From positions 9,089,001-9,153,000 of the forward strand of contig NZ_JAMZEC010000001.1 of NCBI RefSeq assembly GCF_024172185.1: 64,000 nt of DNA, read 5' to 3'. How positions within the stretch are numbered: the first letter of the stretch is position 1; the number at the start of each line of letters is the position of its first letter. Positions 1 through 64,000 of the stretch are shown here, piece after piece. This stretch comes from Nonomuraea roseoviolacea subsp. carminata (lineage in GTDB: Bacteria > Actinomycetota > Actinomycetes > Streptosporangiales > Streptosporangiaceae). Made by a program: the position numbers and the translations under genes. The notes beneath the pieces are model-generated. The model made no database searches and was not told where the DNA came from. It was given only the letters and a program-made list of their open reading frames with translations.

Positions 1-746
1 GGCGGCGCCAGCTCGGCCAGCAGCCGCGCCACCCGCGACAGCCCCGCGCCGAGCGCCTGCGTCTCGGTCACCAGGCTCCACACCCCGAACTCCGGGCTGT
101 CGAGGGCTAGCAGCCGGTAGTCGTCGTCGTAGCGGCGCAGCGCCCGCTCCGGCGGGCCCTCGGCCAGCAGCGCGGGCAGGCGGATCCGGTCGTCCACCGC
201 CAGCTCGTCCCACAGGGCCAGCCCGCGCACGTACCGGGTGACGGCCTCGGACATGCGGCGGTACGTCTCGCCGACGGCCCGCCGCGTCTCGGCGTACGGG
301 CGGTGCGGCTCGGGCATCGGCAGCCGCGCGGCGAGCAGCCGCTCCATCAGCTCGGCGAACCCGTCGGCCGGCGCTCCCCCGGCGGCGAGCGCGCCCTCGG
401 TGCCGCGGTCCAGGCCGAGCCGGCGCAGGTCGAACGGGAGCTCGGTCTCGTCCAGCGCCCGGAAGTAGGCCGAGACGACGACCACGGCGTGGGCGGCGGC
501 CAGCCGCTGGGTGCGGGTGAAGCGGTTGACGCCGGTGCGCCGCTCCGAAACGCGGCGCAGCACGTCCTCGCCGTAGCGCAGGACGTCGTTCTTCAGGTCG
601 AACAGGCTGAGCGCCGTCTGCGCGCCGCCGGCCAGGGCCCAGCCCGTGAGCCCCGCGGTCGCGGCGAACTCGGCGACCTTGAACAGCCGGTTCTCGTTGC
701 AGCCGAGGATCTTCAGGGCGTCCGCGTAGCTGAGGGTGTCCGTCAT
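1..746 (-). CDS. NACHT (NLR-like) NTPase, N-terminal helical part, cut by window edge
   Basis: The reading frame starts at ATG 746 behind a CGGAGG ribosome site and stays open to base 1, so about 248 residues are visible and the rest lies outside the window. The N-terminus begins MTDTLSYADALKILG and is followed by LSLFDLKNDVLRYGEDV, AAAHAVVVVSAYFRALDE, YVRGLALWDEL and RRYDDDYRLLALDSPEF. From memory this matches the helical N-terminal domain (NNH7 type) that precedes a NACHT NTPase in many actinomycete proteins. Bacterial NACHT proteins of other subtypes are known phage-defence sensors. No NACHT Walker motifs are visible here because they would lie beyond the edge, so the ATPase assignment rests on family knowledge. 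It is probably a cytoplasmic sensor with a C-terminal repeat domain. It lies 88 bases downstream of prpE on the same strand, and no partner defence gene is visible. Confidence 0.72.
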   Translation of the reverse strand, partial: MTDTLSYADALKILGCNENRLFKVAEFAATAGLTGWALAGGAQTALSLFDLKNDVLRYGEDVLRRVSERRTGVNRFTRTQRLAAAHAVVVVSAYFRALDETELPFDLRRLGLDRGTEGALAAGGAPADGFAELMERLLAARLPMPEPHRPYAETRRAVGETYRRMSEAVTRYVRGLALWDELAVDDRIRLPALLAEGPPERALRRYDDDYRLLALDSPEFGVWSLVTETQALGAGLSRVARLLAELAP

Positions 747-834
747 GGGGCCTCCGAGGCGGGGGATGTGCCATCATGGCGCGTTCCAGGCCGGCGCGCG
801 GGGATTCGCGTCGCCGACCTGCGGGGGCGCGCGG

Positions 835-2691
835 TCAGAGGGCGTCGGAGATCTCCCCCAGCACGGCCGGGTCCTCGATCGTGGACGGCGTGCGGTACGG
901 CCGCCCGGCCGCGATGTCGCGCATGGTGCCGCGCAGGATCTTGCCGGAGCGGGTCTTGGGCAGGCGGCCGACCACGACGGCCCGGCGGAAGGCGGCGACC
1001 GGGCCCACGCGCTCGCGCACCAGGGCGACGACCTCCCGCTCCACGTCGGCCGGGTCGCGGTCGGCGCCGGCCTTGAGCACCACGAACCCGACCGGCAGCT
1101 CGCCCTTGAGCTCGTCGGCCACGCCGATCACGGCGCACTCGGCCACGTCCGGATGGGCGGCGATGACCTCCTCCATCTGGCCGGTCGACAGGCGGTGGCC
1201 GGCGACGTTGATGACGTCGTCGATGCGGCCCATGACGAACAGGTAGCCGTCCTCGTCGATGTAGCCGCCGTCGCCGGTCAGGTAGTGGCCGGGGTAGCGG
1301 GACAGGTAGGAGGCGGCGAAGCGGGCGTCGTCGCGGTAGAGGGTCGGCAGCGTGCCGGGCGGCAGGGGCAGGCGGATGGTGATCGCGCCCTCGACGCCGG
1401 GCGGGCACTCCTCCCCCGCCGGATCGAGGACGCGCACGTCGTAGCCCGGGACGGACTTGGTGGGCGAGCCGGGCTTGACGGTGGGCAGGCCGAGCCCCGC
1501 GCAGCCGGCCGCGACCGGCCAGCCGGTCTCGGTCTGCCACCAGTGGTCGATGACGGGGACGCCGAGCAGGCCGGCGGCCCAGTGGTAGGTGTCGGGGTCG
1601 AGCCGCTCGCCCGCCAGGAAGAGATACCGAAGACCCGACAAATCCCATTTTTTCGTGAAATCGCCGGAGGGGTCTTCCTTCTTGATCGCCCGGATGGCGG
1701 TCGGCGCGGTGAACATGACGCGCACGTCGTGCATGGCCGCCACCCGCCAGAACGCCCCCGGGTCGGGCGTGCCGACCGGCTTGCCCTCGTACAGCACGGT
1801 CGTGCAGCCCTTGAGCAGCGGCCCGTAGACGATGTAGGAGTGCCCGACGACCCAGCCCACGTCGGAGGCGGCCCAGAACACCTCGCCGGGCGCGACGCCG
1901 TACACGTTGCCCATGCTCCAGTGCAGCGCCACGGCGTGGCCCCCGTTGTCGCGCACGACGCCCTTGGGCGCGCCGGTGGTGCCGGAGGTGTAGAGCACGT
2001 ACAGCGGGTCGGTCGCGGCGACGCTGACGCACCCGGCGGGCTGCGCGCCGCGCAGGGCGTCGGCCCAGTCGAGGTCGCGGCCCTCGACGAGGCTCGCGGG
2101 CTGCTGCGGGCGCTGGAGGATCACGCAGTGCGCGGGACGGTGCCCGGCCTGCTCCAGTGCGGCGTCCAGCAGCGGCTTGTACGCCACGATCCGGGACGGC
2201 TCGATGCCGCACGAGGCCGACATCACCACGACCGGGCGCGCGTGGTCGATGCGCACGGCCAGCTCGGCCGCGGCGAACCCGCCGAACACCACCGAGTGGA
2301 CGGCGCCGAGGCGCGCGCAGGCCAGCATCGCGATCACGGCCTCGGGCACCATCGGCATGTAGATCACCATGGTGTCGCCGGCCCCGACGCCGAGGCCGCG
2401 CAGCATCCCGGCGGTCCGGGCCACCTCGTCGAGCAGTTCGGCGTAGGTGTAGGCGCGCACGGAGCCGGTCACGGGACTGTCGTGGATCAGCGCCGTGCGG
2501 TCGCCGTGGCCGGCCAGGACGTGCCGGTCCACGGCGTTGTGGCAGGTGTTGAGCCGGCCGTCGGGGAACCACCGGCCGTCGCGCAGGACGGTCGCCGGCG
2601 CCACGTCCCAGTCGATGTCCGCGGCGGCCTCGGCCCAGAAACCCTCGGGGTCGTCGATGCTGCGCCGGTAGACCGCGTCGTAGGTGCTCAC
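835..2691 (-). CDS. prpE: Propionyl-CoA synthetase (AMP-forming)
   Basis: This 618-residue enzyme should activate propionate (and acetate less well) to its CoA thioester through an acyl-adenylate in the cytoplasm. The N-terminal cap contains FWAEAAADIDW. The ANL core contains the P-loop YTSGTTGAPKG and the signature DHWWQTETGWP, which is typical of PrpE rather than Acs. The adenylate-binding segment YLTGDGGYIDEDG and the hinge GRIDDVINVAGHRLS follow. The catalytic lysine is in LPKTRSGKILRG near the C-terminus. Length is normal for the family. The start is GTG at 2691, placed by the conserved N-terminus MSTYDAVYRRS. The gene is alone on its strand between a CDF transporter and the NACHT gene. 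A strong hairpin lies 16 bases before the start. Confidence 0.93.
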   Translation of the reverse strand: MSTYDAVYRRSIDDPEGFWAEAAADIDWDVAPATVLRDGRWFPDGRLNTCHNAVDRHVLAGHGDRTALIHDSPVTGSVRAYTYAELLDEVARTAGMLRGLGVGAGDTMVIYMPMVPEAVIAMLACARLGAVHSVVFGGFAAAELAVRIDHARPVVVMSASCGIEPSRIVAYKPLLDAALEQAGHRPAHCVILQRPQQPASLVEGRDLDWADALRGAQPAGCVSVAATDPLYVLYTSGTTGAPKGVVRDNGGHAVALHWSMGNVYGVAPGEVFWAASDVGWVVGHSYIVYGPLLKGCTTVLYEGKPVGTPDPGAFWRVAAMHDVRVMFTAPTAIRAIKKEDPSGDFTKKWDLSGLRYLFLAGERLDPDTYHWAAGLLGVPVIDHWWQTETGWPVAAGCAGLGLPTVKPGSPTKSVPGYDVRVLDPAGEECPPGVEGAITIRLPLPPGTLPTLYRDDARFAASYLSRYPGHYLTGDGGYIDEDGYLFVMGRIDDVINVAGHRLSTGQMEEVIAAHPDVAECAVIGVADELKGELPVGFVVLKAGADRDPADVEREVVALVRERVGPVAAFRRAVVVGRLPKTRSGKILRGTMRDIAAGRPYRTPSTIEDPAVLGEISDAL

Positions 2692-2706
2692 CCTTCGATC
2701 AGATCA

Positions 2707-2725
2707 GCGCCCGGGCGCCGGGCGC
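2707..2725 (-). terminator. GC-rich hairpin between CDF gene and prpE
   Basis: Eight-base perfect arms (GCGCCCGG and CCGGGCGC) flank a 3-base loop. The hairpin follows the CDF gene and sits 16 bases before the prpE start. It has no U-tract, so it could be a terminator for the CDF transcript or a structure in the prpE leader. Confidence 0.45.
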
Positions 2726-2771
2726 AAGGGCCCCGCGCCGGCGCCGTGGGGCTGGAGGGGCCCGCGGGACG

Positions 2772-3680
2772 TCAGGAGGGCACGGCAGGCTGGAGGTAGA
2801 TCGTGGTGGCGTGCGGGACGCGGTCGCGGATGCGGCGCTCGGTGTCGGCCAGGGCCCGCGACGCCTCCCCCATGTCCTGCTCGGCGGGCATGATCACGCG
2901 GGCGGCGACGAGCACGTCGTCCGGCCCGAGGTGCAGCGTCCGCAGCTCGGTGAAGGAGCGGATCGCGGGATCCTGGTGCAGAACGTCCTCGATGGCGCCC
3001 TGCACGGCCGGCGAGGCGGCCTCCCCGATGATCATGCTCTTGGTCTCGCGCGCCAGGATGAGGGCCACGACGACCAGCAGCAGGCCGATGGCCACCGAGC
3101 CGATGCCGTCGAACTGGGTGTTGCCCGTGACGAGCGACAGCGTCACGCCGACGAGCGCGAACCCCAGGCCGGCCAGCGCCGCCGCGTCCTCCAGCAGCAC
3201 CACGGGCAGCTCGGGCGCCTTGGCCTCCTTGACGAAGCGGGCCCACGACCGGCCGGCGCGCACCCGGTTGGAGTGGCGCACGGCCGTGCGCAGCGACATG
3301 CCCTCCATGACGATGGCCACGAGCAGGACGCCGATGGCCCACGGCCAGCTCTCCAGCGGATGCGGATGGGTGATCTTCTCGTAGCCCTCGTACAGGGCGA
3401 ACAGGCCGCCGCCGAAGAACAGCACCACGGACACCAGGAAGCCGTAGAAGTAGCGCACGCCGCCGTAGCCGAAGGGGTGCGTCCGGCTCGGCCGGTGCGC
3501 CGACTGCCTGCGTCCCAGCATCAGGAGGAGCTGGTTGCCCGAGTCCGCGGTGGAATGGATGCCCTCGGCCAGCATGGCCGACGACCCCGTGAAGAAGAAG
3601 GCCACGAACTTGGACACCGCGATCCCGACGTTGGCGGCCAGCGCCGCCACTGTGGCCTCTTCTGATCCGTCCTTGCTCAC
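2772..3680 (-). CDS. Cation diffusion facilitator family transporter
   Basis: The 302-residue protein is an integral membrane exporter of divalent metals such as Zn, Fe or Mn. The N-terminal membrane domain opens with VAALAANVGIAVSKFVAFFF and contains the CDF metal motif as HSTADSGNQLLLMLG. Four further hydrophobic segments follow (LVSVVLFFGGGLFALYE, WPWAIGVLLVAIVMEG, AALAGLGFALVGVTLSLV, GSVAIGLLLVVVALILA). The C-terminal 90 residues form the cytoplasmic metal-binding fold. The start is GTG 3680, and the length is normal for the family. It is divergent from the TPR gene across 167 bases that hold a tandem repeat. No metal-sensing regulator is adjacent, so substrate metal cannot be assigned. 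Confidence 0.9.
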   Translation of the reverse strand: MSKDGSEEATVAALAANVGIAVSKFVAFFFTGSSAMLAEGIHSTADSGNQLLLMLGRRQSAHRPSRTHPFGYGGVRYFYGFLVSVVLFFGGGLFALYEGYEKITHPHPLESWPWAIGVLLVAIVMEGMSLRTAVRHSNRVRAGRSWARFVKEAKAPELPVVLLEDAAALAGLGFALVGVTLSLVTGNTQFDGIGSVAIGLLLVVVALILARETKSMIIGEAASPAVQGAIEDVLHQDPAIRSFTELRTLHLGPDDVLVAARVIMPAEQDMGEASRALADTERRIRDRVPHATTIYLQPAVPS

Positions 3681-3761
3681 CGTCGCCGACTACCCGCGCG
3701 GACGAGGATCTACCATGCGCCCGCGTGCGCGTTCCGGCGGCCGGGCTCTTCCGGGCCGGCC

Positions 3762-3820
3762 GGAACCTTCGGGAGTGACCGGAACCCTCCGGGAGTGACC
3801 GGAACCCTCCGGGAGTGATG
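3762..3820. repeat. Three tandem 20-bp repeats in divergent intergenic region
   Basis: Units at 3762-3780, 3781-3800 and 3801-3820 follow GGAACCCTCCGGGAGTGACC with a few changes; the first unit has 19 bases. They lie between the divergent CDF and TPR genes, immediately before the TPR ribosome site. They could act as repeated protein-binding sites or be a slippage-generated minisatellite. Confidence 0.85.
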
Positions 3821-3847
3821 GGACGATGGGTGACGGGAGGCGAGGCC

Positions 3848-4501
3848 ATGGGTGCCGAGGGGTGGACCGAGCGGGCGAGGGCGCTGTACGAGGAGGCCGT
3901 GTTCGGCGGCGACGACGGCGCCCTGACCGCGGCCGGCCACGAGCTGGACGCGGTCGAGGCCGATCTCTCCCTGGCGCGGGGCCGGATCGCGCACGCGCGC
4001 TTCCTGCGCGACGGCGAGGAGGACCCCGACGAGCTGCCGCTGTTCCTGCGGGCCCGCGGCCTCTACCGGTCGCTGGGCGACACGCGGGGCGAGGCGGAGG
4101 CGGTGTTCTGGCTCGGGACGTACCACCAGGTCGTACGGCACGACCATGACACGGCGCTGCCGCTGCTGGAGCGCTCGTACGCGCTGGCGAGCGCCGCCGG
4201 CGACCGGCTGACCATGTCGTACGCGGCGCGCCACCTGGGCATCGCCGCGCACGCCGCGGGGCGGCTGGACGTGGCGCGGGAGCGGCTGGAGGAGTCGACG
4301 CGGCTGCGCCGGGAGCTGGGGTTCCTGCCCGGCGTCGCCGCGAACCTCGTGGGCCTCGTCCACGTCGCCCTCGACGAGGGGCGTGCCGGCGACGCCGAGA
4401 CGCTGGCGGCGGAGGCGGCCGAACTGGCGGAGGCCGGCGGCGCCAAGGCGATCCTGCGCCAGGTCGAGGAGGCCCGCGCCCGCCTGGCCGCGACCTCCTG
4501 A
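3848..4501 (+). CDS. TPR-repeat protein of unknown function
   Basis: This 217-residue soluble protein is almost wholly helical and Ala/Arg/Glu-rich. Paired-helix repeats resembling tetratricopeptides run from about residue 60, for example GEAEAVFWLGTYHQVVRHD, DRLTMSYAARHLGIAAHAAG and GRLDVARERLEESTRLRRELG. ATG 3848 was chosen over the in-frame ATG at 3815 because GGGAGG stands about eight bases before it and the protein's own helical pattern starts there. It is likely a cytoplasmic adaptor. There is no catalytic motif and no neighbour that suggests a partner. Similar short TPR proteins are common in actinomycetes, and no specific function is known to me. Confidence 0.8.
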   Translation: MGAEGWTERARALYEEAVFGGDDGALTAAGHELDAVEADLSLARGRIAHARFLRDGEEDPDELPLFLRARGLYRSLGDTRGEAEAVFWLGTYHQVVRHDHDTALPLLERSYALASAAGDRLTMSYAARHLGIAAHAAGRLDVARERLEESTRLRRELGFLPGVAANLVGLVHVALDEGRAGDAETLAAEAAELAEAGGAKAILRQVEEARARLAATS

Positions 4502-4653
4502 GCAGCCTCGCTCCTTTGCGTCCTTCCGCATGGCGGCCCGCCCGTCGCGCGTCCTCGTTCCCTTGAAACGCCGCGCACTCCTGAGCACGCACGCCCATGC
4601 CTCCGGCCCGCGACACCCACCTCGCGGGCCGGGGGGGGCACCCCGCTGAGGGC

Positions 4654-6393
4654 TCAGGTGACGCAGTTCCTGCCGGTGTTGACGCACGTGACGACGGTCC
4701 GCATGAGCCGGTCCGACATCACGACGACGGCGCCCGCGTGGGCGGTCCGCGGGGCGTGGCGCTCGCCGGCGAACGAGTCCAGCGCGAACGGGACGTCCGT
4801 GCCCTCCGGCCGGGTCGTGGGCAGCTCGCCGTACACGAGCGTGAGACGGAGCTGCGGCACGGCGCGCGTGCCGCTCGGGCAGGCGCCGTCCTCGCCGGGG
4901 AAGACGAGGTGCGCGCGGTGGGTGGCGCTGTCGGTGTTCTCGCCGTCCCAGCAGCTCGGCATGTCGTGGACGCGCACGAGGCGGCTGCCCGAGGGGCAGA
5001 TCGGGTACTTGTCGGTCAGCCGGTCGGTGAAGCCGGTGCAGCTCCACGCCGCGCGGACGTTGTCGTCGCCGTTGGTCAGCGCTCTCGGGTCGCCGGAGAG
5101 CAGCCGGAGGAAGCGCGGCATCGCCGTGACCCGGGAGGTGGGGTTGCCGCGGTACTGGACGCGCACGGCGACGGGCTCCACCGGGGTGCCGACGTTGTTC
5201 TCGACGGCCTGCCGGGGGCTGTCCGCCTGGGCTGTGGAGGCGGCGTCGGGCTGGGCGGAGAGGGTGTCGTCGGGCGCCGGGTCGGTCGTGCCGGGGTCGG
5301 GCGCCAAGTCGGTCGTTCCCGGGTCGGGGGTCAGGTCGGTCGCGCCGGCCTCGGGCGGCAGGTCGGTGGGGCCGAGGTCGGTGGGGCCGAGGTCGGTGGG
5401 CACGTCGGTCGGCAGGTCCGTCGCATCGGGATCGGAGGGATCGGGATCGGCTGGGGCTGTGGGGGCGGCCTCGGCGCCGGTGCCGGTCCGCTTGCTCGAA
5501 CCGGTGCCCGTGCTCGAAGAGGTGCCCGTGACCGTAGGGGCGGGGCTCGTGGGGGTGCTGTCCGGCTCGTCGGTGGCGCGCGTGCGCAGGACGGGCCAGA
5601 AGTACGTGGACCGGTCGGCGCGGTTGGCGCAGGTGGTGGTTGACGCGGCCAGGCTCTCGTTGGTGGAGAACGCGTCGGTCGTGGTGTTGCCCACGTAGTC
5701 GATGAGCTGCTGGGCGCCGTCCTGGACGCCGGGCGCGACGATGAGGTCGTCCTCGTTGGCGTGGGAATCCCCCGGGACGCCGCAGCGGGAGAGGAACGTG
5801 CCCCGGGAGCCCCTGCCCGTGCTCCGTGGCTGCTCGGCGCGGGCGACCTGCCGGATGTCGACGAAGTCGTCGGCCGTCGGCCCGATCGCCGCCGGGTCCG
5901 CCGCGGCCGAGGCGGTGGCGGTGGCGGTGGCGGAGGAGCCGGGCGTGCCGGACGTGGACAGGGAGCACGCGGCGAGCCCGTCCAGGCCCGTCGGGCGGGC
6001 GGCGACGCGGCCGATCGCGATCGCGATCCGGTCGATGGCGGCGGCCCGCTTGTCCTCCAGCGGGCCGAGGATGGCGTTGCGCACGAAGTTCGGGCCGCCC
6101 TCGCCGGCCGACGACGCCAGCCGCGCGTTCGCCTCGGCGATCTGCTTCTCCAGGAGCGCCAGGTTGCGGTCCACCTCCTCCCGCGCCGCCGCCGGGACGG
6201 CGGGCAACCGGTCCGCCACGCCGGGGCAGACGATCGTCTCGGCGCTGTTCGCGCCCGCCGACGACCCGGCGCCGGACAGCCGTAACACGCCAGCCCCCTG
6301 CTGCGGTGACGGGCCCGTCGCGAGCACCAGCACGATGCCGCCGAACAGGGTCAGCCAGGGCCTGAACGGACGTCCACGCGAGGCACCTCGCAT
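4654..6393 (-). CDS. Secreted DUF1996 domain protein
   Basis: The 579-residue protein starts at ATG 6393 behind GGGAGGAG. An N-terminal hydrophobic segment (LTLFGGIVLVLATG) acts as signal or anchor. A helical stretch of about 70 residues follows, with AREEVDRNLALLEKQIAEANARL. The middle (residues about 250-370) is a low-complexity Pro/Thr/Asp linker with repeats such as DLPTDVPTDLGPTDLGPTD. The C-terminal 200 residues carry DUF1996 hallmarks: MPRFLRLLSGDPRA, HDMPSCWDGEN, DSATHRAHLVFP and CPSGTRAVPQL, with paired cysteines suited to disulfides outside the cell. DUF1996 has no established activity; it is widespread in fungi and actinomycetes. A LacI-type palindrome and a second inverted repeat lie upstream. 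Confidence 0.85.
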   Translation of the reverse strand: MRGASRGRPFRPWLTLFGGIVLVLATGPSPQQGAGVLRLSGAGSSAGANSAETIVCPGVADRLPAVPAAAREEVDRNLALLEKQIAEANARLASSAGEGGPNFVRNAILGPLEDKRAAAIDRIAIAIGRVAARPTGLDGLAACSLSTSGTPGSSATATATASAAADPAAIGPTADDFVDIRQVARAEQPRSTGRGSRGTFLSRCGVPGDSHANEDDLIVAPGVQDGAQQLIDYVGNTTTDAFSTNESLAASTTTCANRADRSTYFWPVLRTRATDEPDSTPTSPAPTVTGTSSSTGTGSSKRTGTGAEAAPTAPADPDPSDPDATDLPTDVPTDLGPTDLGPTDLPPEAGATDLTPDPGTTDLAPDPGTTDPAPDDTLSAQPDAASTAQADSPRQAVENNVGTPVEPVAVRVQYRGNPTSRVTAMPRFLRLLSGDPRALTNGDDNVRAAWSCTGFTDRLTDKYPICPSGSRLVRVHDMPSCWDGENTDSATHRAHLVFPGEDGACPSGTRAVPQLRLTLVYGELPTTRPEGTDVPFALDSFAGERHAPRTAHAGAVVVMSDRLMRTVVTCVNTGRNCVT

Positions 6394-6416
6394 GCGACAC
6401 TCCTCCCGGTCGATGC

Positions 6417-6437
6417 AGCAGATCCGGAAGATCTGCT
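6417..6437 (-). promoter_or_regulatory. Inverted repeat in the leader of the DUF1996 gene
   Basis: Eight-base perfect arms AGCAGATC and GATCTGCT flank CGGAA, 24 bases before the DUF1996 start codon. It may be an operator or an RNA hairpin next to the ribosome site. On the opposite strand it is followed by TTTT, so a plus-strand terminator is also possible. Confidence 0.5.
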
Positions 6438-6522
6438 TTTCGCCAGGTACGGCGTCGCCGGTCCGGCGGTTCAGCTCCCGGCGGACCGGCGACCGCGCCG
6501 CGCCGTCTCCCGGAGGCCCCGG

Positions 6523-6539
6523 TCGGAAACGGTTTCCGA
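6523..6539 (-). promoter_or_regulatory. LacI-type operator palindrome
   Basis: The 17-base site TCGGAAACGGTTTCCGA has perfect 8-base arms around one central base. The GAAAC/GTTTC core is the usual form of LacI-family operators. It lies 130 bases upstream of the DUF1996 gene and just beyond the 3' end of the acetyltransferase gene. No lacI gene is adjacent; the nearest is at 36.4 kb and its own sites look different. Confidence 0.55.
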
Positions 6540-6612
6540 GGTTGCCGAGGCGAGGGCGCGGGCCACGTGCCGTCCCCTTTCGAGAACGGGCTCCGGGACC
6601 CTCCGGTGGAGG

Positions 6613-7404
6613 TCAGGGGGCGGTCGCGAGCCGGGGCAGGAGCTCGGCCGCGTCCCGTTCCGGCAGCTCGATGCCGAAGCGGTCGCGCAGCACCGCGACC
6701 AGCCCCGGGGCGGTGGCGACGGCGCCGGCGTCCTCCCGCATGACGTCCTCGATGCGGATCCTGGCGTCCGGGGTCGTGCGCTGCGCGAGCACGTGCCGGG
6801 TGAACGGCGAGCGCGGGCTCGTCGCGACGTAGTGGTTGGCCACCTCGAAGTCGCTCGGGTACTGCGGCTCCTCCTCCCGGAACGCGTACAGCGCGGTGTC
6901 GCCGGCGCGCAGCTCCCAGAAGTCGCCGTCGCGGCCGAGCCGCCACGCCCACTCCCCCAGGCGCGCCGTCGCCCCGTCGCGGAACGGCAGGGGCTCCACC
7001 AGCCCCTCACCCCCGAACCCCACGTCGGCCAGCCACCGCCCGCCCTCCTCCGGCTCCACCGTGAGGGTCGCGTGGGTGCGCGCCAGGTGGAACCGGCCGC
7101 CGAGCCGGATGCGGGCCAGGTGGCGGGTCACGCGGAAGCCGAGGCGTTCGAGGGCGGCGGCGAACAGGAGGTTGTGCTCGTGGCAGTAGCCGCCGCGGCG
7201 CCTGCGGACCAGCTTGTCCTGGAGGCTCTCCAGGTCGATCGGGACGCCTCTGCCGAGGACGACGTCGAGGTTCTCGAACGGGATGGAGGTGACGTGCGCC
7301 CGGTGGACGGCGCGCAGCGTCGCGGCGGAGGGGGCGCGGGCGCCGTCGTGTCCGATGCGGGCGAGGTAGGCGTCCAGGTCGAGCTTCTCGATGTCCCAGG
7401 TCAT
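6613..7404 (-). CDS. nat: Arylamine N-acetyltransferase
   Basis: The 263-residue enzyme should transfer acetyl groups from acetyl-CoA to arylamines or hydrazines in the cytoplasm. The Cys-His-Asp triad is visible: Cys in RRGGYCHEHN near residue 70, His in LARTHATLTV near residue 110, and Asp in LADVGFGG near residue 126. The N-terminus (WDIEKLDLDAYLARIG) and SIPFENLDVVLGRG are also family hallmarks. The length is close to the usual 270-280. ATG 7404 was chosen from homology; much longer open frames upstream are shadow. A CAGGCT box seven bases before the ATG suggests a leaderless mRNA. The gene is divergent from the unknown gene at 7510. Confidence 0.92.
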   Translation of the reverse strand: MTWDIEKLDLDAYLARIGHDGARAPSAATLRAVHRAHVTSIPFENLDVVLGRGVPIDLESLQDKLVRRRRGGYCHEHNLLFAAALERLGFRVTRHLARIRLGGRFHLARTHATLTVEPEEGGRWLADVGFGGEGLVEPLPFRDGATARLGEWAWRLGRDGDFWELRAGDTALYAFREEEPQYPSDFEVANHYVATSPRSPFTRHVLAQRTTPDARIRIEDVMREDAGAVATAPGLVAVLRDRFGIELPERDAAELLPRLATAP

Positions 7405-7509
7405 GATTCCCAGCCTGCCGGGTGCGGAGCCGCGCCGCGGTCGCTTCGGAGGGCTTCGCGGCAGGGGGACCGCCGCGGGGCGGCCCCCGCGTCCGCCAGG
7501 ATGGGAGTC

Positions 7510-8616
7510 GTGGCCACCAACGACGATGACACGCTGCCCCTCCAGCCGCCGGTACGGCTGCCCTCCGAGGCCGAGCTGGCGGCGGCCGTGCGCGCGGCGC
7601 CCCTGACGACGGCCCTCCTCCGCCCCACCGCCCCCGCGACCGACGGACCCGAGCAGGGCTCCGGGGCGAGCGAGGAGGAGCTGCTGGACGAGGCCGTCCG
7701 GGAGCAGGTGGCGGAGGTCCTGCGGGAGGGGGAGGACCGGCAGATCCTCCGGACGTGGACGGAGGTGTGCCGCGACGTCCTCCTGCGCGACGAGCAGGTC
7801 TTCCTGTGCCTCGTACGCCTGTTCATGCGGCGCGAGCGGCTGTCCGGGCCGCCGGGCGTCCTCGGTACGCTCGGACTGGTACGGCGCGTCGTACAGGACC
7901 CTCCTCCCACCGGGACGCGGGGACGGGGCCGCAAGGCGGGGGGCGGAGCGGCGGACGCGGAGATGGCCGAGCTGTACACGCTGAGCCCGCTCGGCTCGTG
8001 GGCGGCCAGGGGACTGGTCAGCGAGGCGTCCGGCCAGGACATCCCGGTCATGGGGTCGTTCGCCACGCAGGACGCCGCCGCGCTGCTGCAGGGCCTGCGC
8101 TCGTACCCGGAGCCGGAGCGGCTGGAGGAACTGACCGGTTGGCTGGCCGGCAAGGACCGGGGCGAGGCGGCCGAGGAGGTGGGCGCGGCGCTCGCCGCCG
8201 CGAGCCCGCTGGGCCGGGCCGTCGGCGTGGATCTGTTGGCGACTGACTTCGGCGACGAGGGCCGGCTGGTGCTCGACCGGCTCATCGACACGCCCCGGCT
8301 CGGAGCGGTGATCGCGGCCCGCCTGGGCCGCGACGAGCGTCCCTCGACGCCGGAGGAGATCGCGTGGGCGCTGGTGGACATGGCGGCGACGCTGCTGGAG
8401 TTCGGCGGCGAGACGGACGAGGTGATCGCCTCGATCTCGACGGGCATGGACGCCGAGGAGCAGGCGGGGACCCTCGCGCTGTTCGCCCTGGGTGACCATC
8501 CGTGGACGGCGCAGGTGCTGCGGGTGTTCATCGACCACCATCCGGACGAACGCGTCGCCGCGGCCGCCCGCAAGGCGCTGCGCCGCCTGCACGGCCTCGC
8601 CTCGATCCGCGGCTAG
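7510..8616 (+). CDS. Conserved-looking helical protein, function unknown
   Basis: The 368-residue product is soluble, acidic and mostly helical, with no signal peptide or membrane span. I do not recognise the family. The N-terminal 60 residues are Pro/Ala-rich. The middle has VRLFMRRERLSGPP and LYTLSPLGSWAARGLV. The last 200 residues read like irregular paired helices (PEPERLEELTGWLAGK, GTLALFALGDHPWTAQVLRVF, DERVAAAARKALRRLHGL), which would suit a HEAT-like scaffold. GTG 7510 is preferred because CAGGAT sits seven bases before it, giving a leaderless start; ATG 7501 is the alternative. It is divergent from nat with a spacing of 105 bases. Confidence 0.75.
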   Translation: MATNDDDTLPLQPPVRLPSEAELAAAVRAAPLTTALLRPTAPATDGPEQGSGASEEELLDEAVREQVAEVLREGEDRQILRTWTEVCRDVLLRDEQVFLCLVRLFMRRERLSGPPGVLGTLGLVRRVVQDPPPTGTRGRGRKAGGGAADAEMAELYTLSPLGSWAARGLVSEASGQDIPVMGSFATQDAAALLQGLRSYPEPERLEELTGWLAGKDRGEAAEEVGAALAAASPLGRAVGVDLLATDFGDEGRLVLDRLIDTPRLGAVIAARLGRDERPSTPEEIAWALVDMAATLLEFGGETDEVIASISTGMDAEEQAGTLALFALGDHPWTAQVLRVFIDHHPDERVAAAARKALRRLHGLASIRG

Positions 8617-8650
8617 TCCCCGGCTCTTCCGACGGCCCGGCTACTTCCGG

Positions 8651-8840
8651 CCCGCTCTCCCGGGACGTTCTCCCAGCCCGCTCTCCCGGCCCGCTTTCCC
8701 GGGACGTTCTCCCGGGACGACGCTCTCGACGCGCTCCCCAGCCGTGCGCCGCCGCTGCGGGCCGCGGGCGCGCGGACAGGCGGGCGCGTGGGCGGGTGGG
8801 CCGTGCGCGGGACGGACAGGCGGGCGCGCGGGCGGGTGGG
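8651..8840. repeat. Two sets of GC-rich direct repeats in an intergenic region
   Basis: A 24-base unit (CCCGCTCTCCCGGGACGTTC and four more bases) occurs at 8651-8674 and 8690-8713 with one mismatch and a partial copy between. A different 28-base unit occurs at 8773-8800 and 8813-8840 with one mismatch. The whole 8617-8860 gap between two same-strand genes is made of such sequence. No gene is visible in it. Confidence 0.8.
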
Positions 8841-8860
8841 CGCGGGTAGAGTCGGCGGCG

Positions 8861-9394
8861 ATGACGAAGCACACGATCACTCCCCCCGCCGCCCCCATCC
8901 TGGGCGACGCGTACGTCTGCGACTGCGGCGAGGATCTGCCCAGCCGCATGAGCGCGGAGGTGCACGCCGCCGAGACCGGCCAGTGCAGCGTCTGCCTGGG
9001 CTCGGCCCAGGAGCCGGTGGCGCCCGGGTTCGTGCCGGAGCTGACACGCGACTGCACGGCGTGCGCGGGCACCGGCCGGCGGCGCGAGCAGGTCGTCTGG
9101 CAGCTCGCCCACGCCGAGGCGGAGCAGCTCATCACCCTCAGTGTCGTGCGGGACGTCGTGGCGGGCATCGACGGGCCGTTCCACCTGTCGGAGGTCGCCG
9201 ACGCGGTCCGCGCGGGGCTGGGCCTCCAGACGGGCCGGCTCCCGGTGGGGCCGAGGGTGCGCGACCTGCTGCTGCGCCTCCAGGCGTCCGGCGAGATCAC
9301 CATGTTGTCGGCGCCGGACGAGCTGCTGGCCGGCACCGACGTGGTCCTCTACCGCGATCCCCAATGGCAGCGCGCCCGCACCCTGGGCACGTGA
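8861..9394 (+). CDS. Zinc-ribbon protein with C-terminal winged-helix-like domain
   Basis: The 177-residue protein has seven likely metal ligands: Cys20, Cys22, His35, Cys42, Cys45, Cys65 and Cys68. The CxxC pairs CSVC and CTACAGTG resemble half-motifs of the DnaJ zinc finger. The C-terminal 100 residues (VVRDVVAGIDGPFHLSEVADAV, GPRVRDLLLRLQASGEI, GTDVVLYRD) look like a winged-helix fold. This suggests a small metal-stabilised DNA- or RNA-binding protein. ATG 8861 follows a TAGAGT box by eight bases, so it is probably leaderless. I know no characterised homologue. The neighbours (unknown protein and FetB-type permease) give no clear link. Confidence 0.8.
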   Translation: MTKHTITPPAAPILGDAYVCDCGEDLPSRMSAEVHAAETGQCSVCLGSAQEPVAPGFVPELTRDCTACAGTGRRREQVVWQLAHAEAEQLITLSVVRDVVAGIDGPFHLSEVADAVRAGLGLQTGRLPVGPRVRDLLLRLQASGEITMLSAPDELLAGTDVVLYRDPQWQRARTLGT

Positions 9395-9490
9395 CCCGGG
9401 CCATCTGACCTTCCGCCATGTTCGAACCCGGGGACGGCGCGCGGTCCCGCCCCGGTCATCCGTGATCGTGGCGGGTGAGGGTTCAGACTG

Positions 9491-10249
9491 GTGAGCGTGC
9501 GCTCGTCTTCGCTGATCACGCTCACGCCGCTGCTCCCGGCCGCCCTGGTGCTCCTCGTCGCGGTGGGCGCGGTCGTGGCCTGGCTCGGGCGGCTCGGTCA
9601 CGGGCGGGCCGTGGTCACGGCGAGCCTGCGCGCCGCCGTGCAGCTGGGCGCCGTGTCCGCGGTGATCGCCTGGGTGATCGCCTCCTCCGCCGCCGTGGCG
9701 GGCTTCATCCTGCTCATGTACGGCGTCGCCGCCTTCACCGCGGGCCGGCGCGTCACGCGCGGCCGTAGGGGGTGGTGGGCGGCCGTGCCCATCGCGGCGG
9801 GCGTCGCGCCGGTGCTGGGCGTCCTGGCGGCCGGCGGGGTGATCTCGGCGAAGGGCGTGGTGGTGATCCCGGTCGCCGGGATCCTGCTCGGCGGCTGCCT
9901 GACCGCCACCACGCTGGCCGGGCGGCGCGCCCTCGACGAGCTGGCCCAGCGCAAGGGGGAGGTGGAGGCGGCCCTGTCGCTGGGGTTCACCCCGAGGGAG
10001 GCGGCGCTGGAGATCTGCCGTCCGGCGGCCTCGCAGGCGCTGGTGCCGGCGCTCGACCAGACGCGGACCGTGGGGCTGGTCACGCTCCCGGGCGCGTTCG
10101 TGGGCATGCTGCTCGGCGGGGCGAGCCCCGTACAGGCCGGGATCGTGCAGCTCGTGGTGCTGGTGGCGCTGCTGGCCGCCGAAGCCGTGGCGACGCTGGT
10201 GACGATCGAGGTGGCCGCCCGCGGCCGCTTCGGCGCCACCCCGCAGTGA
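9491..10249 (+). CDS. FetB/UPF0014-type ABC exporter permease
   Basis: The 252-residue membrane protein has six to seven hydrophobic segments, beginning PLLPAALVLLVAVGAVVAWLG. The conserved block SLGFTPREAALEICRPAASQ and the following ALVPALDQTRTVGLVTLPGAFVGMLLGGASP are hallmarks of the FetB (YbbM) family. In E. coli FetB works with the ATPase FetA in iron export under oxidative stress. Here no ATPase gene is next to it, which is odd; a genomic partner elsewhere would be needed. The start is GTG 9491. Its stop codon lies in the first unit of a tandem repeat, and a strong terminator follows. Confidence 0.85.
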   Translation: MSVRSSSLITLTPLLPAALVLLVAVGAVVAWLGRLGHGRAVVTASLRAAVQLGAVSAVIAWVIASSAAVAGFILLMYGVAAFTAGRRVTRGRRGWWAAVPIAAGVAPVLGVLAAGGVISAKGVVVIPVAGILLGGCLTATTLAGRRALDELAQRKGEVEAALSLGFTPREAALEICRPAASQALVPALDQTRTVGLVTLPGAFVGMLLGGASPVQAGIVQLVVLVALLAAEAVATLVTIEVAARGRFGATPQ

Positions 10250-10340
10250 CACGGCCACCCCACTGTGAGACGGCCACTCCCACTGTGAGACGGCCATCCC
10301 ACAGCGAGACGGCTGCCCCGCAGTGAGACGGCCGCCCTCC
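10242..10340. repeat. Five tandem 20-bp units starting at the permease stop codon
   Basis: Units of about 20 bases begin at 10242 inside the last codons of the permease gene (first unit 19 bases). The core is CACTGTGAGACGGCCACTCC. Four of the five units keep an in-unit TGA. The array runs into the first arm of the terminator at 10335. Confidence 0.85.
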
Positions 10341-10383
10341 TGCGGTGAGGTTGCCGCCCTGCGGTCACCTCACCGCAGGAGGG
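10335..10383. terminator. Bidirectional terminator, 17-bp perfect stem
   Basis: Arms 10335-10351 and 10367-10383 are perfect reverse complements (CCCTCCTGCGGTGAGGT) around a 15-base loop. It lies between the convergent permease and methyltransferase genes and can serve both. Confidence 0.85.
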
Positions 10384-10393
10384 CCGGTGAGGG

Positions 10394-11188
10394 TCAGGCG
10401 CGGCAGAGGATCTCGCCGTGCAGGACGGAGAACCAGCCGTCCCCGTCCGCGGCCCACTCGCGCCACCCGTCGGCCATGCGGAGCAGGTCGTCGCGGGTGG
10501 CGGCGCCGGTGGCGAGCGCCTGGTCGGCCATGGCCGAGCCGAGGATGCGCTCGGCCCACATGCCGCCCCACCACGCCCGGTCCTCCGGGGTCGCGAAGCA
10601 CCACGTGGACGAGGTGGCGGTCACGTCCTCGAACCCGGCCGCCCGGGCCCACGACAGCAGCCGGCGTCCCGCGTCGGGCTCGCCGCCGTTGCCGCGCGCC
10701 ATCCGCTGGTAGAGGGCCATCCAGTCGTCGAGCACGGGGATCTGCGGGTACCAGGCGAAGGCCGTGTAATCGCTGTCGCGCGCCGCGACGAAGCCGCCGG
10801 GCTTGGTGACGCGGCGCATCTCGCGCAGCGCCCGCACCGGGTCGCCGACGTGCTGGAGCACCTGGTGGGCGTGGACGACGCAGAACGTGTCGTCCGGGAA
10901 GTCGAGGGCGTGCGCGTCGGCGACGGCGAAGGCGGCGTTGGCGACGCCGCGGGCGGCCAGCTCGGCGCGGGCCAGCTCCAGCGCCTCGACGGTCACCTCG
11001 GACGCGGTCACGTGCCCCACCCGGGCGGCCAGGTCGGCGGTGATGGTGCCCGGCCCGCTGCCCACGTCGAGCAGCGTCATGTGCGGCTTGAGGTGGGGCA
11101 GCAGGTACGCCGCCGAGTTCTCGGCGGTGCGCCACCGGTGCGACCTCAGCACCGACTCGTGGTGGCCGTGCGTGTATACGGCGTCCAT
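10394..11188 (-). CDS. Class I SAM-dependent methyltransferase
   Basis: The 264-residue cytoplasmic enzyme has the SAM-binding glycine motif LLDVGSGPGTITADLA near residue 43. The acidic end of strand 2 is in TASEVTVEALELA. Motif II is VADAHALDFPDDTFCVVHAHQVLQHV, and KPGGFVAARDSDY follows. The pattern fits UbiE/Coq5-like small-molecule methyltransferases; the substrate is unknown. ATG 11188 is preceded by AAGGGAG, which decides against the longer frame to 11248. Two direct copies of an imperfect palindrome lie 50-90 bases upstream and are a likely operator. It is divergent from the CBS-domain gene. Confidence 0.87.
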   Translation of the reverse strand: MDAVYTHGHHESVLRSHRWRTAENSAAYLLPHLKPHMTLLDVGSGPGTITADLAARVGHVTASEVTVEALELARAELAARGVANAAFAVADAHALDFPDDTFCVVHAHQVLQHVGDPVRALREMRRVTKPGGFVAARDSDYTAFAWYPQIPVLDDWMALYQRMARGNGGEPDAGRRLLSWARAAGFEDVTATSSTWCFATPEDRAWWGGMWAERILGSAMADQALATGAATRDDLLRMADGWREWAADGDGWFSVLHGEILCRA

Positions 11189-11237
11189 CAGAACTCCCTT
11201 GTCCTCATCCCGTGGCCGACAGGGCAACCTTAGCCCT

Positions 11238-11278
11238 CGTCTCAGCATGAGAGAAGATTCGTCTCATCATGCGAGAAG
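11238..11278. promoter_or_regulatory. Two direct copies of a 19-bp imperfect palindrome
   Basis: Copies CGTCTCAGCATGAGAGAAG (11238-11256) and CGTCTCATCATGCGAGAAG (11260-11278) are spaced 22 bases start to start, about two helical turns. Each is a near-palindrome around CATG. The site lies between the divergent methyltransferase and CBS genes and looks like a double operator. No regulator gene is adjacent. Confidence 0.6.
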
Positions 11279-11376
11279 CGTGAAGGCGCGGGGGTGAGGG
11301 GGCCGAGGCGGCGGGTAGAGGGTGCGGGCCGGCGACCCACGCCGGCCGGACGACGCTGGATGAGGAGGAAACCCCC

Positions 11377-11793
11377 ATGGCGAAGACCGTGGCAGACATC
11401 ATGACGGCCCGGCCCGCGGCGGTGGAGGCGGAGCAACCCGTCTCGGTCGCCGCGGCGCTGATGCGTGACAACGACGCCGGAGCCGTGATCGTGAACGACA
11501 ACGGCCGGGTCAGCGGCATCATCACCGACCGTGACATCGCGGTCCGCGTGGTCGCGGCGGACAAGGGTCCCGGCACGCCGGTGCGCGAGGCGTGCAGCCC
11601 GTCCGTCGAGACCGTCGGTCCCGACACCAGCCTCGACCAGGCGGTGCAGCTCATGCGCACGAACGCCGTACGGCGGCTGCCCGTCGTCGAGGGCGGCAAG
11701 GCCGTCGGGATCGTCAGCCTGGGCGACCTGGCGATGGAGCGCGACCCGGAGTCGGCGCTCGGCGACATCTCGGCCGCGACCGGCAACGACTGA
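11377..11793 (+). CDS. Two-CBS-domain protein
   Basis: The 138-residue protein is a single Bateman module. The first CBS unit spans VADIMTARPAAVEAEQPVSVAAALM to GIITDRDIAVRVV, and the second spans REACSPSVETVGPDTSLDQAVQLM to GIVSLGDLAMERDP. Such stand-alone modules bind adenine nucleotides and can sense energy state. They are frequently hypoxia- or stress-induced in actinomycetes. ATG 11377 is preceded by GAGGAGGA. The protein is cytoplasmic and has no attached effector domain. The upstream palindrome pair may control it as well as the methyltransferase. Confidence 0.9.
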   Translation: MAKTVADIMTARPAAVEAEQPVSVAAALMRDNDAGAVIVNDNGRVSGIITDRDIAVRVVAADKGPGTPVREACSPSVETVGPDTSLDQAVQLMRTNAVRRLPVVEGGKAVGIVSLGDLAMERDPESALGDISAATGND

Positions 11794-11935
11794 GCCGCTA
11801 CATTCCGGCCCGCACATCAGGCAGGCACGTCCGGGCCCGGCCCCACGGCCGGGCCCGGACGCATGCCGGCGCCGCGCGGAAATGTCGGTGGCGGCGGCGC
11901 GCGGGAATGTCGGTGGCGGTCGCTACGGTGGCGGG

Positions 11936-12283
11936 ATGGTCACAGTCGAGGACGTGCGGCGGATCGCGTCCCCCCTCCCCCGCTCGTCGGAGCACCTCAT
12001 CAGGGACCGCGTCAAGTTCCGGGTGGGCTCGATCGTCTACCTCGCCTTCTCCCGCGACGAGACCGTGATGGGTTTCGCGTTCCCGAAGGAGGAGCGCGCG
12101 GCGCTGGTGGCCGCCGAGCCGCACAAGTTCCTCATGCCGGACGAGCGCGACCTGCGCTACAACTGGGTGCTCGTCCGGATGTCGGCCCTCGACCTCGACG
12201 AGATGCGCGAACTGGTCGTCGAGGCGTGGCGGATGGTCGTGCCGAAGAAGGTCTACGCCGCCCACACCGCCGGCATCCGCTGA
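11936..12283 (+). CDS. MmcQ/YjbR family protein
   Basis: The 115-residue protein has the compact YjbR fold pattern: VEDVRRIASPLPRSSEH at the N-terminus, FRVGSIVYLAFSRDETVMGFAFPKEER in two parts of the core sheet, and ELVVEAWRMVVPKK at the end. The family is a CyaY-like fold thought to bind DNA or act as a small regulator, with no firm role. TACGGT lies six bases before ATG 11936, so a leaderless mRNA is likely. A 24-base direct repeat (AATGTCGGTGGCGG cores near 11881 and 11906) precedes it. Confidence 0.85.
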   Translation: MVTVEDVRRIASPLPRSSEHLIRDRVKFRVGSIVYLAFSRDETVMGFAFPKEERAALVAAEPHKFLMPDERDLRYNWVLVRMSALDLDEMRELVVEAWRMVVPKKVYAAHTAGIR

Positions 12284-12310
12284 GGCGCCGGGGCGCCGGG
12301 CGGCTCAGCG
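12278..12310. terminator. Hairpin holding both convergent stop codons
   Basis: Arms CGCTGAG (12278-12284) and CTCAGCG (12304-12310) enclose a GC-rich interior that can also pair. The plus-strand TGA of the YjbR gene and the minus-strand TGA of the hydrolase gene lie within the arms. Confidence 0.65.
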
Positions 12311-13372
12311 CAGGCCGCGGTACAGCTCCGCCGTCAGGGTGGTGATGCGGCGTACCGACGCGCTCCACGTGCCGCCCGCCGGGTGCGCGGTGAGGACCGC
12401 CAGCACGTACCTGTCGTCCTTGCCGGCCAGGCCGGTCGTGTGGAGCACGGGACGCCCCAGGTCCGGCACGCCGGAGCCGCGGGCGCGCAGCGCCACGGCC
12501 GAGATCGACGCCCCCCGCGCCCCCGTGGCGGCCGTGCCGGTCGAGACCGCGCCCGCCGGAGCGGAGCCGGCCGGGACCGCGCCCGCCGGAGCGGAGCCGG
12601 CCGAGACGACGCCCGGGGAGGCCGAGCCGGGGCGGCAGCGCACCGGCGGCACCTCGCCGAACCCCGACCAGCCCTGCTTGACCGCCCACGGCCGGGGCAG
12701 CGCGCGCGGGATGCCGAAGTACTGGTCGAAGCCGTCGGTGCCGCACGGGGTGGCGGCCCGCAGGTGGCCGAGGATCGTGTCACGGACCCGCGGCGCGGCC
12801 CGGTCCAGCAGGTAGCGGTACACGCGGACCACGTCGTACGCGCTGAGCGAGGTGTACCCCCAGAAGCCGGGCTTGGACGCGGGCGGCGGCGCGGTGTCGG
12901 ACAGGCCGAGCCGGCGGGCCATGCGGGTGATGACGGCGCCCTTGCCGGCGCGGTCCCACAGGGTCGAGGCGGCGTCGTCGTCGCTGGAGCGCAGCATGAT
13001 CTTCAGCAGCCGCGCGTCGGCCGGCGGGACGGTCGTGCGCGACTCCAGGTAGTCGACGGCGAGGAGGATCTTCACCACCGAGGCGGAGCGGAACGCCCGG
13101 TGGGCGTTGCGGGTGGCCACGATCCGCCCGCCGCCGCCGGCCTGGCGGTCGAAGACCACCCACGCGGCCGTCGTCCCGGCCGGCACCTGGGGCGGCTTGG
13201 CGGCCAAAGCCCCGGAAACGCCGGATGAGCCACCCGTAGCACCTGAAGCACCCGAAGCGCCGGAGGCGGCGGGGGGACGCGCCTGCGACGCCCGGACGGC
13301 GGGAGGGCCGGAGACGCAGCCCGCGGCGAGGGGGACGGCCGCCGCGACGGCGGCCCACGGCTTGATGCGCAT
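12305..13372 (-). CDS. Class A beta-lactamase-like serine hydrolase lipoprotein
   Basis: The 355-residue protein has a lipoprotein signal ending AAVPLAAGC with Cys19 as lipidation site. A Ser/Gly/Ala linker follows. The penicillin-recognising fold shows Ser98 in SASVVK (SxxK), a Ser-Asp-Asp in LRSSDDDAAS in the SDN position, and VKQGWSG as the KTG equivalent. The true KTG is therefore degenerate, and the usual class A omega-loop Glu is not obvious. A beta-lactamase function is unproven; D,D-peptidase-like or inactive sensor roles are possible. Between the KQG motif and the last strands is a low-complexity insert of APAGAV-type repeats encoded by 30-bp DNA repeats. It is divergent from the penicillin-binding protein gene, which supports a cell-wall link. 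Confidence 0.82.
   Translation of the reverse strand: MRIKPWAAVAAAVPLAAGCVSGPPAVRASQARPPAASGASGASGATGGSSGVSGALAAKPPQVPAGTTAAWVVFDRQAGGGGRIVATRNAHRAFRSASVVKILLAVDYLESRTTVPPADARLLKIMLRSSDDDAASTLWDRAGKGAVITRMARRLGLSDTAPPPASKPGFWGYTSLSAYDVVRVYRYLLDRAAPRVRDTILGHLRAATPCGTDGFDQYFGIPRALPRPWAVKQGWSGFGEVPPVRCRPGSASPGVVSAGSAPAGAVPAGSAPAGAVSTGTAATGARGASISAVALRARGSGVPDLGRPVLHTTGLAGKDDRYVLAVLTAHPAGGTWSASVRRITTLTAELYRGLR
12545..12632. repeat. 30-bp in-frame repeats inside the serine hydrolase gene
   Basis: Units start at 12545, 12575 and 12605; the first two are identical over 29 bases (GACCGCGCCCGCCGGAGCGG then GAGCCGGCC). They encode an Ala/Gly/Ser/Pro insert, and 30 bp keeps the frame when copy number changes. 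Confidence 0.88.
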
Positions 13373-13496
13373 CCGCCATACCTACCAGAACGGGCGGACC
13401 GCCCGAAGATCACCCCATTCGAGCTGGACCGATATCGGCTTCCGTATGGACGGCCCGGCGGCGCAGTCTTGGACAGGCGCGGCCGGGTGTGGTCGG

Positions 13497-15824
13497 ATGG
13501 CCGCCATGCCCGATGCGAACCCCACGCGGAGCCATGCCCGGCTGACGGGCGTCGCCCGCCTGCTCGGAGCGGCGGCGGCCGCCGGCGTGCTCGTCGCCGC
13601 CATCGCGCTGCCCGCCGTGGGCGGCTCCGGCGCCGCGGTCGTCTCCGCCGCCGAGGAGCTCAACCTGCGGCCGATGGAGCTGGCGGAGCCGCCGCTGCCG
13701 CAGGCGTCCACGGTGTACGACGCCAAGGGCAAGCGGATCGCGCAGTTCTACGCCGAGGACCGCAAGGTGGTCCGGCTGGACCAGATCTCCGAGATCATGC
13801 GCAAGGCGATCGTCGCCATCGAGGACGACCGCTTCTACCAGCACGGCGCGATCGACATCGAGGGCACCGTGCGCGCCCTGGCCAAGAACCTCAGCTCGGG
13901 CGGGGTGAGTCAGGGCGGTTCCAGCATCACCCAGCAGTACGTCAAGCAGGTGCTGCTCAACTCGGCCGCCACCGAGGAGGGCAAGGAGAAGGCCCTGGAG
14001 GCCAGCTACGCCCGCAAGCTCAACGAGCTGCGCTACGCGATGGGCATCGAGAAGAAGTACACCAAGGACGAGATCCTGGCGAAGTACCTCAACATCGCGT
14101 ACTTCGGGGCGGGCGCGAACGGCGTGGAGGCGGCGGCCCGGCGCTTCTTCGGGGTGTCGGCGGCCCGGCTGACGCTGCCGCAGGCGGCGACCCTCGCCGG
14201 AGCCGTGCAGAACCCGAACCTCACCGACCCCGAGACCGGCGCCAAGGCGCGCAAGCGGCTGCTCGACCGGCGCAACACGGTGCTCGACCGGATGGCCCAG
14301 CTCAAGGTCATCACGGCCGAGGAGGCCGCCGAGGCCAAGTCCGCCAAGCTCGGCTACAAGGGCGTCCGCCAGCCCAACGGCTGCCAGGCCACCGTCTCCG
14401 CGCCGTACTTCTGCGAGTACGTCCGCTACGAGCTGCTGACCAACAAGGCGTTCGGCAAGACCCAGCGGGCCAGGCAGGAGGCGTTCCGCCGGGGCGGGCT
14501 GCGGATCTACACGACGCTCGACCCGAAGGCGCAGGCCGCCGCGGACAAGGCCGTCAAGAAGCACGTGTACGCCTCCGACCGGGCGCTCGCCTCCGAGGCG
14601 CTGGTCGAGCCCGGCACCGGCATGATCAGGGCGATGGCGGCCAGCCGGCCGTTCGGATCCGACGTCAAGAAGCACGAGATCTCCTACAACCCGGTGGCCG
14701 ACATGCGGCACGGCGGACTGATCGGCTTCCAGGCGGGCTCGACGTTCAAGACCTTCACCCTCCTCACGGCCCTCAAGAAGGGCATGAAGATCGGCGACGG
14801 CATCAGCGTCGGCGGCAGCTACACCGCGCCCTCCGCGTCCAGCTTCAAGGACTGCAAGGGCAACAACATGGGCATCCCGTCGTGGCCGGTGACCAACGAC
14901 GAGGGCACGGGCGGGTTCAAGACCCTGGCGACCGGCACGTGGGGGTCCGTCAACACGTTCTTCGTGGCGCTGGAGCAGCGGGTCGGGCTGTGCGAGACCG
15001 TGGAGACGGCCAAGTCGCTGGGGATCCGGCGGGCCGACGGCAAGCCCCTGCACGAGGTCGAGACGTTCACCCTCGGCATCAACGAGATGGACCCGGTGAC
15101 GGTGGCGGCGGCCTACGCGGGCATCGCGGCCCGGGGCAAGTACTGCGCGCCGCTGGCCATCACCAAGATCACCGATGTGGCGACCGGCCGGTCCACCTCC
15201 TTCGCGCCGCAGTGCCGGCAGGCGGTGGAGGCGCCCGTGGCCGACGCGGCGGCCAACGTGCTGTCCGGCGTGTTCACCCAGGGCACGATGCGCGGCGTCG
15301 GCGGCATCGGCCGGCCGGCGGCGGGCAAGACCGGCACCACCGACGGGTACGCCAGCGCCTGGTTCGCCGGTTTCACCCCGGACCTCGCGGGCGCGGTCAG
15401 CATCGGCGACCCGCGCGGCTCGCAGCGCTACAAGCTGACGGGCATCACGCTCGGCGGCCAGTCCTTCGGCTCGGTCCAGGGCGCCTCCGTGCCCGGCCCG
15501 ATCTGGAAGGACACCATGCTGGCCGCCCTGAAGGGCACGCCGGCCACGCCGTTCACGCCCGTGGACCAGGCCCGCTTCGGCGGCTGCGGCTCGGCCTGCG
15601 CGCCGGTGCGCCGGCAGACCCCGGACGACGAGCAGAACCCCACGGACGACGACGGGGTCATCGACGACACGCAGATCGCCGACCTGCCCGGCGGCGGCGC
15701 CCTTCCGACGACGGCACCGGACGGGACCATCCCGGACGGCACCGCGCCGGACGGCACGGTGTCGGACGGCACGGTGTCGGACGGCACGGTGCCGGACGGC
15801 GCCGACGGCACCGGGACGGAGTGA
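13497..15824 (+). CDS. Bifunctional transglycosylase/transpeptidase penicillin-binding protein (class A)
   Basis: The 775-residue protein has one N-terminal membrane anchor (LLGAAAAAGVLVAAIALPAVG). The GT51 transglycosylase domain shows the catalytic Glu in AIEDDRFYQHGAID, then GGSSITQQYVKQ and KYLNIAYFGAGANG. The transpeptidase domain shows the nucleophile in GSTFKTF (SxxK), SVNTFF (SxN) and GKTGTT. It polymerises and cross-links peptidoglycan outside the membrane. The last 60 residues are an Asp-rich tail with five or six PDGT repeats, typical of actinomycete class A PBPs. ATG 13497 or 13506 are both possible starts; no strong ribosome site is seen. A terminator with TTTT follows. Confidence 0.92.
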   Translation: MAAMPDANPTRSHARLTGVARLLGAAAAAGVLVAAIALPAVGGSGAAVVSAAEELNLRPMELAEPPLPQASTVYDAKGKRIAQFYAEDRKVVRLDQISEIMRKAIVAIEDDRFYQHGAIDIEGTVRALAKNLSSGGVSQGGSSITQQYVKQVLLNSAATEEGKEKALEASYARKLNELRYAMGIEKKYTKDEILAKYLNIAYFGAGANGVEAAARRFFGVSAARLTLPQAATLAGAVQNPNLTDPETGAKARKRLLDRRNTVLDRMAQLKVITAEEAAEAKSAKLGYKGVRQPNGCQATVSAPYFCEYVRYELLTNKAFGKTQRARQEAFRRGGLRIYTTLDPKAQAAADKAVKKHVYASDRALASEALVEPGTGMIRAMAASRPFGSDVKKHEISYNPVADMRHGGLIGFQAGSTFKTFTLLTALKKGMKIGDGISVGGSYTAPSASSFKDCKGNNMGIPSWPVTNDEGTGGFKTLATGTWGSVNTFFVALEQRVGLCETVETAKSLGIRRADGKPLHEVETFTLGINEMDPVTVAAAYAGIAARGKYCAPLAITKITDVATGRSTSFAPQCRQAVEAPVADAAANVLSGVFTQGTMRGVGGIGRPAAGKTGTTDGYASAWFAGFTPDLAGAVSIGDPRGSQRYKLTGITLGGQSFGSVQGASVPGPIWKDTMLAALKGTPATPFTPVDQARFGGCGSACAPVRRQTPDDEQNPTDDDGVIDDTQIADLPGGGALPTTAPDGTIPDGTAPDGTVSDGTVSDGTVPDGADGTGTE

Positions 15825-15828
15825 CGCC

Positions 15829-15869
15829 CCCGGACGCCGGGGCCGTCGCGGTCGGCTCCGGCGTCCGGG
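15829..15869 (+). terminator. Rho-independent terminator after the PBP gene
   Basis: Perfect 12-base arms CCCGGACGCCGG and CCGGCGTCCGGG flank a 17-base loop and are followed by GAGTAGTTTT. It starts five bases after the stop codon. Confidence 0.85.
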
Positions 15870-15919
15870 AGTAGTTTTCGGGGTACGAGCCCGGATCCGC
15901 CTCTCACCGAAGGAGCCCG

Positions 15920-16867
15920 ATGCCCATCTCGACGGCCCTCGTCCCGACCGACCGCCCCGAGCGTTACATCAAGCAGCTCGTCTCCCACCTCGGGCACAAG
16001 GCGACCACGGCCCTGTCCGCCGACGGCCGGGCGACGATCACCCTCTCGGACGGGGAGTGCGTGCTCGCGCCGTCCGGCGACGCCCTGGAGATGATCGCGA
16101 CGGCGGCCGACGCCGAGGCGCTGGCCGTGGTCCAGGACGTGGTGACCCGGCACCTGCTGCGCTTCGCCGCCCAGGAGGAGCTGCGTACCGAGTGGACGGA
16201 GCCCGTCGCGGGCGACGAGCTGGAGGTCCTGTCCCCCGTCGCGAGCGACTACCTGCTCACGCACTGCACCCCGCCCGACGAGCTGCTGACGGAGCTGGTG
16301 ACGCGGACGCGCGAGGCCACCGGCGGCGCCGCCGGCATGCAGATCTCGCACGACGAGGGCGCGCTGCTGTCGCTGCTGGTGCGGATGACGGGGGCGCGTC
16401 GCGCCATCGAGGTGGGCGTGTTCACCGGCTACTCCTCGCTGTGCATCGCCCGCGCGCTGCCCGCGGACGGCCACCTGCTGGCCTGCGACGTGAGCGACGA
16501 GTGGACCTCCATCGCCCGCGAGTACTGGGAGCGCGCGGGCGTGGCCGACCGCGTGGAGCTGCGCATCGGGCCCGCGCTCGACACGCTGCGCGCGCTGCCC
16601 GCCGAGCAGGTCTACGACTTTGCCTTCATCGACGCCGACAAGGTGAGCTACCCCGACTACTACGAGGAGATCGTCTCGCGGCTGCGGACGGGCGGGCTGG
16701 TCGTCCTGGACAACGTCTTCCAGGCCGGGCGCGTCTTCGACCCGGCCTTCCAGGGCGAGAACCAGGTGGCGATCCGCCGCGTGAACGAGATGGTCGCCCG
16801 CGACGAGCGGGTGGAGTCGGTGATGCTCCCGGTGCGCGACGGCGTCACCCTCGCGCGCCGGAAGTGA
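15920..16867 (+). CDS. DUF2218 - O-methyltransferase fusion protein
   Basis: The 315-residue protein has two parts. Residues 1-95 look like DUF2218: PTDRPERYIKQLVSHLGHKA, then GRATITLSDGECVLAPSGD and DAEALAVVQDVVTRHLLRFA. Residues 105-315 are a CCoAOMT/COMT-type class I methyltransferase: SPVASDYLLTHC, AIEVGVFTGYSSLCIARALP for SAM binding, and FIDADKVSYPDYYEEIV with the metal-binding Asp. LVVLDNVFQAGRVFDP and the C-terminal RDGVTLARRK also fit. The methyltransferase part should act on a catechol-like hydroxyl with a divalent cation. Stand-alone DUF2218 proteins have no known function. ATG 15920 follows GAAGGAG. Its stop is duplicated in an 11-bp repeat. Confidence 0.85.
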   Translation: MPISTALVPTDRPERYIKQLVSHLGHKATTALSADGRATITLSDGECVLAPSGDALEMIATAADAEALAVVQDVVTRHLLRFAAQEELRTEWTEPVAGDELEVLSPVASDYLLTHCTPPDELLTELVTRTREATGGAAGMQISHDEGALLSLLVRMTGARRAIEVGVFTGYSSLCIARALPADGHLLACDVSDEWTSIAREYWERAGVADRVELRIGPALDTLRALPAEQVYDFAFIDADKVSYPDYYEEIVSRLRTGGLVVLDNVFQAGRVFDPAFQGENQVAIRRVNEMVARDERVESVMLPVRDGVTLARRK

Positions 16868-16878
16868 GCCGGACGTGA
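16857..16878. repeat. 11-bp duplication of the O-methyltransferase stop region
   Basis: GCCGGAAGTGA (16857-16867, ending in the stop codon) is followed directly by GCCGGACGTGA. The second copy keeps the TGA. This is the smallest of the stop-containing repeats in the window. Confidence 0.6.
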
Positions 16879-16890
16879 CCTGAGGGGGGA

Positions 16891-19389
<2,499 letters not shown>

Positions 19390-19579
19390 TACGGATCCCT
19401 CCTCACGCACTGAGGGTTCCCCTTGCCGAAGACGCCGCCCGGCAAAGTCAAGCCGTCGGCGCCGGACGGCAAAATCCCGCGGTACGGGGGCGGAGCGCCG
19501 ATCCGCCGGGGCGGCGCGAGGCCCTCGACGCCAGGGCGAGCCGCTCGGAGCGGCGCGACTCCTCCGGCATTCGGGCGGA

Positions 19580-19612
19580 GCAGGGTCAGCGCAGGGTCAG
19601 CGCAGGGCGGCG
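19580..19612. repeat. 11-bp repeats at the stop of the NAD-binding reductase gene
   Basis: GCAGGGTCAGC occurs at 19580-19590 and 19591-19601, followed by the related GCAGGGCGGCG inside the coding end. The TCA at 19597-19599 is the minus-strand stop codon, and an extra TCA is present one unit downstream. Confidence 0.65.
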
Positions 19613-20241
19613 ACCGCCTCCGCGACGGGCGTGTCGCCCGAGACCAGCTCCAGCGTCCGGTGGACCGCGGCCCGCTCCCGCAGCAGCTCCGCCAGCACGG
19701 CCGCCACGTCGTCGCGGGGCACCGTGCCGCGCGGCACCTCCGGCTCCAGTCGGACCAGCCCCGTGCCCGGGTCGTCGGTCAGGCCGCCCGGCCGGACGAT
19801 CGTCCAGTCGAGGTCGCGGCCGCGCAGGTCCACCTCGGCCTGCGTCTTCGCGGTGATGTACGCCGCCCACACCTCGTCGCGGCCCCCCGCCGGAGGCTTG
19901 CCCGCGCCCATGGAGGAGATCTGCAGGAAGCGGCGCACCCCCGCCCGCTCGGCCGCGTCGGCCAGCAGCGCGGAGGCGGCCCGGTCGACGGTGTCCTTGC
20001 GCGCCACGCCGCTGCCCGGCCCGGCGCCGGCGGCGAACACGGCCGCGTCGGCGCCGTCGAGCACGGCGGCCAGCTCCTCGGCGGAGGCGCGTTCGAGGTC
20101 GCACACCACGGCACGGGCCCCGGCGGCCTCGACGTCGGACACGTGCGCGGGATTGCGCACCAGGCCGACGGCGGCGCTCCCGAGCAGCCGCTCCAGCCGC
20201 AGCGCGATCTTCCCATGACCGCCCGCGATGATGATCCTCAT
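19597..20241 (-). CDS. NAD(P)-binding NmrA/SDR-like protein
   Basis: The 214-residue protein is a compact atypical short-chain reductase. The N-terminal dinucleotide motif is MRIIIAGGHGKIALRL, a GGxGxxxxx variant. AVFAAGAGPGSG and RFLQISSMGAG follow, then YITAKTQAEVDLR, where Tyr and Lys are spaced as in SDR active sites, and DWTIVRPGGLTDDPGTG. It resembles YwnB/NmrA-like sugar epimerase-fold proteins acting on unknown substrates or sensing redox state. ATG 20241 is only 22 bases from the divergent HAD gene start, so the two promoters overlap. Both genes may be read from leaderless mRNAs. Confidence 0.85.
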   Translation of the reverse strand: MRIIIAGGHGKIALRLERLLGSAAVGLVRNPAHVSDVEAAGARAVVCDLERASAEELAAVLDGADAAVFAAGAGPGSGVARKDTVDRAASALLADAAERAGVRRFLQISSMGAGKPPAGGRDEVWAAYITAKTQAEVDLRGRDLDWTIVRPGGLTDDPGTGLVRLEPEVPRGTVPRDDVAAVLAELLRERAAVHRTLELVSGDTPVAEAVAALR

Positions 20242-20263
20242 CCGCCCATGGTGTCATGGAGCC

Positions 20264-20956
20264 ATGAGCGACTTCCCGCAGGCCCCCACCCCGGCGTTCC
20301 TGTTCGACCTGGACGGCACCCTGATCGACAGCGTGTACCAGCACGTCATCGCCTGGCGGCAGGCCCTGTCCGGCATGGGCATCGACCTGTCGGTGTGGCG
20401 GATCCACCGGCGCATCGGGATGAGCGGCGGACTGTTCGTGAGCGCGCTGCTGCGCGAGACCGGGCTGAAGCTCACCCAGGAGCAGATCGACGAGCTGCAG
20501 AACACCCACGCCGACGCCTACACCGAGCAGGTCCACTCGGTCCGCCCGCTGCCCGGCGCCGCCGAGCTGCTGGCCGAGCTGTCGTCGCGGGGCGTGCCGT
20601 GGGCGATCGCCACCAGCGGGTACGCCCGCACGGCCCGGCTGGCCCTCGCCATGCTCGGCCTGCCCGAGGACACGCCCATGGTCACCCGCGACCTCGTGCG
20701 CCGCGCCAAGCCGGACCCCGACCTGTTCCTGGCGGGGGCGGCGCTGGTCGGCGTGGACCCCGCGCATGCGATGGTGGTGGGAGACAGCGTGTGGGACCTG
20801 CTGGCCGCCCGCCGGGCGGGCGCGCTCGGGATCGGGCTGCTGTCGGGCGGTTACGGCAGGGACGAACTCGAACGGGCGGGCGCCTTCCGGGTGTACTCCG
20901 ACCCGGCGGACATGCTGGGCCGGCTGGACGAGCTCGGCGTGCGCGGCACCGAGTGA
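20264..20956 (+). CDS. HAD-superfamily hydrolase (beta-phosphoglucomutase/phosphatase-like)
   Basis: The 230-residue protein shows the four HAD motifs: FDLDGTLIDS near residue 12 with the nucleophile Asp, AIATSGYARTARLA (motif II Thr/Ser), VRRAKPDPDLFL (motif III Lys), and AMVVGDSVWDLLAARRAG (motif IV acids). The helical C1 cap between motifs I and II fits small phosphosugar phosphatases. ATG 20264 was chosen over the in-frame ATG at 20228, which lies inside the divergent gene. It precedes gnd by 79 bases on the same strand, so a role in sugar phosphate metabolism is possible. Confidence 0.88.
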   Translation: MSDFPQAPTPAFLFDLDGTLIDSVYQHVIAWRQALSGMGIDLSVWRIHRRIGMSGGLFVSALLRETGLKLTQEQIDELQNTHADAYTEQVHSVRPLPGAAELLAELSSRGVPWAIATSGYARTARLALAMLGLPEDTPMVTRDLVRRAKPDPDLFLAGAALVGVDPAHAMVVGDSVWDLLAARRAGALGIGLLSGGYGRDELERAGAFRVYSDPADMLGRLDELGVRGTE

Positions 20957-21035
20957 CCGCGACGATCGGCGTGGCGGGAATATCCGGCCGAACCCCTGCG
21001 GCTTGACCGTGCGTACCCCTGATGGAGGAGCTGAA

Positions 21036-22460
21036 ATGGACTTGGCAGACATCGGCGTCACCGGTCTGGCGACCATGGGACGCAACCTGGCCCGCAACCT
21101 GGCCAGACACGGCTACGCGGTCGCCGTGCACAACCGTTCCGCGAGCCGCACCCGCGACCTCGTCAAGGAGTTCGGCGGCGAGGGCACGTTCGTGGCCTCC
21201 GAGGAGCTCGCGGACTTCGTGGCCTCGCTGAAGCGCCCCCGGCGGGCGATCATCATGGTGAAGGCCGGTGCGGGCACCGACGCGGTGATCGACCAGCTCG
21301 CTGAGCTGATGGAGCCCGGCGACATGATCGTCGACGGCGGCAACGCGCACTTCGCCGACACCCGGCGCCGCGAGGCGGCCCTGCGGGAGAAGGGCATCCA
21401 CTTCGTCGGCACCGGCATCTCCGGCGGCGAGGAGGGCGCGCTGAACGGGCCGAGCATCATGCCGGGCGGCTCCAAGGAGTCGTGGGAGGCGCTCGGGCCG
21501 ATCCTGCAGGACATCTCGGCCAAGGTCGACGGCGTGCCGTGCGCGGTCCACGTGGGCCCCGACGGCGCCGGGCACTTCGTCAAGATGGTGCACAACGGCA
21601 TCGAGTACTCCGACATGCAGCTCATCGCCGAGTCGTACGACCTGCTGCGGCAGGCGCTCGGCGCGACCCCGGCGGAGCTGGCCGAGGTGTTCCGGGAGTG
21701 GAACCAGGGCGACCTCGGCTCGTACCTCATCGAGATCACCGCCGAGGTGCTGGACCAGGTCGACGCGGCCACCGGCAAGCCGTTCGTCGACGTGGTGGTC
21801 GACCAGGCCGAGCAGAAGGGCACCGGCCGCTGGACCGTGCAGAGCGCGCTCGACCTGGGCGTGCCGGTCACCGGCATCGCCGAGGCGGTCTTCGCCCGCG
21901 CGCTGTCCGGCCACCCCGAGCAGCGCGCCGCCGCCGCGGGCCTGGAGGGGCCGAAGCTGTCGGGCGTGGGCGGGCGCGAGCTCATCGAGGACGTGCGGCA
22001 GGCGCTCTACGCGTCCAAGATCGTCGCCTACGCGCAGGGCTTCGACCAGATGGCCGCCGCCTCCAAGGAGTACGGCTGGGACCTCGAACTGGGCGCCATG
22101 GCCACCATCTGGCGGGGCGGGTGCATCATCCGGGCCAAGTTCCTCGACCGGATCCGCGCCGCGTACGACGCCGACCCGGCGCTGCCGACGCTGCTCGCGG
22201 ACCCGACGTTCGCGGCGGCGCTCAACCTGGCGCAGGACGCGTGGCGGCGGGTCGTCACCACGGCCGTGCAGATCGGGGTGCCGACGCCGGGCTTCTCCTC
22301 GGCGCTGGCCTACTACGACGGGCTGCGCCGCGACCGGCTGCCGGCGGCGCTGGTGCAGGGGCTGCGCGACTTCTTCGGCGCGCACACCTACCTGCGGGTG
22401 GACCGGGAGGGCGCCTTCCACACGGACTGGTCGGGCGACCGCTCGGAGCGCTCGGCGTGA
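21036..22460 (+). CDS. gnd: 6-phosphogluconate dehydrogenase, decarboxylating
   Basis: The 474-residue enzyme oxidises 6-phosphogluconate to ribulose 5-phosphate and CO2 in the pentose phosphate pathway. The N-terminal Rossmann motif is IGVTGLATMGRNLARNLARHG, with HNRSASRTRDL indicating the usual NADP site. The substrate motif GTGISGGEEGALNGPSIMPGG and the catalytic VKMVHNGIEYSDMQLI are intact. GTGRWTVQSALDLGVP and the C-terminal ALAYYDGLRRDRLPA also match. Length is that of the long dimeric form. ATG 21036 follows GGAGGAG. The stop codon is duplicated in a 26-bp repeat and followed by a terminator. Confidence 0.96.
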   Translation: MDLADIGVTGLATMGRNLARNLARHGYAVAVHNRSASRTRDLVKEFGGEGTFVASEELADFVASLKRPRRAIIMVKAGAGTDAVIDQLAELMEPGDMIVDGGNAHFADTRRREAALREKGIHFVGTGISGGEEGALNGPSIMPGGSKESWEALGPILQDISAKVDGVPCAVHVGPDGAGHFVKMVHNGIEYSDMQLIAESYDLLRQALGATPAELAEVFREWNQGDLGSYLIEITAEVLDQVDAATGKPFVDVVVDQAEQKGTGRWTVQSALDLGVPVTGIAEAVFARALSGHPEQRAAAAGLEGPKLSGVGGRELIEDVRQALYASKIVAYAQGFDQMAAASKEYGWDLELGAMATIWRGGCIIRAKFLDRIRAAYDADPALPTLLADPTFAAALNLAQDAWRRVVTTAVQIGVPTPGFSSALAYYDGLRRDRLPAALVQGLRDFFGAHTYLRVDREGAFHTDWSGDRSERSA

Positions 22461-22506
22461 CCGTCCGGCCATCCTCGGCGGGTTGACCGTCCGCCTGTCC
22501 TGGGCG
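22455..22506. repeat. 26-bp direct repeat beginning at the gnd stop codon
   Basis: Unit 1 (22455-22480) starts GCGTGACCGTCCGGCC and holds the stop codon. Unit 2 (22481-22506) starts GGTTGACCGTCCGCCT. Both keep TGACCGTCCG at the same place. Confidence 0.7.
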
Positions 22507-22513
22507 ATGTGAT

Positions 22514-22555
22514 GCGGGGAGGCGCCCGGCCCGCTCGGCCGGGTGGCCTCCCCGC
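22514..22555. terminator. Hairpin terminator between gnd and VOC gene
   Basis: Arms start GCGGGGAGGC and end GCCTCCCCGC, and the interior GCCCGGCC/GGCCGGGT also pairs. It separates convergent genes and has no U-tract. Confidence 0.75.
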
Positions 22556-22594
22556 ACGCGTTCGCACCGTACGAGCGCCGGTGTCCGAGGGCCG

Positions 22595-22945
22595 TCAGGC
22601 GGCCGAGACGCAGAACGGGTGACCCTCGGGGTCGGTGAACACGGTCCAGGAGTCCTCACCCGGCTGGAACTCCGGCATGGCCGCGCCGAGGGCGACCAGC
22701 TCGCGGCGGGCCGCCTCGAGGTCGGCCACCTGGAAGTCCAGGTGGAGGTGCTTCTCGCCGCCCGGCCAGCCGGGACCGCCGGGGTAGCCGTCCACCCGCT
22801 GGAACGCGAGCGTGACGGGGCCGCCCTCGACGGTGGCGTAGTCGGCGTCGCCCTCGCCGGCGCGCCAGCCGGTGGCCTTGGCGTAGAAGGCGGCGAGCGC
22901 GACCGGGTCGGCGCAGTCGAAGATGATCGTGGAAAGGGTCGTCAT
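22595..22945 (-). CDS. VOC (glyoxalase/bleomycin-resistance) family protein
   Basis: The 116-residue protein has the vicinal-oxygen-chelate pattern: TLSTIIFDCADPVALAAFYAKATGW, then HLHLDFQVADLEAARRELVALGA, and WTVFTDPEGHPFCV at the end. His and Glu metal ligands may be present in HLHLDF and TDPEGHPF. Members range from metalloenzymes to drug-binding proteins, so substrate is open. ATG 22945 was selected from the conserved first strand, and the frame to 22987 is not needed. It lies 135 bases from the divergent TetR gene and could belong to its regulon. Confidence 0.85.
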   Translation of the reverse strand: MTTLSTIIFDCADPVALAAFYAKATGWRAGEGDADYATVEGGPVTLAFQRVDGYPGGPGWPGGEKHLHLDFQVADLEAARRELVALGAAMPEFQPGEDSWTVFTDPEGHPFCVSAA

Positions 22946-23043
22946 ACGGCCCAGCCTGCTCGGCGCGGTGGGCGCGGTCTTGAACATCCTTGCGCCCGGC
23001 CGCGCTTCCTCGCCGACACTCGTCGGGCAGCCCCCTCTCCCAT

Positions 23044-23091
23044 TTGGTGGCGTTCAGCACCATGCATTACGATACGGGGCGTGGCGTATCG
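23044..23091 (+). promoter_or_regulatory. Leaderless promoter and operator of the TetR gene
   Basis: TTGGTG (23044-23049) and TACGAT (23068-23073) are spaced by 18 bases, with the GTG start seven bases after the -10 box. CGATAC and GTATCG (23070-23091, 10-base spacer) form an inverted repeat that covers the -10 box and the start codon. This fits autorepression. Confidence 0.65.
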
Positions 23092-23779
23092 AAAGAATGT
23101 CGAGGAGCCGGCGCGCGGCCGTCCCCGTGACGCGGGTCTGGACCAGCGGATCACTGCTGTCGTCCTGGAGGTGCTGGCGGAGTCCGGTTACGAGGGGGTG
23201 TCCTTCGAGGAGGTCGCCCGGCGGTGCCGGACATCCAAGGCGAGCCTGTATCGACGGTGGGCGTCCAAGCGGGAGATGGTGATCGCCGCGGTCAAGACCG
23301 GGGCCGCACAGCGCGGGGCCGGCGAGCCGATCGACACGGGCAGCCTGCGCGGGGACGTGTTGAGCCTGTGCCGGCGCCTGGACCGGACCATGCGCGCCAC
23401 GGACAGCCGGACCGCGATGCTGCTCCTGCAGGCGGGCCTGGAGGACCCGGACCTGTGCGAGGCCATCGAGAACGCCGTCGGCCCGACAGGAGCCCGGTTG
23501 CCGCGACAGGTCATCGACGCCGCGATCGCACGCGGCGAACTGCCCGACGGCGCGGACCCTTTCGCGTTCGAGGAAGTGGTCGGTGCCGCCCTCCTGCTGC
23601 GACGGGTCAACGACCTCGCGGTCGACGAGGAGTACCTGTCCGCACTCGTCGACACCATCGTCATCCCCGCCCTGAAGGCATCGTCCGGGCGGGCTCCCCT
23701 GCCCGCCGGGATCTTCTCCGGCCACCCGGCCCCCACCACCCATGAGAGCGCCGCCCCTGACGCGAAGGAGAACGCATGA
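23081..23779 (+). CDS. TetR/AcrR family repressor
   Basis: The 232-residue protein has an N-terminal helix-turn-helix: QRITAVVLEVLAESGYEGV then FEEVARRCRTSKASLYRRW, about residues 20-63. The C-terminal ligand and dimer domain is variable, as usual. GTG 23081 is supported by a -10 box seven bases upstream and the conserved HTH position. Its stop overlaps the start of the next gene (ATGA), so the regulator and the hydrolase are translationally coupled. The inverted repeat over its own start is the best candidate operator. Confidence 0.9.
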   Translation: MAYRKNVEEPARGRPRDAGLDQRITAVVLEVLAESGYEGVSFEEVARRCRTSKASLYRRWASKREMVIAAVKTGAAQRGAGEPIDTGSLRGDVLSLCRRLDRTMRATDSRTAMLLLQAGLEDPDLCEAIENAVGPTGARLPRQVIDAAIARGELPDGADPFAFEEVVGAALLLRRVNDLAVDEEYLSALVDTIVIPALKASSGRAPLPAGIFSGHPAPTTHESAAPDAKENA

Positions 23780-24678
23780 CCAGCCGACCGACGATCGACG
23801 GCTTCGACTACCAGGCCATCCCCGGCACCGACGGCGTCGGCCTCAACGTCGCCGTCGGCGGGAGCGGGCCGGCCGTGGTCCTCCTGCACGGCTTCCCGCA
23901 GACCCACTACATGTGGCGCCACGTCGCGGCGAGGCTCGCCGACGACCACACGGTCATCGTCCCTGACCTGCGCGGATACGGCGACAGCGACAAGCCGGAC
24001 GGGAGTGACCCCGCCGCGTACTCCAAGCGCACGATGGCTCAGGACATCGTGACGGTCGCGTCCGCCCTCGGCGTCGACCACTTCGGGCTCGTCGGGCACG
24101 ACCGCGGTGCCCTGGTCGCCGTCCGCGCCGGCTTGGACCACCCCGCCGTCGTGGACTACCTGGGGATCCTCGACGTCCTGCCCACCCTCGACACGTGGGC
24201 CGTTCTGCGGGGAGCCGACGCCAAAGTCGCCTGGCACCTGTACCTGATGGCTCAGCCCATCGGGCTTCCCGAGAAGATGATCCGCGCGGTCGCTCCGGAG
24301 TTCTTCGGCTCCTTCCTGGACGCGTGGGACCCCAACGGCACGACGTTCACCCCTGAGGAACGCGCCTACTACATCGACAGCTCGGTCGCCGCGATCGACT
24401 CCATCGTGGCCGACTACCGGGCCACCGCGAGCATCGATCTGGAGATGGATCGAGCCGACCGTGAACGTGGCGCGCGGCTCGCGATGCCGGTCGGCGTCAT
24501 CTCACAGGACTGGGGCTCCCGGCTCGGCTTCGACGCCGCGTCACTGTGGCGGGCCTGGGCGCCGGACCTGACCTACCAGCCGACCACGTCCGGGCACTTC
24601 ATGGCCGAGGAGAACCCCGACGAGATCGCCGCCTTCATCACCACCCTCGCGACGCGCCCGAGCACGCGGACCCGCTGA
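23776..24678 (+). CDS. Alpha/beta hydrolase with Asp nucleophile (haloacetate dehalogenase- or epoxide hydrolase-like)
   Basis: The 300-residue enzyme has the oxyanion motif LLHGFPQTHYMWR and the nucleophile elbow GLVGHDRGALVAVR. Asp, not Ser, stands at the centre, as in fluoroacetate dehalogenases and epoxide hydrolases. PDLRGYGDSDKPDG is shared with both groups. The catalytic His is in TSGHFMAEE near the C-terminus. The DRGA context and the DLRGYGDS motif fit the haloacetate dehalogenase group well, but substrate cannot be proven from sequence. It should act in the cytoplasm and is likely controlled by the TetR gene with which it overlaps by four bases. Confidence 0.87.
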   Translation: MTSRPTIDGFDYQAIPGTDGVGLNVAVGGSGPAVVLLHGFPQTHYMWRHVAARLADDHTVIVPDLRGYGDSDKPDGSDPAAYSKRTMAQDIVTVASALGVDHFGLVGHDRGALVAVRAGLDHPAVVDYLGILDVLPTLDTWAVLRGADAKVAWHLYLMAQPIGLPEKMIRAVAPEFFGSFLDAWDPNGTTFTPEERAYYIDSSVAAIDSIVADYRATASIDLEMDRADRERGARLAMPVGVISQDWGSRLGFDAASLWRAWAPDLTYQPTTSGHFMAEENPDEIAAFITTLATRPSTRTR

Positions 24679-24727
24679 TCGCACCCCATCACGTGAATTG
24701 TCGGAGGCGGCCGGTAGCGTGCGCGGG

Positions 24728-25585
24728 GTGCGTTCAGGTGTGCGGCTCGCCAGCGGGCCGGGGTTCGTGGTTCATGCGGTGACCTGCGTCGACGACCATC
24801 GCGGGTGGTCGCCGGTCGAGGTGGGGTCGGCTCATCAGCTCGTGCTGCCGAGGCGGGGCCGCTTCCGGCGGATGGCCGACGGTCGCGGCGCGCTGGTGGA
24901 CCGGGCGATGGCCTACCTGTCGCTGCCCGGCCAGGAGGAGCGGTTCGCGCACCCGGCGGGCGGCGACGTGTGCACCGTGCTGCGCCTGTCGCCCCGCCTG
25001 TGGGAGGTCCTCGCGGGTGACCGCGGACGTCCGGCGCGTTCGACGGTCTACGTGGACGCCCGGCTCGACCTGGCCCACCGCCGGCTGCTGGCCGCGACGC
25101 GCAGCGGCGACCCCGCGTACGAGCTGACCGAGGCCCTGCTGCCCCTGCTGGCCGCCTCCCTCAGCCGCGTGGCCCCTCCCCCGGCCGCCGGCGGAGGTTC
25201 GCGCGGGCCCGGGCGGACGGCGGGCGCGGTGGTCGACGCGGCGCGCGAGGCCATCGCGTCCGATCACGAGGCGGCGGGCGGGCTGATGACGCTGGCCGAG
25301 CTCCTGTCCGTGTCGCCGTACCGGCTGAGCAGGGCGTTCACCAGCGAGCTGGGCGTGTCGCTCACCCACTACCGCAACCGGGTGCGGGTCGGCAGGGCGC
25401 TCGACCGGCTGGAGGCCGGGGAGCAGAGCCTGGCGCGGCTGGCGGCCGATCTCGGCTTCGCCGACCAGGCCCACCTGACCCGCACCATCCGCCGCCACGC
25501 CGGCCACACCCCGGCCGCCCTGCGCCGCCTGCTGGGCCACGCGGGTGCGCGGCCCGGCACGCCGCCGGAGGCGGGATCGGCATGA
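24728..25585 (+). CDS. AraC-family transcriptional regulator
   Basis: The 285-residue protein has a cupin-like N-terminal sensor (about 1-110, with AYLSLPGQEERFAHPAGG) and a C-terminal AraC DNA-binding domain. The two HTH units are LMTLAELLSVSPYRLSRAFTSELG and SLARLAADLGFADQAHLTRTIRRHAGHTP. GTG 24728 is chosen because TAGCGT stands seven bases before it, the leaderless pattern seen elsewhere here. GTG 24719 with an upstream GGAGG is the alternative. It follows the hydrolase gene by 49 bases but seems to have its own promoter. Target genes are unknown. Confidence 0.87.
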   Translation: MRSGVRLASGPGFVVHAVTCVDDHRGWSPVEVGSAHQLVLPRRGRFRRMADGRGALVDRAMAYLSLPGQEERFAHPAGGDVCTVLRLSPRLWEVLAGDRGRPARSTVYVDARLDLAHRRLLAATRSGDPAYELTEALLPLLAASLSRVAPPPAAGGGSRGPGRTAGAVVDAAREAIASDHEAAGGLMTLAELLSVSPYRLSRAFTSELGVSLTHYRNRVRVGRALDRLEAGEQSLARLAADLGFADQAHLTRTIRRHAGHTPAALRRLLGHAGARPGTPPEAGSA

Positions 25586-25788
25586 TCCCGGCCGCGCCGG
25601 CCTGCCGGTTGCGGCCGGCAGCTCAAGCAGAGCCGACGGCCGGCGGCCCGGCAACGGCGAGTGCCGTCACCGTCCCACGCACGATGGGCACCACCCAGCG
25701 GCGGCTCCCCGGGATCGCAGATCGCACGGGGTCGGCCGGATTCGCGTGAGTACGGGCGGCCTGGAGGTGAGATTCCTCCGAGCCGCCC
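25573..25788. terminator. Three small hairpins between convergent genes
   Basis: GGGATC/GATCCC pairs at 25573-25589 over the AraC stop. CTGCCGG/CCGGCAG pairs at 25602-25621. A longer stem with GGGCGGC and GCCGCCC arms plus a CTGGAGG/CCTCCGA inner helix spans 25754-25788. The 280-base gap holds no gene, and the hairpins probably end both converging transcripts. Confidence 0.5.
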
Positions 25789-25865
25789 GACTTCCGAGAG
25801 CGACGGGAACGAGCCGTCGCGAGCAGCGACCTCAGCGGCGAGGACGGTGCCGACGGGGTCGCTGA

Positions 25866-26261
25866 TCAGCCGCGCTCGTCGCCCGTCCAGTCCTTGTTGA
25901 AGCCCCCGAGATGGGGGTGGTACATCTCGTCGCCCGTGTGCTGCGTGAACTCGACCTTGATCCAGAGACGGTCGAGCTCGAACAGGTCGACGCATGTGTC
26001 GATCAGTGCTTGTGCGAGTGCCGCCCGGGTCTCGCGGGGACGTCCGCTCCGGATGTCGCACATGATGAGGGCGGACGGTGTGGGGGCGCCGTCCTCGTGG
26101 CAGCGCCAGACACCGCCGTGCCCGAGATCGTGGATGGAGACGGTCAGCAGGTCGGCGTTGACCGCCATACGCTCGGCGTAGATCTGTCCGAAGCGTGCGG
26201 CGAGCTCCTGCTTCGAGGAGGCGGGCAGGTCGAGGGGGAGGTCGATCTGGATGGATGGCAT
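25866..26261 (-). CDS. Tautomerase-superfamily protein
   Basis: The 131-residue protein begins MPSIQIDLPLDL, so Pro1 would be exposed as the catalytic base after Met removal, the hallmark of the 4-oxalocrotonate tautomerase/MIF superfamily. It is longer than 4-OT (62 residues) and close to the MSAD/cis-CaaD class with two fused beta-alpha-beta units: the second begins PSALIMCDIRSGRPRETRAALAQAL. It is the last gene of a four-gene operon, 33 bases after the amidase gene. An enol-keto isomerisation or hydration step after C-N bond hydrolysis is a reasonable inference. Confidence 0.83.
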   Translation of the reverse strand: MPSIQIDLPLDLPASSKQELAARFGQIYAERMAVNADLLTVSIHDLGHGGVWRCHEDGAPTPSALIMCDIRSGRPRETRAALAQALIDTCVDLFELDRLWIKVEFTQHTGDEMYHPHLGGFNKDWTGDERG

Positions 26262-26294
26262 GGGCGGAGTGCCTTTCGCGCGATTCGGCGGTTG

Positions 26295-27656
26295 TCAGGC
26301 TGGAGTGGTGGCGGCGTTCTCGATGCCGGTGGCGATCGCGAAGAGCCGGTCCTCTCCTCCTGCCGCGGTGATCAGCTGAACTCCGACCGGCAGCCCGTCG
26401 AGGAATCCCGCCGGGACGCTCAGGGCGGGGACGCCGGCCATGTTCCACGGGCTGGTGAGCGACAGCAGCGCCGTGCGCGTCTCGACCGTCGTATCGCCGG
26501 CGTGCACCGTTCGCTGGTCCACCTGCGGGGCGACGATGGGGACGGTCGGTACGGCGAGGACCGGGTGCTGGGCGAGCAGGCGCAGCACGAGGTCGCGAAA
26601 CTCCTGCCGCGCGCGATCGGCCGACGCGTACCGCTCGGCGGTGATCGACTGCCCGGTCCTCAGTCGCGCCAGCACGTCCGGGTCGATCAGTGACTCCTCG
26701 CCCGGAAGATGTGTCTCGTGGACGGCGAATGCCTCGTGTCCCTGCAGAGCCGAGAACGTCCGGAACAGGTCCCCGGTATCGCCCAGGAGTCCGGACACCG
26801 GATAGAGGTCCACTCCGCTACGGGCCAGACGGTCGTGCGCGATCCGGGCGACCCGCGGGTCGGTCGGCGCGATCTGCTCCGGGGAGATCCAGGCGACCGG
26901 CTCGCCGTGGGCCGGGCTCACGCTCGCCGGGGTGGGCCCGTGAGACGCGCCGCTGAGCGCGCGGTACGCGACCAGCGCGTCGTGGCTGGTCATCGTGAAC
27001 AGCCCGACATGATCGAGCGTCGGGGCGAGGGGGTAGACGCCGCCGGCGGGCAGCGCGTCGTAGGCCGGCTTGAACCCGACGATCCCGCACAGGGCTGCCG
27101 GCACCCGCACCGAGCCCGCCGTGTCGGTGCCGACCGCCAGGGGCACCATCCCGGATGCGACCGCCGCGGCGCTGCCTCCGCTGCTACCGCCGGACATGCG
27201 CGTCGGGTCGATCGGGTTACGGGACGGGCCGTGCACCGAGCGGTCGCCTGTCGCGCCGTAGGCGAACTCGTGCAGCGTGGTCTTCCCGACGATCACGGCC
27301 CCGGCCTGCCGGAGCCGCGTCACGATCTCGGCGTCCTCGCTCGCCCGGGCGGTCCCGAACGATGACGCCGATCCGCACGTGGTCGGTAGTCCGGTCATGT
27401 CGATGATGTCCTTGACCGCGACCGGCACGCCGTGCAGCGCTCCGCGATCGATCCCCGCCGCCAGGTCGGCGTCCGCCTGCTCGGCGGCGGCGAGTGCCCC
27501 GTCCTCGTCGATGAGGACGAAGGCGTTCACCGCGGGGTTGCGATCTTCGATCTGTCGCAGTGCCGCACGGGCCAGCTCGACGGCCGAGGTCCTCCTCTCG
27601 CGCAGCGCAGCGCCCAGATCGGCGATCGTGGGAGGTGTGGTGGTGTTGTTGTTCAT
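26295..27656 (-). CDS. Amidase-signature family hydrolase
   Basis: The 453-residue enzyme carries the Ser-cisSer-Lys triad: Lys in GVPVAVKDIIDMTGL near residue 80, the cis-Ser in RMSGGSSGGSAAAVA, and the nucleophile Ser in LAVGTDTAGSVRVPAALCG. It should hydrolyse an amide to acid and ammonia in the cytoplasm. FKPAYDALPAGGVYPLAPTLDHVG matches GatA-like folds, but the gene is not near gatB or gatC. ATG 27656 overlaps the upstream membrane protein gene by ATGA, giving translational coupling. With the nitrilase gene in the same operon, a two-step nitrile/amide or carbamoyl route is plausible. Confidence 0.9.
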   Translation of the reverse strand: MNNNTTTPPTIADLGAALRERRTSAVELARAALRQIEDRNPAVNAFVLIDEDGALAAAEQADADLAAGIDRGALHGVPVAVKDIIDMTGLPTTCGSASSFGTARASEDAEIVTRLRQAGAVIVGKTTLHEFAYGATGDRSVHGPSRNPIDPTRMSGGSSGGSAAAVASGMVPLAVGTDTAGSVRVPAALCGIVGFKPAYDALPAGGVYPLAPTLDHVGLFTMTSHDALVAYRALSGASHGPTPASVSPAHGEPVAWISPEQIAPTDPRVARIAHDRLARSGVDLYPVSGLLGDTGDLFRTFSALQGHEAFAVHETHLPGEESLIDPDVLARLRTGQSITAERYASADRARQEFRDLVLRLLAQHPVLAVPTVPIVAPQVDQRTVHAGDTTVETRTALLSLTSPWNMAGVPALSVPAGFLDGLPVGVQLITAAGGEDRLFAIATGIENAATTPA

Positions 27657-28816
27657 TGCAGTGGTCCTTGGAGCATGGAGAGCAAGGGCACGATCACGGC
27701 CGTGCAGATGCTCATAGCGGCGACGTTGCCGACGAAGGGGTGGAATCCGGACGGGAGGCGAGCCGAGATCGCGGCCGCCATCGGGGGTGAGATGACCGCG
27801 CCGGCGACTGCGGCCAGCAGGGTCGGGAGGAGCGCGCCGTCGCAGGCGAGCACCGCGGCGGGGACGACGCTCACCACGGGGACGAAGGTCGGGTAGAAGC
27901 CCGCCGCCCGCCATCGGCGCCGCCATACGATCACTCCGACCAGGGCGGCGAGCAGCTGTCCGATCAGGACCGTGAGGAACAGGCCCGAACCGTAGACGAG
28001 CGACTGCGGAGCTGTCGCATAGGCGAGGAGGGCGCCGACGAGCAGGGCCCCGCTCGCCCATTCGTTGCCGAAGAACTGGGCCTCGGACATGTCCGCCAGC
28101 GCTCGCCGGAGCACCCACGCCGGCCCGTAGTCCGCAGGCCGCTGCTCGGCGGCCGCGGTCTCGGGCGTGGTCGAACGCCATGCCCAGGGTTCGGGCATCC
28201 ACGGCAGCCGGGGGCAGATCACGAACGCCACCGCGGCTGCCAGAGTCATCGCGGCCGTCGCACCGACGACCGGCGGGAGGCCGAGCGGGTGGCAGACCCA
28301 GGTGACCAGCGCGATCGCCGCGGGAGGGACGAGCAACGCGCCGGCGACCGCGGCCGTGAGGACCACCCGCCGGCCGGGCCCGTACAGGACGACGACCGCC
28401 GGTGCGACGGATACGAGGGGAGCGAACAGGGGCTGCCAGGTGCCGCCGGCCAGGGTCGTGCCCCACAGCAGTGCGCTGAGGAGGACGCTGAGGAGTGCGG
28501 CACCGGCGACCGGGGGCCAGATCCCGGTTCCGCAGGCTTGGACGAAGCCCTGCGGGTGCCAGTTGCGGCGATGCGCCACGTGGCCGGCGAGGCCCCCGAC
28601 AAGGAGGAGGGCGCTCGCGGTTCCGGCGGCGTAGAACTGCGGTTCGGAGATCGCCGCCAGGACCCATCGGGCCAGGCCGGCGACGTCGCTGTAGTCGCCC
28701 TCCCAGGCCGGCGCGTAGGTCGTCGAGGTCCACAGGACCGCGCTCGCCAGGACGACGAACGCGGCCACCCCGAGGGCCCGGCGAGAGGGTTTCACCAGGT
28801 CGAAGCCGGCTTTCAC
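27653..28816 (-). CDS. Polytopic membrane protein with two homologous halves, unknown function
   Basis: The 387-residue protein has about ten hydrophobic segments and two halves that resemble each other. SEPQFYAAGTASALLLVGGLAG in half 1 matches SEAQFFGNEWASGALLVGALLAY in half 2. GFVQACGTGIWPPVAGAALL matches GFYPTFVPVVSVVPAAVL, and CHPLGLPPVVGATAAM matches FHPFVGNVAAMSICTAV. I do not recognise the family. The start is GTG 28816, four bases after the nitrilase gene. Its place between two C-N hydrolases suggests transport of their substrate or product, or a membrane enzyme; neither is shown by sequence. Confidence 0.78.
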   Translation of the reverse strand: MKAGFDLVKPSRRALGVAAFVVLASAVLWTSTTYAPAWEGDYSDVAGLARWVLAAISEPQFYAAGTASALLLVGGLAGHVAHRRNWHPQGFVQACGTGIWPPVAGAALLSVLLSALLWGTTLAGGTWQPLFAPLVSVAPAVVVLYGPGRRVVLTAAVAGALLVPPAAIALVTWVCHPLGLPPVVGATAAMTLAAAVAFVICPRLPWMPEPWAWRSTTPETAAAEQRPADYGPAWVLRRALADMSEAQFFGNEWASGALLVGALLAYATAPQSLVYGSGLFLTVLIGQLLAALVGVIVWRRRWRAAGFYPTFVPVVSVVPAAVLACDGALLPTLLAAVAGAVISPPMAAAISARLPSGFHPFVGNVAAMSICTAVIVPLLSMLQGPLQ

Positions 28817-28820
28817 GACG

Positions 28821-29732
28821 TCACCGGGGCAGCGGCGGCGCGCCGCGGTAGCCGAGCATCTGGTCGTAGAGGTCCGTCCGTCGGTCGCGATGCAGGTCGT
28901 TGAGCTGGTTCCAGATGGGTGCCGTCCTCGTGGCGGTGAGGTCGACGTCGGCGTAGATGATGGTGTCCTCGTCAGGGCCGGCGATGCGATCGATCGGCCA
29001 CCCGTTGGTGCTCGCGATCAGCGAGTTGCCCATGAAGCCGGCGCCGCGCTCCTGCCCCGTACGGTCGGCCGTCGCGATGAAGATGTTGTTGGCATGCGCC
29101 GCGGTGATCGTCAGATGGGCGGCCATGCAGACGCCGCTCGCGTCGTAGAGCGGTGGCGGCGTCCACACCCAGCCCGTGGGGACGCAGATGATGTCGGCAC
29201 CCATCTGGGAGACGATCCGCGCGGTTTCGGGGAACCAGATGTCCCAGCACACCAGCAGCCCGATCCGGCCGATCCGGGTGTCGAAGACCTTGAAGCCCTC
29301 GTCGCCGGGGGTGAACCACAGCTTCTCGGTGTTCCACAGGTGCGTCTTCCTGTAGCGGCCGATGTAGCCTTCGGGGCCGACGAGCACGGCCGTGTCGTAG
29401 AGCCGTTCGCCGTCTCGCTCGACGACGCAGCCGACGATGTACATGCGGTGCTCAGCCGCGATCCGCTCGAACATCTGCAGCGACGGTCCGTCCGGGACCG
29501 TCTCGGAATGCGCGAACGCCTCCTCACGCGTTTCGAAGACGTAGCCGGTCGTCGCCAGTTCGGGAAGGACGACCAGGCCGGCACCTGCCTCACCGGCTGC
29601 GTTCAGACGCTGCTCGACCGCGGAAGCGTTCGCCTTGAGGTTCTCCACTCCGACCTGTGGCTCGAACTGGACGACGGCCACCCGGACCGGGCTCACCCTT
29701 GTCTCGTCGGTCGCTGCGACGCTCTCGGACAT
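28821..29732 (-). CDS. Carbon-nitrogen hydrolase (nitrilase superfamily)
   Basis: The 303-residue enzyme has the full Glu-Lys-Cys triad: Glu in VLPELATTGYVF, Lys in GRYRKTHLWNTEK, and Cys in GLLVCWDIWFPE, with an extra Glu in this last motif as in the superfamily. It acts on nitriles, amides or N-carbamoyl compounds in the cytoplasm. The pattern is closer to amidase or carbamoylase branches than to true nitrilases, which have longer sequences. ATG 29732 follows AAGGAG. It is the first gene of the operon, with its own promoter in the divergent space shared with HxlR. Confidence 0.9.
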   Translation of the reverse strand: MSESVAATDETRVSPVRVAVVQFEPQVGVENLKANASAVEQRLNAAGEAGAGLVVLPELATTGYVFETREEAFAHSETVPDGPSLQMFERIAAEHRMYIVGCVVERDGERLYDTAVLVGPEGYIGRYRKTHLWNTEKLWFTPGDEGFKVFDTRIGRIGLLVCWDIWFPETARIVSQMGADIICVPTGWVWTPPPLYDASGVCMAAHLTITAAHANNIFIATADRTGQERGAGFMGNSLIASTNGWPIDRIAGPDEDTIIYADVDLTATRTAPIWNQLNDLHRDRRTDLYDQMLGYRGAPPLPR

Positions 29733-29750
29733 GTAACTACTCCTTGGTAG

Positions 29751-29816
29751 CTAGTTCAAAAAGAAGACTGGATAAGCGAAGAGTAGGGTTAGTGGTACAG
29801 TTTTGCAACTAGTTCA
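29751..29816. promoter_or_regulatory. Divergent promoter region with CTAGTTCA direct repeats
   Basis: CTAGTTCA occurs at 29751-29758 and 29809-29816. On the minus strand TTGCAA (29808-29803) and TACTCT (29785-29780) are spaced by 17 bases and point at the nitrilase operon. The repeats flank this promoter and are likely HxlR binding sites. The stretch is AT-rich for this genome. Confidence 0.55.
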
Positions 29817-29847
29817 GGATCTGATTTCCGTACGACGGGAGGACCGG

Positions 29848-30306
29848 GTGGGAGCATCGAAGGAGGCACTGACGTCCGCGGAGTGCCCCGTCGCGCGGGC
29901 GGTCAGCGTGGTCGGGGACCGGTGGTCAGTACTGATCGTGCGGGACGTGTTCGACGGGATATGCCGCTTCGGCGAGTTGCAGCGAAGCCTCGGCCTCTCC
30001 CGCAACATCCTCACCGAGCGGCTCCGCACCCTCGTGGCGCAGGGAGTGCTCGAGACCAGGCCCGCCTCGGACGGCACGGCCTATCACGAATACGCGCTGA
30101 CGAAGAAGGGCTCCGACCTGTTCACGGTCCTCGTCGCGCTGCGGCAGTGGGGCGAAGGGCATCTCTTCGCAGAAGGGGAACAGCACTCGGAGCTGCTGGA
30201 GATCGACGGCGACCGGCCGATCCGCAAGCTGGAACCGCTCGACATGGAGGGCCGGCCCATCACGTATCGCAACGCCTACGTCCGCAAGGTGTCGCACGCG
30301 AACTGA
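29848..30306 (+). CDS. HxlR-family transcriptional regulator
   Basis: The 152-residue protein has the HxlR winged helix: ECPVARAVSVVGDRWSVLIVRDVF, then FGELQRSLGLSRNILTERLRTL and YALTKKGSDLFTVLVAL. A Cys in the ECPV motif is the redox or electrophile-sensing Cys in several members of this family. GTG 29848 follows GGGAGGA and is preferred to the upstream in-frame ATG 29803, which lies in the promoter. It is divergent from the nitrilase-amidase operon by 115 bases and most likely regulates that operon and itself. Confidence 0.9.
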   Translation: MGASKEALTSAECPVARAVSVVGDRWSVLIVRDVFDGICRFGELQRSLGLSRNILTERLRTLVAQGVLETRPASDGTAYHEYALTKKGSDLFTVLVALRQWGEGHLFAEGEQHSELLEIDGDRPIRKLEPLDMEGRPITYRNAYVRKVSHAN

Positions 30307-30674
30307 CGGCGCCGCGCGCCGGAGGGCTTCACCCGTTTCGCCATGCCGGCGGATCGGCCAGGTCAACCATCTCTGGCTCCCCCAAAGACACTCGCCTGGG
30401 CCCGTGTGGGCCGGCACAGCGCTTCAGCGTCGGCGTGGACGCGGGCCGAGCGCGGTGATGCGAACGAACGGCCCGGCGTGCCCCCCGAGCGCGCAAGCGC
30501 TCCTGCGGAGCTGCGGGCGGCGGTAGTGCCGGCCCCGCTTCGCGTCTGGTGCTTGCTGACCATGTCGCCCCCTTTCGCGACCGTGGGTGCCAGGCGGCCA
30601 CCTGGCCGCGGGCCTTCAGCGATCCGCTGCGGGCCCTTCGGCCGAGTCGGGTCCGTTCGCTCTCTTGCGGATCG
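30307..30674. other. Intergenic stretch without a recognisable gene
   Basis: No frame shows the codon bias of neighbours. Short hairpins are present, such as GCCCGTGTGGGC near 30400. I cannot identify a tRNA, riboswitch or insertion-sequence end. It may be a decayed gene or a non-coding RNA locus. Confidence 0.5.
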
Positions 30675-30727
30675 GTTGCAAATTGCAACTAACCTCAGAG
30701 TACGACATGATGGTTGCAGAATGCAAC
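30675..30727 (+). promoter_or_regulatory. Two copies of GTTGCA-N3-TGCAAC palindrome
   Basis: Perfect 6-base arms occur at 30675-30689 (spacer AAT) and 30713-30727 (spacer GAA), 38 bases apart. A possible -10 box (TACGAC) lies between them, and AGGAGG follows at 30733. The layout is that of a repressed promoter bracketed by two operators, pointing to the short frame at 30743. Confidence 0.65.
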
Positions 30728-30742
30728 TGTTCAGGAGGCGTG

Positions 30743-30985
30743 ATGACTCGTACCACGATCAGCGCCGACGATGTGACCTGGACCGATGCAGCCGCCGGGC
30801 AGGAAAAGGGGCTACGCCAAAGGGGCGAGACGCTTGCGACAGCGATCCCGACGACGACGGGGACTGGCCTGCACCTACGCGGAGCCGTCTTGTGGGTCCG
30901 AAGCCTCCGGCCGGCCTGGAGATCCGAACCCCATCCAGGCTCTAGCGGGGGTCCGGCAGAAGCGTACGGATGGCGGCGGCGATGA
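30743..30985 (+). pseudogene. Short open frame behind an operator-bearing promoter, probable gene remnant
   Basis: ATG 30743 has a good ribosome site (AGGAGG four bases upstream) and a strong regulatory region. The 80-residue frame begins MTRTTISADDVTWTDAAAG, then loses typical codon bias and ends in Arg-rich sequence inside the convergent nucleotidyltransferase gene. I recognise no domain. The likely reading is the 5' end of a regulated gene whose body was deleted. A real small protein cannot be excluded. Confidence 0.35.
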
Positions 30986-31412
30986 CGGGGTCGACGGCGA
31001 ACCGCTTTTCCAGCCAGTTGAGGGTGACCGTCGCGGCCTCCCTGCTGTGCTCGTACCCGGGGACCATCTCGGCCAGGGGCAGCACATCGGGCGCGTGGAG
31101 CGAGCTCCCCGAGGTGAAGATCGCGTACTCGGCGAAGATCCCGTCGGCGAACAGCGCCTTGCGCCCGTTGCGGTCGTTCGCGAAGCTGTACGCCACCGGG
31201 CAGGGCTGCTGCAACCAGTCGATGGACTCCAGGTAGCGGGATTTGGCGGCGTCCTCCACGACGACGAAGAAGTCCAGGTCGGAGTGCTCGTCGAACCGGT
31301 CGTGCTCCACGCCGGCCGAGCCGAGGCCCAGCAGCGCGAGCGCGTCGCCGCGCGTGGCCAGGTGGGCGGCCAGGTCGTCCAGCCGTCGCAGCATGGGGTG
31401 CATCCCGGTCAT
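30942..31412 (-). CDS. Nucleotidyltransferase-fold protein
   Basis: The 156-residue protein has the polymerase-beta-like nucleotidyltransferase motif LLGLGSAG followed by HSDLDFFVVVED, with the paired Asp that bind metal. The layout resembles aminoglycoside adenylyltransferases or lincosamide enzymes, but it is shorter than ANT(3'')-type enzymes (about 260 residues) and lacks their C-terminal helical domain. A resistance role is therefore uncertain. ATG 31412 follows AGGA by six bases; the upstream frame start at 31454 is less likely. It is isolated on its strand and overlaps the remnant frame at 30743 end to end. Confidence 0.75.
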   Translation of the reverse strand: MTGMHPMLRRLDDLAAHLATRGDALALLGLGSAGVEHDRFDEHSDLDFFVVVEDAAKSRYLESIDWLQQPCPVAYSFANDRNGRKALFADGIFAEYAIFTSGSSLHAPDVLPLAEMVPGYEHSREAATVTLNWLEKRFAVDPVIAAAIRTLLPDPR

Positions 31413-31470
31413 CTGTTCCTGATCCCGTCGTGGAAACGCCACGCCCCTCAACACCAGGGGGCCGCAGCCG

Positions 31471-32775
31471 TCAACGTACGCGCCACCAGGCGGCGGAGTC
31501 GGCGGCGAGACGGGCCACCCCGTCGCCGGCCACGAGGGGCGCGCTGGCCAGCAGGAGTTCGCCGTCGACCGCCGGCTCCAGCGGCCGGTCGCTCATGTTG
31601 ACGGTGCAGACGAATCCGTCGCCACGGGCGAAGGCCAGGCTTCCCTCCGGGGAGTCCAGCCAGGTGAGGGGGCCGCCACCGAGGCCGGGGAGCTCGCGGC
31701 GCAGGCGCAGCGCCGCCCGGTACAGGTGCAACGCCGACCCGGGGTCCTGCTCCTGCGCCTCCACGCTGAGCTCGGCCCAGGAGTCGGGCATGGGCAGCCA
31801 GGGGGCGTCGGCACCGGGCGGGGCGAAACCGAAGGGCCTGGTCTTCGTCCAGGGAAGCGGCACCCGGCAGCCGTCGCGGCCGCTGTCCGGGGCGCGCAGC
31901 CGCTGCGGGTCCTGCAGGTACTCCTCCGGCAGGTCGAGCACCTAGGGCGCCCACGCCTCCGCCACCCCGATCCGCTCCCCCTCGTAGGAGTCGAGGATCC
32001 GGCGCCAGGCGCGGTGGATCTCGTGCACGCCGTCCTGGTCGAAGAACGGCACCACCTCCGCGCCGATCATGCGCACCTGGCCGGGATGACCGACGTCGGG
32101 CAGGCCCGGCGCCTTGATCATGCCGTGCGCCACGTCGATCCGGAAGCCGTCCACCCCGAGGTCCAGCCAGAACCGCAGGATGTCGGCGAACTCCTCGCGC
32201 ACCGGCGGGTGCTCCCAGTTCAGGTCCGGCTGCTCGGGCGCGAACAGGTGCAGGTACCACTGCCCGTCCGGCAGCCGGGTCCACGCCGGTCCGCCGAAGA
32301 TCGACTCCCAGTCGTTGGGCGGCAGCTCCCCCTGGGCGCCCCTGCCGTCGCGGAAGACGTAGTACTCCCGCTGCGGGCTGCCCGGGGCGGCCCGCAGCGC
32401 GGCCTGGAACCAGGGGTGCCGGTCGGAGGTGTGGTTGGGCACCACGTCCACGATGATCCTGAGCCCGTGCCGGTGGGCGTCGTCGATCAGCTCCCTGGCG
32501 TCGGCCAGCGAACCGAAGACCGGGTCCACGTCGCGGTGGTCGGCGACGTCGTAGCCGAAGTCGGCCATCGGGGACGGGTAGAACGGTGTCAGCCAGACGG
32601 CGTCCACGCCGAGGTCGGACAGGTACCGCAGGCGGCTGCGCACGCCGAGCAGGTCGCCGATCCCGTCGCCGTTGCCGTCGGCGAAGCTGCGGACGTACAC
32701 CTGGTAGATCACCGCGTCCCGCCACCACCGGGTCGCGACCCGCGGCGCGATGGCGTTCTCCATGAGGTCGGTCAC
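31471..32775 (-). pseudogene. GH13 alpha-glucosidase, broken by internal deletion and in-frame TAG
   Basis: The 5' part (32775 to 31945) encodes an intact GH13 N-terminal half: WWRDAVIYQVYVRSFADGNGDG, VDAVWLTPFYPSPMADFGYDV, IIVDVVPNHTSDRHPWF, GVDGFRIDVAHG with the nucleophile Asp, and GVAEAWAP with the acid/base Glu. Directly after this comes TAG (31944-31942). The same frame then continues with VLDLPEEYLQDPQ to WWRVR at 31471, which is the C-terminal part of the same enzyme family. Between them GH13 enzymes normally have over 100 residues including the NHD motif with the third catalytic Asp. These are absent, so a deletion rather than a point mutation made this pseudogene. It belongs to the ABC importer operon at 32846-36009. 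Confidence 0.88.
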
Positions 32776-32845
32776 TGCTTTTCCCCGATCGTCGTGGGTG
32801 GGGAGGGCATGTCCATGAGATACGGATGAGGAGGCCGGCGGGCCG

Positions 32846-33712
32846 TCACATCTTGGTGGCGCCGCTGGTCAGACCGGCCACGAGATGGCGTTGCACGAGC
32901 AGGAAGACGATCGCGGCGGGGATGGCGATCAGCACGGCCGAGGCGGTGAGCAGCCCCCAGTCGGACCAGTGCTGACCGACGAACTGCTGAAGCCCGACGG
33001 CGAGCGTGCGCTTCTCCTCCTGGGACATGAACACCGAGGCGTAGGCGACCTCGCCCCAGGCGGTCATGAAGCAGTAGAAGGCGGTGACCGCGACGCTGGG
33101 CCTGGCCAGGGGCAGCACGATCCTCCAGAACGTGCCGAACGGGGTCAGCCCGTCGATCAGCCCCGCCTGGTCGATCTCGCGCGGGATGGTGTCGAAGTAG
33201 CTCTTCATCATCCAGGCGCAGAACGGCACGGCCACGGTGAGATAGGCGACGACCAGCCCCGCGATCTGGTTGAGCAGTCCGAGACGGGCCATGAGGTTGT
33301 ACAGCGGCACGATGAGGATCGCCACGGGGAACATCTGCGTGACCAGCAGCAGCCACATGACCCCCCGATGGCCGGGGAAGCGGAACCTGCTGATCGCGTA
33401 GCCGGTGGTCGCGGCCACGAACACGCCGAGGATCATGGTCAGCACGGCGGCGAGGACGGAGTTGAGCAGCCAGGTGGGAAACGCCGTCTCGGTCAGCACC
33501 CGCGTGTAGTTCGCCAGTGACGGCTGGTTGAAGATCTCGAGCTCGGACGACAGCCAGCCGTCGCGCGGCTTCAACGACGTCAGCAGCAGCCAGAGCACCG
33601 GGAACAGCGAGATGGCGGTGGCGAGCAGAAGCGTCCCGTGCAGGAGGACCGAACCGGCCGGGCTTCGCCGGTGACGGCCGCGCGTTCCGGCGCCCGTGGT
33701 GATGTCGCTCAC
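32846..33712 (-). CDS. Sugar ABC transporter permease (MalG/carbohydrate uptake family 1)
   Basis: The 288-residue inner-membrane permease has six hydrophobic segments, beginning LLHGTLLLATAISLFPVLWLLLTS. The EAA loop that docks the ATPase is DTIPREIDQAGLIDGLTPFG. The sequence FCAWMMKSYFDTIP before it fits MalG-type proteins. Its start overlaps the upstream permease gene by four bases (GTGA or ATGA type), so the two are coupled. The ATPase subunit is not in the operon, as is common in actinomycetes where one MsiK-like ATPase serves several importers. Confidence 0.92.
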   Translation of the reverse strand: MSDITTGAGTRGRHRRSPAGSVLLHGTLLLATAISLFPVLWLLLTSLKPRDGWLSSELEIFNQPSLANYTRVLTETAFPTWLLNSVLAAVLTMILGVFVAATTGYAISRFRFPGHRGVMWLLLVTQMFPVAILIVPLYNLMARLGLLNQIAGLVVAYLTVAVPFCAWMMKSYFDTIPREIDQAGLIDGLTPFGTFWRIVLPLARPSVAVTAFYCFMTAWGEVAYASVFMSQEEKRTLAVGLQQFVGQHWSDWGLLTASAVLIAIPAAIVFLLVQRHLVAGLTSGATKM

Positions 33713-34716
33713 CAGACCTCCCCCTGCCTGCGCAGCGCTCTGCGGTACACCGAGGCGAGGACGACGAGCAGCCCCAGGATGATCACGCCCCAGGCCGCCG
33801 AACCGGAGTAGTTCCGCACCCCGGTGAACGCCTCACGGAAGGCGTAGGTCACCAGGATCTCCGTGGAGTCGCCGGGCCCGCCCCTGGTGATCAGATAGAT
33901 CATCGGGAACATGTTGAACGTCCACATCGTGCCGAGGAGCACCACGGTGCTCGACACCGGGCGCAGCCCGGGAAGCGTGACGTGCCGGAAGCGCTGCCAG
34001 GGCGTGGCACCGTCCACCTCGGCCGCCTCGTACAGCTCGGCCGGGATGGCCTGGAGGCCGCCGAGCAGCGCCACCATCATGAACGGCACGCCGATCCAGA
34101 CGTTGACGGTGATGACCGCGATCTTCGCGGTGAACGGTTCGTCCAGCCAGCCCACCGCGCCGAGCCCCGCGGCCTTCAGCATGGCGTTGATCACGCCGTA
34201 GTCGCTGTTGAACAGGTAGCGCCAGATGAAGGCGGCCACGAACCCCGGGATGGCCCAGGGCAGGATCAGCAGCACCCGGTAGACGGAGCGGAAGCGCAGC
34301 TTGCGGTGCAGCATCATCGCCAGGCCGAGCCCGATCCCGTAGTGGAGGCCGATGCAGGCGACGGTCCACAGCACGGTCCAGGTCAGCCTCTCCCAGAACA
34401 GGCCGCTGGTCAGGATGTCGACGTAGTTGCCCAGGCCGACGAACTCGTAGGTCGCGGGGATGACGTTGACCCCGATGGTGCGGCCCACGTTGGCCTCGGT
34501 GGCGTCGGTCAGGGACAGGTAGACGCCGCGGGCGAGCGGCCAGCCGACCAGCACGCCGACGACGACGACCACGGGAGCCGTCATCGCCCACGCGTACCAG
34601 TGCCGGGACAGGGCGCGCCGGACCGGACCGGGCCGCTCGCGGTCGCCGCGGGCGCTGTCGCCGCCCGCGGCCCTGCCCCTGGATGTGCGGGACGCACGCC
34701 CAGTCGTGATCGCCAC
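33709..34716 (-). CDS. Sugar ABC transporter permease (MalF-type)
   Basis: The 335-residue permease has a long polar N-terminus and then six to seven membrane spans starting WAMTAPVVVVVGVLVGWPLARG. The EAA loop is QAIPAELYEAAEVDGATPWQRF. The downstream TMWTFNMFPMIYLITRGGP is typical of MalF-like partners. GTG 34716 lies three bases after the binding-protein gene. It forms the heterodimeric membrane channel with the 32846 gene product. The real substrate is unknown, but the linked GH13 remnant suggests alpha-glucosides. Confidence 0.92.
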   Translation of the reverse strand: MAITTGRASRTSRGRAAGGDSARGDRERPGPVRRALSRHWYAWAMTAPVVVVVGVLVGWPLARGVYLSLTDATEANVGRTIGVNVIPATYEFVGLGNYVDILTSGLFWERLTWTVLWTVACIGLHYGIGLGLAMMLHRKLRFRSVYRVLLILPWAIPGFVAAFIWRYLFNSDYGVINAMLKAAGLGAVGWLDEPFTAKIAVITVNVWIGVPFMMVALLGGLQAIPAELYEAAEVDGATPWQRFRHVTLPGLRPVSSTVVLLGTMWTFNMFPMIYLITRGGPGDSTEILVTYAFREAFTGVRNYSGSAAWGVIILGLLVVLASVYRRALRRQGEVW

Positions 34717-34719
34717 AGG

Positions 34720-36009
34720 TCAGCTCCAGTCCTTCATGAAGCCGTGGTACTTCGCGTCGACCTGCTTGAGCGCGTCCTCCGGCCTGGTGCCGTCGAGCAG
34801 CGCCTGGTAGCCCTCGAGCAGCGGCTGGAACAACTGGCCCCCTTCGGGGATCCACGGGCGGGGGACGGCCGTGTCCAGGATCGGCTTGAAGATCGCCACG
34901 TCCTGGCGGCTCTTGACCTTCGGGTCGTCGAAGCTGGAGGCCCGGGTCGGCAGCAGGCCCAGCTCGCTGGAGACGGTGGCCTGCGCCGCCGCCGAGCTCA
35001 TGAAGCGCAGGAACTCGTAGGAGGCGTCGAGGTTCTTGGAGCCGGCGTACACGGCGAGGTTCCACCCGCCGGTCGGCGCTCCCGCCCTCACCGAACCGGC
35101 CGGGACGGGCGCGATGCCGAGGTTGGCCTTGTCCTTGAACTCCTTGCCCTGGTAGATCTCCGACAGCGCCCACGGGCCGTTGTAGATCATCGCGGCCTTG
35201 CCGTCCTTCAGGGCGGTCATGGCGTTGGCGTAGCTGTCCTGGAGCGCGGGCCTGGGCGCGGCCCCTGACGTCACCAGGTCGGCCACCTCCGCCAGGGCCC
35301 TGGCGTTCGCCGGCGAGTTGACGACGATCTTCTTGGTCGTCACGTCCAGCAGGTCGCCGCCCTCGCCGTACAGGAAGGGCAGCAGGAAGTAGGAGTCCAC
35401 GTTGAGCGCCAGGCCGTTGGCTCCCGTCTTGGCCTTGACGTCGAGGGCGACCTTCTTGAGCTCCTCCAGGGTCCTGGGCGCCCGGTCGTGGCCCGCCTTC
35501 TTGAGGAGCCCCTTGTTGTAGATCAGCGCCAGGGTGTCGGTCACCTGCGGCACGGCGTACGTCTTGCCCGCGTACGTGGTGCTGCTCAGCGGCCCCGGCA
35601 GATAGTCGCTCTCGTCGTCCACGGCGCGCGTCCCGGCGAGCGGCTGGAGATAGCCGAGAGAGGCGAACTGCGAGGTCCAGGCGACCTCCGAGCGGATGAC
35701 GTCCGGCGCGCCGCTCCCCGCCTGCGCGGCGGTCTGGAACTGGTTCTGCGCCTGGTCGGACGGCACGTTGACGTACTTGACCTTGATCTTGGGGTACTCG
35801 GCCTCGAACTCCTTGATGAGCTTGCGGAAGGTCGGCCCCTCGCTGTCCGGCCTCGTGGTGTCCCACCAGGTGATCTCACCGGCGATCTGGGCCGGGTCGG
35901 CGGGGGCGGGCTTCGCGGTGCCGGTCGACGCGCCGCCGGCACCGCCGCACGCCGAGGCCGCCACCGCGAGAGCGGCGACGACGGTCACGGTCGAAAAGGC
36001 TCGCCGCAT
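34720..36009 (-). CDS. Sugar-binding lipoprotein of the ABC importer
   Basis: The 429-residue protein has a lipoprotein signal ending ALAVAASACGG. The mature part shows GEITWWDTTRPDSEGPTFRKL, DVIRSEVAWTSQFASLGYLQPL, TYAVPQVTDTLALIYNKGLLKKAG and MIYNGPWALSEI, all typical of MalE-like family 1 binding proteins. It captures sugar outside the membrane and delivers it to the two permeases downstream. ATG 36009 follows GAGGAG. It is the first gene of the operon; a promoter and half-site operators lie upstream. Confidence 0.93.
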   Translation of the reverse strand: MRRAFSTVTVVAALAVAASACGGAGGASTGTAKPAPADPAQIAGEITWWDTTRPDSEGPTFRKLIKEFEAEYPKIKVKYVNVPSDQAQNQFQTAAQAGSGAPDVIRSEVAWTSQFASLGYLQPLAGTRAVDDESDYLPGPLSSTTYAGKTYAVPQVTDTLALIYNKGLLKKAGHDRAPRTLEELKKVALDVKAKTGANGLALNVDSYFLLPFLYGEGGDLLDVTTKKIVVNSPANARALAEVADLVTSGAAPRPALQDSYANAMTALKDGKAAMIYNGPWALSEIYQGKEFKDKANLGIAPVPAGSVRAGAPTGGWNLAVYAGSKNLDASYEFLRFMSSAAAQATVSSELGLLPTRASSFDDPKVKSRQDVAIFKPILDTAVPRPWIPEGGQLFQPLLEGYQALLDGTRPEDALKQVDAKYHGFMKDWS

Positions 36010-36095
36010 GTCTGTCTCCTCATCGGACGTTCAGGGGGTGGGCAGGCCGGCGGCATGGCTCGCCGACCCCAGGGAGCGAGGAGGACGTTACGCGG

Positions 36096-36171
36096 CTGCA
36101 AGAAACTATGAAAGCTCTTGCAACGCTCTGACGGCTATTTCGTTATATTTGCACGCAGAGCAATTGATCAA
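36096..36171 (-). promoter_or_regulatory. Promoter and LacI-type half sites of the sugar importer operon
   Basis: On the minus strand TTGATC (36171-36166) and TATAAC (36147-36142) are spaced by 18 bases. CTTGCAA (36123-36117) and CTTGCAG (36102-36096, as read on the minus strand) follow downstream of the expected transcript start, where a bound repressor would block elongation. The 36010-36363 gap is clearly AT-rich and has no gene. Confidence 0.55.
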
Positions 36172-36190
36172 CTACGTACCGAGATATAAT
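36164..36190 (+). promoter_or_regulatory. Plus-strand TATAAT box without a gene behind it
   Basis: TTGATC (36164-36169) and the perfect TATAAT (36185-36190) are spaced by 15 bases and point towards the 3' end of lacI. The next coding signal is only a 7-codon frame (36191, MDKQGID) and two small hairpins near 36211 and 36295. It could drive a small or antisense RNA, or be chance in AT-rich DNA. Confidence 0.3.
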
Positions 36191-36363
36191 ATGGACAAAC
36201 AGGGCATTGATTGAGGACGGGTGCCCTCAAGACTGAAGGAGAGCTGGAAGCTTGCAGCAAGGGATTGCCAACCGGATGTCCGCTGAGTAACTTCCAGGCA
36301 ACACCTGGAGCGCCTCCGCACGACTCCGCCTCCGACGAACCCCGCGCCGGCGCCCTCCCCGGG

Positions 36364-37392
36364 CTATCCGGCGGCGGACAGGTCCGCGGGCACGGGCGCG
36401 GTCGAGCGGCGGACGACGAGTTCCGGCCGGTGGAGCAGTTCGGTGCGGGGGGCCGGTATCCCGCTGATCTCTTCCAGGAGGCTCGCCACGGCCGCCAGCC
36501 CCATGTCGCGGACCGGCTGACGGACCGTGGTGAGCGGCGGGTCGAGGTACGCCGTCATCGGCGAGTCGTCGAAGCCGACGACCGACACGTCCTCCGGCAC
36601 GCGCAGCCCGGCCTGGCGCACCCCGCGGATCGCGCCGATCGCCATGATGTCGCTGCCGGAGCAGATCGCCGTGCAGTCACGGTCGAGAAGCTGCTGGGCG
36701 GCCGACTGCCCGCCCTCCACCGTGTAGAGCGTGTTGACGACCAGGCCCTCGATGTCGGTGATGCCCGCGTACCTCGCCAGCGCGCGCCGGAAGCCCTCGG
36801 TCTTGCGGATCGTCGGGGTGAAGCGCTCCTGGCCGACGGCCAGGCCGATGCGCCGGTGGCCGAGGGAGACCAGATGGCTGACGGCCATGTCGAGGCCGGC
36901 GGCGTCGTCGTTGGAGATGAAGTGGGCGTCGATGTCGGGCCGGTAACCGTTGATCAGCACCATGGGCAGGCCCAGCTCGCTCAGCCGGGCGTAGCGGGCC
37001 GGGTCGGAACGCGAGTCGGCGTGCAGCCCGTTGACGAAGATGATCCCGGCGACGCCCCGCTCCAGAAGCAGGTTCGTGTAGTCGTCCTCGGTGATGCCTC
37101 CGGGCGTCTGCGTGCACAGGACCGCCGTGTAACCGGACGGCACCAGCGCGCTCTCGATCACCTGGGCGAAGGCCGGGAAGATGGGGTTGGTCAGCTCGGG
37201 AAGGATCATGCCGATCAGGCCGGCGCTCTGCTGCCGCAGCTTGGGCGGGCGCTCGAATCCCAGGACGTCGAGAGCTGTGAGGACCGCTTGCCGGGTGGTC
37301 GACGCCACTCCCGGCTTGCCGTTCAGTACCCGGCTCACAGTCGCCTCGCTCACGCCCGCTTGGGCGGCGATGTCGGCGAGGCGCATTGTCAT
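36364..37392 (-). CDS. LacI-family transcriptional repressor
   Basis: The 342-residue protein has the N-terminal HTH RLADIAAQAGVSEATVSRVLNGKPGVA with the hinge helix TRQAVLTALDVLGF. A periplasmic-binding-protein-like sensor domain follows (LIGMILPELTNPIFPAFAQVIES, GIIFVNGLHAD, VVGFDDSPMTAYLDPPLTTVRQP). ATG 37392 is preceded by TAAATT seven bases upstream, so a leaderless mRNA is likely. The longer frame to 37596 runs through the operator and is not coding. It should repress the adjacent sugar importer operon and itself through TTGCAA/CTGCAA-type sites. Confidence 0.93.
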   Translation of the reverse strand: MTMRLADIAAQAGVSEATVSRVLNGKPGVASTTRQAVLTALDVLGFERPPKLRQQSAGLIGMILPELTNPIFPAFAQVIESALVPSGYTAVLCTQTPGGITEDDYTNLLLERGVAGIIFVNGLHADSRSDPARYARLSELGLPMVLINGYRPDIDAHFISNDDAAGLDMAVSHLVSLGHRRIGLAVGQERFTPTIRKTEGFRRALARYAGITDIEGLVVNTLYTVEGGQSAAQQLLDRDCTAICSGSDIMAIGAIRGVRQAGLRVPEDVSVVGFDDSPMTAYLDPPLTTVRQPVRDMGLAAVASLLEEISGIPAPRTELLHRPELVVRRSTAPVPADLSAAG

Positions 37393-37560
37393 AGTGGCTA
37401 ATTTACCTTTCCCTGCCCATACGCCCAGTTCTTGTCCGCAGACGACCCCGGCAACAGGCCGCGCCGCAGCGTATCGAGCGAGCACGGCTCTTTGCCGGCG
37501 CCCTGGAGCGCGCCGCGGGGGGCGAGCATCGCAGCCTGCGACAACGCCCTTTCTCGTCTT

Positions 37561-37574
37561 CTGCAATGTTGCAG
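37561..37574. promoter_or_regulatory. Palindrome CTGCAA-TG-TTGCAG upstream of lacI
   Basis: Six-base perfect arms flank a 2-base spacer, 170 bases upstream of lacI. The half-site matches CTTGCAA/CTGCAAG sequences at 36096-36123. It is a candidate LacI operator or upstream site of a longer lacI promoter. Confidence 0.5.
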
Positions 37575-37679
37575 CGCATCTGAAAGGATATTGCACGACC
37601 GGGGTGATCGACGTTGCGCGGCCCCCGCCCGCCCCCGCATCGGCGACCTGGCGATGGATCGGCGATCTAGGATGCTCAC

Positions 37680-38108
37680 GTGTTCGAACAAGGTGAAGAC
37701 CCCCGGCCGGCGCGCGGCGCGGTGCGTGAGATCCACTCGCTCGCCCAGGCCGCCACGCTGGCCTACTCCCCCGACCTCGACGGCCTGGCCGATCCCGGTG
37801 AGATCGTCTGGGCGTGGGTGCCGTACGAGGAGGACCCGGCGCGCGGCAAGGACCGTCCGCTGCTGGTCGTCGGCCGCACCGGTCGCCGGCTGCTCGGCGT
37901 CATGCTGTCCAGCAGGGGCGACGACGGCCCCGAGTGGCTGGAGATCGGCGCGTGGGGCCGCGACGGCAAGGTCTCGCACGTGCGGCTGGACCGGGTGTTC
38001 GTGCTGGACGAGGACGACATCCGGCGCGAGGGCGCGGTGCTCGACGTCGACCGGTTCACGCGGGTCGCGGCCCGGCTGATGAAGCTGTACGGCTGGCAGG
38101 CGGGCTGA
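37680..38108 (+). CDS. PemK/MazF-fold protein
   Basis: The 142-residue protein shows the MazF-like core GEIVWAWVPYEEDPARGKDRPLL in its first half, then VVGRTGRRLLGVMLSS and SHVRLDRVFVLDEDDIRREGAVL. MazF/PemK enzymes are ribonuclease toxins of type II toxin-antitoxin pairs, but no antitoxin gene is adjacent. The N-terminus has about 35 extra residues. TAGGAT lies six bases before GTG 37680, so it is probably leaderless. It is followed after four bases by a tyrosine phosphatase gene, an uncommon partner. A housekeeping or solitary role is as likely as toxicity. Confidence 0.8.
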   Translation: MFEQGEDPRPARGAVREIHSLAQAATLAYSPDLDGLADPGEIVWAWVPYEEDPARGKDRPLLVVGRTGRRLLGVMLSSRGDDGPEWLEIGAWGRDGKVSHVRLDRVFVLDEDDIRREGAVLDVDRFTRVAARLMKLYGWQAG

Positions 38109-38112
38109 GGCG

Positions 38113-38847
38113 GTGGGGACGCGGCACATCAGGTTCGAGCGGCTGCACAACTTCCGCGACCTCGGCGGTTACCGGACACGTTACGGGCGCTCGACGCGCT
38201 GGGGGCGGCTCTACCGCTCCGACTCGCTGTCGAAGCTGCGCGACGCGGACTGGGACCGGTTCGTGAAGCTGGGCGTGCGCACAGTCATCGACCTGCGCTA
38301 CCCGTGGGAGATCTCCGCCCGGGGGCGGGTACCGCACCTCGACGGGCTCGCCTACCACAACCTCAGCATCGAGCACCGCCCGTACGACCAGGCGGCGCTC
38401 GCCGCCGACATCGACACGGCGCGCTACCTCGCCGACCGGTACGCCGAGGTCGCGCACGACGGCGCGGAGGAGCTGCGGGAGGCGCTGGAGCTCATCGCCT
38501 CGGACGCGCACGCGCCCCTGGTGTTCCACTGCGCCTCCGGCAAGGACCGCACCGGCCTGCTCGCCGCGCTCGTGCTGACGCTGGTGGGCGTGGACGAGGA
38601 GACCGTCGCCGCCGACTTCGCCCTCACCGACCTCGCGGCCGGGCGGCTGGTCGCCGACTGGCGCGCCGCGCACCCGGACCGCACCCTGCTGTGGCCGGGG
38701 TACGGTCGGGCGCCGGCGGACATCATGAGGTTCTTCCTGGCGGACCTGGCCGCCGCCCACGGCTCCGTCGAGCGGTACGTCGCGGAGCACCTGGGCGTGG
38801 ACGGCGACGTCGTCGAGGCGCTACGGGAGCGTCTGCTGGAGCCGTGA
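38113..38847 (+). CDS. Tyrosine-protein phosphatase (MptpB-like)
   Basis: The 244-residue protein begins with FERLHNFRDLGGYRTRYG, the typical start of the MptpB/LipA-like family. The phosphate-binding loop is FHCASGKDRTGLLAAL, with Cys nucleophile and Arg. The Lys and Asp in the loop (GKDR) are typical of enzymes that also act on phosphoinositides. Asp general acid may be in VIDLRYPWEI. GTG 38113 starts four bases after the PemK-like gene, so the two are co-transcribed. Its last 27 bases overlap the convergent MFS gene. Confidence 0.9.
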   Translation: MGTRHIRFERLHNFRDLGGYRTRYGRSTRWGRLYRSDSLSKLRDADWDRFVKLGVRTVIDLRYPWEISARGRVPHLDGLAYHNLSIEHRPYDQAALAADIDTARYLADRYAEVAHDGAEELREALELIASDAHAPLVFHCASGKDRTGLLAALVLTLVGVDEETVAADFALTDLAAGRLVADWRAAHPDRTLLWPGYGRAPADIMRFFLADLAAAHGSVERYVAEHLGVDGDVVEALRERLLEP

Positions 38848-40011
38848 CGCGTCCCGCGACGTGGGCCCACGCCCCGTGAGGTGGGCGGCCGCCGCGACGG
38901 CGAGCGCGGCGGCCACCAGCGCCGCGCTCACCCACACCGGCGAGCGGTAGCCGAGCCCGGCGCCGATCGTGATCCCGCCGAGCCAGGGACCGGCGGCGGC
39001 CCCGACGTTGAACGCGGCCGTGGCGAAGCTCCCGGCCAGCGTCGGCGCCTGCGTCGCCGCGTACAGGACCTGGGACACCAGCGTCGAGCCGACGGCGAAC
39101 GACAGCGCGCCCTGCGTGAAGACCAGCACCGCCACGGCGACCGGCGAGCCCGCGACCGCCGCGAGCACCGCCCACCCCGCCACCAGCGCCGCGCCGCCGG
39201 CGGTCAGGAGGAGCCGGGGCCGGCTGTCGGCCAGCCGCCCGCCGGCGGTCACCCCGGCGAACGAGCCGAGCCCGAACAGCACCAGCAGCCCGGGCAGCCA
39301 TCCCGGGGCGATCCCGGCGACCGAGGTGGCCAGCGGGGCGAGGTACGTGAACGTGCAGAAGGTCGCGCCGTTGACCAGTGCGGCCAGGAGGAGCAGCACG
39401 AGGAGCCGGGGGTCGCGCAGCGCCCTCGCCTCACGCCGGGCCCCGCCCCCGTCGCCGGTACGGGCCGGATCGGCCGGGACGGAGCGCAGGACCGCCGCGA
39501 CAGCGGGCACCGACAGCAGGGCCACGGCCCAGAACGCCGAGCGCCATCCCCACAGGTTTCCGAGCACGGCGCCGGCCGGGACGCCGGCGACGCATGCCAG
39601 GGTGACACCGCCCAGCAGGATGGACGTGGCCCGCCCCTTGGCCCCCGGCGGCGCCGTCGCGGCGGCGGTGGCCACGGCGACCGCGAGGAACCCGGCGTTG
39701 GCCACGGCCCCCGCGAACCGGGTGGCCAGCAGCACCTCGAAGCTCGCGGTGACCGCGCCGAGGACGTGCAGGAGCAGGAACGAGACGAGGAACACGAGCA
39801 GGGCCCGGCGGCGTGGCCAGCGCATGCTGAGCGCGGCCGTCAGGGGCGCTCCGACGATCATCCCGGCGGCGAACGCCGAGGTGAGCGCTCCGGCCGCCGG
39901 GACGGAGACCCGCAGGTCGGCGGCGATGTCCGGGACGAGGCCGGACAGCATGAACTCGGACGTTCCCATGGCGAACACGGCCAGTCCGAGGAGGTACAGG
40001 GCGAAAGGCAC
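38821..40011 (-). CDS. MFS exporter, Cmx/CmlR-like (chloramphenicol-type) drug efflux family
   Basis: The 396-residue protein has twelve predicted membrane segments. The N-terminus PFALYLLGLAVFAMGTSEFM and the motif SMRWPRRRALLVFLVSFLLLH fit DHA1 family drug:proton antiporters, in particular actinomycete chloramphenicol exporters. Motif C-like sequence is GVTLACVAGVPAGAVLG. GTG 40011 is chosen because GCGGAG lies seven bases before it and it aligns with known N-termini; the TTG start at 40026 would add five residues. Drug specificity cannot be judged. It overlaps the phosphatase gene end to end. Confidence 0.87.
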   Translation of the reverse strand: MPFALYLLGLAVFAMGTSEFMLSGLVPDIAADLRVSVPAAGALTSAFAAGMIVGAPLTAALSMRWPRRRALLVFLVSFLLLHVLGAVTASFEVLLATRFAGAVANAGFLAVAVATAAATAPPGAKGRATSILLGGVTLACVAGVPAGAVLGNLWGWRSAFWAVALLSVPAVAAVLRSVPADPARTGDGGGARREARALRDPRLLVLLLLAALVNGATFCTFTYLAPLATSVAGIAPGWLPGLLVLFGLGSFAGVTAGGRLADSRPRLLLTAGGAALVAGWAVLAAVAGSPVAVAVLVFTQGALSFAVGSTLVSQVLYAATQAPTLAGSFATAAFNVGAAAGPWLGGITIGAGLGYRSPVWVSAALVAAALAVAAAAHLTGRGPTSRDASRLQQTLP

Positions 40012-40026
40012 GGTGAGGCTCCGCAA

Positions 40027-40422
40027 CGATGTCGTGGATCGAGTCGTCGGACGAACGGTCGCGGGGCCGCCCTCACCCGTCTCCGCATCGAGGATCCCGA
40101 AGGGAGAGGAGGTGGCGCGTCGGCGCGCCGGATCCCTGTCACAGGAGGTGACGTGCTGGTCCGGGCGGAGGCGGACGCGGCCCCGCGCTCGCGGCGGTCG
40201 GGGGGCTGCGACGGACGCGCGCCCGAGCGCCCTCCGGCCTCAGCGGGGACGGGAGGGTCGCGGGACGACGTCGGACGAGGCCACCGGACGACCGGTGGCT
40301 AGCGTCTTGACGCCTCGGGGCCTGACATGGGGCCCAACCCTAGCCTCGCCTCCCGATCATGTCCAAGGATTTGCGTCACGGCCGCCGGTGAGAGGTCCGG
40401 ACCTGGCTGGAATCATGGCGGC
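40027..40422. other. Divergent intergenic region with two inverted repeats
   Basis: No gene is seen in this 396-base gap. GTCAC-AGGAG-GTGAC lies at 40138-40152, and CCACCGG-ACGA-CCGGTGG at 40281-40298. Either may be an operator for the MFS gene or the oxidase gene. The +strand AATCAT box at 40411 stands six bases before the oxidase ATG. Confidence 0.5.
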
Positions 40423-41748
40423 ATGCGGGTCACAGTGATCGGAAGCGGGATCGTCGGGGCAAGCGCCGCGTACCACCTGAGCAGCCACGGGGCGGACGTC
40501 GTCGTGGTGGACGCGGACCTGGACGGGCAGGCCACGGCGGCCGGGGCGGGAATCGTGTGCCCGTGGGTGGACCATCCCGACGACGACGCCTGGTACGCCC
40601 TGGCCCGCTCGGGCGCGCGGCACTACCCGGAGCTGATGGAGGCGCTGGGCGAGGACCTCGGGTACGAGCGGGTGGGGGCGCTGCTGGTCGCCGAGGACCC
40701 GGCTGAGCTGGAACCGGTGCGGGCGCTGCTGGAGCGGCGGTACGCCGGAGCGCCCGAGATGGGCGAGGTGAGCGTGGTCCCGGACCCGGCGCGCCTGTTC
40801 CCGCCGCTGGCGGAGGGGTTGACCGCGGTGCACGTGCCGGGGGCGGCCCGGGTGGACGGCCGCGCCGTCCGCGACGCGCTGCTGCGCGCGGCGGTGCGGC
40901 AGGGGGCCGAGCTGCGCACGGGCGTGGCGACGCTGACGGCGCGGGGCGAGGTGCTGCTGAGCTCCGGTGACGGGAGCGTCACGTCCGGCGCTCTGCCTGG
41001 GCCTGACGCGGGTGGTGGCGACGGGTCGTGGCGGCAGGCGGCCCCGGTCGCGGGCGCTCAGTCCGGGACGCGGGCGGACGCGTGGGAGCCGGAGGAACGC
41101 CGGGCGGCCCCGGAGGAACGCCGGGCGGCCCCGGAGGAACGCGGGGCGGCCCCGGAGGAACGCGGGGCGGCCCTGGAGGAACGCGGGGCGGTCGGAAAGG
41201 ACCGGGCCGGGGAGGGCGCGACTGAGGAGAAGGTCGCGGCGGACATGGTGGTCGTGGCGGCCGGGGCGTGGAGTGGGGCCGTGTGCCGGCCGCTCGGCGT
41301 GGAGATCCCCGTCTTCCCTCGCCGCGGCCAGATCGTGCACGCGGTCCTCGACGGCGCCGACACCGCCGGGTGGCCCATCGTGCTGCCCCACGTCGGCCCG
41401 TACCTGCTGGGCTTCCCCGGTTCGCGGGTGGTCGTGGGGGCGACGGTCGAGGACGTGGGGTTCGTGCCGCGCGTCACGATGGGCGGGCTGGAGGAGGTGC
41501 TGCGCGCCGGGCTCCGCCTCGCCCCCGGCCTGGCCGGGGCCACGGTGACCGAGACCCGGGTGGGGCTGCGGCCCGTCCGGGCGGGCGGGCCGCCCCTGAT
41601 GTGCCGGGCGGGCGAGCGGGTGGTGGTCGCCACGGGGCTGAGCGCGTACGGGCTGACGGCGGGACCGTACGCGGGGCTCCTCGCGGCGCGGCTCGCGCTC
41701 GGCGAACCCGCGCCGCTGGACCTGACGCCGTACCGCCTCCCCTCCTGA
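40423..41748 (+). CDS. DAO-family FAD-dependent oxidoreductase with repeat insertion
   Basis: The 441-residue protein has the FAD-binding motif VTVIGSGIVGASAAYHLSSHGADVV in its first 30 residues, split here as GSGIVGASAAYHL. VVAAGAWSGAVCRPLGVEIPVFPRRGQ and GLRPVRAGGPPLM are typical of glycine/D-amino-acid oxidases. Residues about 190-275 are an insertion without counterpart in the family; it includes five exact-length heptads of EERRAAP type coded by 21-bp repeats. The insertion sits before the second FAD-contact strand (VAADMVVVAAGAW) and may be a surface loop. ATG 40423 is probably leaderless. The substrate is a small amine or amino acid, unknown. Confidence 0.85.
   Translation: MRVTVIGSGIVGASAAYHLSSHGADVVVVDADLDGQATAAGAGIVCPWVDHPDDDAWYALARSGARHYPELMEALGEDLGYERVGALLVAEDPAELEPVRALLERRYAGAPEMGEVSVVPDPARLFPPLAEGLTAVHVPGAARVDGRAVRDALLRAAVRQGAELRTGVATLTARGEVLLSSGDGSVTSGALPGPDAGGGDGSWRQAAPVAGAQSGTRADAWEPEERRAAPEERRAAPEERGAAPEERGAALEERGAVGKDRAGEGATEEKVAADMVVVAAGAWSGAVCRPLGVEIPVFPRRGQIVHAVLDGADTAGWPIVLPHVGPYLLGFPGSRVVVGATVEDVGFVPRVTMGGLEEVLRAGLRLAPGLAGATVTETRVGLRPVRAGGPPLMCRAGERVVVATGLSAYGLTAGPYAGLLAARLALGEPAPLDLTPYRLPS
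41089..41193. repeat. Five 21-bp in-frame repeats inside the FAD oxidase gene
   Basis: Units of 21 bases (core CCGGAGGAACGCCGGGCGGC) start at 41089, 41110, 41131, 41152 and 41173. They encode a charged heptad and keep the frame. The last two units have single-base changes. Confidence 0.92.
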
Positions 41749-41782
41749 ACCCGGCGCCCCCGGGACGGCCACCGCCCGCCAG

Positions 41783-41856
41783 GGTTCAGCCGGCCGGGAA
41801 GTGCGCGCGGTCGGCCAACCGCGAAGTTGGCGCGGTCAGCCGACCGGGAAGTTGGC
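41783..41856. repeat. Three 24-25-bp repeats at the stop of the FAD-linked oxidase gene
   Basis: Units at 41783-41806, 41807-41831 and 41832-41856 follow GCGGTCAGCCGACCGGGAAG. The last unit covers the coding end and TCA stop (41836-41838) of the minus-strand gene. The outermost unit keeps a TCA, and the middle one has TCG. Confidence 0.8.
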
Positions 41857-43128
41857 GCGGAAGACGTTCCGCGGGTCGTGTGCGCGCTTGACGGTCCGCA
41901 GCCGGGCCAGCGCCTCCGGTGTGAAGGCGTCGGCCGCGCTCTCGCCGGGGTTGAGGAAGGTGTACGGCTTGCGGCCGCTGACCGGCAGGGCGCCGGCGAT
42001 GTCGCGCTGCCGGGCCGTGACGGCCTCGGCCGTGGCCGGGTCGGCGGGGATCCCGAACAGGTACAGCACGTAGGGCTCCGCCAGAGCGCCGGGCGGGCTG
42101 TCGGACGGGCGGGCCAGCGCGCCCCCCAGGTGCCGGATCTGCACGCTCAGCAGCGGCGCGATGGGGTCGGCCAGCAACGCCTTGGCCGCCGCGTCGTCCA
42201 GCTCGGTCAGCAGCTCGGCCCGCGACAGGCCCGCGCCGGGGTCGGTGGGCTCGGCGGTGATGGAGCCCAGCTCCGCGGGCGACATGACGCCGCGGCTGTC
42301 GGACAGCGGCGCGGCCAGGCCGTCCAGCGGGGCCAGCAGGTCGCGTGCCTCGTCCGGGTCGCCGAGGTACGTCGCGTCGACGGCGACCATGGGGGCGGCG
42401 CCGGGGAAGTGGAGCAGGTCCAGCCAGACGGTCAGCTCGTCCGGGGCCGTGGCGGTGATGCGCCGGTAGGCGTCCATGACGGCGGGGGCGTGCTCGGCGG
42501 TCCACAGGACGCGCCCGCCGTACAGGCGCGGCGCGGGGCGCAGGGCCAGCTCCAGCGCGGTGACGACCGCGAAGTCGCCGCCCCCGCCGCGCAGCGCCCA
42601 GAACAGGTCGGGGTCGGCGTCCGCGGTGACGCGCCGCGGCCGTCCGTCGGCGTCGACGACGTCGAACGCGGTGACGCTGTCGGCGACCCACCCGTACGCG
42701 CGGCCGAACCAGCTCAGCCCGCCGCCGAGGGCGACGCCCGTGACACTGACGACCGGCGAGCTGCCGGGCAGCCCGGTCAGGCCGTGCGGCGCGGCGGCGG
42801 CCTGCAGCCGGCCCGAGGCCACGCCCGCGCCGACGCGGGCGCGGCGGGCCACGGGGTCGATGTCGAGGGTGTCCAGCAGCCGGGTGCGCAGCAGGATCGC
42901 GCCGTCGGTACGGCCGCTCGCGCCGTGCCCGTTCGGCTGGGTCGCGATGCCCAGTCCCGCCGGGCCGGCGTACCGGACGAGGGCGGCGACGTCGTCGGCG
43001 TCGGCGGCCTCGACCACGGCGGCCACGGGCTGCTCGACGGCCAGGTTCCAGGGGCGGCTGGCGGCGTCGAACCCGGGGTCGCCGGGCAGCAGGACCTGGC
43101 CGCGCACGGCCGATCGCAAGGTTTCCAT
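41836..43128 (-). CDS. FAD-linked oxidase (BBE / PCMH type)
   Basis: The 430-residue protein has the FAD_binding_4 domain: VAAVVEAADADDVAALVRYA, then TQPNGHGASGRTDGAILLRT, where the His may link FAD covalently. GVTGVALGGG-like VSVTGVALGGGLSWFGRAYG and DLFWALRGGGGDFAVVTALEL are hallmark motifs. The C-terminal BBE motif appears as FLNPGESAADAF and KRAHDPRNVFRANFPV. It would oxidise an alcohol, sugar or natural product. ATG 43128 follows GAGGA. It is 22 bases downstream of the SnoaL-like gene and likely in one operon, under the divergent LysR gene. Confidence 0.9.
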   Translation of the reverse strand: METLRSAVRGQVLLPGDPGFDAASRPWNLAVEQPVAAVVEAADADDVAALVRYAGPAGLGIATQPNGHGASGRTDGAILLRTRLLDTLDIDPVARRARVGAGVASGRLQAAAAPHGLTGLPGSSPVVSVTGVALGGGLSWFGRAYGWVADSVTAFDVVDADGRPRRVTADADPDLFWALRGGGGDFAVVTALELALRPAPRLYGGRVLWTAEHAPAVMDAYRRITATAPDELTVWLDLLHFPGAAPMVAVDATYLGDPDEARDLLAPLDGLAAPLSDSRGVMSPAELGSITAEPTDPGAGLSRAELLTELDDAAAKALLADPIAPLLSVQIRHLGGALARPSDSPPGALAEPYVLYLFGIPADPATAEAVTARQRDIAGALPVSGRKPYTFLNPGESAADAFTPEALARLRTVKRAHDPRNVFRANFPVG

Positions 43129-43150
43129 GGGGTTCCTCAAGTGTTGGGGG

Positions 43151-43657
43151 TCAGCCGAAGATGGCGACGGGGTTGCCGGTGTACCAGGCGTTGTCGATGG
43201 TCATGCGGCGGACGCCCCAGCGGCCCCCGTCGCGGATCAGTTCGACATCGTACGGGTTCTTCAGCAGGGCGAAGGTGCCGTGGTCGGCGGTGAGCAGGTG
43301 CTGGGCCTCCACCAGCGCGGTCAGGCGGGCGGTGTCGCCGTCCACCGCGACGCGCGGGTTGGTGACCTGGTGGGTGGTGTCCACCCGGTCGGCGAACAGG
43401 GCGAGGATCGTGGAGACGATCGCGTCCCGCCCCCGCATCAGGGGCGGCCGGCCGCCCCACTTCGCCGCCGCCGGACGGAAGTCCAGTTCGGCGTCCGCCG
43501 CGAAGGCCGAGGCGAACAGCTCCTTGTCCTTCAGGTCCTGGCCGAGGCCGAAGCGGTACAGGGCGTCCACGATCTCGGCGCGGTCCCGCAGCTCCCGGAC
43601 CACGGCGTCCGGGTCATGGGCCGAGGCGGACAGGGCCTGTGCGGAGGTGACGTACAT
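43151..43657 (-). CDS. SnoaL/NTF2-like protein
   Basis: The 168-residue protein has the cone-fold pattern of SnoaL_4-like proteins: LRDRAEIVDALYRFGLGQDLKD, FASAFAADAELDFRPAAAKWGG, STILALFADRVDTTHQVTNPRV and WGVRRMTIDNAWYTGN. Members are small isomerases, cyclases or hydratases, or ligand-binding partners of oxidases. ATG 43657 follows GGGGAG, so the longer frame to 43744 is not used. It precedes the FAD-linked oxidase gene by 22 bases and is divergent from the LysR gene, a typical small catabolic or detoxification unit. Confidence 0.85.
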   Translation of the reverse strand: MYVTSAQALSASAHDPDAVVRELRDRAEIVDALYRFGLGQDLKDKELFASAFAADAELDFRPAAAKWGGRPPLMRGRDAIVSTILALFADRVDTTHQVTNPRVAVDGDTARLTALVEAQHLLTADHGTFALLKNPYDVELIRDGGRWGVRRMTIDNAWYTGNPVAIFG

Positions 43658-43745
43658 CGACTGCTCCCCATGCAGGTCGGAGGGGTTTTCGAGCGGTTCC
43701 ACCCTCGACCGGGGCGGCGAGCCGATCAATGCGGTCCTGTGCAAG

Positions 43746-43770
43746 GATCGTCAAGCGAGGCTTAACGATC
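43746..43770. promoter_or_regulatory. LysR operator, 10-bp arms
   Basis: GATCGTCAAG and CTTAACGATC (one mismatch) flank CGAGG at 43746-43770. It lies ten bases before the lysR start and 89 bases upstream of the SnoaL-like gene. This is the expected position for autoregulation and control of the divergent operon. Confidence 0.75.
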
Positions 43771-43780
43771 GGGGGACGGC

Positions 43781-44677
43781 ATGCTGGAGCGGCACGAGCT
43801 GGAGGCGTTCCTCACGCTGGCCGAGGAGCTGCACTTCGGCCGGACCGCCGAGCGGCTGCGGGTGTCCACCGCCCGTGTCAGCCAGACCGTCGCCAAGCTG
43901 GAGCGCCGCGTCGGGGTTCCGCTGTTCAACCGCACCAGCCGCCGGGTGGAGCTGACGTCGGTGGGACGCGATCTGTACGAGGAGACCCGTCCGGCCTGGG
44001 ACCGGATCGCCGCCGCGTACGAGCGGGCCGTCGCCGCCGGGCGCGGCCTCACCGGCACCCTGCGCGTGGCGTTCGTCGGCGCCGCGGGCGGCCAGCTGCT
44101 GGCCGGGGTGGCGGAGCTGTTCCGGCGGCGCCGGCCGGACTGCGACGTCCGGTTCCGGGAGGCGCACATGGTCGACCTGATGCCCTGGCTGCGGGCCGGC
44201 GAGATCGACCTCGCGCTGGGCACCTTCCCCATCGACGAGCCGGACATCGAGACCGGGCCGGTCCTCGTGTCCGAGGCGCGCATGCTCGCGGTCCCGGCCG
44301 GGCATCCCTTCGCCCGCCGGACCTCGCTCTCGCTGGAGGATCTGGCCCGGGTCAGGCTGCTCCAGCTTCCGGACACGCTCCCCGCGGCCCTGCGCGCGGA
44401 CCGCACCCCGAGCGTCACCCCTTCGGGGCGGCCGATCGAGCCCGGCCCGTCGGCCTCCACCTTCAACGAGCTGCTCACCCTGGTCGGGGCCGGTCACGGC
44501 GTCTTCCCGGTCGGCGCGCACGCCCGGCGCTACTACGTCCGGCCCGACGTCGCGTACGTCCTGATCGACGACGCCCCGCCGCTGCGGTGGGGGCTGATGT
44601 GGCGGACGGAGGGCGCCACCGCGCGTGTGCGCGCCTTCGGCGAGGCCGCCCGCGACCTGCTCGCCGACGACGCCTGA
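43781..44677 (+). CDS. LysR-family transcriptional regulator
   Basis: The 298-residue protein has the LysR HTH at 1-60: ELEAFLTLAEELHFGRTAERL, then VSQTVAKLERRVGVPLFNR. The effector domain runs from about residue 90 (GTLRVAFVGAAGGQLLAGVAELF) and shows the usual two-lobed pattern. ATG 43781 follows GGGGGAC. It is divergent from the SnoaL/FAD-oxidase operon, with a near-perfect palindrome in the spacer. Its 3' end (RDLLADDA) is copied twice after its own stop codon. Confidence 0.93.
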   Translation: MLERHELEAFLTLAEELHFGRTAERLRVSTARVSQTVAKLERRVGVPLFNRTSRRVELTSVGRDLYEETRPAWDRIAAAYERAVAAGRGLTGTLRVAFVGAAGGQLLAGVAELFRRRRPDCDVRFREAHMVDLMPWLRAGEIDLALGTFPIDEPDIETGPVLVSEARMLAVPAGHPFARRTSLSLEDLARVRLLQLPDTLPAALRADRTPSVTPSGRPIEPGPSASTFNELLTLVGAGHGVFPVGAHARRYYVRPDVAYVLIDDAPPLRWGLMWRTEGATARVRAFGEAARDLLADDA

Positions 44678-44742
44678 GAGCGCGTGACCTGCTGACCGAC
44701 AACGCCCGAAAGCCCGTGACCTGCTGGCCGACGACGCTCCGG
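44651..44742. repeat. Three 30-32-bp repeats covering the lysR 3' end and stop
   Basis: Unit 1 (44651-44680) codes the last residues and stop of the LysR protein. Units 2 (44681-44712) and 3 (44713-44742) repeat CGTGACCTGCTGGCCGACGA-type sequence downstream. The extra units bring in-frame or shifted TGA codons. Confidence 0.82.
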
Positions 44743-44765
44743 ACCGCACGCACGGCCCCGGCTGG

Positions 44766-45350
44766 TCAGCGCGGCGCCGTGAGGCCCTGGGTGGTGCCCA
44801 CGCCGCGCAGCAGCGTGTCGACGACCCGTGTCGCCAGCGCGTCGGCGTCGCCGTCGCCGCTCTGGGCGGCCTCGTGGATGAGCGCGTAGTACACCCGCCG
44901 GGCCCAGGCGAGGTCGGCGTCGGCCCGCAGCAGCCCTTCCTCCCGCGCCGCCCGGAACATCCGCTCGCACTGCGCCTCCACCTCGGAGTGGACCCGCGCC
45001 GCCTCGGGGTCGGCCGTCAGGGCGCGGCTCATCGCGAAGCCCCAGTCGAGCTTGACCCGCAGCACGTTGGCCGTGACCTGGTAGAGGGCGACGAGCGGCG
45101 GGGCCGTCTCGGGGTGGGCCGCCTCGACCGCGTCGGCGAAGCGGCGGGTCGCCCAGGCGGCCATCGAACCGACCAGCGCGTCGCGGGAGGCGAAGCGCCG
45201 GTGGACGGTGGTGCGGGCCACGCCCGCCTCCTCGGCGATCTGCTCCATGGTGGCCGCCGGGTTGCGGCTGAGGACGCGTTCGGCGGCCTCGAGGATCTGG
45301 CGGACGGTCCGCTCGGCGTCGGACCGCAGCGCCCGCGTCGCTTCTGTCAC
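44766..45350 (-). CDS. TetR/AcrR family repressor
   Basis: The 194-residue protein has an N-terminal HTH: VRQILEAAERVLSRNPAATMEQI, then AEEAGVARTTVHRRFASRDALVG. The C-terminal domain is typical in length. GTG 45350 is preceded by TAGCCT six bases upstream on its own strand, the leaderless layout. It is divergent from the SDR gene across 110 bases that contain the palindrome CATCGATG (45395-45402). The most likely target is that SDR gene. Confidence 0.92.
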   Translation of the reverse strand: MTEATRALRSDAERTVRQILEAAERVLSRNPAATMEQIAEEAGVARTTVHRRFASRDALVGSMAAWATRRFADAVEAAHPETAPPLVALYQVTANVLRVKLDWGFAMSRALTADPEAARVHSEVEAQCERMFRAAREEGLLRADADLAWARRVYYALIHEAAQSGDGDADALATRVVDTLLRGVGTTQGLTAPR

Positions 45351-45460
45351 GAGAGAAGGCTACACCACCGTCCCGATTGCGAGCCGAGTTGCATCATCGA
45401 TGTGGCATGTTCTACGGTTTCCGCGTCACCGATGAAGCGACTGACGCTGGAGGACATCTC

Positions 45461-46249
45461 ATGGATCTGCGACTGAGCGGGAAGACCGCCCTGGTCACCG
45501 GCGCCAGCAGGGGCATCGGCCTGGCCGTCGTGACCGCGCTGGCCGAGGAGGGGGTGCGCGTCGTCGCGGGCTCCCGCACCGTCAGCCCCGAGCTGAAGGC
45601 GACCGGCGCCGTCGCCCTGACCGCCGACCTGTCCACGCCCGAGGGGCCCGCCGGGCTGGTCGAGCGGGCGCTCGCCGAGGTGGGCGAGCTCGACCTGCTC
45701 GTCAACAACGTGGGCGGCGGCGAGGGAGGCGCGGAGCAGGCCGGCGGCTTCCTCGGTTTCGGCGAGGAGCAGTGGCGCCAGGCGCTCGACGTGAACCTCC
45801 TCAGCGCCGTCCGCGCCACCCGGGCCGCCCTGCCCAGCCTGGAGCGACGGCGCGGCGTCGTGGTGAACATCTCCTCGATCGGCGCGCGGATGCCGCACTC
45901 CGGCCCGATCGCGTACACGACCAGCAAGGCGGCGCTGACGGCGTTCGGCAAGGCGCTGGCCGAGGAGTACGGGCCGCGGGGCGTCCGCGTGAACACCGTC
46001 TCCCCCGGACCGGCCCGCACCGCGATGTGGGAAGATCCCCAGGGGTACGGCGCGGCACTCGCGGCCTCGCTGGGCCTGGAGCACGAGCAGCTGCTCGCGG
46101 GGGTGCCGTCCGGCATCGGGATGACGACCGGCAGGTTCGTCGGACCGGAGGAGGTCGCCGCCCTGGTGACGTACCTGGCCTCGCCGCACGCCGCGAGCGT
46201 CAACGGCGCCGACTACGTCATCGACGGCGGAGCCATCAAGACGGTCTGA
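45461..46249 (+). CDS. Short-chain dehydrogenase/reductase (classical SDR)
   Basis: The 262-residue enzyme has the cofactor motif TGASRGIGLAVVTAL, with Arg after Ser and SRTVSP suggesting NADP. LDLLVNNVGGGEGG and the active site NISSIGARMPHSGPIAYTTSK (Ser, then Tyr-x-x-x-Lys) are intact. The C-terminal GADYVIDGGAIKTV is standard. It reduces or oxidises an unknown carbonyl or alcohol. ATG 45461 follows CTGGAGGA. It is likely controlled by the divergent TetR gene. Confidence 0.93.
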   Translation: MDLRLSGKTALVTGASRGIGLAVVTALAEEGVRVVAGSRTVSPELKATGAVALTADLSTPEGPAGLVERALAEVGELDLLVNNVGGGEGGAEQAGGFLGFGEEQWRQALDVNLLSAVRATRAALPSLERRRGVVVNISSIGARMPHSGPIAYTTSKAALTAFGKALAEEYGPRGVRVNTVSPGPARTAMWEDPQGYGAALAASLGLEHEQLLAGVPSGIGMTTGRFVGPEEVAALVTYLASPHAASVNGADYVIDGGAIKTV

Positions 46250-46340
46250 ACCTATCGCGATATATCGTCGTAACGGGGAACAGTACGGCCGCCCCGCTCG
46301 GTTGAGCAGGACGGAACACACATCCTGGGGAGAGTGAACG

Positions 46341-47462
46341 ATGGCGGCACTGCGGACGGCACGGCGGATCCTCATGGGCGGGGCGGCCCTCGCCGCGGCG
46401 GGATGGGCGCTGCGTGACGTGCCCGCTGAGTTCGGTGTGCGGCCCCTGCGGTCGGGGCCCGTGCGGGAGGAGCGGATCCGGCGCTCACCGCAGTTCAGGG
46501 ACGGCGCGTTCGTCAACACCATGCCGGAGGCGACCACGCTGGTCAGCGCCCCGCCCGCGGGCATGCTGGGCGAGCTGGCCAAGGACCGCGACCAGCGACG
46601 CCCGGCCGGGCCCGTGCCGCTGCGCGTGCCCCCGGCGGGCGCGGCCCCGCCCGAGGGCGTGCGCGCCATCTGGTACGGCCACGCCTCCACGCTGGTGGAG
46701 ATCGAGGGGCGGCGGGTGCTGTTCGACCCGGTGTGGAGCCGGCGCCCCTCCCCCTCGCAGCTCGTCGGGCCGAAGCGGCACCACCCGGTGCCGGTGCCGC
46801 TGGCGAGCCTGCCGCTGGTCGACGCCATCGCGATCTCGCACGACCACTACGACCACCTCGACCTGGCGACGGTGCGCGGGCTGACGGCCACGCAGCGGGC
46901 GCCGTTCCTGGTGCCGCTGGGCATCGGGGCGCACCTGGAGCGCTGGGGCGTGCCCGCGTACCGGATCATCGAGCTCGACTGGGAGGAGGAGGCCGAGGTC
47001 GGCGGGCTGCGCTTCGTCGCGACGGCCGCCCGTCACTTCTCCGGGCGCACGCTCACCCGCAACGACACGCTGTGGGGCTCGTGGGTGGTGGCCGGGCCCA
47101 CCCGCAAGGTGTTCTACGCGGGCGACTCCGGCTACTTCGAGGGCTACCGCGGCATCGGCGCGGAGCACGGGCCGTTCGACCTGACGCTCATGCCGATCGG
47201 CGCCTACAGCCCGGCGTGGCCGGACATCCACATGAACCCGGAGGAGGCGGTCAACGCCCACCTCGACCTGGGCGGCCGGGTGCTGCTGCCGGTGCACTGG
47301 GCGACGTTCACGCTGGCGCTGCACCCGTGGGCGGAGCCGGTGGAGCGGCTGTGGCGCGAGGCCAAGGCCCGCGAGGTGTCGATCGTGGTGCCCCGGCCCG
47401 GCGAGGCCGTGGACCCCGACGCGGTCCCGGCCGTGGACGGCTGGTGGGAGACCCTGACCTGA
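46341..47462 (+). CDS. MBL-fold metallo-hydrolase (NAPE-PLD/UlaG-like)
   Basis: The 373-residue protein has a short N-terminal hydrophobic segment (ILMGGAALAAAGWAL) that may anchor it in the membrane. Metal motifs are ISHDHYDHLDLATV, AARHFSGR, FYAGDSGYFEG and LPVHWATF, as in NAPE-hydrolysing phospholipase D-like enzymes. WYGHASTLVEIEGRRVLFDPVW is the characteristic first strand. The substrate is likely a lipid or phosphodiester, not established for bacterial members. ATG 46341 follows GGGGAGAG. Its stop starts a long array of 32-33-bp repeats. TATCGCGATA (46253-46262) upstream could be an operator. Confidence 0.9.
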   Translation: MAALRTARRILMGGAALAAAGWALRDVPAEFGVRPLRSGPVREERIRRSPQFRDGAFVNTMPEATTLVSAPPAGMLGELAKDRDQRRPAGPVPLRVPPAGAAPPEGVRAIWYGHASTLVEIEGRRVLFDPVWSRRPSPSQLVGPKRHHPVPVPLASLPLVDAIAISHDHYDHLDLATVRGLTATQRAPFLVPLGIGAHLERWGVPAYRIIELDWEEEAEVGGLRFVATAARHFSGRTLTRNDTLWGSWVVAGPTRKVFYAGDSGYFEGYRGIGAEHGPFDLTLMPIGAYSPAWPDIHMNPEEAVNAHLDLGGRVLLPVHWATFTLALHPWAEPVERLWREAKAREVSIVVPRPGEAVDPDAVPAVDGWWETLT

Positions 47463-47710
47463 GCCGGATACGCCGGCGGAGCCCCCAGCCTCAGCGGGAC
47501 ACGTCCGGCGGAACCCCCGGCCTGAGCGAGAGGACAGCCTGCCGAGCTCCCGGCGTGAGCGGGGGGACGGCTTCCCCCGCCTCCGGCGCGAGCGGGGGGC
47601 GGCCTGCCCCGACCCCGGCCTGACCAGGGGGCACGGGCGGCCGAGCCCCAGCCCGGGCCGGGGGACGGCGGGCGGAGGTCCCGGCCTGAGCCGGGGCCGC
47701 GGGAGCCGTA
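47458..47710. repeat. About eight 32-33-bp degenerate repeats starting at the metallo-hydrolase stop
   Basis: Units start near 47458, 47489, 47521, 47554, 47587, 47619, 47652 and 47685. Each begins CCTGAGC or a close variant, and the first CCTGAG is the stop codon of the upstream gene. Later bases follow GGGGGACGGC and GAGCCCCCGG patterns. The array fills the gap to the pirin gene, and no gene lies in it. Confidence 0.85.
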
Positions 47711-47720
47711 CAGTCGCAGC

Positions 47721-48635
47721 ATGAGCAACCTGGAGCGGGACCCCGGCGAGATGCGGTGCGGCGCGGCGGACGGCGGCGGCGCCGAGTCGCTCGCCGGGCG
47801 GGAGGTGCCGCTGGGCGGGCCGCGCGCGATGCGCGTGAGCAGGACGCTGCCCGGCGTGCGCCGCCGCATGATCGGCGCGTGGTGCTTCGTCGACGCCTAC
47901 GGGCCCGAGGTGGCCACGATGCGGGTGCCGCCGCACCCGCACACCGGCCTGCAGACCGTGAGCTGGCTGCTGTCGGGCGAGGTGCTGCACCGCGACAGCC
48001 TGGGCAGTCTCCAGGTGGTACGGCCGGGGCAGCTCAACCTCATGACGGCCGGGCGCGGCATCTCCCACTCGGAGGAGTCGCGCGAGGAGCTGCTGCACGG
48101 GGTGCAGCTCTGGGTGGCGCTGCCGGACGGCGCCCGGGGCATGGAGCCGGGCTTCGAGCACCACGCGGACCTGCCGCGGGTGTCCGGGCCGGGCTTCACC
48201 GCGACGGTGATCATGGGGTCGTTCGCCGGCGCCGCGTCGCCGGCGACGGCCCTCACGCCGCTGGCGGGGGCCGAGGTCGCCGTCTCGGGGGCGGCCGAGC
48301 TGCCGCTCGACCCCGCGTTCGAGCACGGGCTGCTGCTGCTCGACGGCGAGGTCGAGCCGCTCGAGCGGGGGCCGCTGCTGTACCTGCCGCCGGGCCGTAC
48401 GGGCTTGTCCCTGAACGGGGACGGGCGGGTGCTGGTGATCGGCGGCGAGCCGTTCGCCGAGGAGATCGTGATGTGGTGGAACTTCGTGGGCCGCGACCAC
48501 GACGAGATCGTCGCGTTCCGCAAGGAGTGGATGGAGGGCGACGGGTTCGGCGCGGTCGAGGGGTTCGACGGCGCCCCGTTGCCCGCGCCCGTCCTGCCCG
48601 GCACGCGGCTGCGGCCCCGGGGCCGCAGCCGCTGA
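47721..48635 (+). CDS. Pirin-family protein
   Basis: The 304-residue protein has two cupin domains. The metal-binding N-terminal one shows VPPHPHTGLQTVSWLLSGEV, HRDSLGSLQVVRPGQLNLM and AGRGISHSEES, where His, His, His and Glu bind Fe. The C-terminal cupin ends with VMWWNFVGRDHDEIVAFRKEW. Bacterial pirins are proposed quercetinases or regulators of pyruvate metabolism. ATG 47721 stands six bases after TACAGT, so it is probably leaderless. The last 24 coding bases form the first unit of the 41-bp repeat. Confidence 0.92.
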   Translation: MSNLERDPGEMRCGAADGGGAESLAGREVPLGGPRAMRVSRTLPGVRRRMIGAWCFVDAYGPEVATMRVPPHPHTGLQTVSWLLSGEVLHRDSLGSLQVVRPGQLNLMTAGRGISHSEESREELLHGVQLWVALPDGARGMEPGFEHHADLPRVSGPGFTATVIMGSFAGAASPATALTPLAGAEVAVSGAAELPLDPAFEHGLLLLDGEVEPLERGPLLYLPPGRTGLSLNGDGRVLVIGGEPFAEEIVMWWNFVGRDHDEIVAFRKEWMEGDGFGAVEGFDGAPLPAPVLPGTRLRPRGRSR

Positions 48636-48734
48636 CGTCACCGGCGGGGGCGCGGCCCCGGGGTCACAGCCGCTGAGGTCACCGGCGGGGGTGCGGCCCC
48701 GGAGCCGCAGCCGCTGAGGTCACCGGCGGGGGTG
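48612..48734. repeat. Three 41-bp units spanning the convergent pirin and kinase stop codons
   Basis: Units at 48612-48652, 48653-48693 and 48694-48734 differ at a few bases. Each contains CGCTGAGGTCACCGG or CGCTGACGTCACCGG, so each has a TGA on both strands. Unit 1 codes the pirin C-terminus and stop, and unit 3 codes the kinase C-terminus and stop. Confidence 0.93.
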
Positions 48735-51452
48735 CGAGAAGACGACGTCCATGTTCTCGCCGCCGGTCGGCACCGTGAGCAGCGTCCGCACCGAGGTCCC
48801 CCTGAAGTCGATCACGTGGATCTCGTAGCGGCCGCCGCCGGGGTTCGTCCAGCAGACCAGGTGCAGGTCGTCGTACCAGGTGGCCAGGCCCGAGCACGGC
48901 GACTCGAAGCGGGTCAGCTCCGCGCCGGAGGCGGTGTCGTAGACGCAGTTGTCGCCGCTGACGAGGCCGGGACAGTTCGTGACGAACTTCTGCCCCGTGG
49001 GCGAGAACAGCGAGTCGGCGATCGCCGCGCCGACGTTCGGCACCCGGCGCACCCGCGTGCCGTCGGCGGCGAAGAAGCGCAGCGCCTGCTGCTTGGCGAC
49101 GTTGGAGAGGGCGACCACGCCGGTGTCCCGCTCGTCGAAGCCGTACCGGATGCCGCGCAGCGCGCCCTCCCGGAGCGTGGCGATGCTGGCCTGCCGGGTG
49201 GCGACGTCCACGATGGCGAACCCGGTGGACTGCCACTCCGTGCCGCTGGCGTTGCCGACGTTGAGGAGGAGGCGGTTGCCGTCGCGGGACCAGGTCTGGA
49301 CGTACGCGCTGAGCGGCTGGCGGGAGGTGAGGATGGAGAACTTCTCGCCGGTGACCTTGTCGGTGATGTCCACCGTGTCGTAGCCGCCGACGAACTGTTT
49401 GCCGCGGCTGGCGAGGTAGCGGCCGTCCGGGGAGAGGACAGCCTCCCACGCTTCCGGATATTTCATGAAATTTCCGGTCAGAGAGTCGCGTGCGTAGTAC
49501 ACCCAGTTCTGCGTCTTGGGGTCGCGCAGCATGTACGTGGTCAGCCGCACCCTGTCGGCGGGCGACTCGGTCAGGGTGGCGGTCGTCCCGGGCAGCGTGA
49601 CCTGGCCCAGGCCGGTGGTGGGCACCGGCGGGACGCTCGGGCTCGCGGTGGCCGTCGCGGTCTGGGCCAGGGTGGGTGTGGGGCCGGGCTCGTCGCGCAT
49701 CCTGACGACGGCGACGGCGACGACCGCGATGGTCGCCACGACCGCCACGGCGGCGGCCACACCCGCCACGATCATCCCCCTGCGCGGCCGTTGGGGGCGC
49801 GGCGCGTAGGGGGGCGCGCTCGCGGCGAGGGGCGCGTGGGGGTAAGGACCGTGTGGGCCGCCGGGACTTCCGTGGCCGGGCGGGCCCGGGGGCGTGTTGT
49901 GGGGGGAGCTCTGCGGGCCGCGCGGGCCTGAGCCGTGCGGGGGGCCGTAGGAGGCGTGGGTCCCGCTCGCCCCGGCCGACGGGACGCCATGCGCGGCACC
50001 GGGACCGGACGGCGGGGTGTAGGGACTCTGCGGCGCCCGGCCCTGGGACGGCGGCGGAGCATAGGGAGACCCCTGCGGCCCCTGCGACCTCGGGGCCGGA
50101 GGCACCTGCGGGCCCGAGTGCGGGGACCCCTGAGGACCAGGACGAGAGGATCCCGGCGGACCCGGGTGCGCCACCTGCGGGCCCGAGTGCGGGGCGGCTT
50201 GGGGGCCCACGGGCGGCGTCTGCGGGCCCGAGTGCGGGGATACCTGAGGGCCCGGGGGCGTTGGGGATGACTGCGGGGTCGGGCGCCCCTGCTGGCCAGG
50301 CGCCGAGGATGCCTGCGGACTCGGGGGCCCCTGAGGGCTGGGCGGCGAGGACGGCTGCGAGGTCGGGCGCCCCTGCTGGCCAGCCGCCGAGGATGCCTGC
50401 GGGCTGGGGTGCGGGTGTGGGCTGGGCTGCGAGGACGGCTGTGAGGTCGGGCGCCCCTGCGGGGCAGGCGGCGAGGATGCCTGCGGGCTCGGGTTAGGGT
50501 GCGCTGGGGATGGCGGCGGGCTCGGAAGCGGGGACGTCTGCGGGGCCGGGAGTGGGGACGCCGATGGGGTCGGGAGTGGGGGCGCCGGTGGGGCGGCGTT
50601 CACCACGGCGGCCGCCTGCTTCAGCTCCGGCGGTTCGGCGGATGACGGGTTCTGCAGCAACCTCATGATCACCTGCTCGGCCGTCGGCCGTCGTGCCGGG
50701 TCCTTGGCCAGGCAGGCCGCCACCAGCTCGCGTAACGGCTCCGCGAGCGGCGTCAGGTCGGGCTCCGTGTACAGGACGCGCTGGATGATCGTGGGCACGG
50801 ACGAGGCGGCGAAGGGCCCGGTGCCGCTGGCGGCGAACAAGATGATGCTGCCCCACGCGAACATGTCCGCCGCCGGCCCCACGGGCTGGGCGAGGATCTG
50901 CTCGGGCGCCATGAACGCGGGCGTGCCCACCGGCATGGACGTGATCGTAGAAGTGGCGTCGAGCGCCCGCGCGATGCCGAAGTCGATGACGCGTGGCCCC
51001 TCGGCGCCGAGCAGCACGTTGCCGGGGCTGAGGTCGCGGTGGACGATGCCGGCCTGGTGGATGGCGGCCAGCGCCGTCACGGTGCCGATGGCCAGCCGGT
51101 GCAGCGCCGCGTCCGAGCGCGGCCCCTCCTGCGCCACCGCCTCCTGGAGGGACGGCCCGTCGACGTACTCGCTCACGATGTACGGACGCTCGTCGTGGAC
51201 GCCGGTGGCGAGCAGCTTGGCCGTGCAGAACGGCGCCACGCGCCGCGCCGCCGCGGCCTCCCTCGCGAACCGCTCCGCCGCGACCGCGTCCCCCGCCAGG
51301 TGGGGCCGCAGCCACTTCACGGCCACCCGGCCGCCTTCCCCGTCCTCACCGAGGTAGACGACCCCCTGGCCGCCTTCTCCGAGCCGCCCCTTGATCTCGT
51401 AGCCTCCGAGAGCGGGGGGATCGCCCGGGCTGAGCTTGCTGATAGACGGCAT
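48720..51452 (-). CDS. Receptor-type Ser/Thr protein kinase with extracellular propeller-like domain
   Basis: The 910-residue protein has an N-terminal kinase domain (about 15-275): glycine loop GRLGEGGQGVVYLG, AVKWLRPH for the ATP Lys, catalytic HRDLSPGNVLL, and VIDFGIARALD. About 270 residues of Pro/Ser/Gln-rich linker follow, with repeats of APQGRPTSQPSSQPSP kind. One membrane span (MIVAGVAAAVAVVATIAVVAVAV) lies near residue 560. The outer 300 residues have WD/TolB-like beta strands (VLSPDGRYLASRG, TWSRDGNRLLLN, LFSPTGQKF), so a propeller rather than PASTA repeats forms the sensor. CATAAT six bases before ATG 51452 suggests a leaderless mRNA. A TGACCA-TGGTCA palindrome overlaps the start. 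Confidence 0.9.
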   Translation of the reverse strand: MPSISKLSPGDPPALGGYEIKGRLGEGGQGVVYLGEDGEGGRVAVKWLRPHLAGDAVAAERFAREAAAARRVAPFCTAKLLATGVHDERPYIVSEYVDGPSLQEAVAQEGPRSDAALHRLAIGTVTALAAIHQAGIVHRDLSPGNVLLGAEGPRVIDFGIARALDATSTITSMPVGTPAFMAPEQILAQPVGPAADMFAWGSIILFAASGTGPFAASSVPTIIQRVLYTEPDLTPLAEPLRELVAACLAKDPARRPTAEQVIMRLLQNPSSAEPPELKQAAAVVNAAPPAPPLPTPSASPLPAPQTSPLPSPPPSPAHPNPSPQASSPPAPQGRPTSQPSSQPSPHPHPSPQASSAAGQQGRPTSQPSSPPSPQGPPSPQASSAPGQQGRPTPQSSPTPPGPQVSPHSGPQTPPVGPQAAPHSGPQVAHPGPPGSSRPGPQGSPHSGPQVPPAPRSQGPQGSPYAPPPSQGRAPQSPYTPPSGPGAAHGVPSAGASGTHASYGPPHGSGPRGPQSSPHNTPPGPPGHGSPGGPHGPYPHAPLAASAPPYAPRPQRPRRGMIVAGVAAAVAVVATIAVVAVAVVRMRDEPGPTPTLAQTATATASPSVPPVPTTGLGQVTLPGTTATLTESPADRVRLTTYMLRDPKTQNWVYYARDSLTGNFMKYPEAWEAVLSPDGRYLASRGKQFVGGYDTVDITDKVTGEKFSILTSRQPLSAYVQTWSRDGNRLLLNVGNASGTEWQSTGFAIVDVATRQASIATLREGALRGIRYGFDERDTGVVALSNVAKQQALRFFAADGTRVRRVPNVGAAIADSLFSPTGQKFVTNCPGLVSGDNCVYDTASGAELTRFESPCSGLATWYDDLHLVCWTNPGGGRYEIHVIDFRGTSVRTLLTVPTGGENMDVVFSHPRR

Positions 51453-51468
51453 GACCAGATTATGGTCA
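51452..51468 (-). promoter_or_regulatory. Palindrome over the kinase start and -10 box
   Basis: TGACCA (51452-51457) and TGGTCA (51463-51468) flank five bases. The minus-strand -10 box CATAAT lies inside at 51464-51459. A repressor bound here would block both polymerase and the leaderless start. Confidence 0.55.
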
Positions 51469-51533
51469 TTTTCCTTGCAGGACGCTTGCGTCCACCGGCC
51501 CCCGGCCCCCGGCCCCCGGCTCCGTGATCGGCG

Positions 51534-52565
51534 CTAGTAGACCGAGATGTGCGGGTGGTCGTAGTGGTTGGCGGTGGTGCCGCCGCGGTCGGACATCGTC
51601 CGCCACGTCCCGGTACGCGCGTGCCAGATGCGCTGCCGGTAGATGATGTACATGATGCCGAGGCGCTTGGAGTTCTTGATGGCCCAGGCGGCGATCTCGT
51701 TGCCGCGCGCCACCTCGGCGGCCGAGGGCATGGAGCCGCCGCGGCTCAGCATGAAGTCGCACGCCCGGCCGAGGGGGTGTTCGCCGCCGTCCTGGATGGT
51801 GCGGTAGCAGCCGATGCCGAACGGCACGTCGAACCGTTCCTTGACGAGCGTCTTGACCAGGCGCATCCGCGGCGTGATGTGGTCGGCGCCCTCGGGGAGC
51901 TGGGGCACCCAGGTGCCGTCCGAGCGCCGCACGCCGGGCGCCTGGTAGAGCTGGTCGATCTTGTCCTTGATCCTCTCGATCTGCTTGACCGCCTTGCCCT
52001 TGCGGTCGGCGAGGTCGGCCACCTGGTCCGCCAGCTCGGCGGCGCGGGCGGTGGCCTCGGCCTCGGCGCGCGCGTGCTCGTCCCTGACCTGGGCGAACCC
52101 GCTCAGCCGCGCGTGCTGCCGGTCGGCGAGGTGTTGGGCGAGGGCGAGCCTGTTCAGCAGCGTGTTCGGGTCCTCGGCGCCGGAGAGCACCACCTGGCCG
52201 ACGGGCACGGCGCCGATGTACTGGGCGACGGCCATCGCGCGCAGCTCGGTCGACTCCCGGTCGAGGACCTCCTGGGCGGCGGCGAGCCGTTCCTTGGCGG
52301 CCTTCTCGGCCTTCTCCGCCTTCTCGCGGGCGATGCGGCCGTTGTAGTAGTCGGTGATGAGCCGGTCCGACTCCTTCTGGAGCGCGGCGAGCTCCTTCTT
52401 GAGCTGTTTGACCGTGGGTTTCGGCGCCGCCGCCGCGGGCCCGGGCCGGGTGCCCGCGATCACGGTCCCGCCCAGGGGGGCCGTCAGGCCGAGGGCCAGG
52501 GCCAGGGAGAGGCGGAAAGGTCTGAGCGGGCCGCGCCGCCGGTCGGCGGGGGACGCAACCGCCAC
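51534..52565 (-). CDS. Secreted coiled-coil protein with ARB-07466-like C-terminal domain
   Basis: The 343-residue protein has a signal peptide (LSLALALGLTAPLGGTVIA). A long coiled coil runs from residues 50 to about 210, with KQLKKELAALQKESDRLITDYYNG and ARAEAEATARAAELADQVADLADRKG. The C-terminal domain shows IGCYRTIQDGGEHPLGRACDFM, GNEIAAWAIKNSKRLGIMYIIY, and NHYDHPHISVY. His and Asp positions resemble M15-type D,D- or L,D-peptidases, so it may bind or cut peptidoglycan. The domain is typical in actinomycete NlpC-like exported proteins. It is likely a cell-wall remodelling factor. The start is ATG 52565, with CGGTTGC sequence following rather than a clear ribosome site. Confidence 0.85.
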   Translation of the reverse strand: MAVASPADRRRGPLRPFRLSLALALGLTAPLGGTVIAGTRPGPAAAAPKPTVKQLKKELAALQKESDRLITDYYNGRIAREKAEKAEKAAKERLAAAQEVLDRESTELRAMAVAQYIGAVPVGQVVLSGAEDPNTLLNRLALAQHLADRQHARLSGFAQVRDEHARAEAEATARAAELADQVADLADRKGKAVKQIERIKDKIDQLYQAPGVRRSDGTWVPQLPEGADHITPRMRLVKTLVKERFDVPFGIGCYRTIQDGGEHPLGRACDFMLSRGGSMPSAAEVARGNEIAAWAIKNSKRLGIMYIIYRQRIWHARTGTWRTMSDRGGTTANHYDHPHISVY

Positions 52566-52656
52566 GCTTCTCCTTCGGCCGTGCCGCAGGGCGGCGCCGG
52601 GGGGATGTCGTGACGATCCGGCGAACGCCCTCTTACCGAGGGTAGATAGTAGGGGA

Positions 52657-53025
52657 TCACGCCGCTTCGCCGGGAATCAGGATGTTCGTGGCGGGCGAGG
52701 TGGCGGGGGCGAGGGCGCCGGTTCCGGTGGAGGGCCGGCCGTTCCAGATGGCGAGGGCCGCCGCCATCGCGGCGGCGGTGGCGAGGAGCAGCCCGCCCGC
52801 GACCGCCCGCCGGGCGAGGGGGCTCAGCGCGGGCTGGAACGGGTCACGCCGCCGCGCCGCCGGGCCGCGCGGGAGATCGGGCGAGAGGTCGGACGGAAGA
52901 TCGCGCGAGAGATCGCACGGAAGGTCGGACGGGAGATCGCGCGGGAGATCGCGCGGAAGGTCGGGCGGGAGGTCGGGCGGGGCGGTGGCGAGGGCGTCGT
53001 CGCGTGCGTCGGTTGGCTCCGTCAC
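52657..53025 (-). CDS. Small membrane protein with DLP-repeat N-terminus
   Basis: The 122-residue product has nine or so imperfect tetrapeptides (PPDLPRDLPRDLPSDL) encoded by 12-bp DNA repeats at about 52869-52983. One membrane span (AVAGGLLLATAAAMAAALAIW) follows, and an outward C-terminal tail ends GALAPATSPATNILIPG. It has no recognised domain. GTG 53025 has AGGAGGTG about 11 bases before. It is followed by the coiled-coil wall protein gene, and a joint role at the envelope is possible. It could be a spurious frame, but the hydrophobic segment and codon use support it. Confidence 0.6.
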   Translation of the reverse strand: MTEPTDARDDALATAPPDLPPDLPRDLPRDLPSDLPCDLSRDLPSDLSPDLPRGPAARRRDPFQPALSPLARRAVAGGLLLATAAAMAAALAIWNGRPSTGTGALAPATSPATNILIPGEAA

Positions 53026-53227
53026 GATGGCGGCGCACCTCCTGGCCGGATAAATGCGAAAAACGGATCTTTAACTGGATAAAGATCCTTCTGCCGGACG
53101 TTACAACGCGGTGACGCCGCGTGTCGAGACGCGGACCCGCCGGAGTCGCGATCCATGCGGGATCGGCATGCCGGACGACGATCCGGACCAGCGAGCCGGG
53201 ACGGCCTCGGACGGTCGCCGGCGATCC

Positions 53228-54286
53228 TCAGGCGGCTTCGGCGGCGGTGGCGAGGAGGTCGCGCACGTTCCGGGCGGCGGTGCGGCCCGCGCGGTTGGCG
53301 CCGATGGTGCTGGCCGACGGGCCGTAGCCGACGAGCTGCAGCCGGGGCTCGGCCAGGACCCGGGTGCCGTCCACCGCGATCCCACCGCCCGGTTCGCGCA
53401 GGCGGAGCGGCGCGAGGTGACTCAGCGCCGAGCGGAACCCGGTGGCCCAGACGACGGCGTCGGCCGCGGCCTCGCTGCCGTCGGCCCACATGACGCCGCC
53501 GGGGGTGAGCCGGGCGAACATCGGCAGCCGTTCCAGGGCGCCCTTCTCCATCGCCTCGCGGACGACCGTGGTGTAGCCGAGGCCGGTCACGGCGACGACG
53601 CTCTGCGGCGGCAGCCCGGCGCGTACCCGCTGCTCGACCAGGGCGACCGCGTCGCGGCGGGCGCTCTCGCCGAAGTCGTCCGCGCGGAAGACCGGCGGGC
53701 GGCGGGTCACCCACAGCGTGGCCGCGGCGACCCCGGCCAGCTCCGACAGGACGTGCGCGGCGGAGTTGCCGCCGCCCACCACGACGACCCGCCGGCCGCG
53801 GAACTCCCCGGGCCCGCGGTAGGCGGCGTAGTGGAGCTGCCGGCCGCGGAAGTCGCGGGCGCCCGGGTAGTACGGCCAGTGGGGACGGGTCCAGGTGCCC
53901 GTGGCGTTGACCACGGCGCGCGCCGCCCACTCCCCCGCGCCGGAGGTGACGGTCAGCCGCTCGCCGGGGCCGCGCGTGACGGCGGACACCTCGACCGGGC
54001 GGAGCACCTCCAGGCCGAGGTCGCGCTCGTAGTCGGCGTAGTAGGCGGGCACCACGGCGGCGGCCGGGCGCTCACCGTCGGCCTCCCGGTCGCGCCTGCT
54101 GCCCGGCAGGTCGAACACGCCGTGGACCTTGTCCATGGTGAGGGTCGGCGACCGGTGCCGCCACGCCCCGCCGGGCCCGTCGGCGGCGTCGAGGACCAGG
54201 GGGTCCAGGCCGAAGCGGCGCAGGAAGTACGCGCTGGACAGGCCCGCCTGCCCGGCGCCGATGACCACGACGTCGATCTTCTCCAC
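53228..54286 (-). CDS. Flavin-dependent monooxygenase (FAD/NADPH two-dinucleotide type)
   Basis: The 352-residue protein has FAD motif DVVVIGAGQAGLSSAYFLRRFG, seen here as GAGQAGLSSAYFL, and the NADPH motif VVVVGGGNSAAHVLSEL. DGPGGAWRHRSPTLTMDKVHG and the linking VVNATGTWTRPHWPYYPGARDFRG are characteristic of YUC/CzcO-like putative flavoprotein monooxygenases. DAVVWATGFRSALSHLAPL is the ATG motif. It oxygenates small nucleophiles or ketones. GTG 54286 with GGAAGG before is preferred over TTG 54298. It precedes no clear partner. A Zn/Cd-linked role (CzcO) has been proposed for related genes, but the nearby metal genes are lacking. Confidence 0.88.
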   Translation of the reverse strand: MEKIDVVVIGAGQAGLSSAYFLRRFGLDPLVLDAADGPGGAWRHRSPTLTMDKVHGVFDLPGSRRDREADGERPAAAVVPAYYADYERDLGLEVLRPVEVSAVTRGPGERLTVTSGAGEWAARAVVNATGTWTRPHWPYYPGARDFRGRQLHYAAYRGPGEFRGRRVVVVGGGNSAAHVLSELAGVAAATLWVTRRPPVFRADDFGESARRDAVALVEQRVRAGLPPQSVVAVTGLGYTTVVREAMEKGALERLPMFARLTPGGVMWADGSEAAADAVVWATGFRSALSHLAPLRLREPGGGIAVDGTRVLAEPRLQLVGYGPSASTIGANRAGRTAARNVRDLLATAAEAA

Positions 54287-54340
54287 GTCCCCTTCCAACC
54301 ACGCGCCCGCGACGCCTCTTCCCGCCCCCTGGCGGAGCCC

Positions 54341-56284
54341 CTAGGAGATCCGGCGGAGCGCGCCGCCGACGCGGTAGAGGTCCGCCGGGGCGGTCGCGGT
54401 GTGCGCGCGCCCGCCGAGCCGGACGCCCGCCGCCACCTCCGAGCCGAGGTAGCGGTTGACGCCCTTGACGAGGGCGTCGTCGAGCTCGCCGCCCTCCAGC
54501 CTGATCACCGCGGCGCCGCCGCGCGCCGCGACGACCTCCAGTTCGCGGCCGTCGAGGTCGATCAGGACCGGGCCCTGGTTGCCGTCCCTGACGAGGACCG
54601 TGAGGTACGCGACGTCCCGCTCGGGGTGCGTCCGCAGGAACACGTCCGCCTCCCCCGCCACCACGCGGGCCCGCGGCGGCCCCGGCTCGGGGGGCGGTCC
54701 GGGGCGCAGGGCGGTGGCGAGGACCGTGCACGGGTTCAGGTCCTCGTCCAGGACGGGGACGGCGCCGTGCACCTCGACCACGGCGCCCGCGGCGATGTGG
54801 CCGGCCAGCGCGCGCTGCACGTGGCGGTGCAGGAACGGGCCACCCGGGATGGTCAGCCTTGGGTGGCCGGCGAGGTCCCCGCTCTCCAGGTCGACGATCC
54901 GGTAGTCGTGGCCCGCGGCCCGCATCCGGTCGTGGAAGGCCCGCAGGGAACGGCCGCACACCACGTCCCCCTGCCCCCAGGCGGCGAGGGCCGCGTACGG
55001 CCGGTAGAGGCCGAAGCTGCCGCCGGTCACCGGGACGCAGGCGAGGAACTCGGCCCCGTGGCGGGCCAGGAACGCGGCCAGGGCCGCCACGGCGGGCGCC
55101 TTCTCCGTCACCGAGCCGTCGGCGGCGATGGGCGCGCAGTCCGGGTACGGCGAGGGGGTGGCCGCGTCGAGCGAGGCCGCCCAGCCGGAGGTGGACACGC
55201 CCGTGTAGACGTTGAACCCGGTCGCCCCGGCCGCCAGCGCGAGCAGCGACTGGTGGAAGCTGGTGGCCGCGTCCTGGTAGGCCCGGTCGTAGAGCTGGGA
55301 GAAGCCCCAGTTCTCCTCCATGTTGGGGCCGGGGGCGAGCTTGGCCGCGACGACGTAGCGGAACCAGGCGTCGGGGTCGGCCGAGACGACGCCCATCCAG
55401 TTGGTGAACCCGTACGCGATGCCGCCCCAGAGGGGCGGGCACACGCGGGCCAGCCAGTCGTCCAGCGCCTCCACGGTCGGCGGGTTGAGGTTGACGACCA
55501 CGGGGACCCGGCCGTTCACCGCCTGCGCCCAGCGGCGGTACACCTCGGCGAGGTAGGCGGCGTGGAAGCGTCCCCATCCGGCCAGGGCGGCGGCGTCCTC
55601 CCCGCCGGTGCGGGGCGGCTCGCTCCGGCCGGTCCGCTCGCGGTGCAGGGCCAGGGCGGAGGGGCTGTAGTCGTAGGCGGTCAGCGGGCGGGCGCCGTCG
55701 GTGTAGACGCCCTCGTTGGCGATCTGCGTGAGGATGACCGGGCCGTTCGGGTGGGCGGCGGCGTCGAGCACCTTCGCGCCGACCGCCGACAGCCACTCCC
55801 CCGTCAGCGTGGCGAACGGCTCGGCCAGCGGGGCGGGCAGCGGCCGGCCGGGGCCGCGCCCCGAGCCGTCGGCCCACCGCGCCGGCGCGCCGGACGCGTC
55901 GAGCACCGGCTCGATCGCCGGGTCCTCCTCGGGGCACACCCAGTCGGGCAACCCGCCGTAGGTGAGCTCGGCGTGGACGAACGGTCCGGGCTTGGCGACG
56001 ACCTTGAGGCCCAGCCGGTGGCACAGGTCGAGGAAGCCGGCCACGTTCCGGGAGGCGTGGGTGTGGCCGGTGAAGTCGGGCGGCGTGTCGGCCTCGGGCT
56101 GGTGGTGCCGCCACGGGATGTAGCAGGTGATCACCTCGATGCCCAGGTCGTCGCGCAGCGCCCTGAGCCGGTCGGGCCAGCGCGCCGGGTCGTCGCGGTA
56201 GTAGGGGTAGTCGGCGCTGACGAGCACCCGTGGCTCGCCGTCGACGTGGATGACTCCGTCGTGGACCTCGATGGTCACACTCAC
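54341..56284 (-). CDS. GH35-type beta-galactosidase
   Basis: The 647-residue protein has the clan A (beta/alpha)8 barrel at residues 15-390. Landmarks are YPYYRDDPARWPDRLRALRD, YIPWRHHQPE, KPGPFVHAELTYGGLPDWV, the acid/base Glu in VILTQIANEGVY, and the nucleophile Glu in NMEENWGFSQLYD. It lacks a signal peptide, so it acts in the cytoplasm on imported galactosides. The C-terminal 250 residues are beta-rich domains. The start is GTG 56284. It is the last gene of a four-gene sugar operon, 12 bases after the permease gene. Activity could be on another beta-glycoside. Confidence 0.88.
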   Translation of the reverse strand: MSVTIEVHDGVIHVDGEPRVLVSADYPYYRDDPARWPDRLRALRDDLGIEVITCYIPWRHHQPEADTPPDFTGHTHASRNVAGFLDLCHRLGLKVVAKPGPFVHAELTYGGLPDWVCPEEDPAIEPVLDASGAPARWADGSGRGPGRPLPAPLAEPFATLTGEWLSAVGAKVLDAAAHPNGPVILTQIANEGVYTDGARPLTAYDYSPSALALHRERTGRSEPPRTGGEDAAALAGWGRFHAAYLAEVYRRWAQAVNGRVPVVVNLNPPTVEALDDWLARVCPPLWGGIAYGFTNWMGVVSADPDAWFRYVVAAKLAPGPNMEENWGFSQLYDRAYQDAATSFHQSLLALAAGATGFNVYTGVSTSGWAASLDAATPSPYPDCAPIAADGSVTEKAPAVAALAAFLARHGAEFLACVPVTGGSFGLYRPYAALAAWGQGDVVCGRSLRAFHDRMRAAGHDYRIVDLESGDLAGHPRLTIPGGPFLHRHVQRALAGHIAAGAVVEVHGAVPVLDEDLNPCTVLATALRPGPPPEPGPPRARVVAGEADVFLRTHPERDVAYLTVLVRDGNQGPVLIDLDGRELEVVAARGGAAVIRLEGGELDDALVKGVNRYLGSEVAAGVRLGGRAHTATAPADLYRVGGALRRIS

Positions 56285-56296
56285 GCTCCTTGGGGG

Positions 56297-57130
56297 TCAG
56301 GACTTGAGGCCCGTGAAGGCGATGCCTTGCAGGATGCGCCGCTGGAAGACCAGCAGGACGCCGATGACCGGGAGCACGGCGAGCGTGGCGCCCGCCATGA
56401 CGTAGTAGGCGCGCCCGCCGTCCGGGCTGGCGACGAGCTGCTGCAACGCCAGCGGCAACGTGTACAGGTCGGGGTCGTTCAGCACGACGAGCGGCCAGAC
56501 GAGGTCGTTCCAGTGGAACAGGAAGCTCGTGATGGTGACGACCGACAGCACGGGCGTGGACAGCGGCAGGACGACGCGCCAGAAGATCTGCATCCGGCCG
56601 GCGCCGTCGATGAGCGCCGCCTCCTCCAGCTCGGCGGGGATCGACAGGAAGAACTGCCGCAGCAGGAAGATGTCGAGGACCGAGGCGACGTTGGGCAGGA
56701 TCAGGCCCCATCCCGAGTCGAACATGCCGAGCGCCTGGGTGACGTGCAGCCGCGGGATGAGCAGCGTGACGGCCGGCACCATCATGCCGCCGAGCAGGAC
56801 GACGAACAGCGTGTCGCGGCCGGGGAAGCGGATGCGGGCGAAGGCGTAGGCGGCCAGCGCGTCCACGAGCAGCTTGGCCGGCACCAGGACGAGGCAGACC
56901 CACGCGCTGTTGAGGAAGGCCCGGCCGAGCCCGCCGACCTGCAGCACGTACGCGTAGTTCTCCAGGGTGGCCGCCCACGCGCCGGTCCTGCGGTCGAGCG
57001 GCAGCAGGCTGGGGACCTTGGTGTAGATGTCCTGGCCGTGCTTGAGCGAGGTGGCCACCATCCACAGGAACGGCACCACGGACACCGCGACCAGCAGCAC
57101 CAGGGCGAGGTAGATGGACGCCCTCCTCAC
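56297..57130 (-). CDS. Sugar ABC transporter permease (MalG-type)
   Basis: The 277-residue protein has six membrane spans, starting LALVLLVAVSVVPFLWMVATSLK. The EAA loop is SIPAELEEAALIDGAGRMQIFW. LFHWNDLVWPLVVLNDPD is a typical family motif. GTG 57130 overlaps the upstream permease stop by four bases (GTGA), so translation is coupled. The ATPase is missing from the operon, as in the first cluster. Confidence 0.92.
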   Translation of the reverse strand: MRRASIYLALVLLVAVSVVPFLWMVATSLKHGQDIYTKVPSLLPLDRRTGAWAATLENYAYVLQVGGLGRAFLNSAWVCLVLVPAKLLVDALAAYAFARIRFPGRDTLFVVLLGGMMVPAVTLLIPRLHVTQALGMFDSGWGLILPNVASVLDIFLLRQFFLSIPAELEEAALIDGAGRMQIFWRVVLPLSTPVLSVVTITSFLFHWNDLVWPLVVLNDPDLYTLPLALQQLVASPDGGRAYYVMAGATLAVLPVIGVLLVFQRRILQGIAFTGLKS

Positions 57131-58092
57131 GCGGCCTCCTGCCTGACGAACCGGAACTGCAGCGCGGTGACGATGACGATGAGGACGAGCAGGACGAACG
57201 ACATCGCGCAGGCCGCCCCCATGGCGTCGTAGCGGAAGGCGAACAGGTACAGGTGCAGCACGTAGGTGAGGCCCGCCTGCTCGGGACCGCCGGTGACGCT
57301 GCGTCCGGCCCCGGAGAAGATCACGTAGACCAGGCCGAACACCTGCAGCGCCGCGATCACCCCGGTGACCGCCAGGTAGAACGTCGTGGGCCGGAGCATG
57401 GGCATGACGACGCGGCGCAGGCGCTGGAGCGGCCCGGCCCCGTCGATCGTGGCCGCCTCGATGATCGCCGTGGGGATGCCCTTCAGGCCCGCCAGATAGA
57501 TGATCATCGAGATGCCGCACTGCCAGGCCGACACGAACGCGAGCGCCGGGACGACCAGCTCGGGGGTGTTCAGCCAGTTCTGCCCGGGGATGCCGAACAG
57601 TTCCAGGACGCTGTTGACCAGCCCGTACCTGGGGTCGTAGAGCCAGCGCCAGATCGCGCCGACCGCGGCCTCGGCGGTGACGACGGGCAGGAACAGCAGC
57701 AGCCGGAACGCGTTCGACCCCCTGCGCACGGCGTTGACCAGCAGCGCCTGCACGAGCGCGGTGACCAGCGTCAGCGGGACGGCGATCAGCGTGTACTGGA
57801 GGGTGACCCGCACCGATTTCCAGAAGTGCGGGTACTTGACGTCGTCGAACAGCAGGTCGGCGTAGTTGGCCAGGCCGACCCAGCGGGCGGGGGTGCGCAG
57901 GTCCCAGTCCGTGAAGCTGTAGTACAGGGCCGACAGGGCGGGATAGAGCAGGAAGACCAGGAAGTACGCCACCGCGGGGGCGACGAGGAGCCATCCGACG
58001 AGGTGGTCCCGCCGCCGGGCGTCCGGCCGGCGGGGTCGCCGCCGGGGGCCGGGCGCCGCGGTGGGGGTGTCGGCGAGTGCCGGAGCGGCCAT
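57127..58092 (-). CDS. Sugar ABC transporter permease (MalF-type)
   Basis: The 321-residue permease has an Arg-rich N-terminus then LLVAPAVAYFLVFLLYPALSALYYSFTDWDL. The EAA loop is GIPTAIIEAATIDGAGPLQRL. Six spans are visible. ATG 58092 is one base from the end of the binding-protein gene. With the 56297 product it forms the importer channel. Confidence 0.92.
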   Translation of the reverse strand: MAAPALADTPTAAPGPRRRPRRPDARRRDHLVGWLLVAPAVAYFLVFLLYPALSALYYSFTDWDLRTPARWVGLANYADLLFDDVKYPHFWKSVRVTLQYTLIAVPLTLVTALVQALLVNAVRRGSNAFRLLLFLPVVTAEAAVGAIWRWLYDPRYGLVNSVLELFGIPGQNWLNTPELVVPALAFVSAWQCGISMIIYLAGLKGIPTAIIEAATIDGAGPLQRLRRVVMPMLRPTTFYLAVTGVIAALQVFGLVYVIFSGAGRSVTGGPEQAGLTYVLHLYLFAFRYDAMGAACAMSFVLLVLIVIVTALQFRFVRQEAA

Positions 58093-58093
58093 G

Positions 58094-59308
58094 TCAGCCG
58101 TTCCAGCCGAGCAGGGCGCGCGTCTTCGCCGCGGCGTCGGTCAGCGCCTGCCGCGGGGTGGCCTTGCCGCTGAGCGCGCTCTCGATGGCCGGTGCGATGA
58201 TCTCGTCGTTGATCTGGATCCACTGCGGCATGGCGGGGCGGGCGTGCGCGACCTTGAGCTGGGCGAGGAACGCCTCGTTCTCCGGGCCCGTGCCCACGGG
58301 GGTGGCCCTGGTGTTGACCGGGAAGCCGCCCGCGGCGTCGGCGACGGCGCCGTTGTTGGCCGCGTTCCCGAGGAACAGCAGCCACTTCCAGGCCAGGTCG
58401 GCGTTCTTGGTGGTCGAGAAGACGACGGAGTTCTCGCCGCCGATGTTGCCCGCCGGCGCGGTCTTGTACGGCAGGGGCGCGACGCTGAAGTCGAGGTCGG
58501 GGAACTGCTCCCGGATCGTCGGCACGTCCCACGGCCCGGAGATCTGCATGGCCGCCAGGCCGTTTTCGAAGGGCTTGTCCGAGTCGGTGATCTTGCGGGG
58601 CGAGGACGGGAGGAGGTCGGCCCACAGTTGCAGGGCCTCCACGGCGGGCGGCTGGTCGAACAGGATCTTCTTGCCGGGCACGTCGGCCATCTCGCCGCCC
58701 GCGCCGGCCACCACGCCGGGGAACATCCAGGCGCCGTACCCGTCGCCCTTGGGCACGACCATGCCGGCGACGTCGGGATGCGCCTGGTGGACCTGGGCGG
58801 CGACCTGCTTGAGCTCGTCCCACGTCCTGGGCGGGGAGGGCACGAGTTTCTTGTTGTAGAACAGGGCCACGCCGATCTGGTCGACGGGCAGGCCGTAGTA
58901 CTTGCCGTCGGAGCCGAGGTTGGTGTCGAGCGCGCCCTTGAAGTAGGTGCCGTCGGGGAACAGCCCGGCGGGCACCTCCTTGATCGTGCCGTCGAGCGCG
59001 TACTTGGACACGAGCGGCTGGTCGAGCACGCCGGCGTCGGGGGCGGTCTTCGCGGCGACCGCGCTGCCGAGCTTGGTGTTGTAGTCGTCCTTCGGGATTT
59101 TGACGATCTTGACGGAAACGCCGGGGTTGGTCTTCTCGAAGTCCTTGCGGATCTTCTCGATGACCTGGCCGGCCTGGGGGGTGCGGTCCTGGTACGTCCA
59201 GTAGGTGAGCGTCCTGCCCTCGGCGGCGTCCATGCCGCCGCCTCCGCACGCGGTGAGACCCGCGAGCAGTGCCGCCGTGACCGTGACTCCCGCGATCGTT
59301 CGGCTCAT
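58094..59308 (-). CDS. Sugar-binding lipoprotein of the second ABC importer
   Basis: The 404-residue protein has a lipoprotein signal ending LLAGLTACGGG with Cys as lipidation site. RTLTYWTYQDRTPQAGQVIEKI starts the mature binding fold, and LPVDQIGVALFYNKKLVPSPP, GDGYGAWMFPG and AAMQISGPWDVPTI are typical of family 1 sugar-binding proteins. It is the first gene of the operon ending in the GH35 enzyme. ATG 59308 follows GAGGAGAT. It is divergent from the ROK regulator gene, which should repress it. Confidence 0.93.
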   Translation of the reverse strand: MSRTIAGVTVTAALLAGLTACGGGGMDAAEGRTLTYWTYQDRTPQAGQVIEKIRKDFEKTNPGVSVKIVKIPKDDYNTKLGSAVAAKTAPDAGVLDQPLVSKYALDGTIKEVPAGLFPDGTYFKGALDTNLGSDGKYYGLPVDQIGVALFYNKKLVPSPPRTWDELKQVAAQVHQAHPDVAGMVVPKGDGYGAWMFPGVVAGAGGEMADVPGKKILFDQPPAVEALQLWADLLPSSPRKITDSDKPFENGLAAMQISGPWDVPTIREQFPDLDFSVAPLPYKTAPAGNIGGENSVVFSTTKNADLAWKWLLFLGNAANNGAVADAAGGFPVNTRATPVGTGPENEAFLAQLKVAHARPAMPQWIQINDEIIAPAIESALSGKATPRQALTDAAAKTRALLGWNG

Positions 59309-59433
59309 CTCATCTCCTCGTCACCGGGGGGTGACCCAGACCATAATCTAAGCCTTGAAAAAAGTCAGCAACCGTACGGAACACTGCGATGACGCGCATC
59401 CACCGGCGTGCGAGCCCCACCACAGGAGTGATG

Positions 59434-60621
59434 ATGAGCAGGACCGAGCGCAGGACAGTACGCGACCTCCGGCGCGGCCACCGGGCGATGCTGCTGAGGG
59501 CGCTGTACTTCGGCGGCCCCGCCAGCCGCCACGACCTGTGCGCCGCCACCGGCCTGAGCGCCGGGACCGTCAGCACGCTGACGGCCGACCTGCTCGACGA
59601 GGACGTCGTCATCGAGGCCGGGCAGGTCGACTCCGACGGCGGCCGGCCCCGCGTGCTGCTGCGGGTCAACCCCGACCACGGCTACGCGATCGGCGTGGAC
59701 GTGGGCGAGACGCAGGTCAGGGTGGAGCTGTTCGACCTCGGCATGACCGAGCGGTCCGGCGCCTCCTACGCCCTCCACTCCGCCCGGCACGACCCCGAAC
59801 TGGTCGTCCGGCACCTCCTGGAGGGCATCGACACGGTCCTGGCCGACAGCGGGGTGCCCGCCGAGCGGGTGCTCGGGGTGGGGGTCGGCGTGCCCGGGGT
59901 CGTGGAGGCCGGGCCCGACGCGCTCGTGCACGCGACGACGTTCGGCTGGCACGCGGTGCCCTTCGGCGCGCTCGTGCGCGCGGGCACGTCGCTGCCGCTG
60001 TTCGTGGACAACGGGGCCAAGACCATGGGCCAGGCGGAGCTGTGGTTCGGCTCGTGCCGGGGCGTGAGCGACGCCGTCATCGTCTTCATCGGCTCGGGCG
60101 TGGGCTGCACGATCGTCGCCGACGGCGCGATCTACCGAGGGTCGGCCAGGGCCGCCGGCGAGCTCGGCCACCTCAAGATCGCCGCCGGCGGGCGGCCGTG
60201 CCGGTGCGGCGGTCGCGGCTGCTTCGAGGCGTACGTGGGGGCCGAGGGCATCCTCGACCGCGCCGGGATCACGGCCGACTCCGCCGACCAGCGTCCGGCG
60301 CTGGCCCGGCTGCTGGAGACCGGCTCGCCCGTCCTCGCCGACACGGCGTCGCTGATCGGGCTGGGCCTGTCGAACCTGGTGCACCTGTTCGACCCGGAGC
60401 GCATCGTCATCGGCGGGTGGGCGGGGCTCATGCTGGGCGAAAGCCTGCTGGAACCCATCCGGGCCGCCACGGCGGCCAACACGATGGCGACGTCCTTCCC
60501 ACCGGTGCCGATCGTGCTGGGCGCGCTCGGGGCGGACGCAGTGGCGATGGGCGCGGCGACGCTGGTCGTGGAGGAGTTCTTGCGGGGGGCGCAGCCGGCG
60601 GGGGCGCAGGCGACCGCCTGA
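59434..60621 (+). CDS. ROK-family transcriptional regulator
   Basis: The 395-residue protein has an N-terminal winged helix (LLRALYFGGPASRHDLCAATGLSAGTVSTLTADLL, here quoted in two overlapping parts ASRHDLCAATGL and GTVSTLTADLL). The ROK domain follows with GVDVGETQVRVELFDL, FVDNGAKTMGQAEL, ELGHLKIAAGG and the zinc motif CRCGGRGCFEAYV. The sugar kinase motif is modified (FVDNGAK instead of DNDAN), so it is a repressor rather than a kinase. ATG 59434 follows AGGAG by six bases. It is divergent from the second importer operon and most likely senses that sugar. Confidence 0.92.
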   Translation: MSRTERRTVRDLRRGHRAMLLRALYFGGPASRHDLCAATGLSAGTVSTLTADLLDEDVVIEAGQVDSDGGRPRVLLRVNPDHGYAIGVDVGETQVRVELFDLGMTERSGASYALHSARHDPELVVRHLLEGIDTVLADSGVPAERVLGVGVGVPGVVEAGPDALVHATTFGWHAVPFGALVRAGTSLPLFVDNGAKTMGQAELWFGSCRGVSDAVIVFIGSGVGCTIVADGAIYRGSARAAGELGHLKIAAGGRPCRCGGRGCFEAYVGAEGILDRAGITADSADQRPALARLLETGSPVLADTASLIGLGLSNLVHLFDPERIVIGGWAGLMLGESLLEPIRAATAANTMATSFPPVPIVLGALGADAVAMGAATLVVEEFLRGAQPAGAQATA

Positions 60622-60707
60622 CCAGGCTGGGGGCGGCCTTGGTCGTACGGGCCGTCCCGCGGGCCAGGGGTGACCGTGCTGCCGTCCGCCGCCTCGGGCG
60701 TCATGCA

Positions 60708-62240
60708 CTACCCGGTGGCTTCGGCGAGACCTGGCGGGCCCGCCGTCCTCGCCGCAGCGAGGAAGCGTTCGTACACGGTGTCGTAGGCGGCGGCGAGGGC
60801 CGGGTCGCGCGGCTCGGCCTCGCGAGGCAGGACCGGCACGTCGTCGAGGGACCCGCCGGCCTGCCCGGCGACCAGCGCGGCCCCCGCGCACACCGCGTCG
60901 CCCGCCCGCACCACCTCCACGGGCGGCACGGACACCGCCGCCTTGACCAGCATCCACAGCGGGATCCTGACCTGCCCGCCGAACACGACCAGCCGCTCCG
61001 CCGCCACCCCCGCCACGGCGGTGAGCTCGGCGAGCGTCCAGCGCGTGTGCAGGCAGGTGCCCTCGACGGCGGCGGCCAGCAGGTCGCCCGCGCCATGAGC
61101 GGCGTCCAGCCCCGCCAGCGTCAACCGCCTTCCCGGATCGGGCGCCGGGGCGGCACGTCCGCGCAGGTACGGCTCGGCGACGATACCCGTGGGCAGCCGC
61201 ACCCCGTCCAGCAGGCGAGGCAGCACGGCATACCTGTCCCCCGCCGCAGAGCCGGAGCGGGACGCCGAGCCCGAGCCGGGGGTGGAGCTGGAACCGGGAC
61301 CTGGGGGGAGTGCGGGGTCGCGCAGGGAGGCGGAGTCGAGGACGGGGGTGAGGAGATCGAGCAGCCAGTCGAGCAGCGCGCCGCTGCTGGACAGGCCGCC
61401 GACGAGCACGACGTGCCGCCCGTCGAGGGACGGGTCGGCCGTGACGCCGAGGGCCAGGCCGGTCCGGGGGTCCGGCGGCGCCGCGGCCGGCACCATGACG
61501 GCCTCCGCCGTGCCCAGCGAGTCGCCGGCGTCCCCGGGGCGGCGGACGCCGGCGGCCCAGCATCCCACCATGTGGTCGTGGCCGGCGATCACCACGGGCG
61601 TGCCGGGGGTCACGCCGTCGAGTCCGGGCACCGCCCCGCCGACCGGCTCCACCGCCCCCGCCACCGGCGGCAGCACCTCGGGTGTGAGCCCGGCGAGCGC
61701 GAGCAGGTCCGGGTCGTACGCGTGCCGGCCCACATCGTAGGCGAGCGTGCGGGCGGCCAGCGTCTCGTGGGTGCGCAGCGTGCCCGTGAGGGCGTGGGCC
61801 ACGGCGTCGGGCGCGCCCGCCCACCAGCGCATCCGGTCCAGGACGGCGGGCTCGTGGCGGCGCAGCCACAGCCACTTGGCCAGCGGCGTCTTGGCGGTGG
61901 CGCGGTGCCCGGTGACCTCGAACAGCCGCACCGCGTCACGGGCCAGGCCGGCGGCCTCGTCGGCGCCCCGGGGGTCGGTCCACCACAGGAACGGGGTCAG
62001 CGGGCGGCCCTCCGCGTCGAGCGGCACGCCGGTCTCGGCCATGCCGGTGACGCCGATCGCGTCGGGCCGGCGCCCGGTCCTGGCCGCGCACGCCGCCAGC
62101 CCTTCGCGGACAGCCGCGACCAGGGCGGGCAACTCGCGCGGGGTCGGCCGGCGGAACTCGGCCGGGCACCGGCCGTTCTCGTCGTGGAAGCCCACTTTGA
62201 CGTGCGTCGTCCCGACGTCCACCCCGGCCAGCGTGCGCAT
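60708..62240 (-). CDS. FGGY-family carbohydrate kinase
   Basis: The 510-residue protein starts with LAGVDVGTTHVKVGFHDENG, the phosphate 1 motif. GVTGMAETGVPLDAEG, PFLWWTDPRG, and VVIAGHDHMVGCWAAG follow in the first domain. The second domain has LVVFGGQVRIPLWMLVKAAV and VVRAGDAVCAGAALVAGQ. The last block matches xylulokinase/gluconokinase-like motifs, but sugar is not defined. A Ser/Gly-rich insert (about residues 310-335) is not family-typical. TAGGCT lies seven bases before ATG 62240, so it may be leaderless. It converges with the ROK gene, and the likely role is phosphorylating the imported sugar. Confidence 0.9.
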   Translation of the reverse strand: MRTLAGVDVGTTHVKVGFHDENGRCPAEFRRPTPRELPALVAAVREGLAACAARTGRRPDAIGVTGMAETGVPLDAEGRPLTPFLWWTDPRGADEAAGLARDAVRLFEVTGHRATAKTPLAKWLWLRRHEPAVLDRMRWWAGAPDAVAHALTGTLRTHETLAARTLAYDVGRHAYDPDLLALAGLTPEVLPPVAGAVEPVGGAVPGLDGVTPGTPVVIAGHDHMVGCWAAGVRRPGDAGDSLGTAEAVMVPAAAPPDPRTGLALGVTADPSLDGRHVVLVGGLSSSGALLDWLLDLLTPVLDSASLRDPALPPGPGSSSTPGSGSASRSGSAAGDRYAVLPRLLDGVRLPTGIVAEPYLRGRAAPAPDPGRRLTLAGLDAAHGAGDLLAAAVEGTCLHTRWTLAELTAVAGVAAERLVVFGGQVRIPLWMLVKAAVSVPPVEVVRAGDAVCAGAALVAGQAGGSLDDVPVLPREAEPRDPALAAAYDTVYERFLAAARTAGPPGLAEATG

Positions 62241-62418
62241 GGGCGGGAGCCTACGCGACAGCGCCGCATGGGTACCGCGCTCGCACCACGACCGCCCTCC
62301 CGAGGCGCTCGGGTGGCGACATGCCCTCGATCCTGACGGAGGCGCGCGACCGGGCTCCATGTCAGGCTGTACGCGACCATGACCACAGACGTCGTACGAG
62401 TGACAGGAGCGGAGACCA

Positions 62419-63180
62419 GTGCTGCACGTCAACCACGCCACGACCGGCGCGCCCGGCGGCGCCAACGAGGACTACCTCGTCACCGGGCCGGCCTGGATCG
62501 CGGTTCTCGACGGAGCGACGGCGCCGCGAGGCGTCGACTCCGGGTGCGTCCACGACGTGCGCTGGCTGGTCCGCACCCTCGCCATGGCCGTCGCCGCGCG
62601 CATCGAGGAGCCGTGGCCGCTGACCCGGGTCCTCGGTGAGGCCATCCACGCGACCATGCGCGCGCACGGCGACGGCTGCGACCTCGTCAACCCCGACTCG
62701 CCCTCGGCCACCGTCGCCATCGTACGGCGCACCGGCGACCAGCTCGACTACCTCGTGCTGTGCGACTCCCCCATCGCCATCCGGCACCCGGACGGCACCG
62801 TCACGGTCGTCGCGGACGACCGCCTCGATCACCTGCCGGGCGGCCACCCCTACGGCCTCGAACTGATCCGTTCCCTGCGCAACCAGCCGGACGGGTTCTG
62901 GGTGGCCTCCACCGCGCCGCACGCCGCCGCCGAGGCCCTGACCGGCTCCGTGCCGGTGGCCGACGTGACGGGGGTCGGCATGTTCACGGACGGCGTGACG
63001 AGGCTGGTCGAGTGGTACGGCCGCTCGTGGGAGCAGGTGCTCGACACCCTGACCGAACGCGGCCCGGTGAGCCTGCTCGCCGACGTCCGCGAGGCGGAGC
63101 TCACCTACGGACCGCCGCGGCCGGCCAAGCTCCACGACGACGCCACCGCCGCCTGGGTCCTGCCCATCCCCGCCATCTGA
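62419..63180 (+). CDS. PP2C-like phosphatase domain protein
   Basis: The 253-residue protein has degenerate PPM/PP2C motifs: GANEDYLVTGPAWIAVLDGAT at the N-terminus, PSATVAIVRRTGDQLDYLVLCDSPI in the centre, GVGMFTDGVTRLVEW for a metal Asp, and LHDDATAAWVLPI at the end. Asp residues for metal binding are in VLDGAT, FTDGV and HDDA, but the usual GHxGG after DG is not present. It may therefore be a specialised Ser/Thr phosphatase or a binding protein. GTG 62419 has GGAG about six bases before. No kinase gene is close. Confidence 0.8.
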   Translation: MLHVNHATTGAPGGANEDYLVTGPAWIAVLDGATAPRGVDSGCVHDVRWLVRTLAMAVAARIEEPWPLTRVLGEAIHATMRAHGDGCDLVNPDSPSATVAIVRRTGDQLDYLVLCDSPIAIRHPDGTVTVVADDRLDHLPGGHPYGLELIRSLRNQPDGFWVASTAPHAAAEALTGSVPVADVTGVGMFTDGVTRLVEWYGRSWEQVLDTLTERGPVSLLADVREAELTYGPPRPAKLHDDATAAWVLPIPAI

Positions 63181-63404
63181 CGATCACCCCAGCCCCCGGA
63201 GGGGCGCCACGCACGGGCTGATGCCGGTGAGCTCTCTCCCGCCGTCGTGCTCACCGCCGTCATCCGCAGCAGTTCTTCAGCGGCTGCGGGCAGCGCGTCA
63301 GCATCCCCCGCGCGCTCGCCGTCCGGCCCCGGCGGATCTTCTCGCGACGAGGCGGTGCCGTGCTGGACGTGTCAACCTCCGTGTCGGCGCCACCGTGAAC
63401 TACC
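63181..63404. other. Gap without a recognisable gene
   Basis: No frame has convincing codon bias. The region leads into a strong terminator hairpin. Confidence 0.5.
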
Positions 63405-63427
63405 GGCGGGGCCGCACCGGCCCCGCC
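63405..63427. terminator. Bidirectional terminator, 10-bp GC stem
   Basis: Arms GGCGGGGCCG (63405-63414) and CGGCCCCGCC (63418-63427) flank CAC. It lies between the convergent PP2C-like gene and the surface protein gene. Confidence 0.82.
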
Positions 63428-63451
63428 GTCCCGATCCCGAGGCCGGTGGGA

Positions 63452-64000
63452 TCAGCGGGTGGAGAAGGCGACGGCTGTCGTGGAGGCGATCAGGGTCGTC
63501 ACCACCACCATGACGAGCACCGACCCCAGCGGGCTGTGGCGCCTGTGGGCCGGGGCGGCGAGCTTGCGGGGCGGATGGGCCGCCACGCGGGCGGGCGTGG
63601 GCTCCGGTGTCGGCTCCGCCTTCGGCGAGGTGGTCGCGGACGGCTCCGGCGCGGCGGCGCGGACGGTGTGCCGTGCCGGTGTGCGGACCGGCGTCGAACT
63701 GGGCACCGGGGCGGGACTCCGCGTGGGCGTCGGACGTCGCGTCGGCGTCACCCGGGGGGTGGGGGCGCGGGTCGGGGTCGATGAGGGTGTGGCGGTGGGC
63801 GACGGGGTGACCGTCGGGGCGGGTGCGGCACGGCTGCGGCCGCAGGAGCCGATCTCGACGCTCACCACGGGCGGCACGTCCACGCAGACCGGCCCGGGAG
63901 GCGGTCCGCAGGAGCCGATGTGCACCAGGGCCACCGGCAGGTCGGCGCACACGGCCAGGCCGCCGCCTCTCCGGGCGCCTCTCCGGTCGTCGTCCCGGTC
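63452..64000 (-). CDS. C-terminally anchored Pro/Thr-rich protein with Cys repeats, cut by window edge
   Basis: The frame is open to base 64000, so the N-terminus lies outside or begins at an internal GTG such as 63952. The visible part has two Cys-containing repeats (VCADLPVALVHIGSCG and VCVDVPPVVSVEIGSCG), then a 100-residue Pro/Thr/Ser stalk (TPTRAPTPRVTPTRRPTPTR). A C-terminal hydrophobic segment SVLVMVVVTTLIASTTAVAF ends with STR. The layout is that of a surface protein with a tail anchor. The repeat type is unknown to me. Confidence 0.65.
   Translation of the reverse strand, partial: DRDDDRRGARRGGGLAVCADLPVALVHIGSCGPPPGPVCVDVPPVVSVEIGSCGRSRAAPAPTVTPSPTATPSSTPTRAPTPRVTPTRRPTPTRSPAPVPSSTPVRTPARHTVRAAAPEPSATTSPKAEPTPEPTPARVAAHPPRKLAAPAHRRHSPLGSVLVMVVVTTLIASTTAVAFSTR

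Follow-up and report, generated by a model that had tools for sequence, protein, structure and literature searches.

Gene organization of the locus

The window, a stretch of 64,000 nucleotides from Nonomuraea roseoviolacea subsp. carminata, carries all five genes of a compact locus (Table 1). Four of these are packed on the minus strand, and the HxlR gene diverges from them on the plus strand. The nitrilase and membrane protein genes are separated by 4 bp (28817-28820), the membrane protein and amidase genes overlap by 4 bp (27653-27656), and 33 bp (26262-26294) separate the amidase and tautomerase genes. Hence, the operon spacings of 4, -4 and 33 bp and the divergent HxlR gene claimed in the first-pass annotation were all recovered from the coordinates, and the nitrilase-membrane protein-amidase-tautomerase operon is confirmed. 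For HxlR, GTG 29848 is the preferred start codon, since the proteins of four relatives (L034-L037) start with the corresponding MG[AS]SK.

Table 1. Coordinates of the genes and operator-like boxes of the locus (window positions).
Feature	Position	Strand	Remarks
Tautomerase-superfamily protein	25866-26261	(-)	131 aa; Pro directly after Met1
Amidase-signature amidase	26295-27656	(-)	453 aa; PF01425
Membrane protein	27653-28816	(-)	387 aa, GTG start; predicted urea-transporter (SLC14) fold
Nitrilase-superfamily (CN_hydrolase) enzyme	28821-29732	(-)	303 aa; PF00795
Nitrilase-side operator-like box, degenerate	29753-29769		AGTTCAAAAAGAAGACT on +; hand alignment to Streptomyces boxes
HxlR-side operator-like box, degenerate	29794-29810		GGTACAGTTTTGCAACT on +; 9 of 16, not significant alone
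HxlR-family regulator	29848-30306	(+)	divergent; PF01638; start set from relatives

An alpha/beta hydrolase gene (23776-24678) and an AraC gene (24698-25585) were rejected as operon members. They lie on the opposite strand, and in a mapping of 15 further type-A loci neither had a homologue up to five genes away from the membrane protein gene (L040 was left out of this mapping; at a greater distance there is a weak 31% match in the same place, L124). An Rfam search of positions 23000-33000 gave no match, and a scan for sigma-70 promoters and terminators found none.

Enzymes of the operon

The nitrilase matches PF00795 (E=3e-50), and its residues Glu58, Lys129 and Cys162, which we take to be the Glu-Lys-Cys triad positions, are invariant in 14 homologues. 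Its closest solved relative is the Pyrococcus abyssi nitrilase 3ivz (E=9e-59). One source names aliphatic nitriles and malononitrile as substrates of that enzyme (PMC4770253), and the substrate notes in another derive from docking only (PMC10063848). Among the NCBIfam equivalogs, the window nitrilase stays below the cut-offs of both nitrile_Arch (215 of 500 bits) and TIGR03381 (AguB; 172 of 410 bits).

The amidase is a clear member of PF01425 (E=2e-93). Residues Lys82, Ser158/159 and Ser182, presumably the Lys-cisSer-Ser triad, are invariant in 15 homologues. Its best NCBIfam match is the AtzE family, although the scores fall under the cut-offs of PRK09201 (319 of 461 bits) and TIGR02715 (315 of 426 bits). 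Second among its solved relatives is 6c62, a 1-carboxybiuret hydrolase that is listed under the name biuret hydrolase.

The tautomerase matches PF01361 only below threshold (E=0.016). Its AF2 model (pLDDT 85.4) is predicted to adopt the tandem beta-alpha-beta fold of the tautomerase superfamily with Pro1: Foldseek retrieved 5unq (TSF Linker 2) as best match at 6e-11, followed by cis-CaaD and 5uif, and VIA-align placed MIF, 4-OT and cis-CaaD level (Z 14-16). Since VIA-align ranks these three alike, the subgroup assignment is based on the Foldseek order, ~21% identity and two arginines. Pro2, Arg71 and Arg74 (Met=1) are invariant in 16 homologues. For cis-CaaD, PMC5818174 gives the residue set Pro1, His28, Arg70, Arg73, Tyr103 and Glu114. 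An identification as cis-CaaD was rejected, because His28, Tyr103 and Glu114 align to Tyr, Glu and His, respectively, the last by ungapped extension. Membership of PF14832 was rejected as well; the only match of the genome to this family sits elsewhere. According to entry titles, cis-CaaD has been crystallized with acetylenecarboxylate. Relatives of the window tautomerase in Paraburkholderia and Methylobacterium adjoin GlxA/SDR genes without the nitrilase, and a further relative (55%), from an actinobacterium, is an orphan. Therefore, the tautomerase reaction need not involve nitriles or amides.

A membrane protein with a predicted urea-transporter fold

The membrane protein matched no family in Pfam or NCBIfam. 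Yet its AF2 model (pLDDT 79.7) aligned in VIA-align with all 15 urea transporter (UT) entries listed, at Z 22.8-24.5 over 286-312 residues, versus Z 13.8 for the next-best fold, Amt/Rh. The two halves of the protein are homologous (hhalign 99.6%, E=1.4e-23) and have matching conserved segments; the same test on UT halves gave 99.8%. In contrast to this likeness in predicted fold, none of 15 family members matched PF03253 at E<=10, and hhalign against four canonical UTs gave 0.2%, that is, no detectable sequence similarity. The protein was therefore rejected as an ordinary UT, and a transport role rests on predicted fold and gene context. We predict that it is a very distant relative of the urea channels. 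The dedicated membrane protein of the first-pass annotation is thus retained, and refined by the fold match to a putative channel family with the urea-transporter fold.

Among 81 loci of this membrane protein family, 72 have a gene of a C-N-hydrolase-containing hydrolase family within 3.5 kb, and 47 have both nitrilase and amidase within that distance; in nine, no recognized C-N hydrolase lies nearby. Possibly, the protein founds a new family of UT-fold amide channels, with members in actinobacteria, clostridia, an archaeon and proteobacteria. If so, a family annotated as 'hypothetical' would form a new branch of urea-type channels, seen only by fold, and would be linked with the breakdown of amides in organisms ranging from archaea to proteobacteria.

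Conservation and mobility

The five-gene set occurs in unchanged order in all 17 actinobacterial loci of type A, which span nine named genera (type labels count a marker cluster anywhere in the locus). A break-up of this synteny in relatives, named beforehand as evidence against the operon, was not seen. The synteny even holds across the phylum boundary: a Phyllobacterium plasmid carries all five in that order, with transposase and resolvase genes next to them. The operon is probably horizontally mobile, and its distribution is patchy. The Phyllobacterium carrier is plant-associated and came from a root nodule.

Our survey of 394 genomes of the class found the nitrilase (E<=1e-85) in eight genomes, the tautomerase (E<=1e-8) in seven and both in six (hypergeometric P=4e-11, a value that treats related genomes as independent). 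In all six shared genomes the two genes are clustered, four times with the membrane protein gene and twice without. An amidase or asparaginase ORF adjoins the nitrilase in 8/8 nitrilase-bearing genomes, and so does the membrane protein gene in 6/8. The gene arrangement is more than chance. The membrane protein is not indispensable, because two genomes retain HxlR, nitrilase, amidase and tautomerase without it. Pairwise-distance correlations among the five genes range from 0.68 to 0.94, which indicates co-evolution. Support for the type-A grouping is high in the membrane protein (0.99) and amidase (0.995) trees and 0.05 in the nitrilase tree. Genes in unannotated loci were called by a home-made codon-bias script instead of Prodigal, so that starts and small genes may err; the script failed to call the membrane gene in L040, L066, L084 and L110, and the call of L088 fell outside the membrane cluster. 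Among the titles listed in literature searches, none dealt with this gene set or with a UT-like protein and a nitrilase.

Regulation by HxlR

The regulator has the winged helix of PF01638 (E=6e-21; 74.6 bits vs a cut-off of 20.8). Of 19 type-A-like intergenic regions, 17 contain a pair of inverted-repeat boxes ~40 bp apart, whereas none of 35 LacI-type upstream regions, used as controls, reaches such box scores. The homologous HxlR-side boxes score 11-14 in 17 relatives. In the window and in L034 the boxes are weak, with scores of 10 and 9 of 16 that are not significant alone. For the nitrilase-side box of the window, the hand-aligned placement gives the same 41-bp spacing as the Streptomyces boxes; scoring instead picked the overlapping positions 29746-29762 (10 of 16, not significant alone). 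The earlier suggestion of a shared control by HxlR gains support from the paired boxes in relatives, despite the weakness of those in the window itself.

Variants of the operon

The nitrilase and amidase are the constant part of the variants, whereas the last enzyme varies (tautomerase, class I fumarase or a MetX-like hydrolase). Elsewhere a class I fumarase follows the amidase; fumarase occurs in 11 loci, and the mycobacterial variant has the class I enzyme. Two actinobacteria have an asparaginase instead of the amidase, next to the same nitrilase and membrane protein. Both the asparaginase swap and the fumarase hint at a four-carbon skeleton. LacI-like regulators were found in other variants. 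Comparison of variants that differ in their last enzyme could reveal the chemistry.

The uptake system appears interchangeable. In Variovorax the membrane protein is absent, and a Urt-like (urea-type) ABC transporter, which scores below the UrtB/C/D/E cut-offs, precedes nitrilase, amidase and tautomerase. Ancylobacter has a nitrilase of 52% identity, followed by a Urt-like ABC transporter and urease genes. Canonical PF03253 urea transporters adjoin acetamidase/formamidase-type ORFs in L114 and L116, HMM-confirmed in L114 (FmdA). If this reading is right, the exchange of channel and ABC importer before the same three enzymes offers a direct experimental route to the substrate. Beyond the first-pass annotation, both the urea-transporter-fold family and this interchangeability of uptake systems are new.

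Proposed pathway and alternatives

We consider it probable (roughly 0.7) that this gene set of soil actinomycetes is a mobile catabolic operon under HxlR control, directed at a small neutral nitrogen compound that is amide-, nitrile- or ureide-like. The UT-fold protein would let in a urea- or amide-sized solute down its gradient. The nitrilase-superfamily and amidase-signature enzymes would then hydrolyse two C-N bonds in turn (nitrile/amide, bis-amide or ureide), releasing ammonia, and the Pro1 tautomerase-superfamily enzyme would convert the leftover small acid; an unsaturated acid might, for instance, be hydrated or decarboxylated, or the reaction might be a keto-enol tautomerization. HxlR would bind both inverted-repeat boxes of the divergent promoter region, switching the operon in response to substrate or product. 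An earlier proposal had been the breakdown of a nitrogen-bearing compound or signal; a dedicated operon for such a compound is supported, and nothing was found in support of a signal.

Among the alternatives, a ureide or biuret-type pathway is conceivable, though we would not expect it. Here the nitrilase-like enzyme would hydrolyse N-carbamoyl (ureido) compounds, and the amidase would act on ureides in the manner of AtzE or ureidomalonase. A urea derivative as substrate would account for the urea-type uptake systems. This is in line with the AtzE and 6c62 matches of the amidase, with N-carbamoylputrescine amidase as second NCBIfam match of the nitrilase, and with the urease genes of Ancylobacter. 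However, these scores lie far under the equivalog cut-offs, the nitrilase finds its closest solved relative in an archaeal nitrilase, and to our knowledge neither tautomerase nor fumarase has an obvious role in biuret breakdown. A genuine nitrile pathway that breaks down nitriles from plants or the environment, with the nitrilase acting first, the amidase clearing an amide by-product and the channel importing amide or nitrile, seems unlikely. It would fit the Pyrococcus nitrilases as closest solved relatives, the invariant candidate Glu-Lys-Cys residues and the one plant-associated carrier, but the nitrile_Arch score is less than half its cut-off, small nitriles cross membranes without a channel, and members of the nitrilase superfamily are more often amidases or carbamoylases.

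We give little credence to a detoxification or resistance cassette that destroys a small antibiotic or toxic amide instead of feeding on it. The operon is mobile and patchy with its own repressor-type regulator, and soil actinomycetes make small toxic amides. Yet, resistance needs the opposite of an uptake channel, and the LacI-like regulators and class I fumarase of other variants are typical of catabolism. It seems equally unlikely that the membrane protein is a sensor or hydrolase anchor: the matching conserved segments kept in both halves and the ABC importer that takes its place in Variovorax speak against this, even though fold alone is no proof of transport and two type-A-like genomes lack the protein.

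A more specific version of the catabolic reading, which we regard as a long shot, combines the UT-fold channel family with a complete pathway in the window for an unsaturated C4 bis-amide or dinitrile such as fumaramide, maleamide or acetylenedicarboxamide. The two hydrolases, nitrilase-like enzyme and amidase, would strip both nitrogens, the tautomerase, or class I fumarase in the mycobacterial variant, would add water to the unsaturated diacid, and oxaloacetate or malate would be fed to central metabolism. The hints are the fumarase in 11 loci, the asparaginase in two actinobacteria and the cis-CaaD-related tautomerase. The P. abyssi nitrilase is active on fumaronitrile. Acetylenedicarboxamide is the Streptomyces antibiotic cellocidin, for which a literature search gave one match, a plant metabolomics paper.

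Comparison with known systems

The membrane protein shares its predicted fold and internal two-fold duplication with SLC14 and bacterial urea transporters (dvUT 3k3f, UT-B 4ezc). Unlike these, it has no PF03253 match, and its partners are a nitrilase and an amidase; canonical UTs can likewise adjoin amide hydrolases, as in L114. Urt-type ABC transporters for urea and short-chain amides hold its place in Variovorax, but are an unrelated, ATP-driven protein type. The nitrilase shares its superfamily and Glu-Lys-Cys set with 3ivz and the N-carbamoylputrescine amidases of TIGR03381, but its family has conserved motifs of its own, CWD[IV]WFP and WVWTPPP. The amidase has the amidase signature and Lys-Ser-Ser residues in common with AtzE-type 1-carboxybiuret hydrolases, but further genes of the atrazine pathway were not noticed in its vicinity. 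Finally, the tautomerase matches cis-CaaD in fold, Pro1, Arg70 and Arg73 at ~21% identity, but differs at the other three catalytic positions.

Operon organisation and conservation

The first-pass annotation had described a nitrilase, membrane protein, amidase and tautomerase operon with a divergent HxlR regulator. This operon is real: the gene set was found again, with gaps of 4, -4 and 33 bp between successive genes. Its GC content is slightly low (69.6% versus 73.4% in the window, 22nd lowest among 298 windows of equal size), which is not a decisive sign.

Genes of the operon and its regulator in the window
Gene	Position	Strand	Transcription order	Family searches
Nitrilase superfamily	29732-28821	minus	first	Pfam, strong support
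Membrane protein, 387 aa	28816-27653	minus	second	no Pfam or NCBIfam family
Amidase	27656-26295	minus	third	Pfam, strong support
Tautomerase, 131 aa	26261-25866	minus	fourth	Pfam match below threshold only
HxlR	ends at 30306	divergent from operon		Pfam, strong support

A search with the membrane protein found a homologue in 15 of the 297 genomes of the window's family, its own included. One genome per species was also scanned, using a 15-member alignment; this confirmed 86 loci, of which the best 80, together with the window, are the 81 loci considered here. Seventeen of these share the window's arrangement (type A). The search for the same gene set in other actinomycetes, proposed earlier as a check, found all five genes complete and in order at 17 of 17 type-A loci, in Pseudonocardia, Streptomyces, Kribbella, Amycolatopsis, Phytoactinopolyspora, a Mycolicibacterium MAG, Nocardia, Nonomuraea and Actinomadura, while the flanking genes differ. 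Identity to the window is 83–96% for the nitrilase, 68–85% for the tautomerase, 54–78% for the membrane protein, 55–80% for the amidase and 55–84% for HxlR, and the pairwise distances of the five genes correlate (Spearman 0.68–0.94, 91–136 pairs). The window's nitrilase is closer to that of Pseudonocardia eucalypti (96%) than to that of the congeneric N. deserti (86%), which points to horizontal transfer. In Streptomyces sp. WMMB 322, gene calling split the nitrilase into two ORFs of 237 and 46 aa; either the gene is broken or the calling left a gap.

Among 394 genomes of the class, the tautomerase search (E<=1e-8) matched seven: four of type A (the window and N. deserti being assigned from the comparison of type-A loci), two with HxlR, nitrilase, amidase and tautomerase without the membrane protein, and one orphan. 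The nitrilase search (E<=1e-85) matched eight genomes, six of which are those with a clustered tautomerase (hypergeometric P=4e-11, treating genomes as independent despite their relatedness). Of the other two, one is of the LacI type (nitrilase, membrane protein and amidase) and one has LacI, an asparaginase-like gene (identified by visual inspection of its start rather than with an HMM), nitrilase and membrane protein. All eight genomes have a second amide hydrolase next to the nitrilase, and six of the eight have the membrane protein.

Regulation

The gap between HxlR and nitrilase was searched in 19 regions (the 17 type-A loci plus L125 and L127). It contains two operator-like boxes near GGTTTCAAnTTGAAACC, 38–48 bp apart. 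The better box reached 12 of 16 and the second 11 in 17 of 19 regions, each at p<=0.007 against shuffles, optimistic values because the consensus came from the same regions; in a fairer test, none of 35 control regions upstream of LacI-type nitrilases reached these scores. Scores are lower in the window and in L034, its closest relative (10 and 9 of 16, p about 0.15–0.19), where the boxes have diverged from the consensus. The operon genes are probably co-regulated.

The window's best matches to the box consensus are two palindromes elsewhere, GGTTGCAAATTGCAACT and GGTTGCAGAATGCAACT (30674-30728; 13 and 11 of 16), just upstream of a short, remnant-like ORF from 30743. They may have served as operator for a different HxlR/MarR-type system that has since been lost.

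Gene partners of the membrane protein

A hydrolase of a family that includes C-N hydrolases lies within 3.5 kb of the membrane protein in 72 of the 81 loci; the nitrilase does so in 50, the amidase in 59 and both in 47. No recognised hydrolase was found within this distance in nine loci, some on short contigs (L059, L064, L066, L071, L079, L084, L088, L107, L110). Besides type A, the partners are a class I fumarase (type B, 11 loci), a MetX-like hydrolase (C, 9), an alpha/beta hydrolase (D, 7), an Amidohydro_3 enzyme (E, 10) and an Amidohydro_1 enzyme (F, 9; clostridia with PucR and M20 genes, Rubrobacter and a Thermoproteota archaeon), with 18 loci of other types. On a Paenarthrobacter plasmid, LacI and an asparaginase (PF00710, E=9e-50) accompany the nitrilase and the membrane protein.

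A dihydroorotase-like amidohydrolase adjoins the gene resembling urea transporters (UT) in clostridia and relatives (L100, L102, L104, L105, L108, L109), Thermoproteota (L103) and Rubrobacter (L085, L090), and the clostridial loci add a PucR regulator and an M20 deacylase. This suggests a cyclic amide or ureide pathway. In two Erysipelotrichaceae MAGs among the other types (L095, L097), the neighbour is an acetamidase/formamidase-type gene (PF03069, E=8e-33 in L095), with a divergent regulator-like gene.

Plasmid copies

The operon is conserved and mobile. Outside the actinobacteria, a plasmid of the root-nodule isolate Phyllobacterium zundukense has five genes in the window's order: HxlR, nitrilase (75% identity to the window), a 'hypothetical protein' (48%), amidase (36%) and tautomerase (48%). 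They lie between an IS1595 transposase and two resolvases, and the intergenic repeats there are related to the HxlR boxes but different. On the Variovorax paradoxus VAI-C plasmid are a nitrilase (75%), an amidase (37%) and a tautomerase (52%). No membrane protein homologue was found at this locus; immediately upstream lies an ABC transporter. For its permease and ATPase genes, the best-matching models are those of urea transporters (Urt), every score below cut-off. A Streptomyces plasmid carries, among IS elements, HxlR and nitrilase, as well as 44 residues that align with the membrane protein, and searches there for amidase and tautomerase gave no match; it looks like a decaying copy. On the conjugative plasmid pC of Ancylobacter polymorphus, a 52%-identical nitrilase is followed by a Urt-like ABC transporter and urease genes.

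Proposed mechanism and substrate

In the best-supported mechanism, the predicted UT-fold channel would take up the substrate, two hydrolytic cleavages would break C-N bonds, and the carbon skeleton would then be processed. The strongest hint to the substrate is that two unrelated urea-type uptake systems converge on the operon's enzymes, which suggests a small neutral compound resembling an amide or urea. The presence of asparaginase and fumarase in sister operons hints that it may contain a C4 unit.

The residues Glu58, Lys129 and Cys162 of the nitrilase are kept in 14 of 14 sequences, and CWD[IV]WFP and WVWTPPP are motifs specific to this family. Lys82, Ser158/159 and Ser182 of the amidase are kept in 15 of 15.

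Comparison with known systems

The predicted model of the tautomerase (pLDDT 85.4) has the superfamily fold. Its Pro1 and two arginines aligned to Arg70 and Arg73 of cis-3-chloroacrylic acid dehalogenase are invariant in 16 sequences, whereas His28, Tyr103 and Glu114 of that enzyme (residues as listed in PMC5818174) are replaced, so that the reaction is not readable from the residues. Relatives of 46–47% identity in Methylobacterium and Paraburkholderia (L134, L135, L138) have as neighbours a GlxA-type regulator gene, an SDR oxidoreductase gene or both, and no nitrilase, a second context of the same subfamily. The window's genome has a separate, unrelated Tautomerase_3 gene (PF14832, 164.6 bits, G000:C1:6738144-6738551).

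Canonical UTs are rare (4 of 296 actinobacterial genomes). One adjoins a formamidase (L114; 657 bits, cut-off 500), and two adjoin formamidase-like reading frames, judged by eye (L115, L116). As described in PMC10541013, UTs are trimers with one pore per subunit, ten transmembrane helices, pseudo-twofold symmetry and channel-like transport. For the AlphaFold2 model of the membrane protein (15 sequences, pLDDT 79.7, pTM 0.80), the top eleven Foldseek matches in the PDB were all urea transporters, at a modest best E of 0.011 and a TM of about 0.5. VIA-align gave Z 22.8–24.5 over 286–312 residues for the 15 UT entries among the matches listed, before a drop to 13.8 (Amt/Rh). No sequence match was found between the halves of the membrane protein and those of UTs, or between the whole protein and UTs. 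Glu58 and Glu245 are invariant and paired in the half-versus-half alignment, and their motif may resemble the Gln/Glu-x-x-Phe segment of UTs. Like the halves of real UTs (99.8%), those of the membrane protein are mutually homologous (99.6%, E=1.4e-23).

What the first reader, a model, noticed from the sequence alone, without database searches (positions are those of the whole stretch)
48612..48734. A 41-bp repeat unit carrying stop codons for both strands
The unit contains CGCTGA(G/C)GTCACCGG, giving TGA on each strand. Unit 1 encodes the pirin C-terminus, unit 3 encodes the kinase C-terminus on the other strand, and unit 2 is a spare copy between. Insertion or loss of a unit would change neither protein. 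This looks like self-duplication of a convergent gene junction.
Basis: seen in the sequence. Interest (0 to 1): 0.7.

Follow-up and report, generated by a model that had tools for sequence, protein, structure and literature searches.

The report
Tandemly repeated two-stop gene junction
Where two genes run head-on into each other in this soil actinomycete, the 41-letter stretch holding both of their stop signals is present three times in a row, which lengthens the gap without changing either protein; it is a neat but probably neutral example of how repeat arrays can grow at gene ends.

Summary
In detail: 3.1 copies of a 41-bp unit at 48610-48736. The pirin TGA (48633-48635) lies in unit 1, the kinase stop (48720-48722, minus strand) in unit 3, and unit 2 is spare.

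The two nearest relatives found, Nonomuraea rhodomycinica and N. montanisoli, have one unit there that holds both stops 2 bp apart, with identical C-termini. Most simply, the window's lineage gained two tandem copies. The copies differ by 2-4 bases, which argues against an assembly error.

The unit is specific to this locus. The same two-stop layout recurs at two unrelated convergent junctions: a 14-bp unit in N. rhodomycinica and a 28-bp unit in a distant actinomycete. In surveyed regions, arrays cross stop codons about as often as random placement within gaps predicts, but avoid start codons (3 seen, 16 expected; 1 seen, 7 expected). Convergent gaps are richest in arrays. All mapped stop-spanning arrays differ in length between sister species.

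Best reading: an ordinary minisatellite, probably made by slippage, tolerated because a duplication spanning both stops alters neither protein. A transcriptional role is possible but unsupported: the 28-bp palindrome has no U-tract, and such arrays are not generally enriched in hairpins.

The parts
47721..48635 (+). pirin-family gene, 304 aa; last codons lie in unit 1
   Evidence: ORF; PF02678 4e-26 and PF05726 8.4e-10
48720..51452 (-). serine/threonine protein kinase gene, 910 aa; last codons and stop lie in unit 3
   Evidence: ORF; PF00069 8.5e-40
48610..48650 (.). unit 1 (41 bp), holds the pirin stop in use
48651..48691 (.). unit 2 (41 bp), spare; three private substitutions; both stop triplets present but unused
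48692..48732 (.). unit 3 (41 bp), holds the kinase stop in use
48733..48736 (.). TGCG, start of a fourth copy; the 4-bp microhomology that flanks the single unit in the relatives
48633..48635 (+). pirin stop codon TGA
48720..48722 (-). kinase stop codon TGA (TCA on + strand)
48605..48632 (.). perfect 28-bp palindrome GCGGCTGCGGCCCCGGGGCCGCAGCCGC within the last pirin codons; same sequence in both nearest relatives; no U-tract

Best explanation
It is a locus-specific minisatellite born by tandem duplication of a convergent gene junction. The ancestral site was a single 41-bp segment in which the two stop codons lay 2 bp apart. Two extra copies then arose in the window's lineage, by replication slippage or unequal exchange (inferred, not shown), possibly helped by the flanking TGCG and the 28-bp palindrome. 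Because the unit spans both stops, each ribosome still meets its own stop in the first copy it reaches, so neither protein changes. The event is invisible to selection on protein sequence and can spread by drift. Shown: the single-copy relatives, the exact 82-bp difference and the unchanged C-termini. Inferred: the direction of change, the copying mechanism and neutrality.
For: Single unit with both stops in N. rhodomycinica and N. montanisoli; exactly 82 bp difference; identical protein ends. In a sample of the family, matches to the region mostly end with the pirin gene and none shows the array. The copies carry private substitutions, most in the unused unit 2, while the coding part of unit 1 and the kinase-coding part of unit 3 match the relatives. 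The layout recurs in unrelated sequence in G035 (P450/SDR junction, 14 bp x3.1) and G105 (28 bp x5.5), with the plus-gene stop in the first unit and the minus-gene stop in the last each time. In G105 unit 1 has lost the unused TCA and unit 2 the unused TGA. Arrays avoid start codons (3 vs 16.0 and 1 vs 6.9 in codirectional gaps) but cross stops about as often as random placement within gaps gives; array density runs convergent > codirectional > divergent in all four sets. Stop-spanning arrays turn over fast: 0 of 19 and 0 of 24 have the same length in the sister species, against 54 of 85 and 39 of 69 for arrays inside genes.
Against: Microhomology is not a general rule: mean 1.9 vs 1.5 bp expected over 16 clean cases; the focal TGCG is marginal, reached by 3% of null sites. 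If the window's species branches outside its two relatives, a three-to-one contraction in them is possible. No reads or sister strains were available to show present-day copy-number change.
Confidence: 0.85

Rival explanations
1. The array is a functional 3'-end element: repeated GC-rich hairpins act as a bidirectional terminator or as a buffer against head-on transcription and antisense overlap, and extra copies were selected.
For: Unit 1 carries a perfect 28-bp palindrome with a 12-bp stem, also present in both relatives. Convergent gaps are richest in arrays. Triplication moves the two stops from 2 bp to 84 bp apart.
Against: No terminator with a T run and no Rfam match. Unit 2's copy of the palindrome has decayed by three substitutions. 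Stop-spanning arrays as a class have no clear excess of hairpins (4.1 vs 3.9 bp stem), and palindromes of 20 bp or more are not clearly concentrated near stops. The relatives manage with one unit.
Confidence: 0.1
2. The ancestor already had several units and the relatives lost them; the array is old and contracting.
For: Inter-copy divergence (mean 8%) is similar to the four-fold-site divergence between the species (6.5-8%), so the copies may be about as old as the species split.
Against: Both relatives are single-unit, and more distant Nonomuraea with the same convergent pair show no array.
Confidence: 0.1
3. The array is an assembly artefact.
For: Only one assembly holds it, and raw reads were not available.
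Against: The copies differ at 2-4 positions, the array is only 127 bp, and the genome is in three contigs.
Confidence: 0.03

Closest known systems
Bacterial minisatellites / VNTR loci in general
   Same: Head-to-tail copies of a 10-100 bp unit in an intergenic gap, differing in copy number between close relatives.
   Different: The unit contains the functional stop codons of both flanking convergent genes, with the first and last copies in use and the middle one spare.
Mycobacterium tuberculosis MIRU-VNTR, e.g. the rnc-fpg1 gap (PMC2734929)
   Same: A gap of a few bp in relatives is expanded to 279-358 bp by direct repeats in one clade.
   Different: That gap runs from a stop codon to a start codon and its array begins 40 bp after the stop. 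MIRUs are scattered in 41 places, whereas the unit here is at one locus. From my own knowledge, not tested: MIRU ends overlap stop and start codons.
TAACTGA heptamer repeats of Beggiatoaceae (PMC4679880)
   Same: Repeats that carry stop codons; some sets overlap the stop of an upstream gene.
   Different: One heptamer in many places, mostly upstream of start codons with a proposed regulatory role; here the sequences are unrelated from locus to locus.

Membership tests
Intergenic minisatellite / VNTR | tandem head-to-tail copies of a unit above about 10 bp | tested here: met
   41 bp x 3.1, 90% matches
Intergenic minisatellite / VNTR | copy number varies between related genomes | tested here: met
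   three units here, one in each of the two nearest relatives
Intergenic minisatellite / VNTR | copy number varies between isolates of one species | not testable with these tools
   one genome per species held
MIRU-like interspersed repeat | related copies at many places in the genome | tested here: not met
   apart from the locus itself, only three weak matches of 35-61 bp at 78-86% in the genome
Intrinsic terminator | GC-rich stem followed by a run of T | tested here: not met
   palindrome present, no T run

The most novel reading that the evidence does not exclude
Two-stop minisatellites are a recurrent class at convergent junctions in actinomycetes, expanding unusually fast in this Nonomuraea clade, and copy number tunes 3'-end formation or insulation of the two head-on genes.
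Probability: 0.1. Interest if true: 0.55.

Novelty: new member of a known kind. Interest (0 to 1): 0.35.

Why it matters
It gives a clean before-and-after view of a convergent junction gaining units without touching either protein, and points to a simple rule that can be tested on whole genomes: stop codons are transparent to tandem duplication, start codons are barriers. Such loci could serve as typing markers for Nonomuraea, and the spare middle units offer a near-neutral yardstick next to constrained copies.

Tried and rejected
Interspersed repeat family: rejected. Known structured RNA: none. Intrinsic terminator with T run: none. General hairpin-driven duplication: no clear excess of stems in units. 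General microhomology-driven duplication: weak. An excess of arrays over stop codons under circular shift (39 vs 18) looked like a hotspot, but placement restricted to gaps shows mainly avoidance of starts and roughly expected crossing of stops, so I do not claim a hotspot. A further both-stop hit in G128 (8 bp, score 30, overlapping genes) was set aside as likely chance. Paper searches found no description of arrays whose unit holds both stops of convergent genes, but the library lacks most subscription journals.

Full report
OBSERVATION. The array is real and close to the stated coordinates: 48610-48736, period 41, 3.1 copies, 90% matches. The core occurs three times in the window against 0.01 expected. 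The pirin ORF (47721-48635, +) stops in unit 1 and the kinase ORF (48720-51452, -) stops in unit 3. The units differ from each other at two to four positions; unit 2, used by neither gene, has three private changes, units 1 and 3 one each.

COMPARISON. Among 55 genomes of the genus, 50 hold a strong pirin match. In the two nearest (98% and 97% identical proteins), the junction is a single unit with both stops 2 bp apart, followed directly by the kinase reading frame. Mapping the flanks onto G035 gives a difference of exactly 82 bp, two units. Pirin and kinase ends are identical in the three genomes. More distant Nonomuraea with the same convergent pair show no array; in L018 the kinase alignment ends next to the pirin stop. 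In a sample of the family, matches to the region mostly end with the pirin gene. The direct reading is a gain of two units in the window's lineage; a precise contraction in the relatives is the less likely alternative.

AGE. Copies differ by 8% on average, close to the 6.5-8% seen at four-fold sites between the species. With five substitutions in all, this says only that the event is not very recent.

GENERALITY. I called genes and tandem arrays in 1.16 Mb of the window's genome, 0.4 Mb of N. rhodomycinica and 0.2 Mb of each of six other actinomycetes. Two more arrays span both stops of a convergent pair: 14 bp x3.1 between a P450 and a short-chain dehydrogenase gene in N. rhodomycinica, and 28 bp x5.5 in G105, from a different class of the phylum, between a gene that looks like a membrane protein and an M23 peptidase gene. 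In each, the plus gene stops in the first unit and the minus gene in the last. In G105, unused stop triplets have been lost in units 1 and 2, as expected if only the stop in use is held by selection. The unit sequences are unrelated, so the layout arises repeatedly.

WHAT THE STATISTICS SHOW. Circular shifts suggested that arrays prefer stop codons (39 vs 18, 17 vs 7, 30 vs 10). A fairer null, placing each array at random over its own gap, shows that stops are crossed about as often as expected (somewhat more in codirectional gaps of two sets), while starts are avoided (3 vs 16.0; 2 vs 4.6; 1 vs 6.9 in codirectional gaps). Density is highest in convergent and lowest in divergent gaps in all four sets. 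Stop-spanning arrays differ in length between the sister species in every mapped case, arrays inside genes much less often. The gene caller is my own and its start positions are approximate, so the start figures carry that caution. Noncoding arrays are denser in the window's genome and N. rhodomycinica than in most other regions sampled, but the regions were few and not matched for position.

MECHANISM. Slippage or unequal exchange is inferred. The focal unit is flanked by TGCG in the single-copy relative, but microhomology is weak across cases. A 28-bp perfect palindrome sits in the last pirin codons and could stall a polymerase, but stems are not clearly enriched in such arrays. No terminator with a T run and no known RNA family is present. 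I therefore favour neutral growth tolerated by geometry: a duplicated block that contains both stops leaves both proteins as they were.

KNOWN KINDS. It works like, and is, an intergenic minisatellite. It is not a MIRU-like interspersed family. The M. tuberculosis rnc-fpg1 gap is a close parallel for expansion of a near-zero gap (PMC2734929), and the TAACTGA repeats of Beggiatoaceae for repeats that carry stops (PMC4679880).

Noticed in passing
window 10235-10337, 41786-41860, 44648-44737, 47458-47528: Other tandem arrays in the window that span one stop codon (stops at about 10249, 41836, 44677, 47462).
   Followed up: partly
window 47472-47696: About seven 33-bp GC-rich copies fill the gap upstream of the pirin gene, after a metallo-beta-lactamase-fold gene; the gap is about 163 bp shorter in N. 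rhodomycinica, which has a 32-bp x3.1 array at the stop of the upstream gene.
   Followed up: partly
L093:18596-18638: 14-bp x3.1 two-stop array between P450 and SDR genes in G035; the window's genome has a diverged 14-bp array at the same site.
   Followed up: yes
L177:2126-2280: 28-bp x5.5 two-stop array in G105 next to an M23 peptidase gene.
   Followed up: partly
window 50265-50501: 84-bp/42-bp repeats in the kinase's proline-rich linker.
   Followed up: no
G000 (L038-L057, L098-L115) and G035 (L078-L097) regions surveyed: Noncoding tandem arrays are several times denser than in most other actinomycete regions sampled; a clade-specific mutational tendency is possible.
   Followed up: partly
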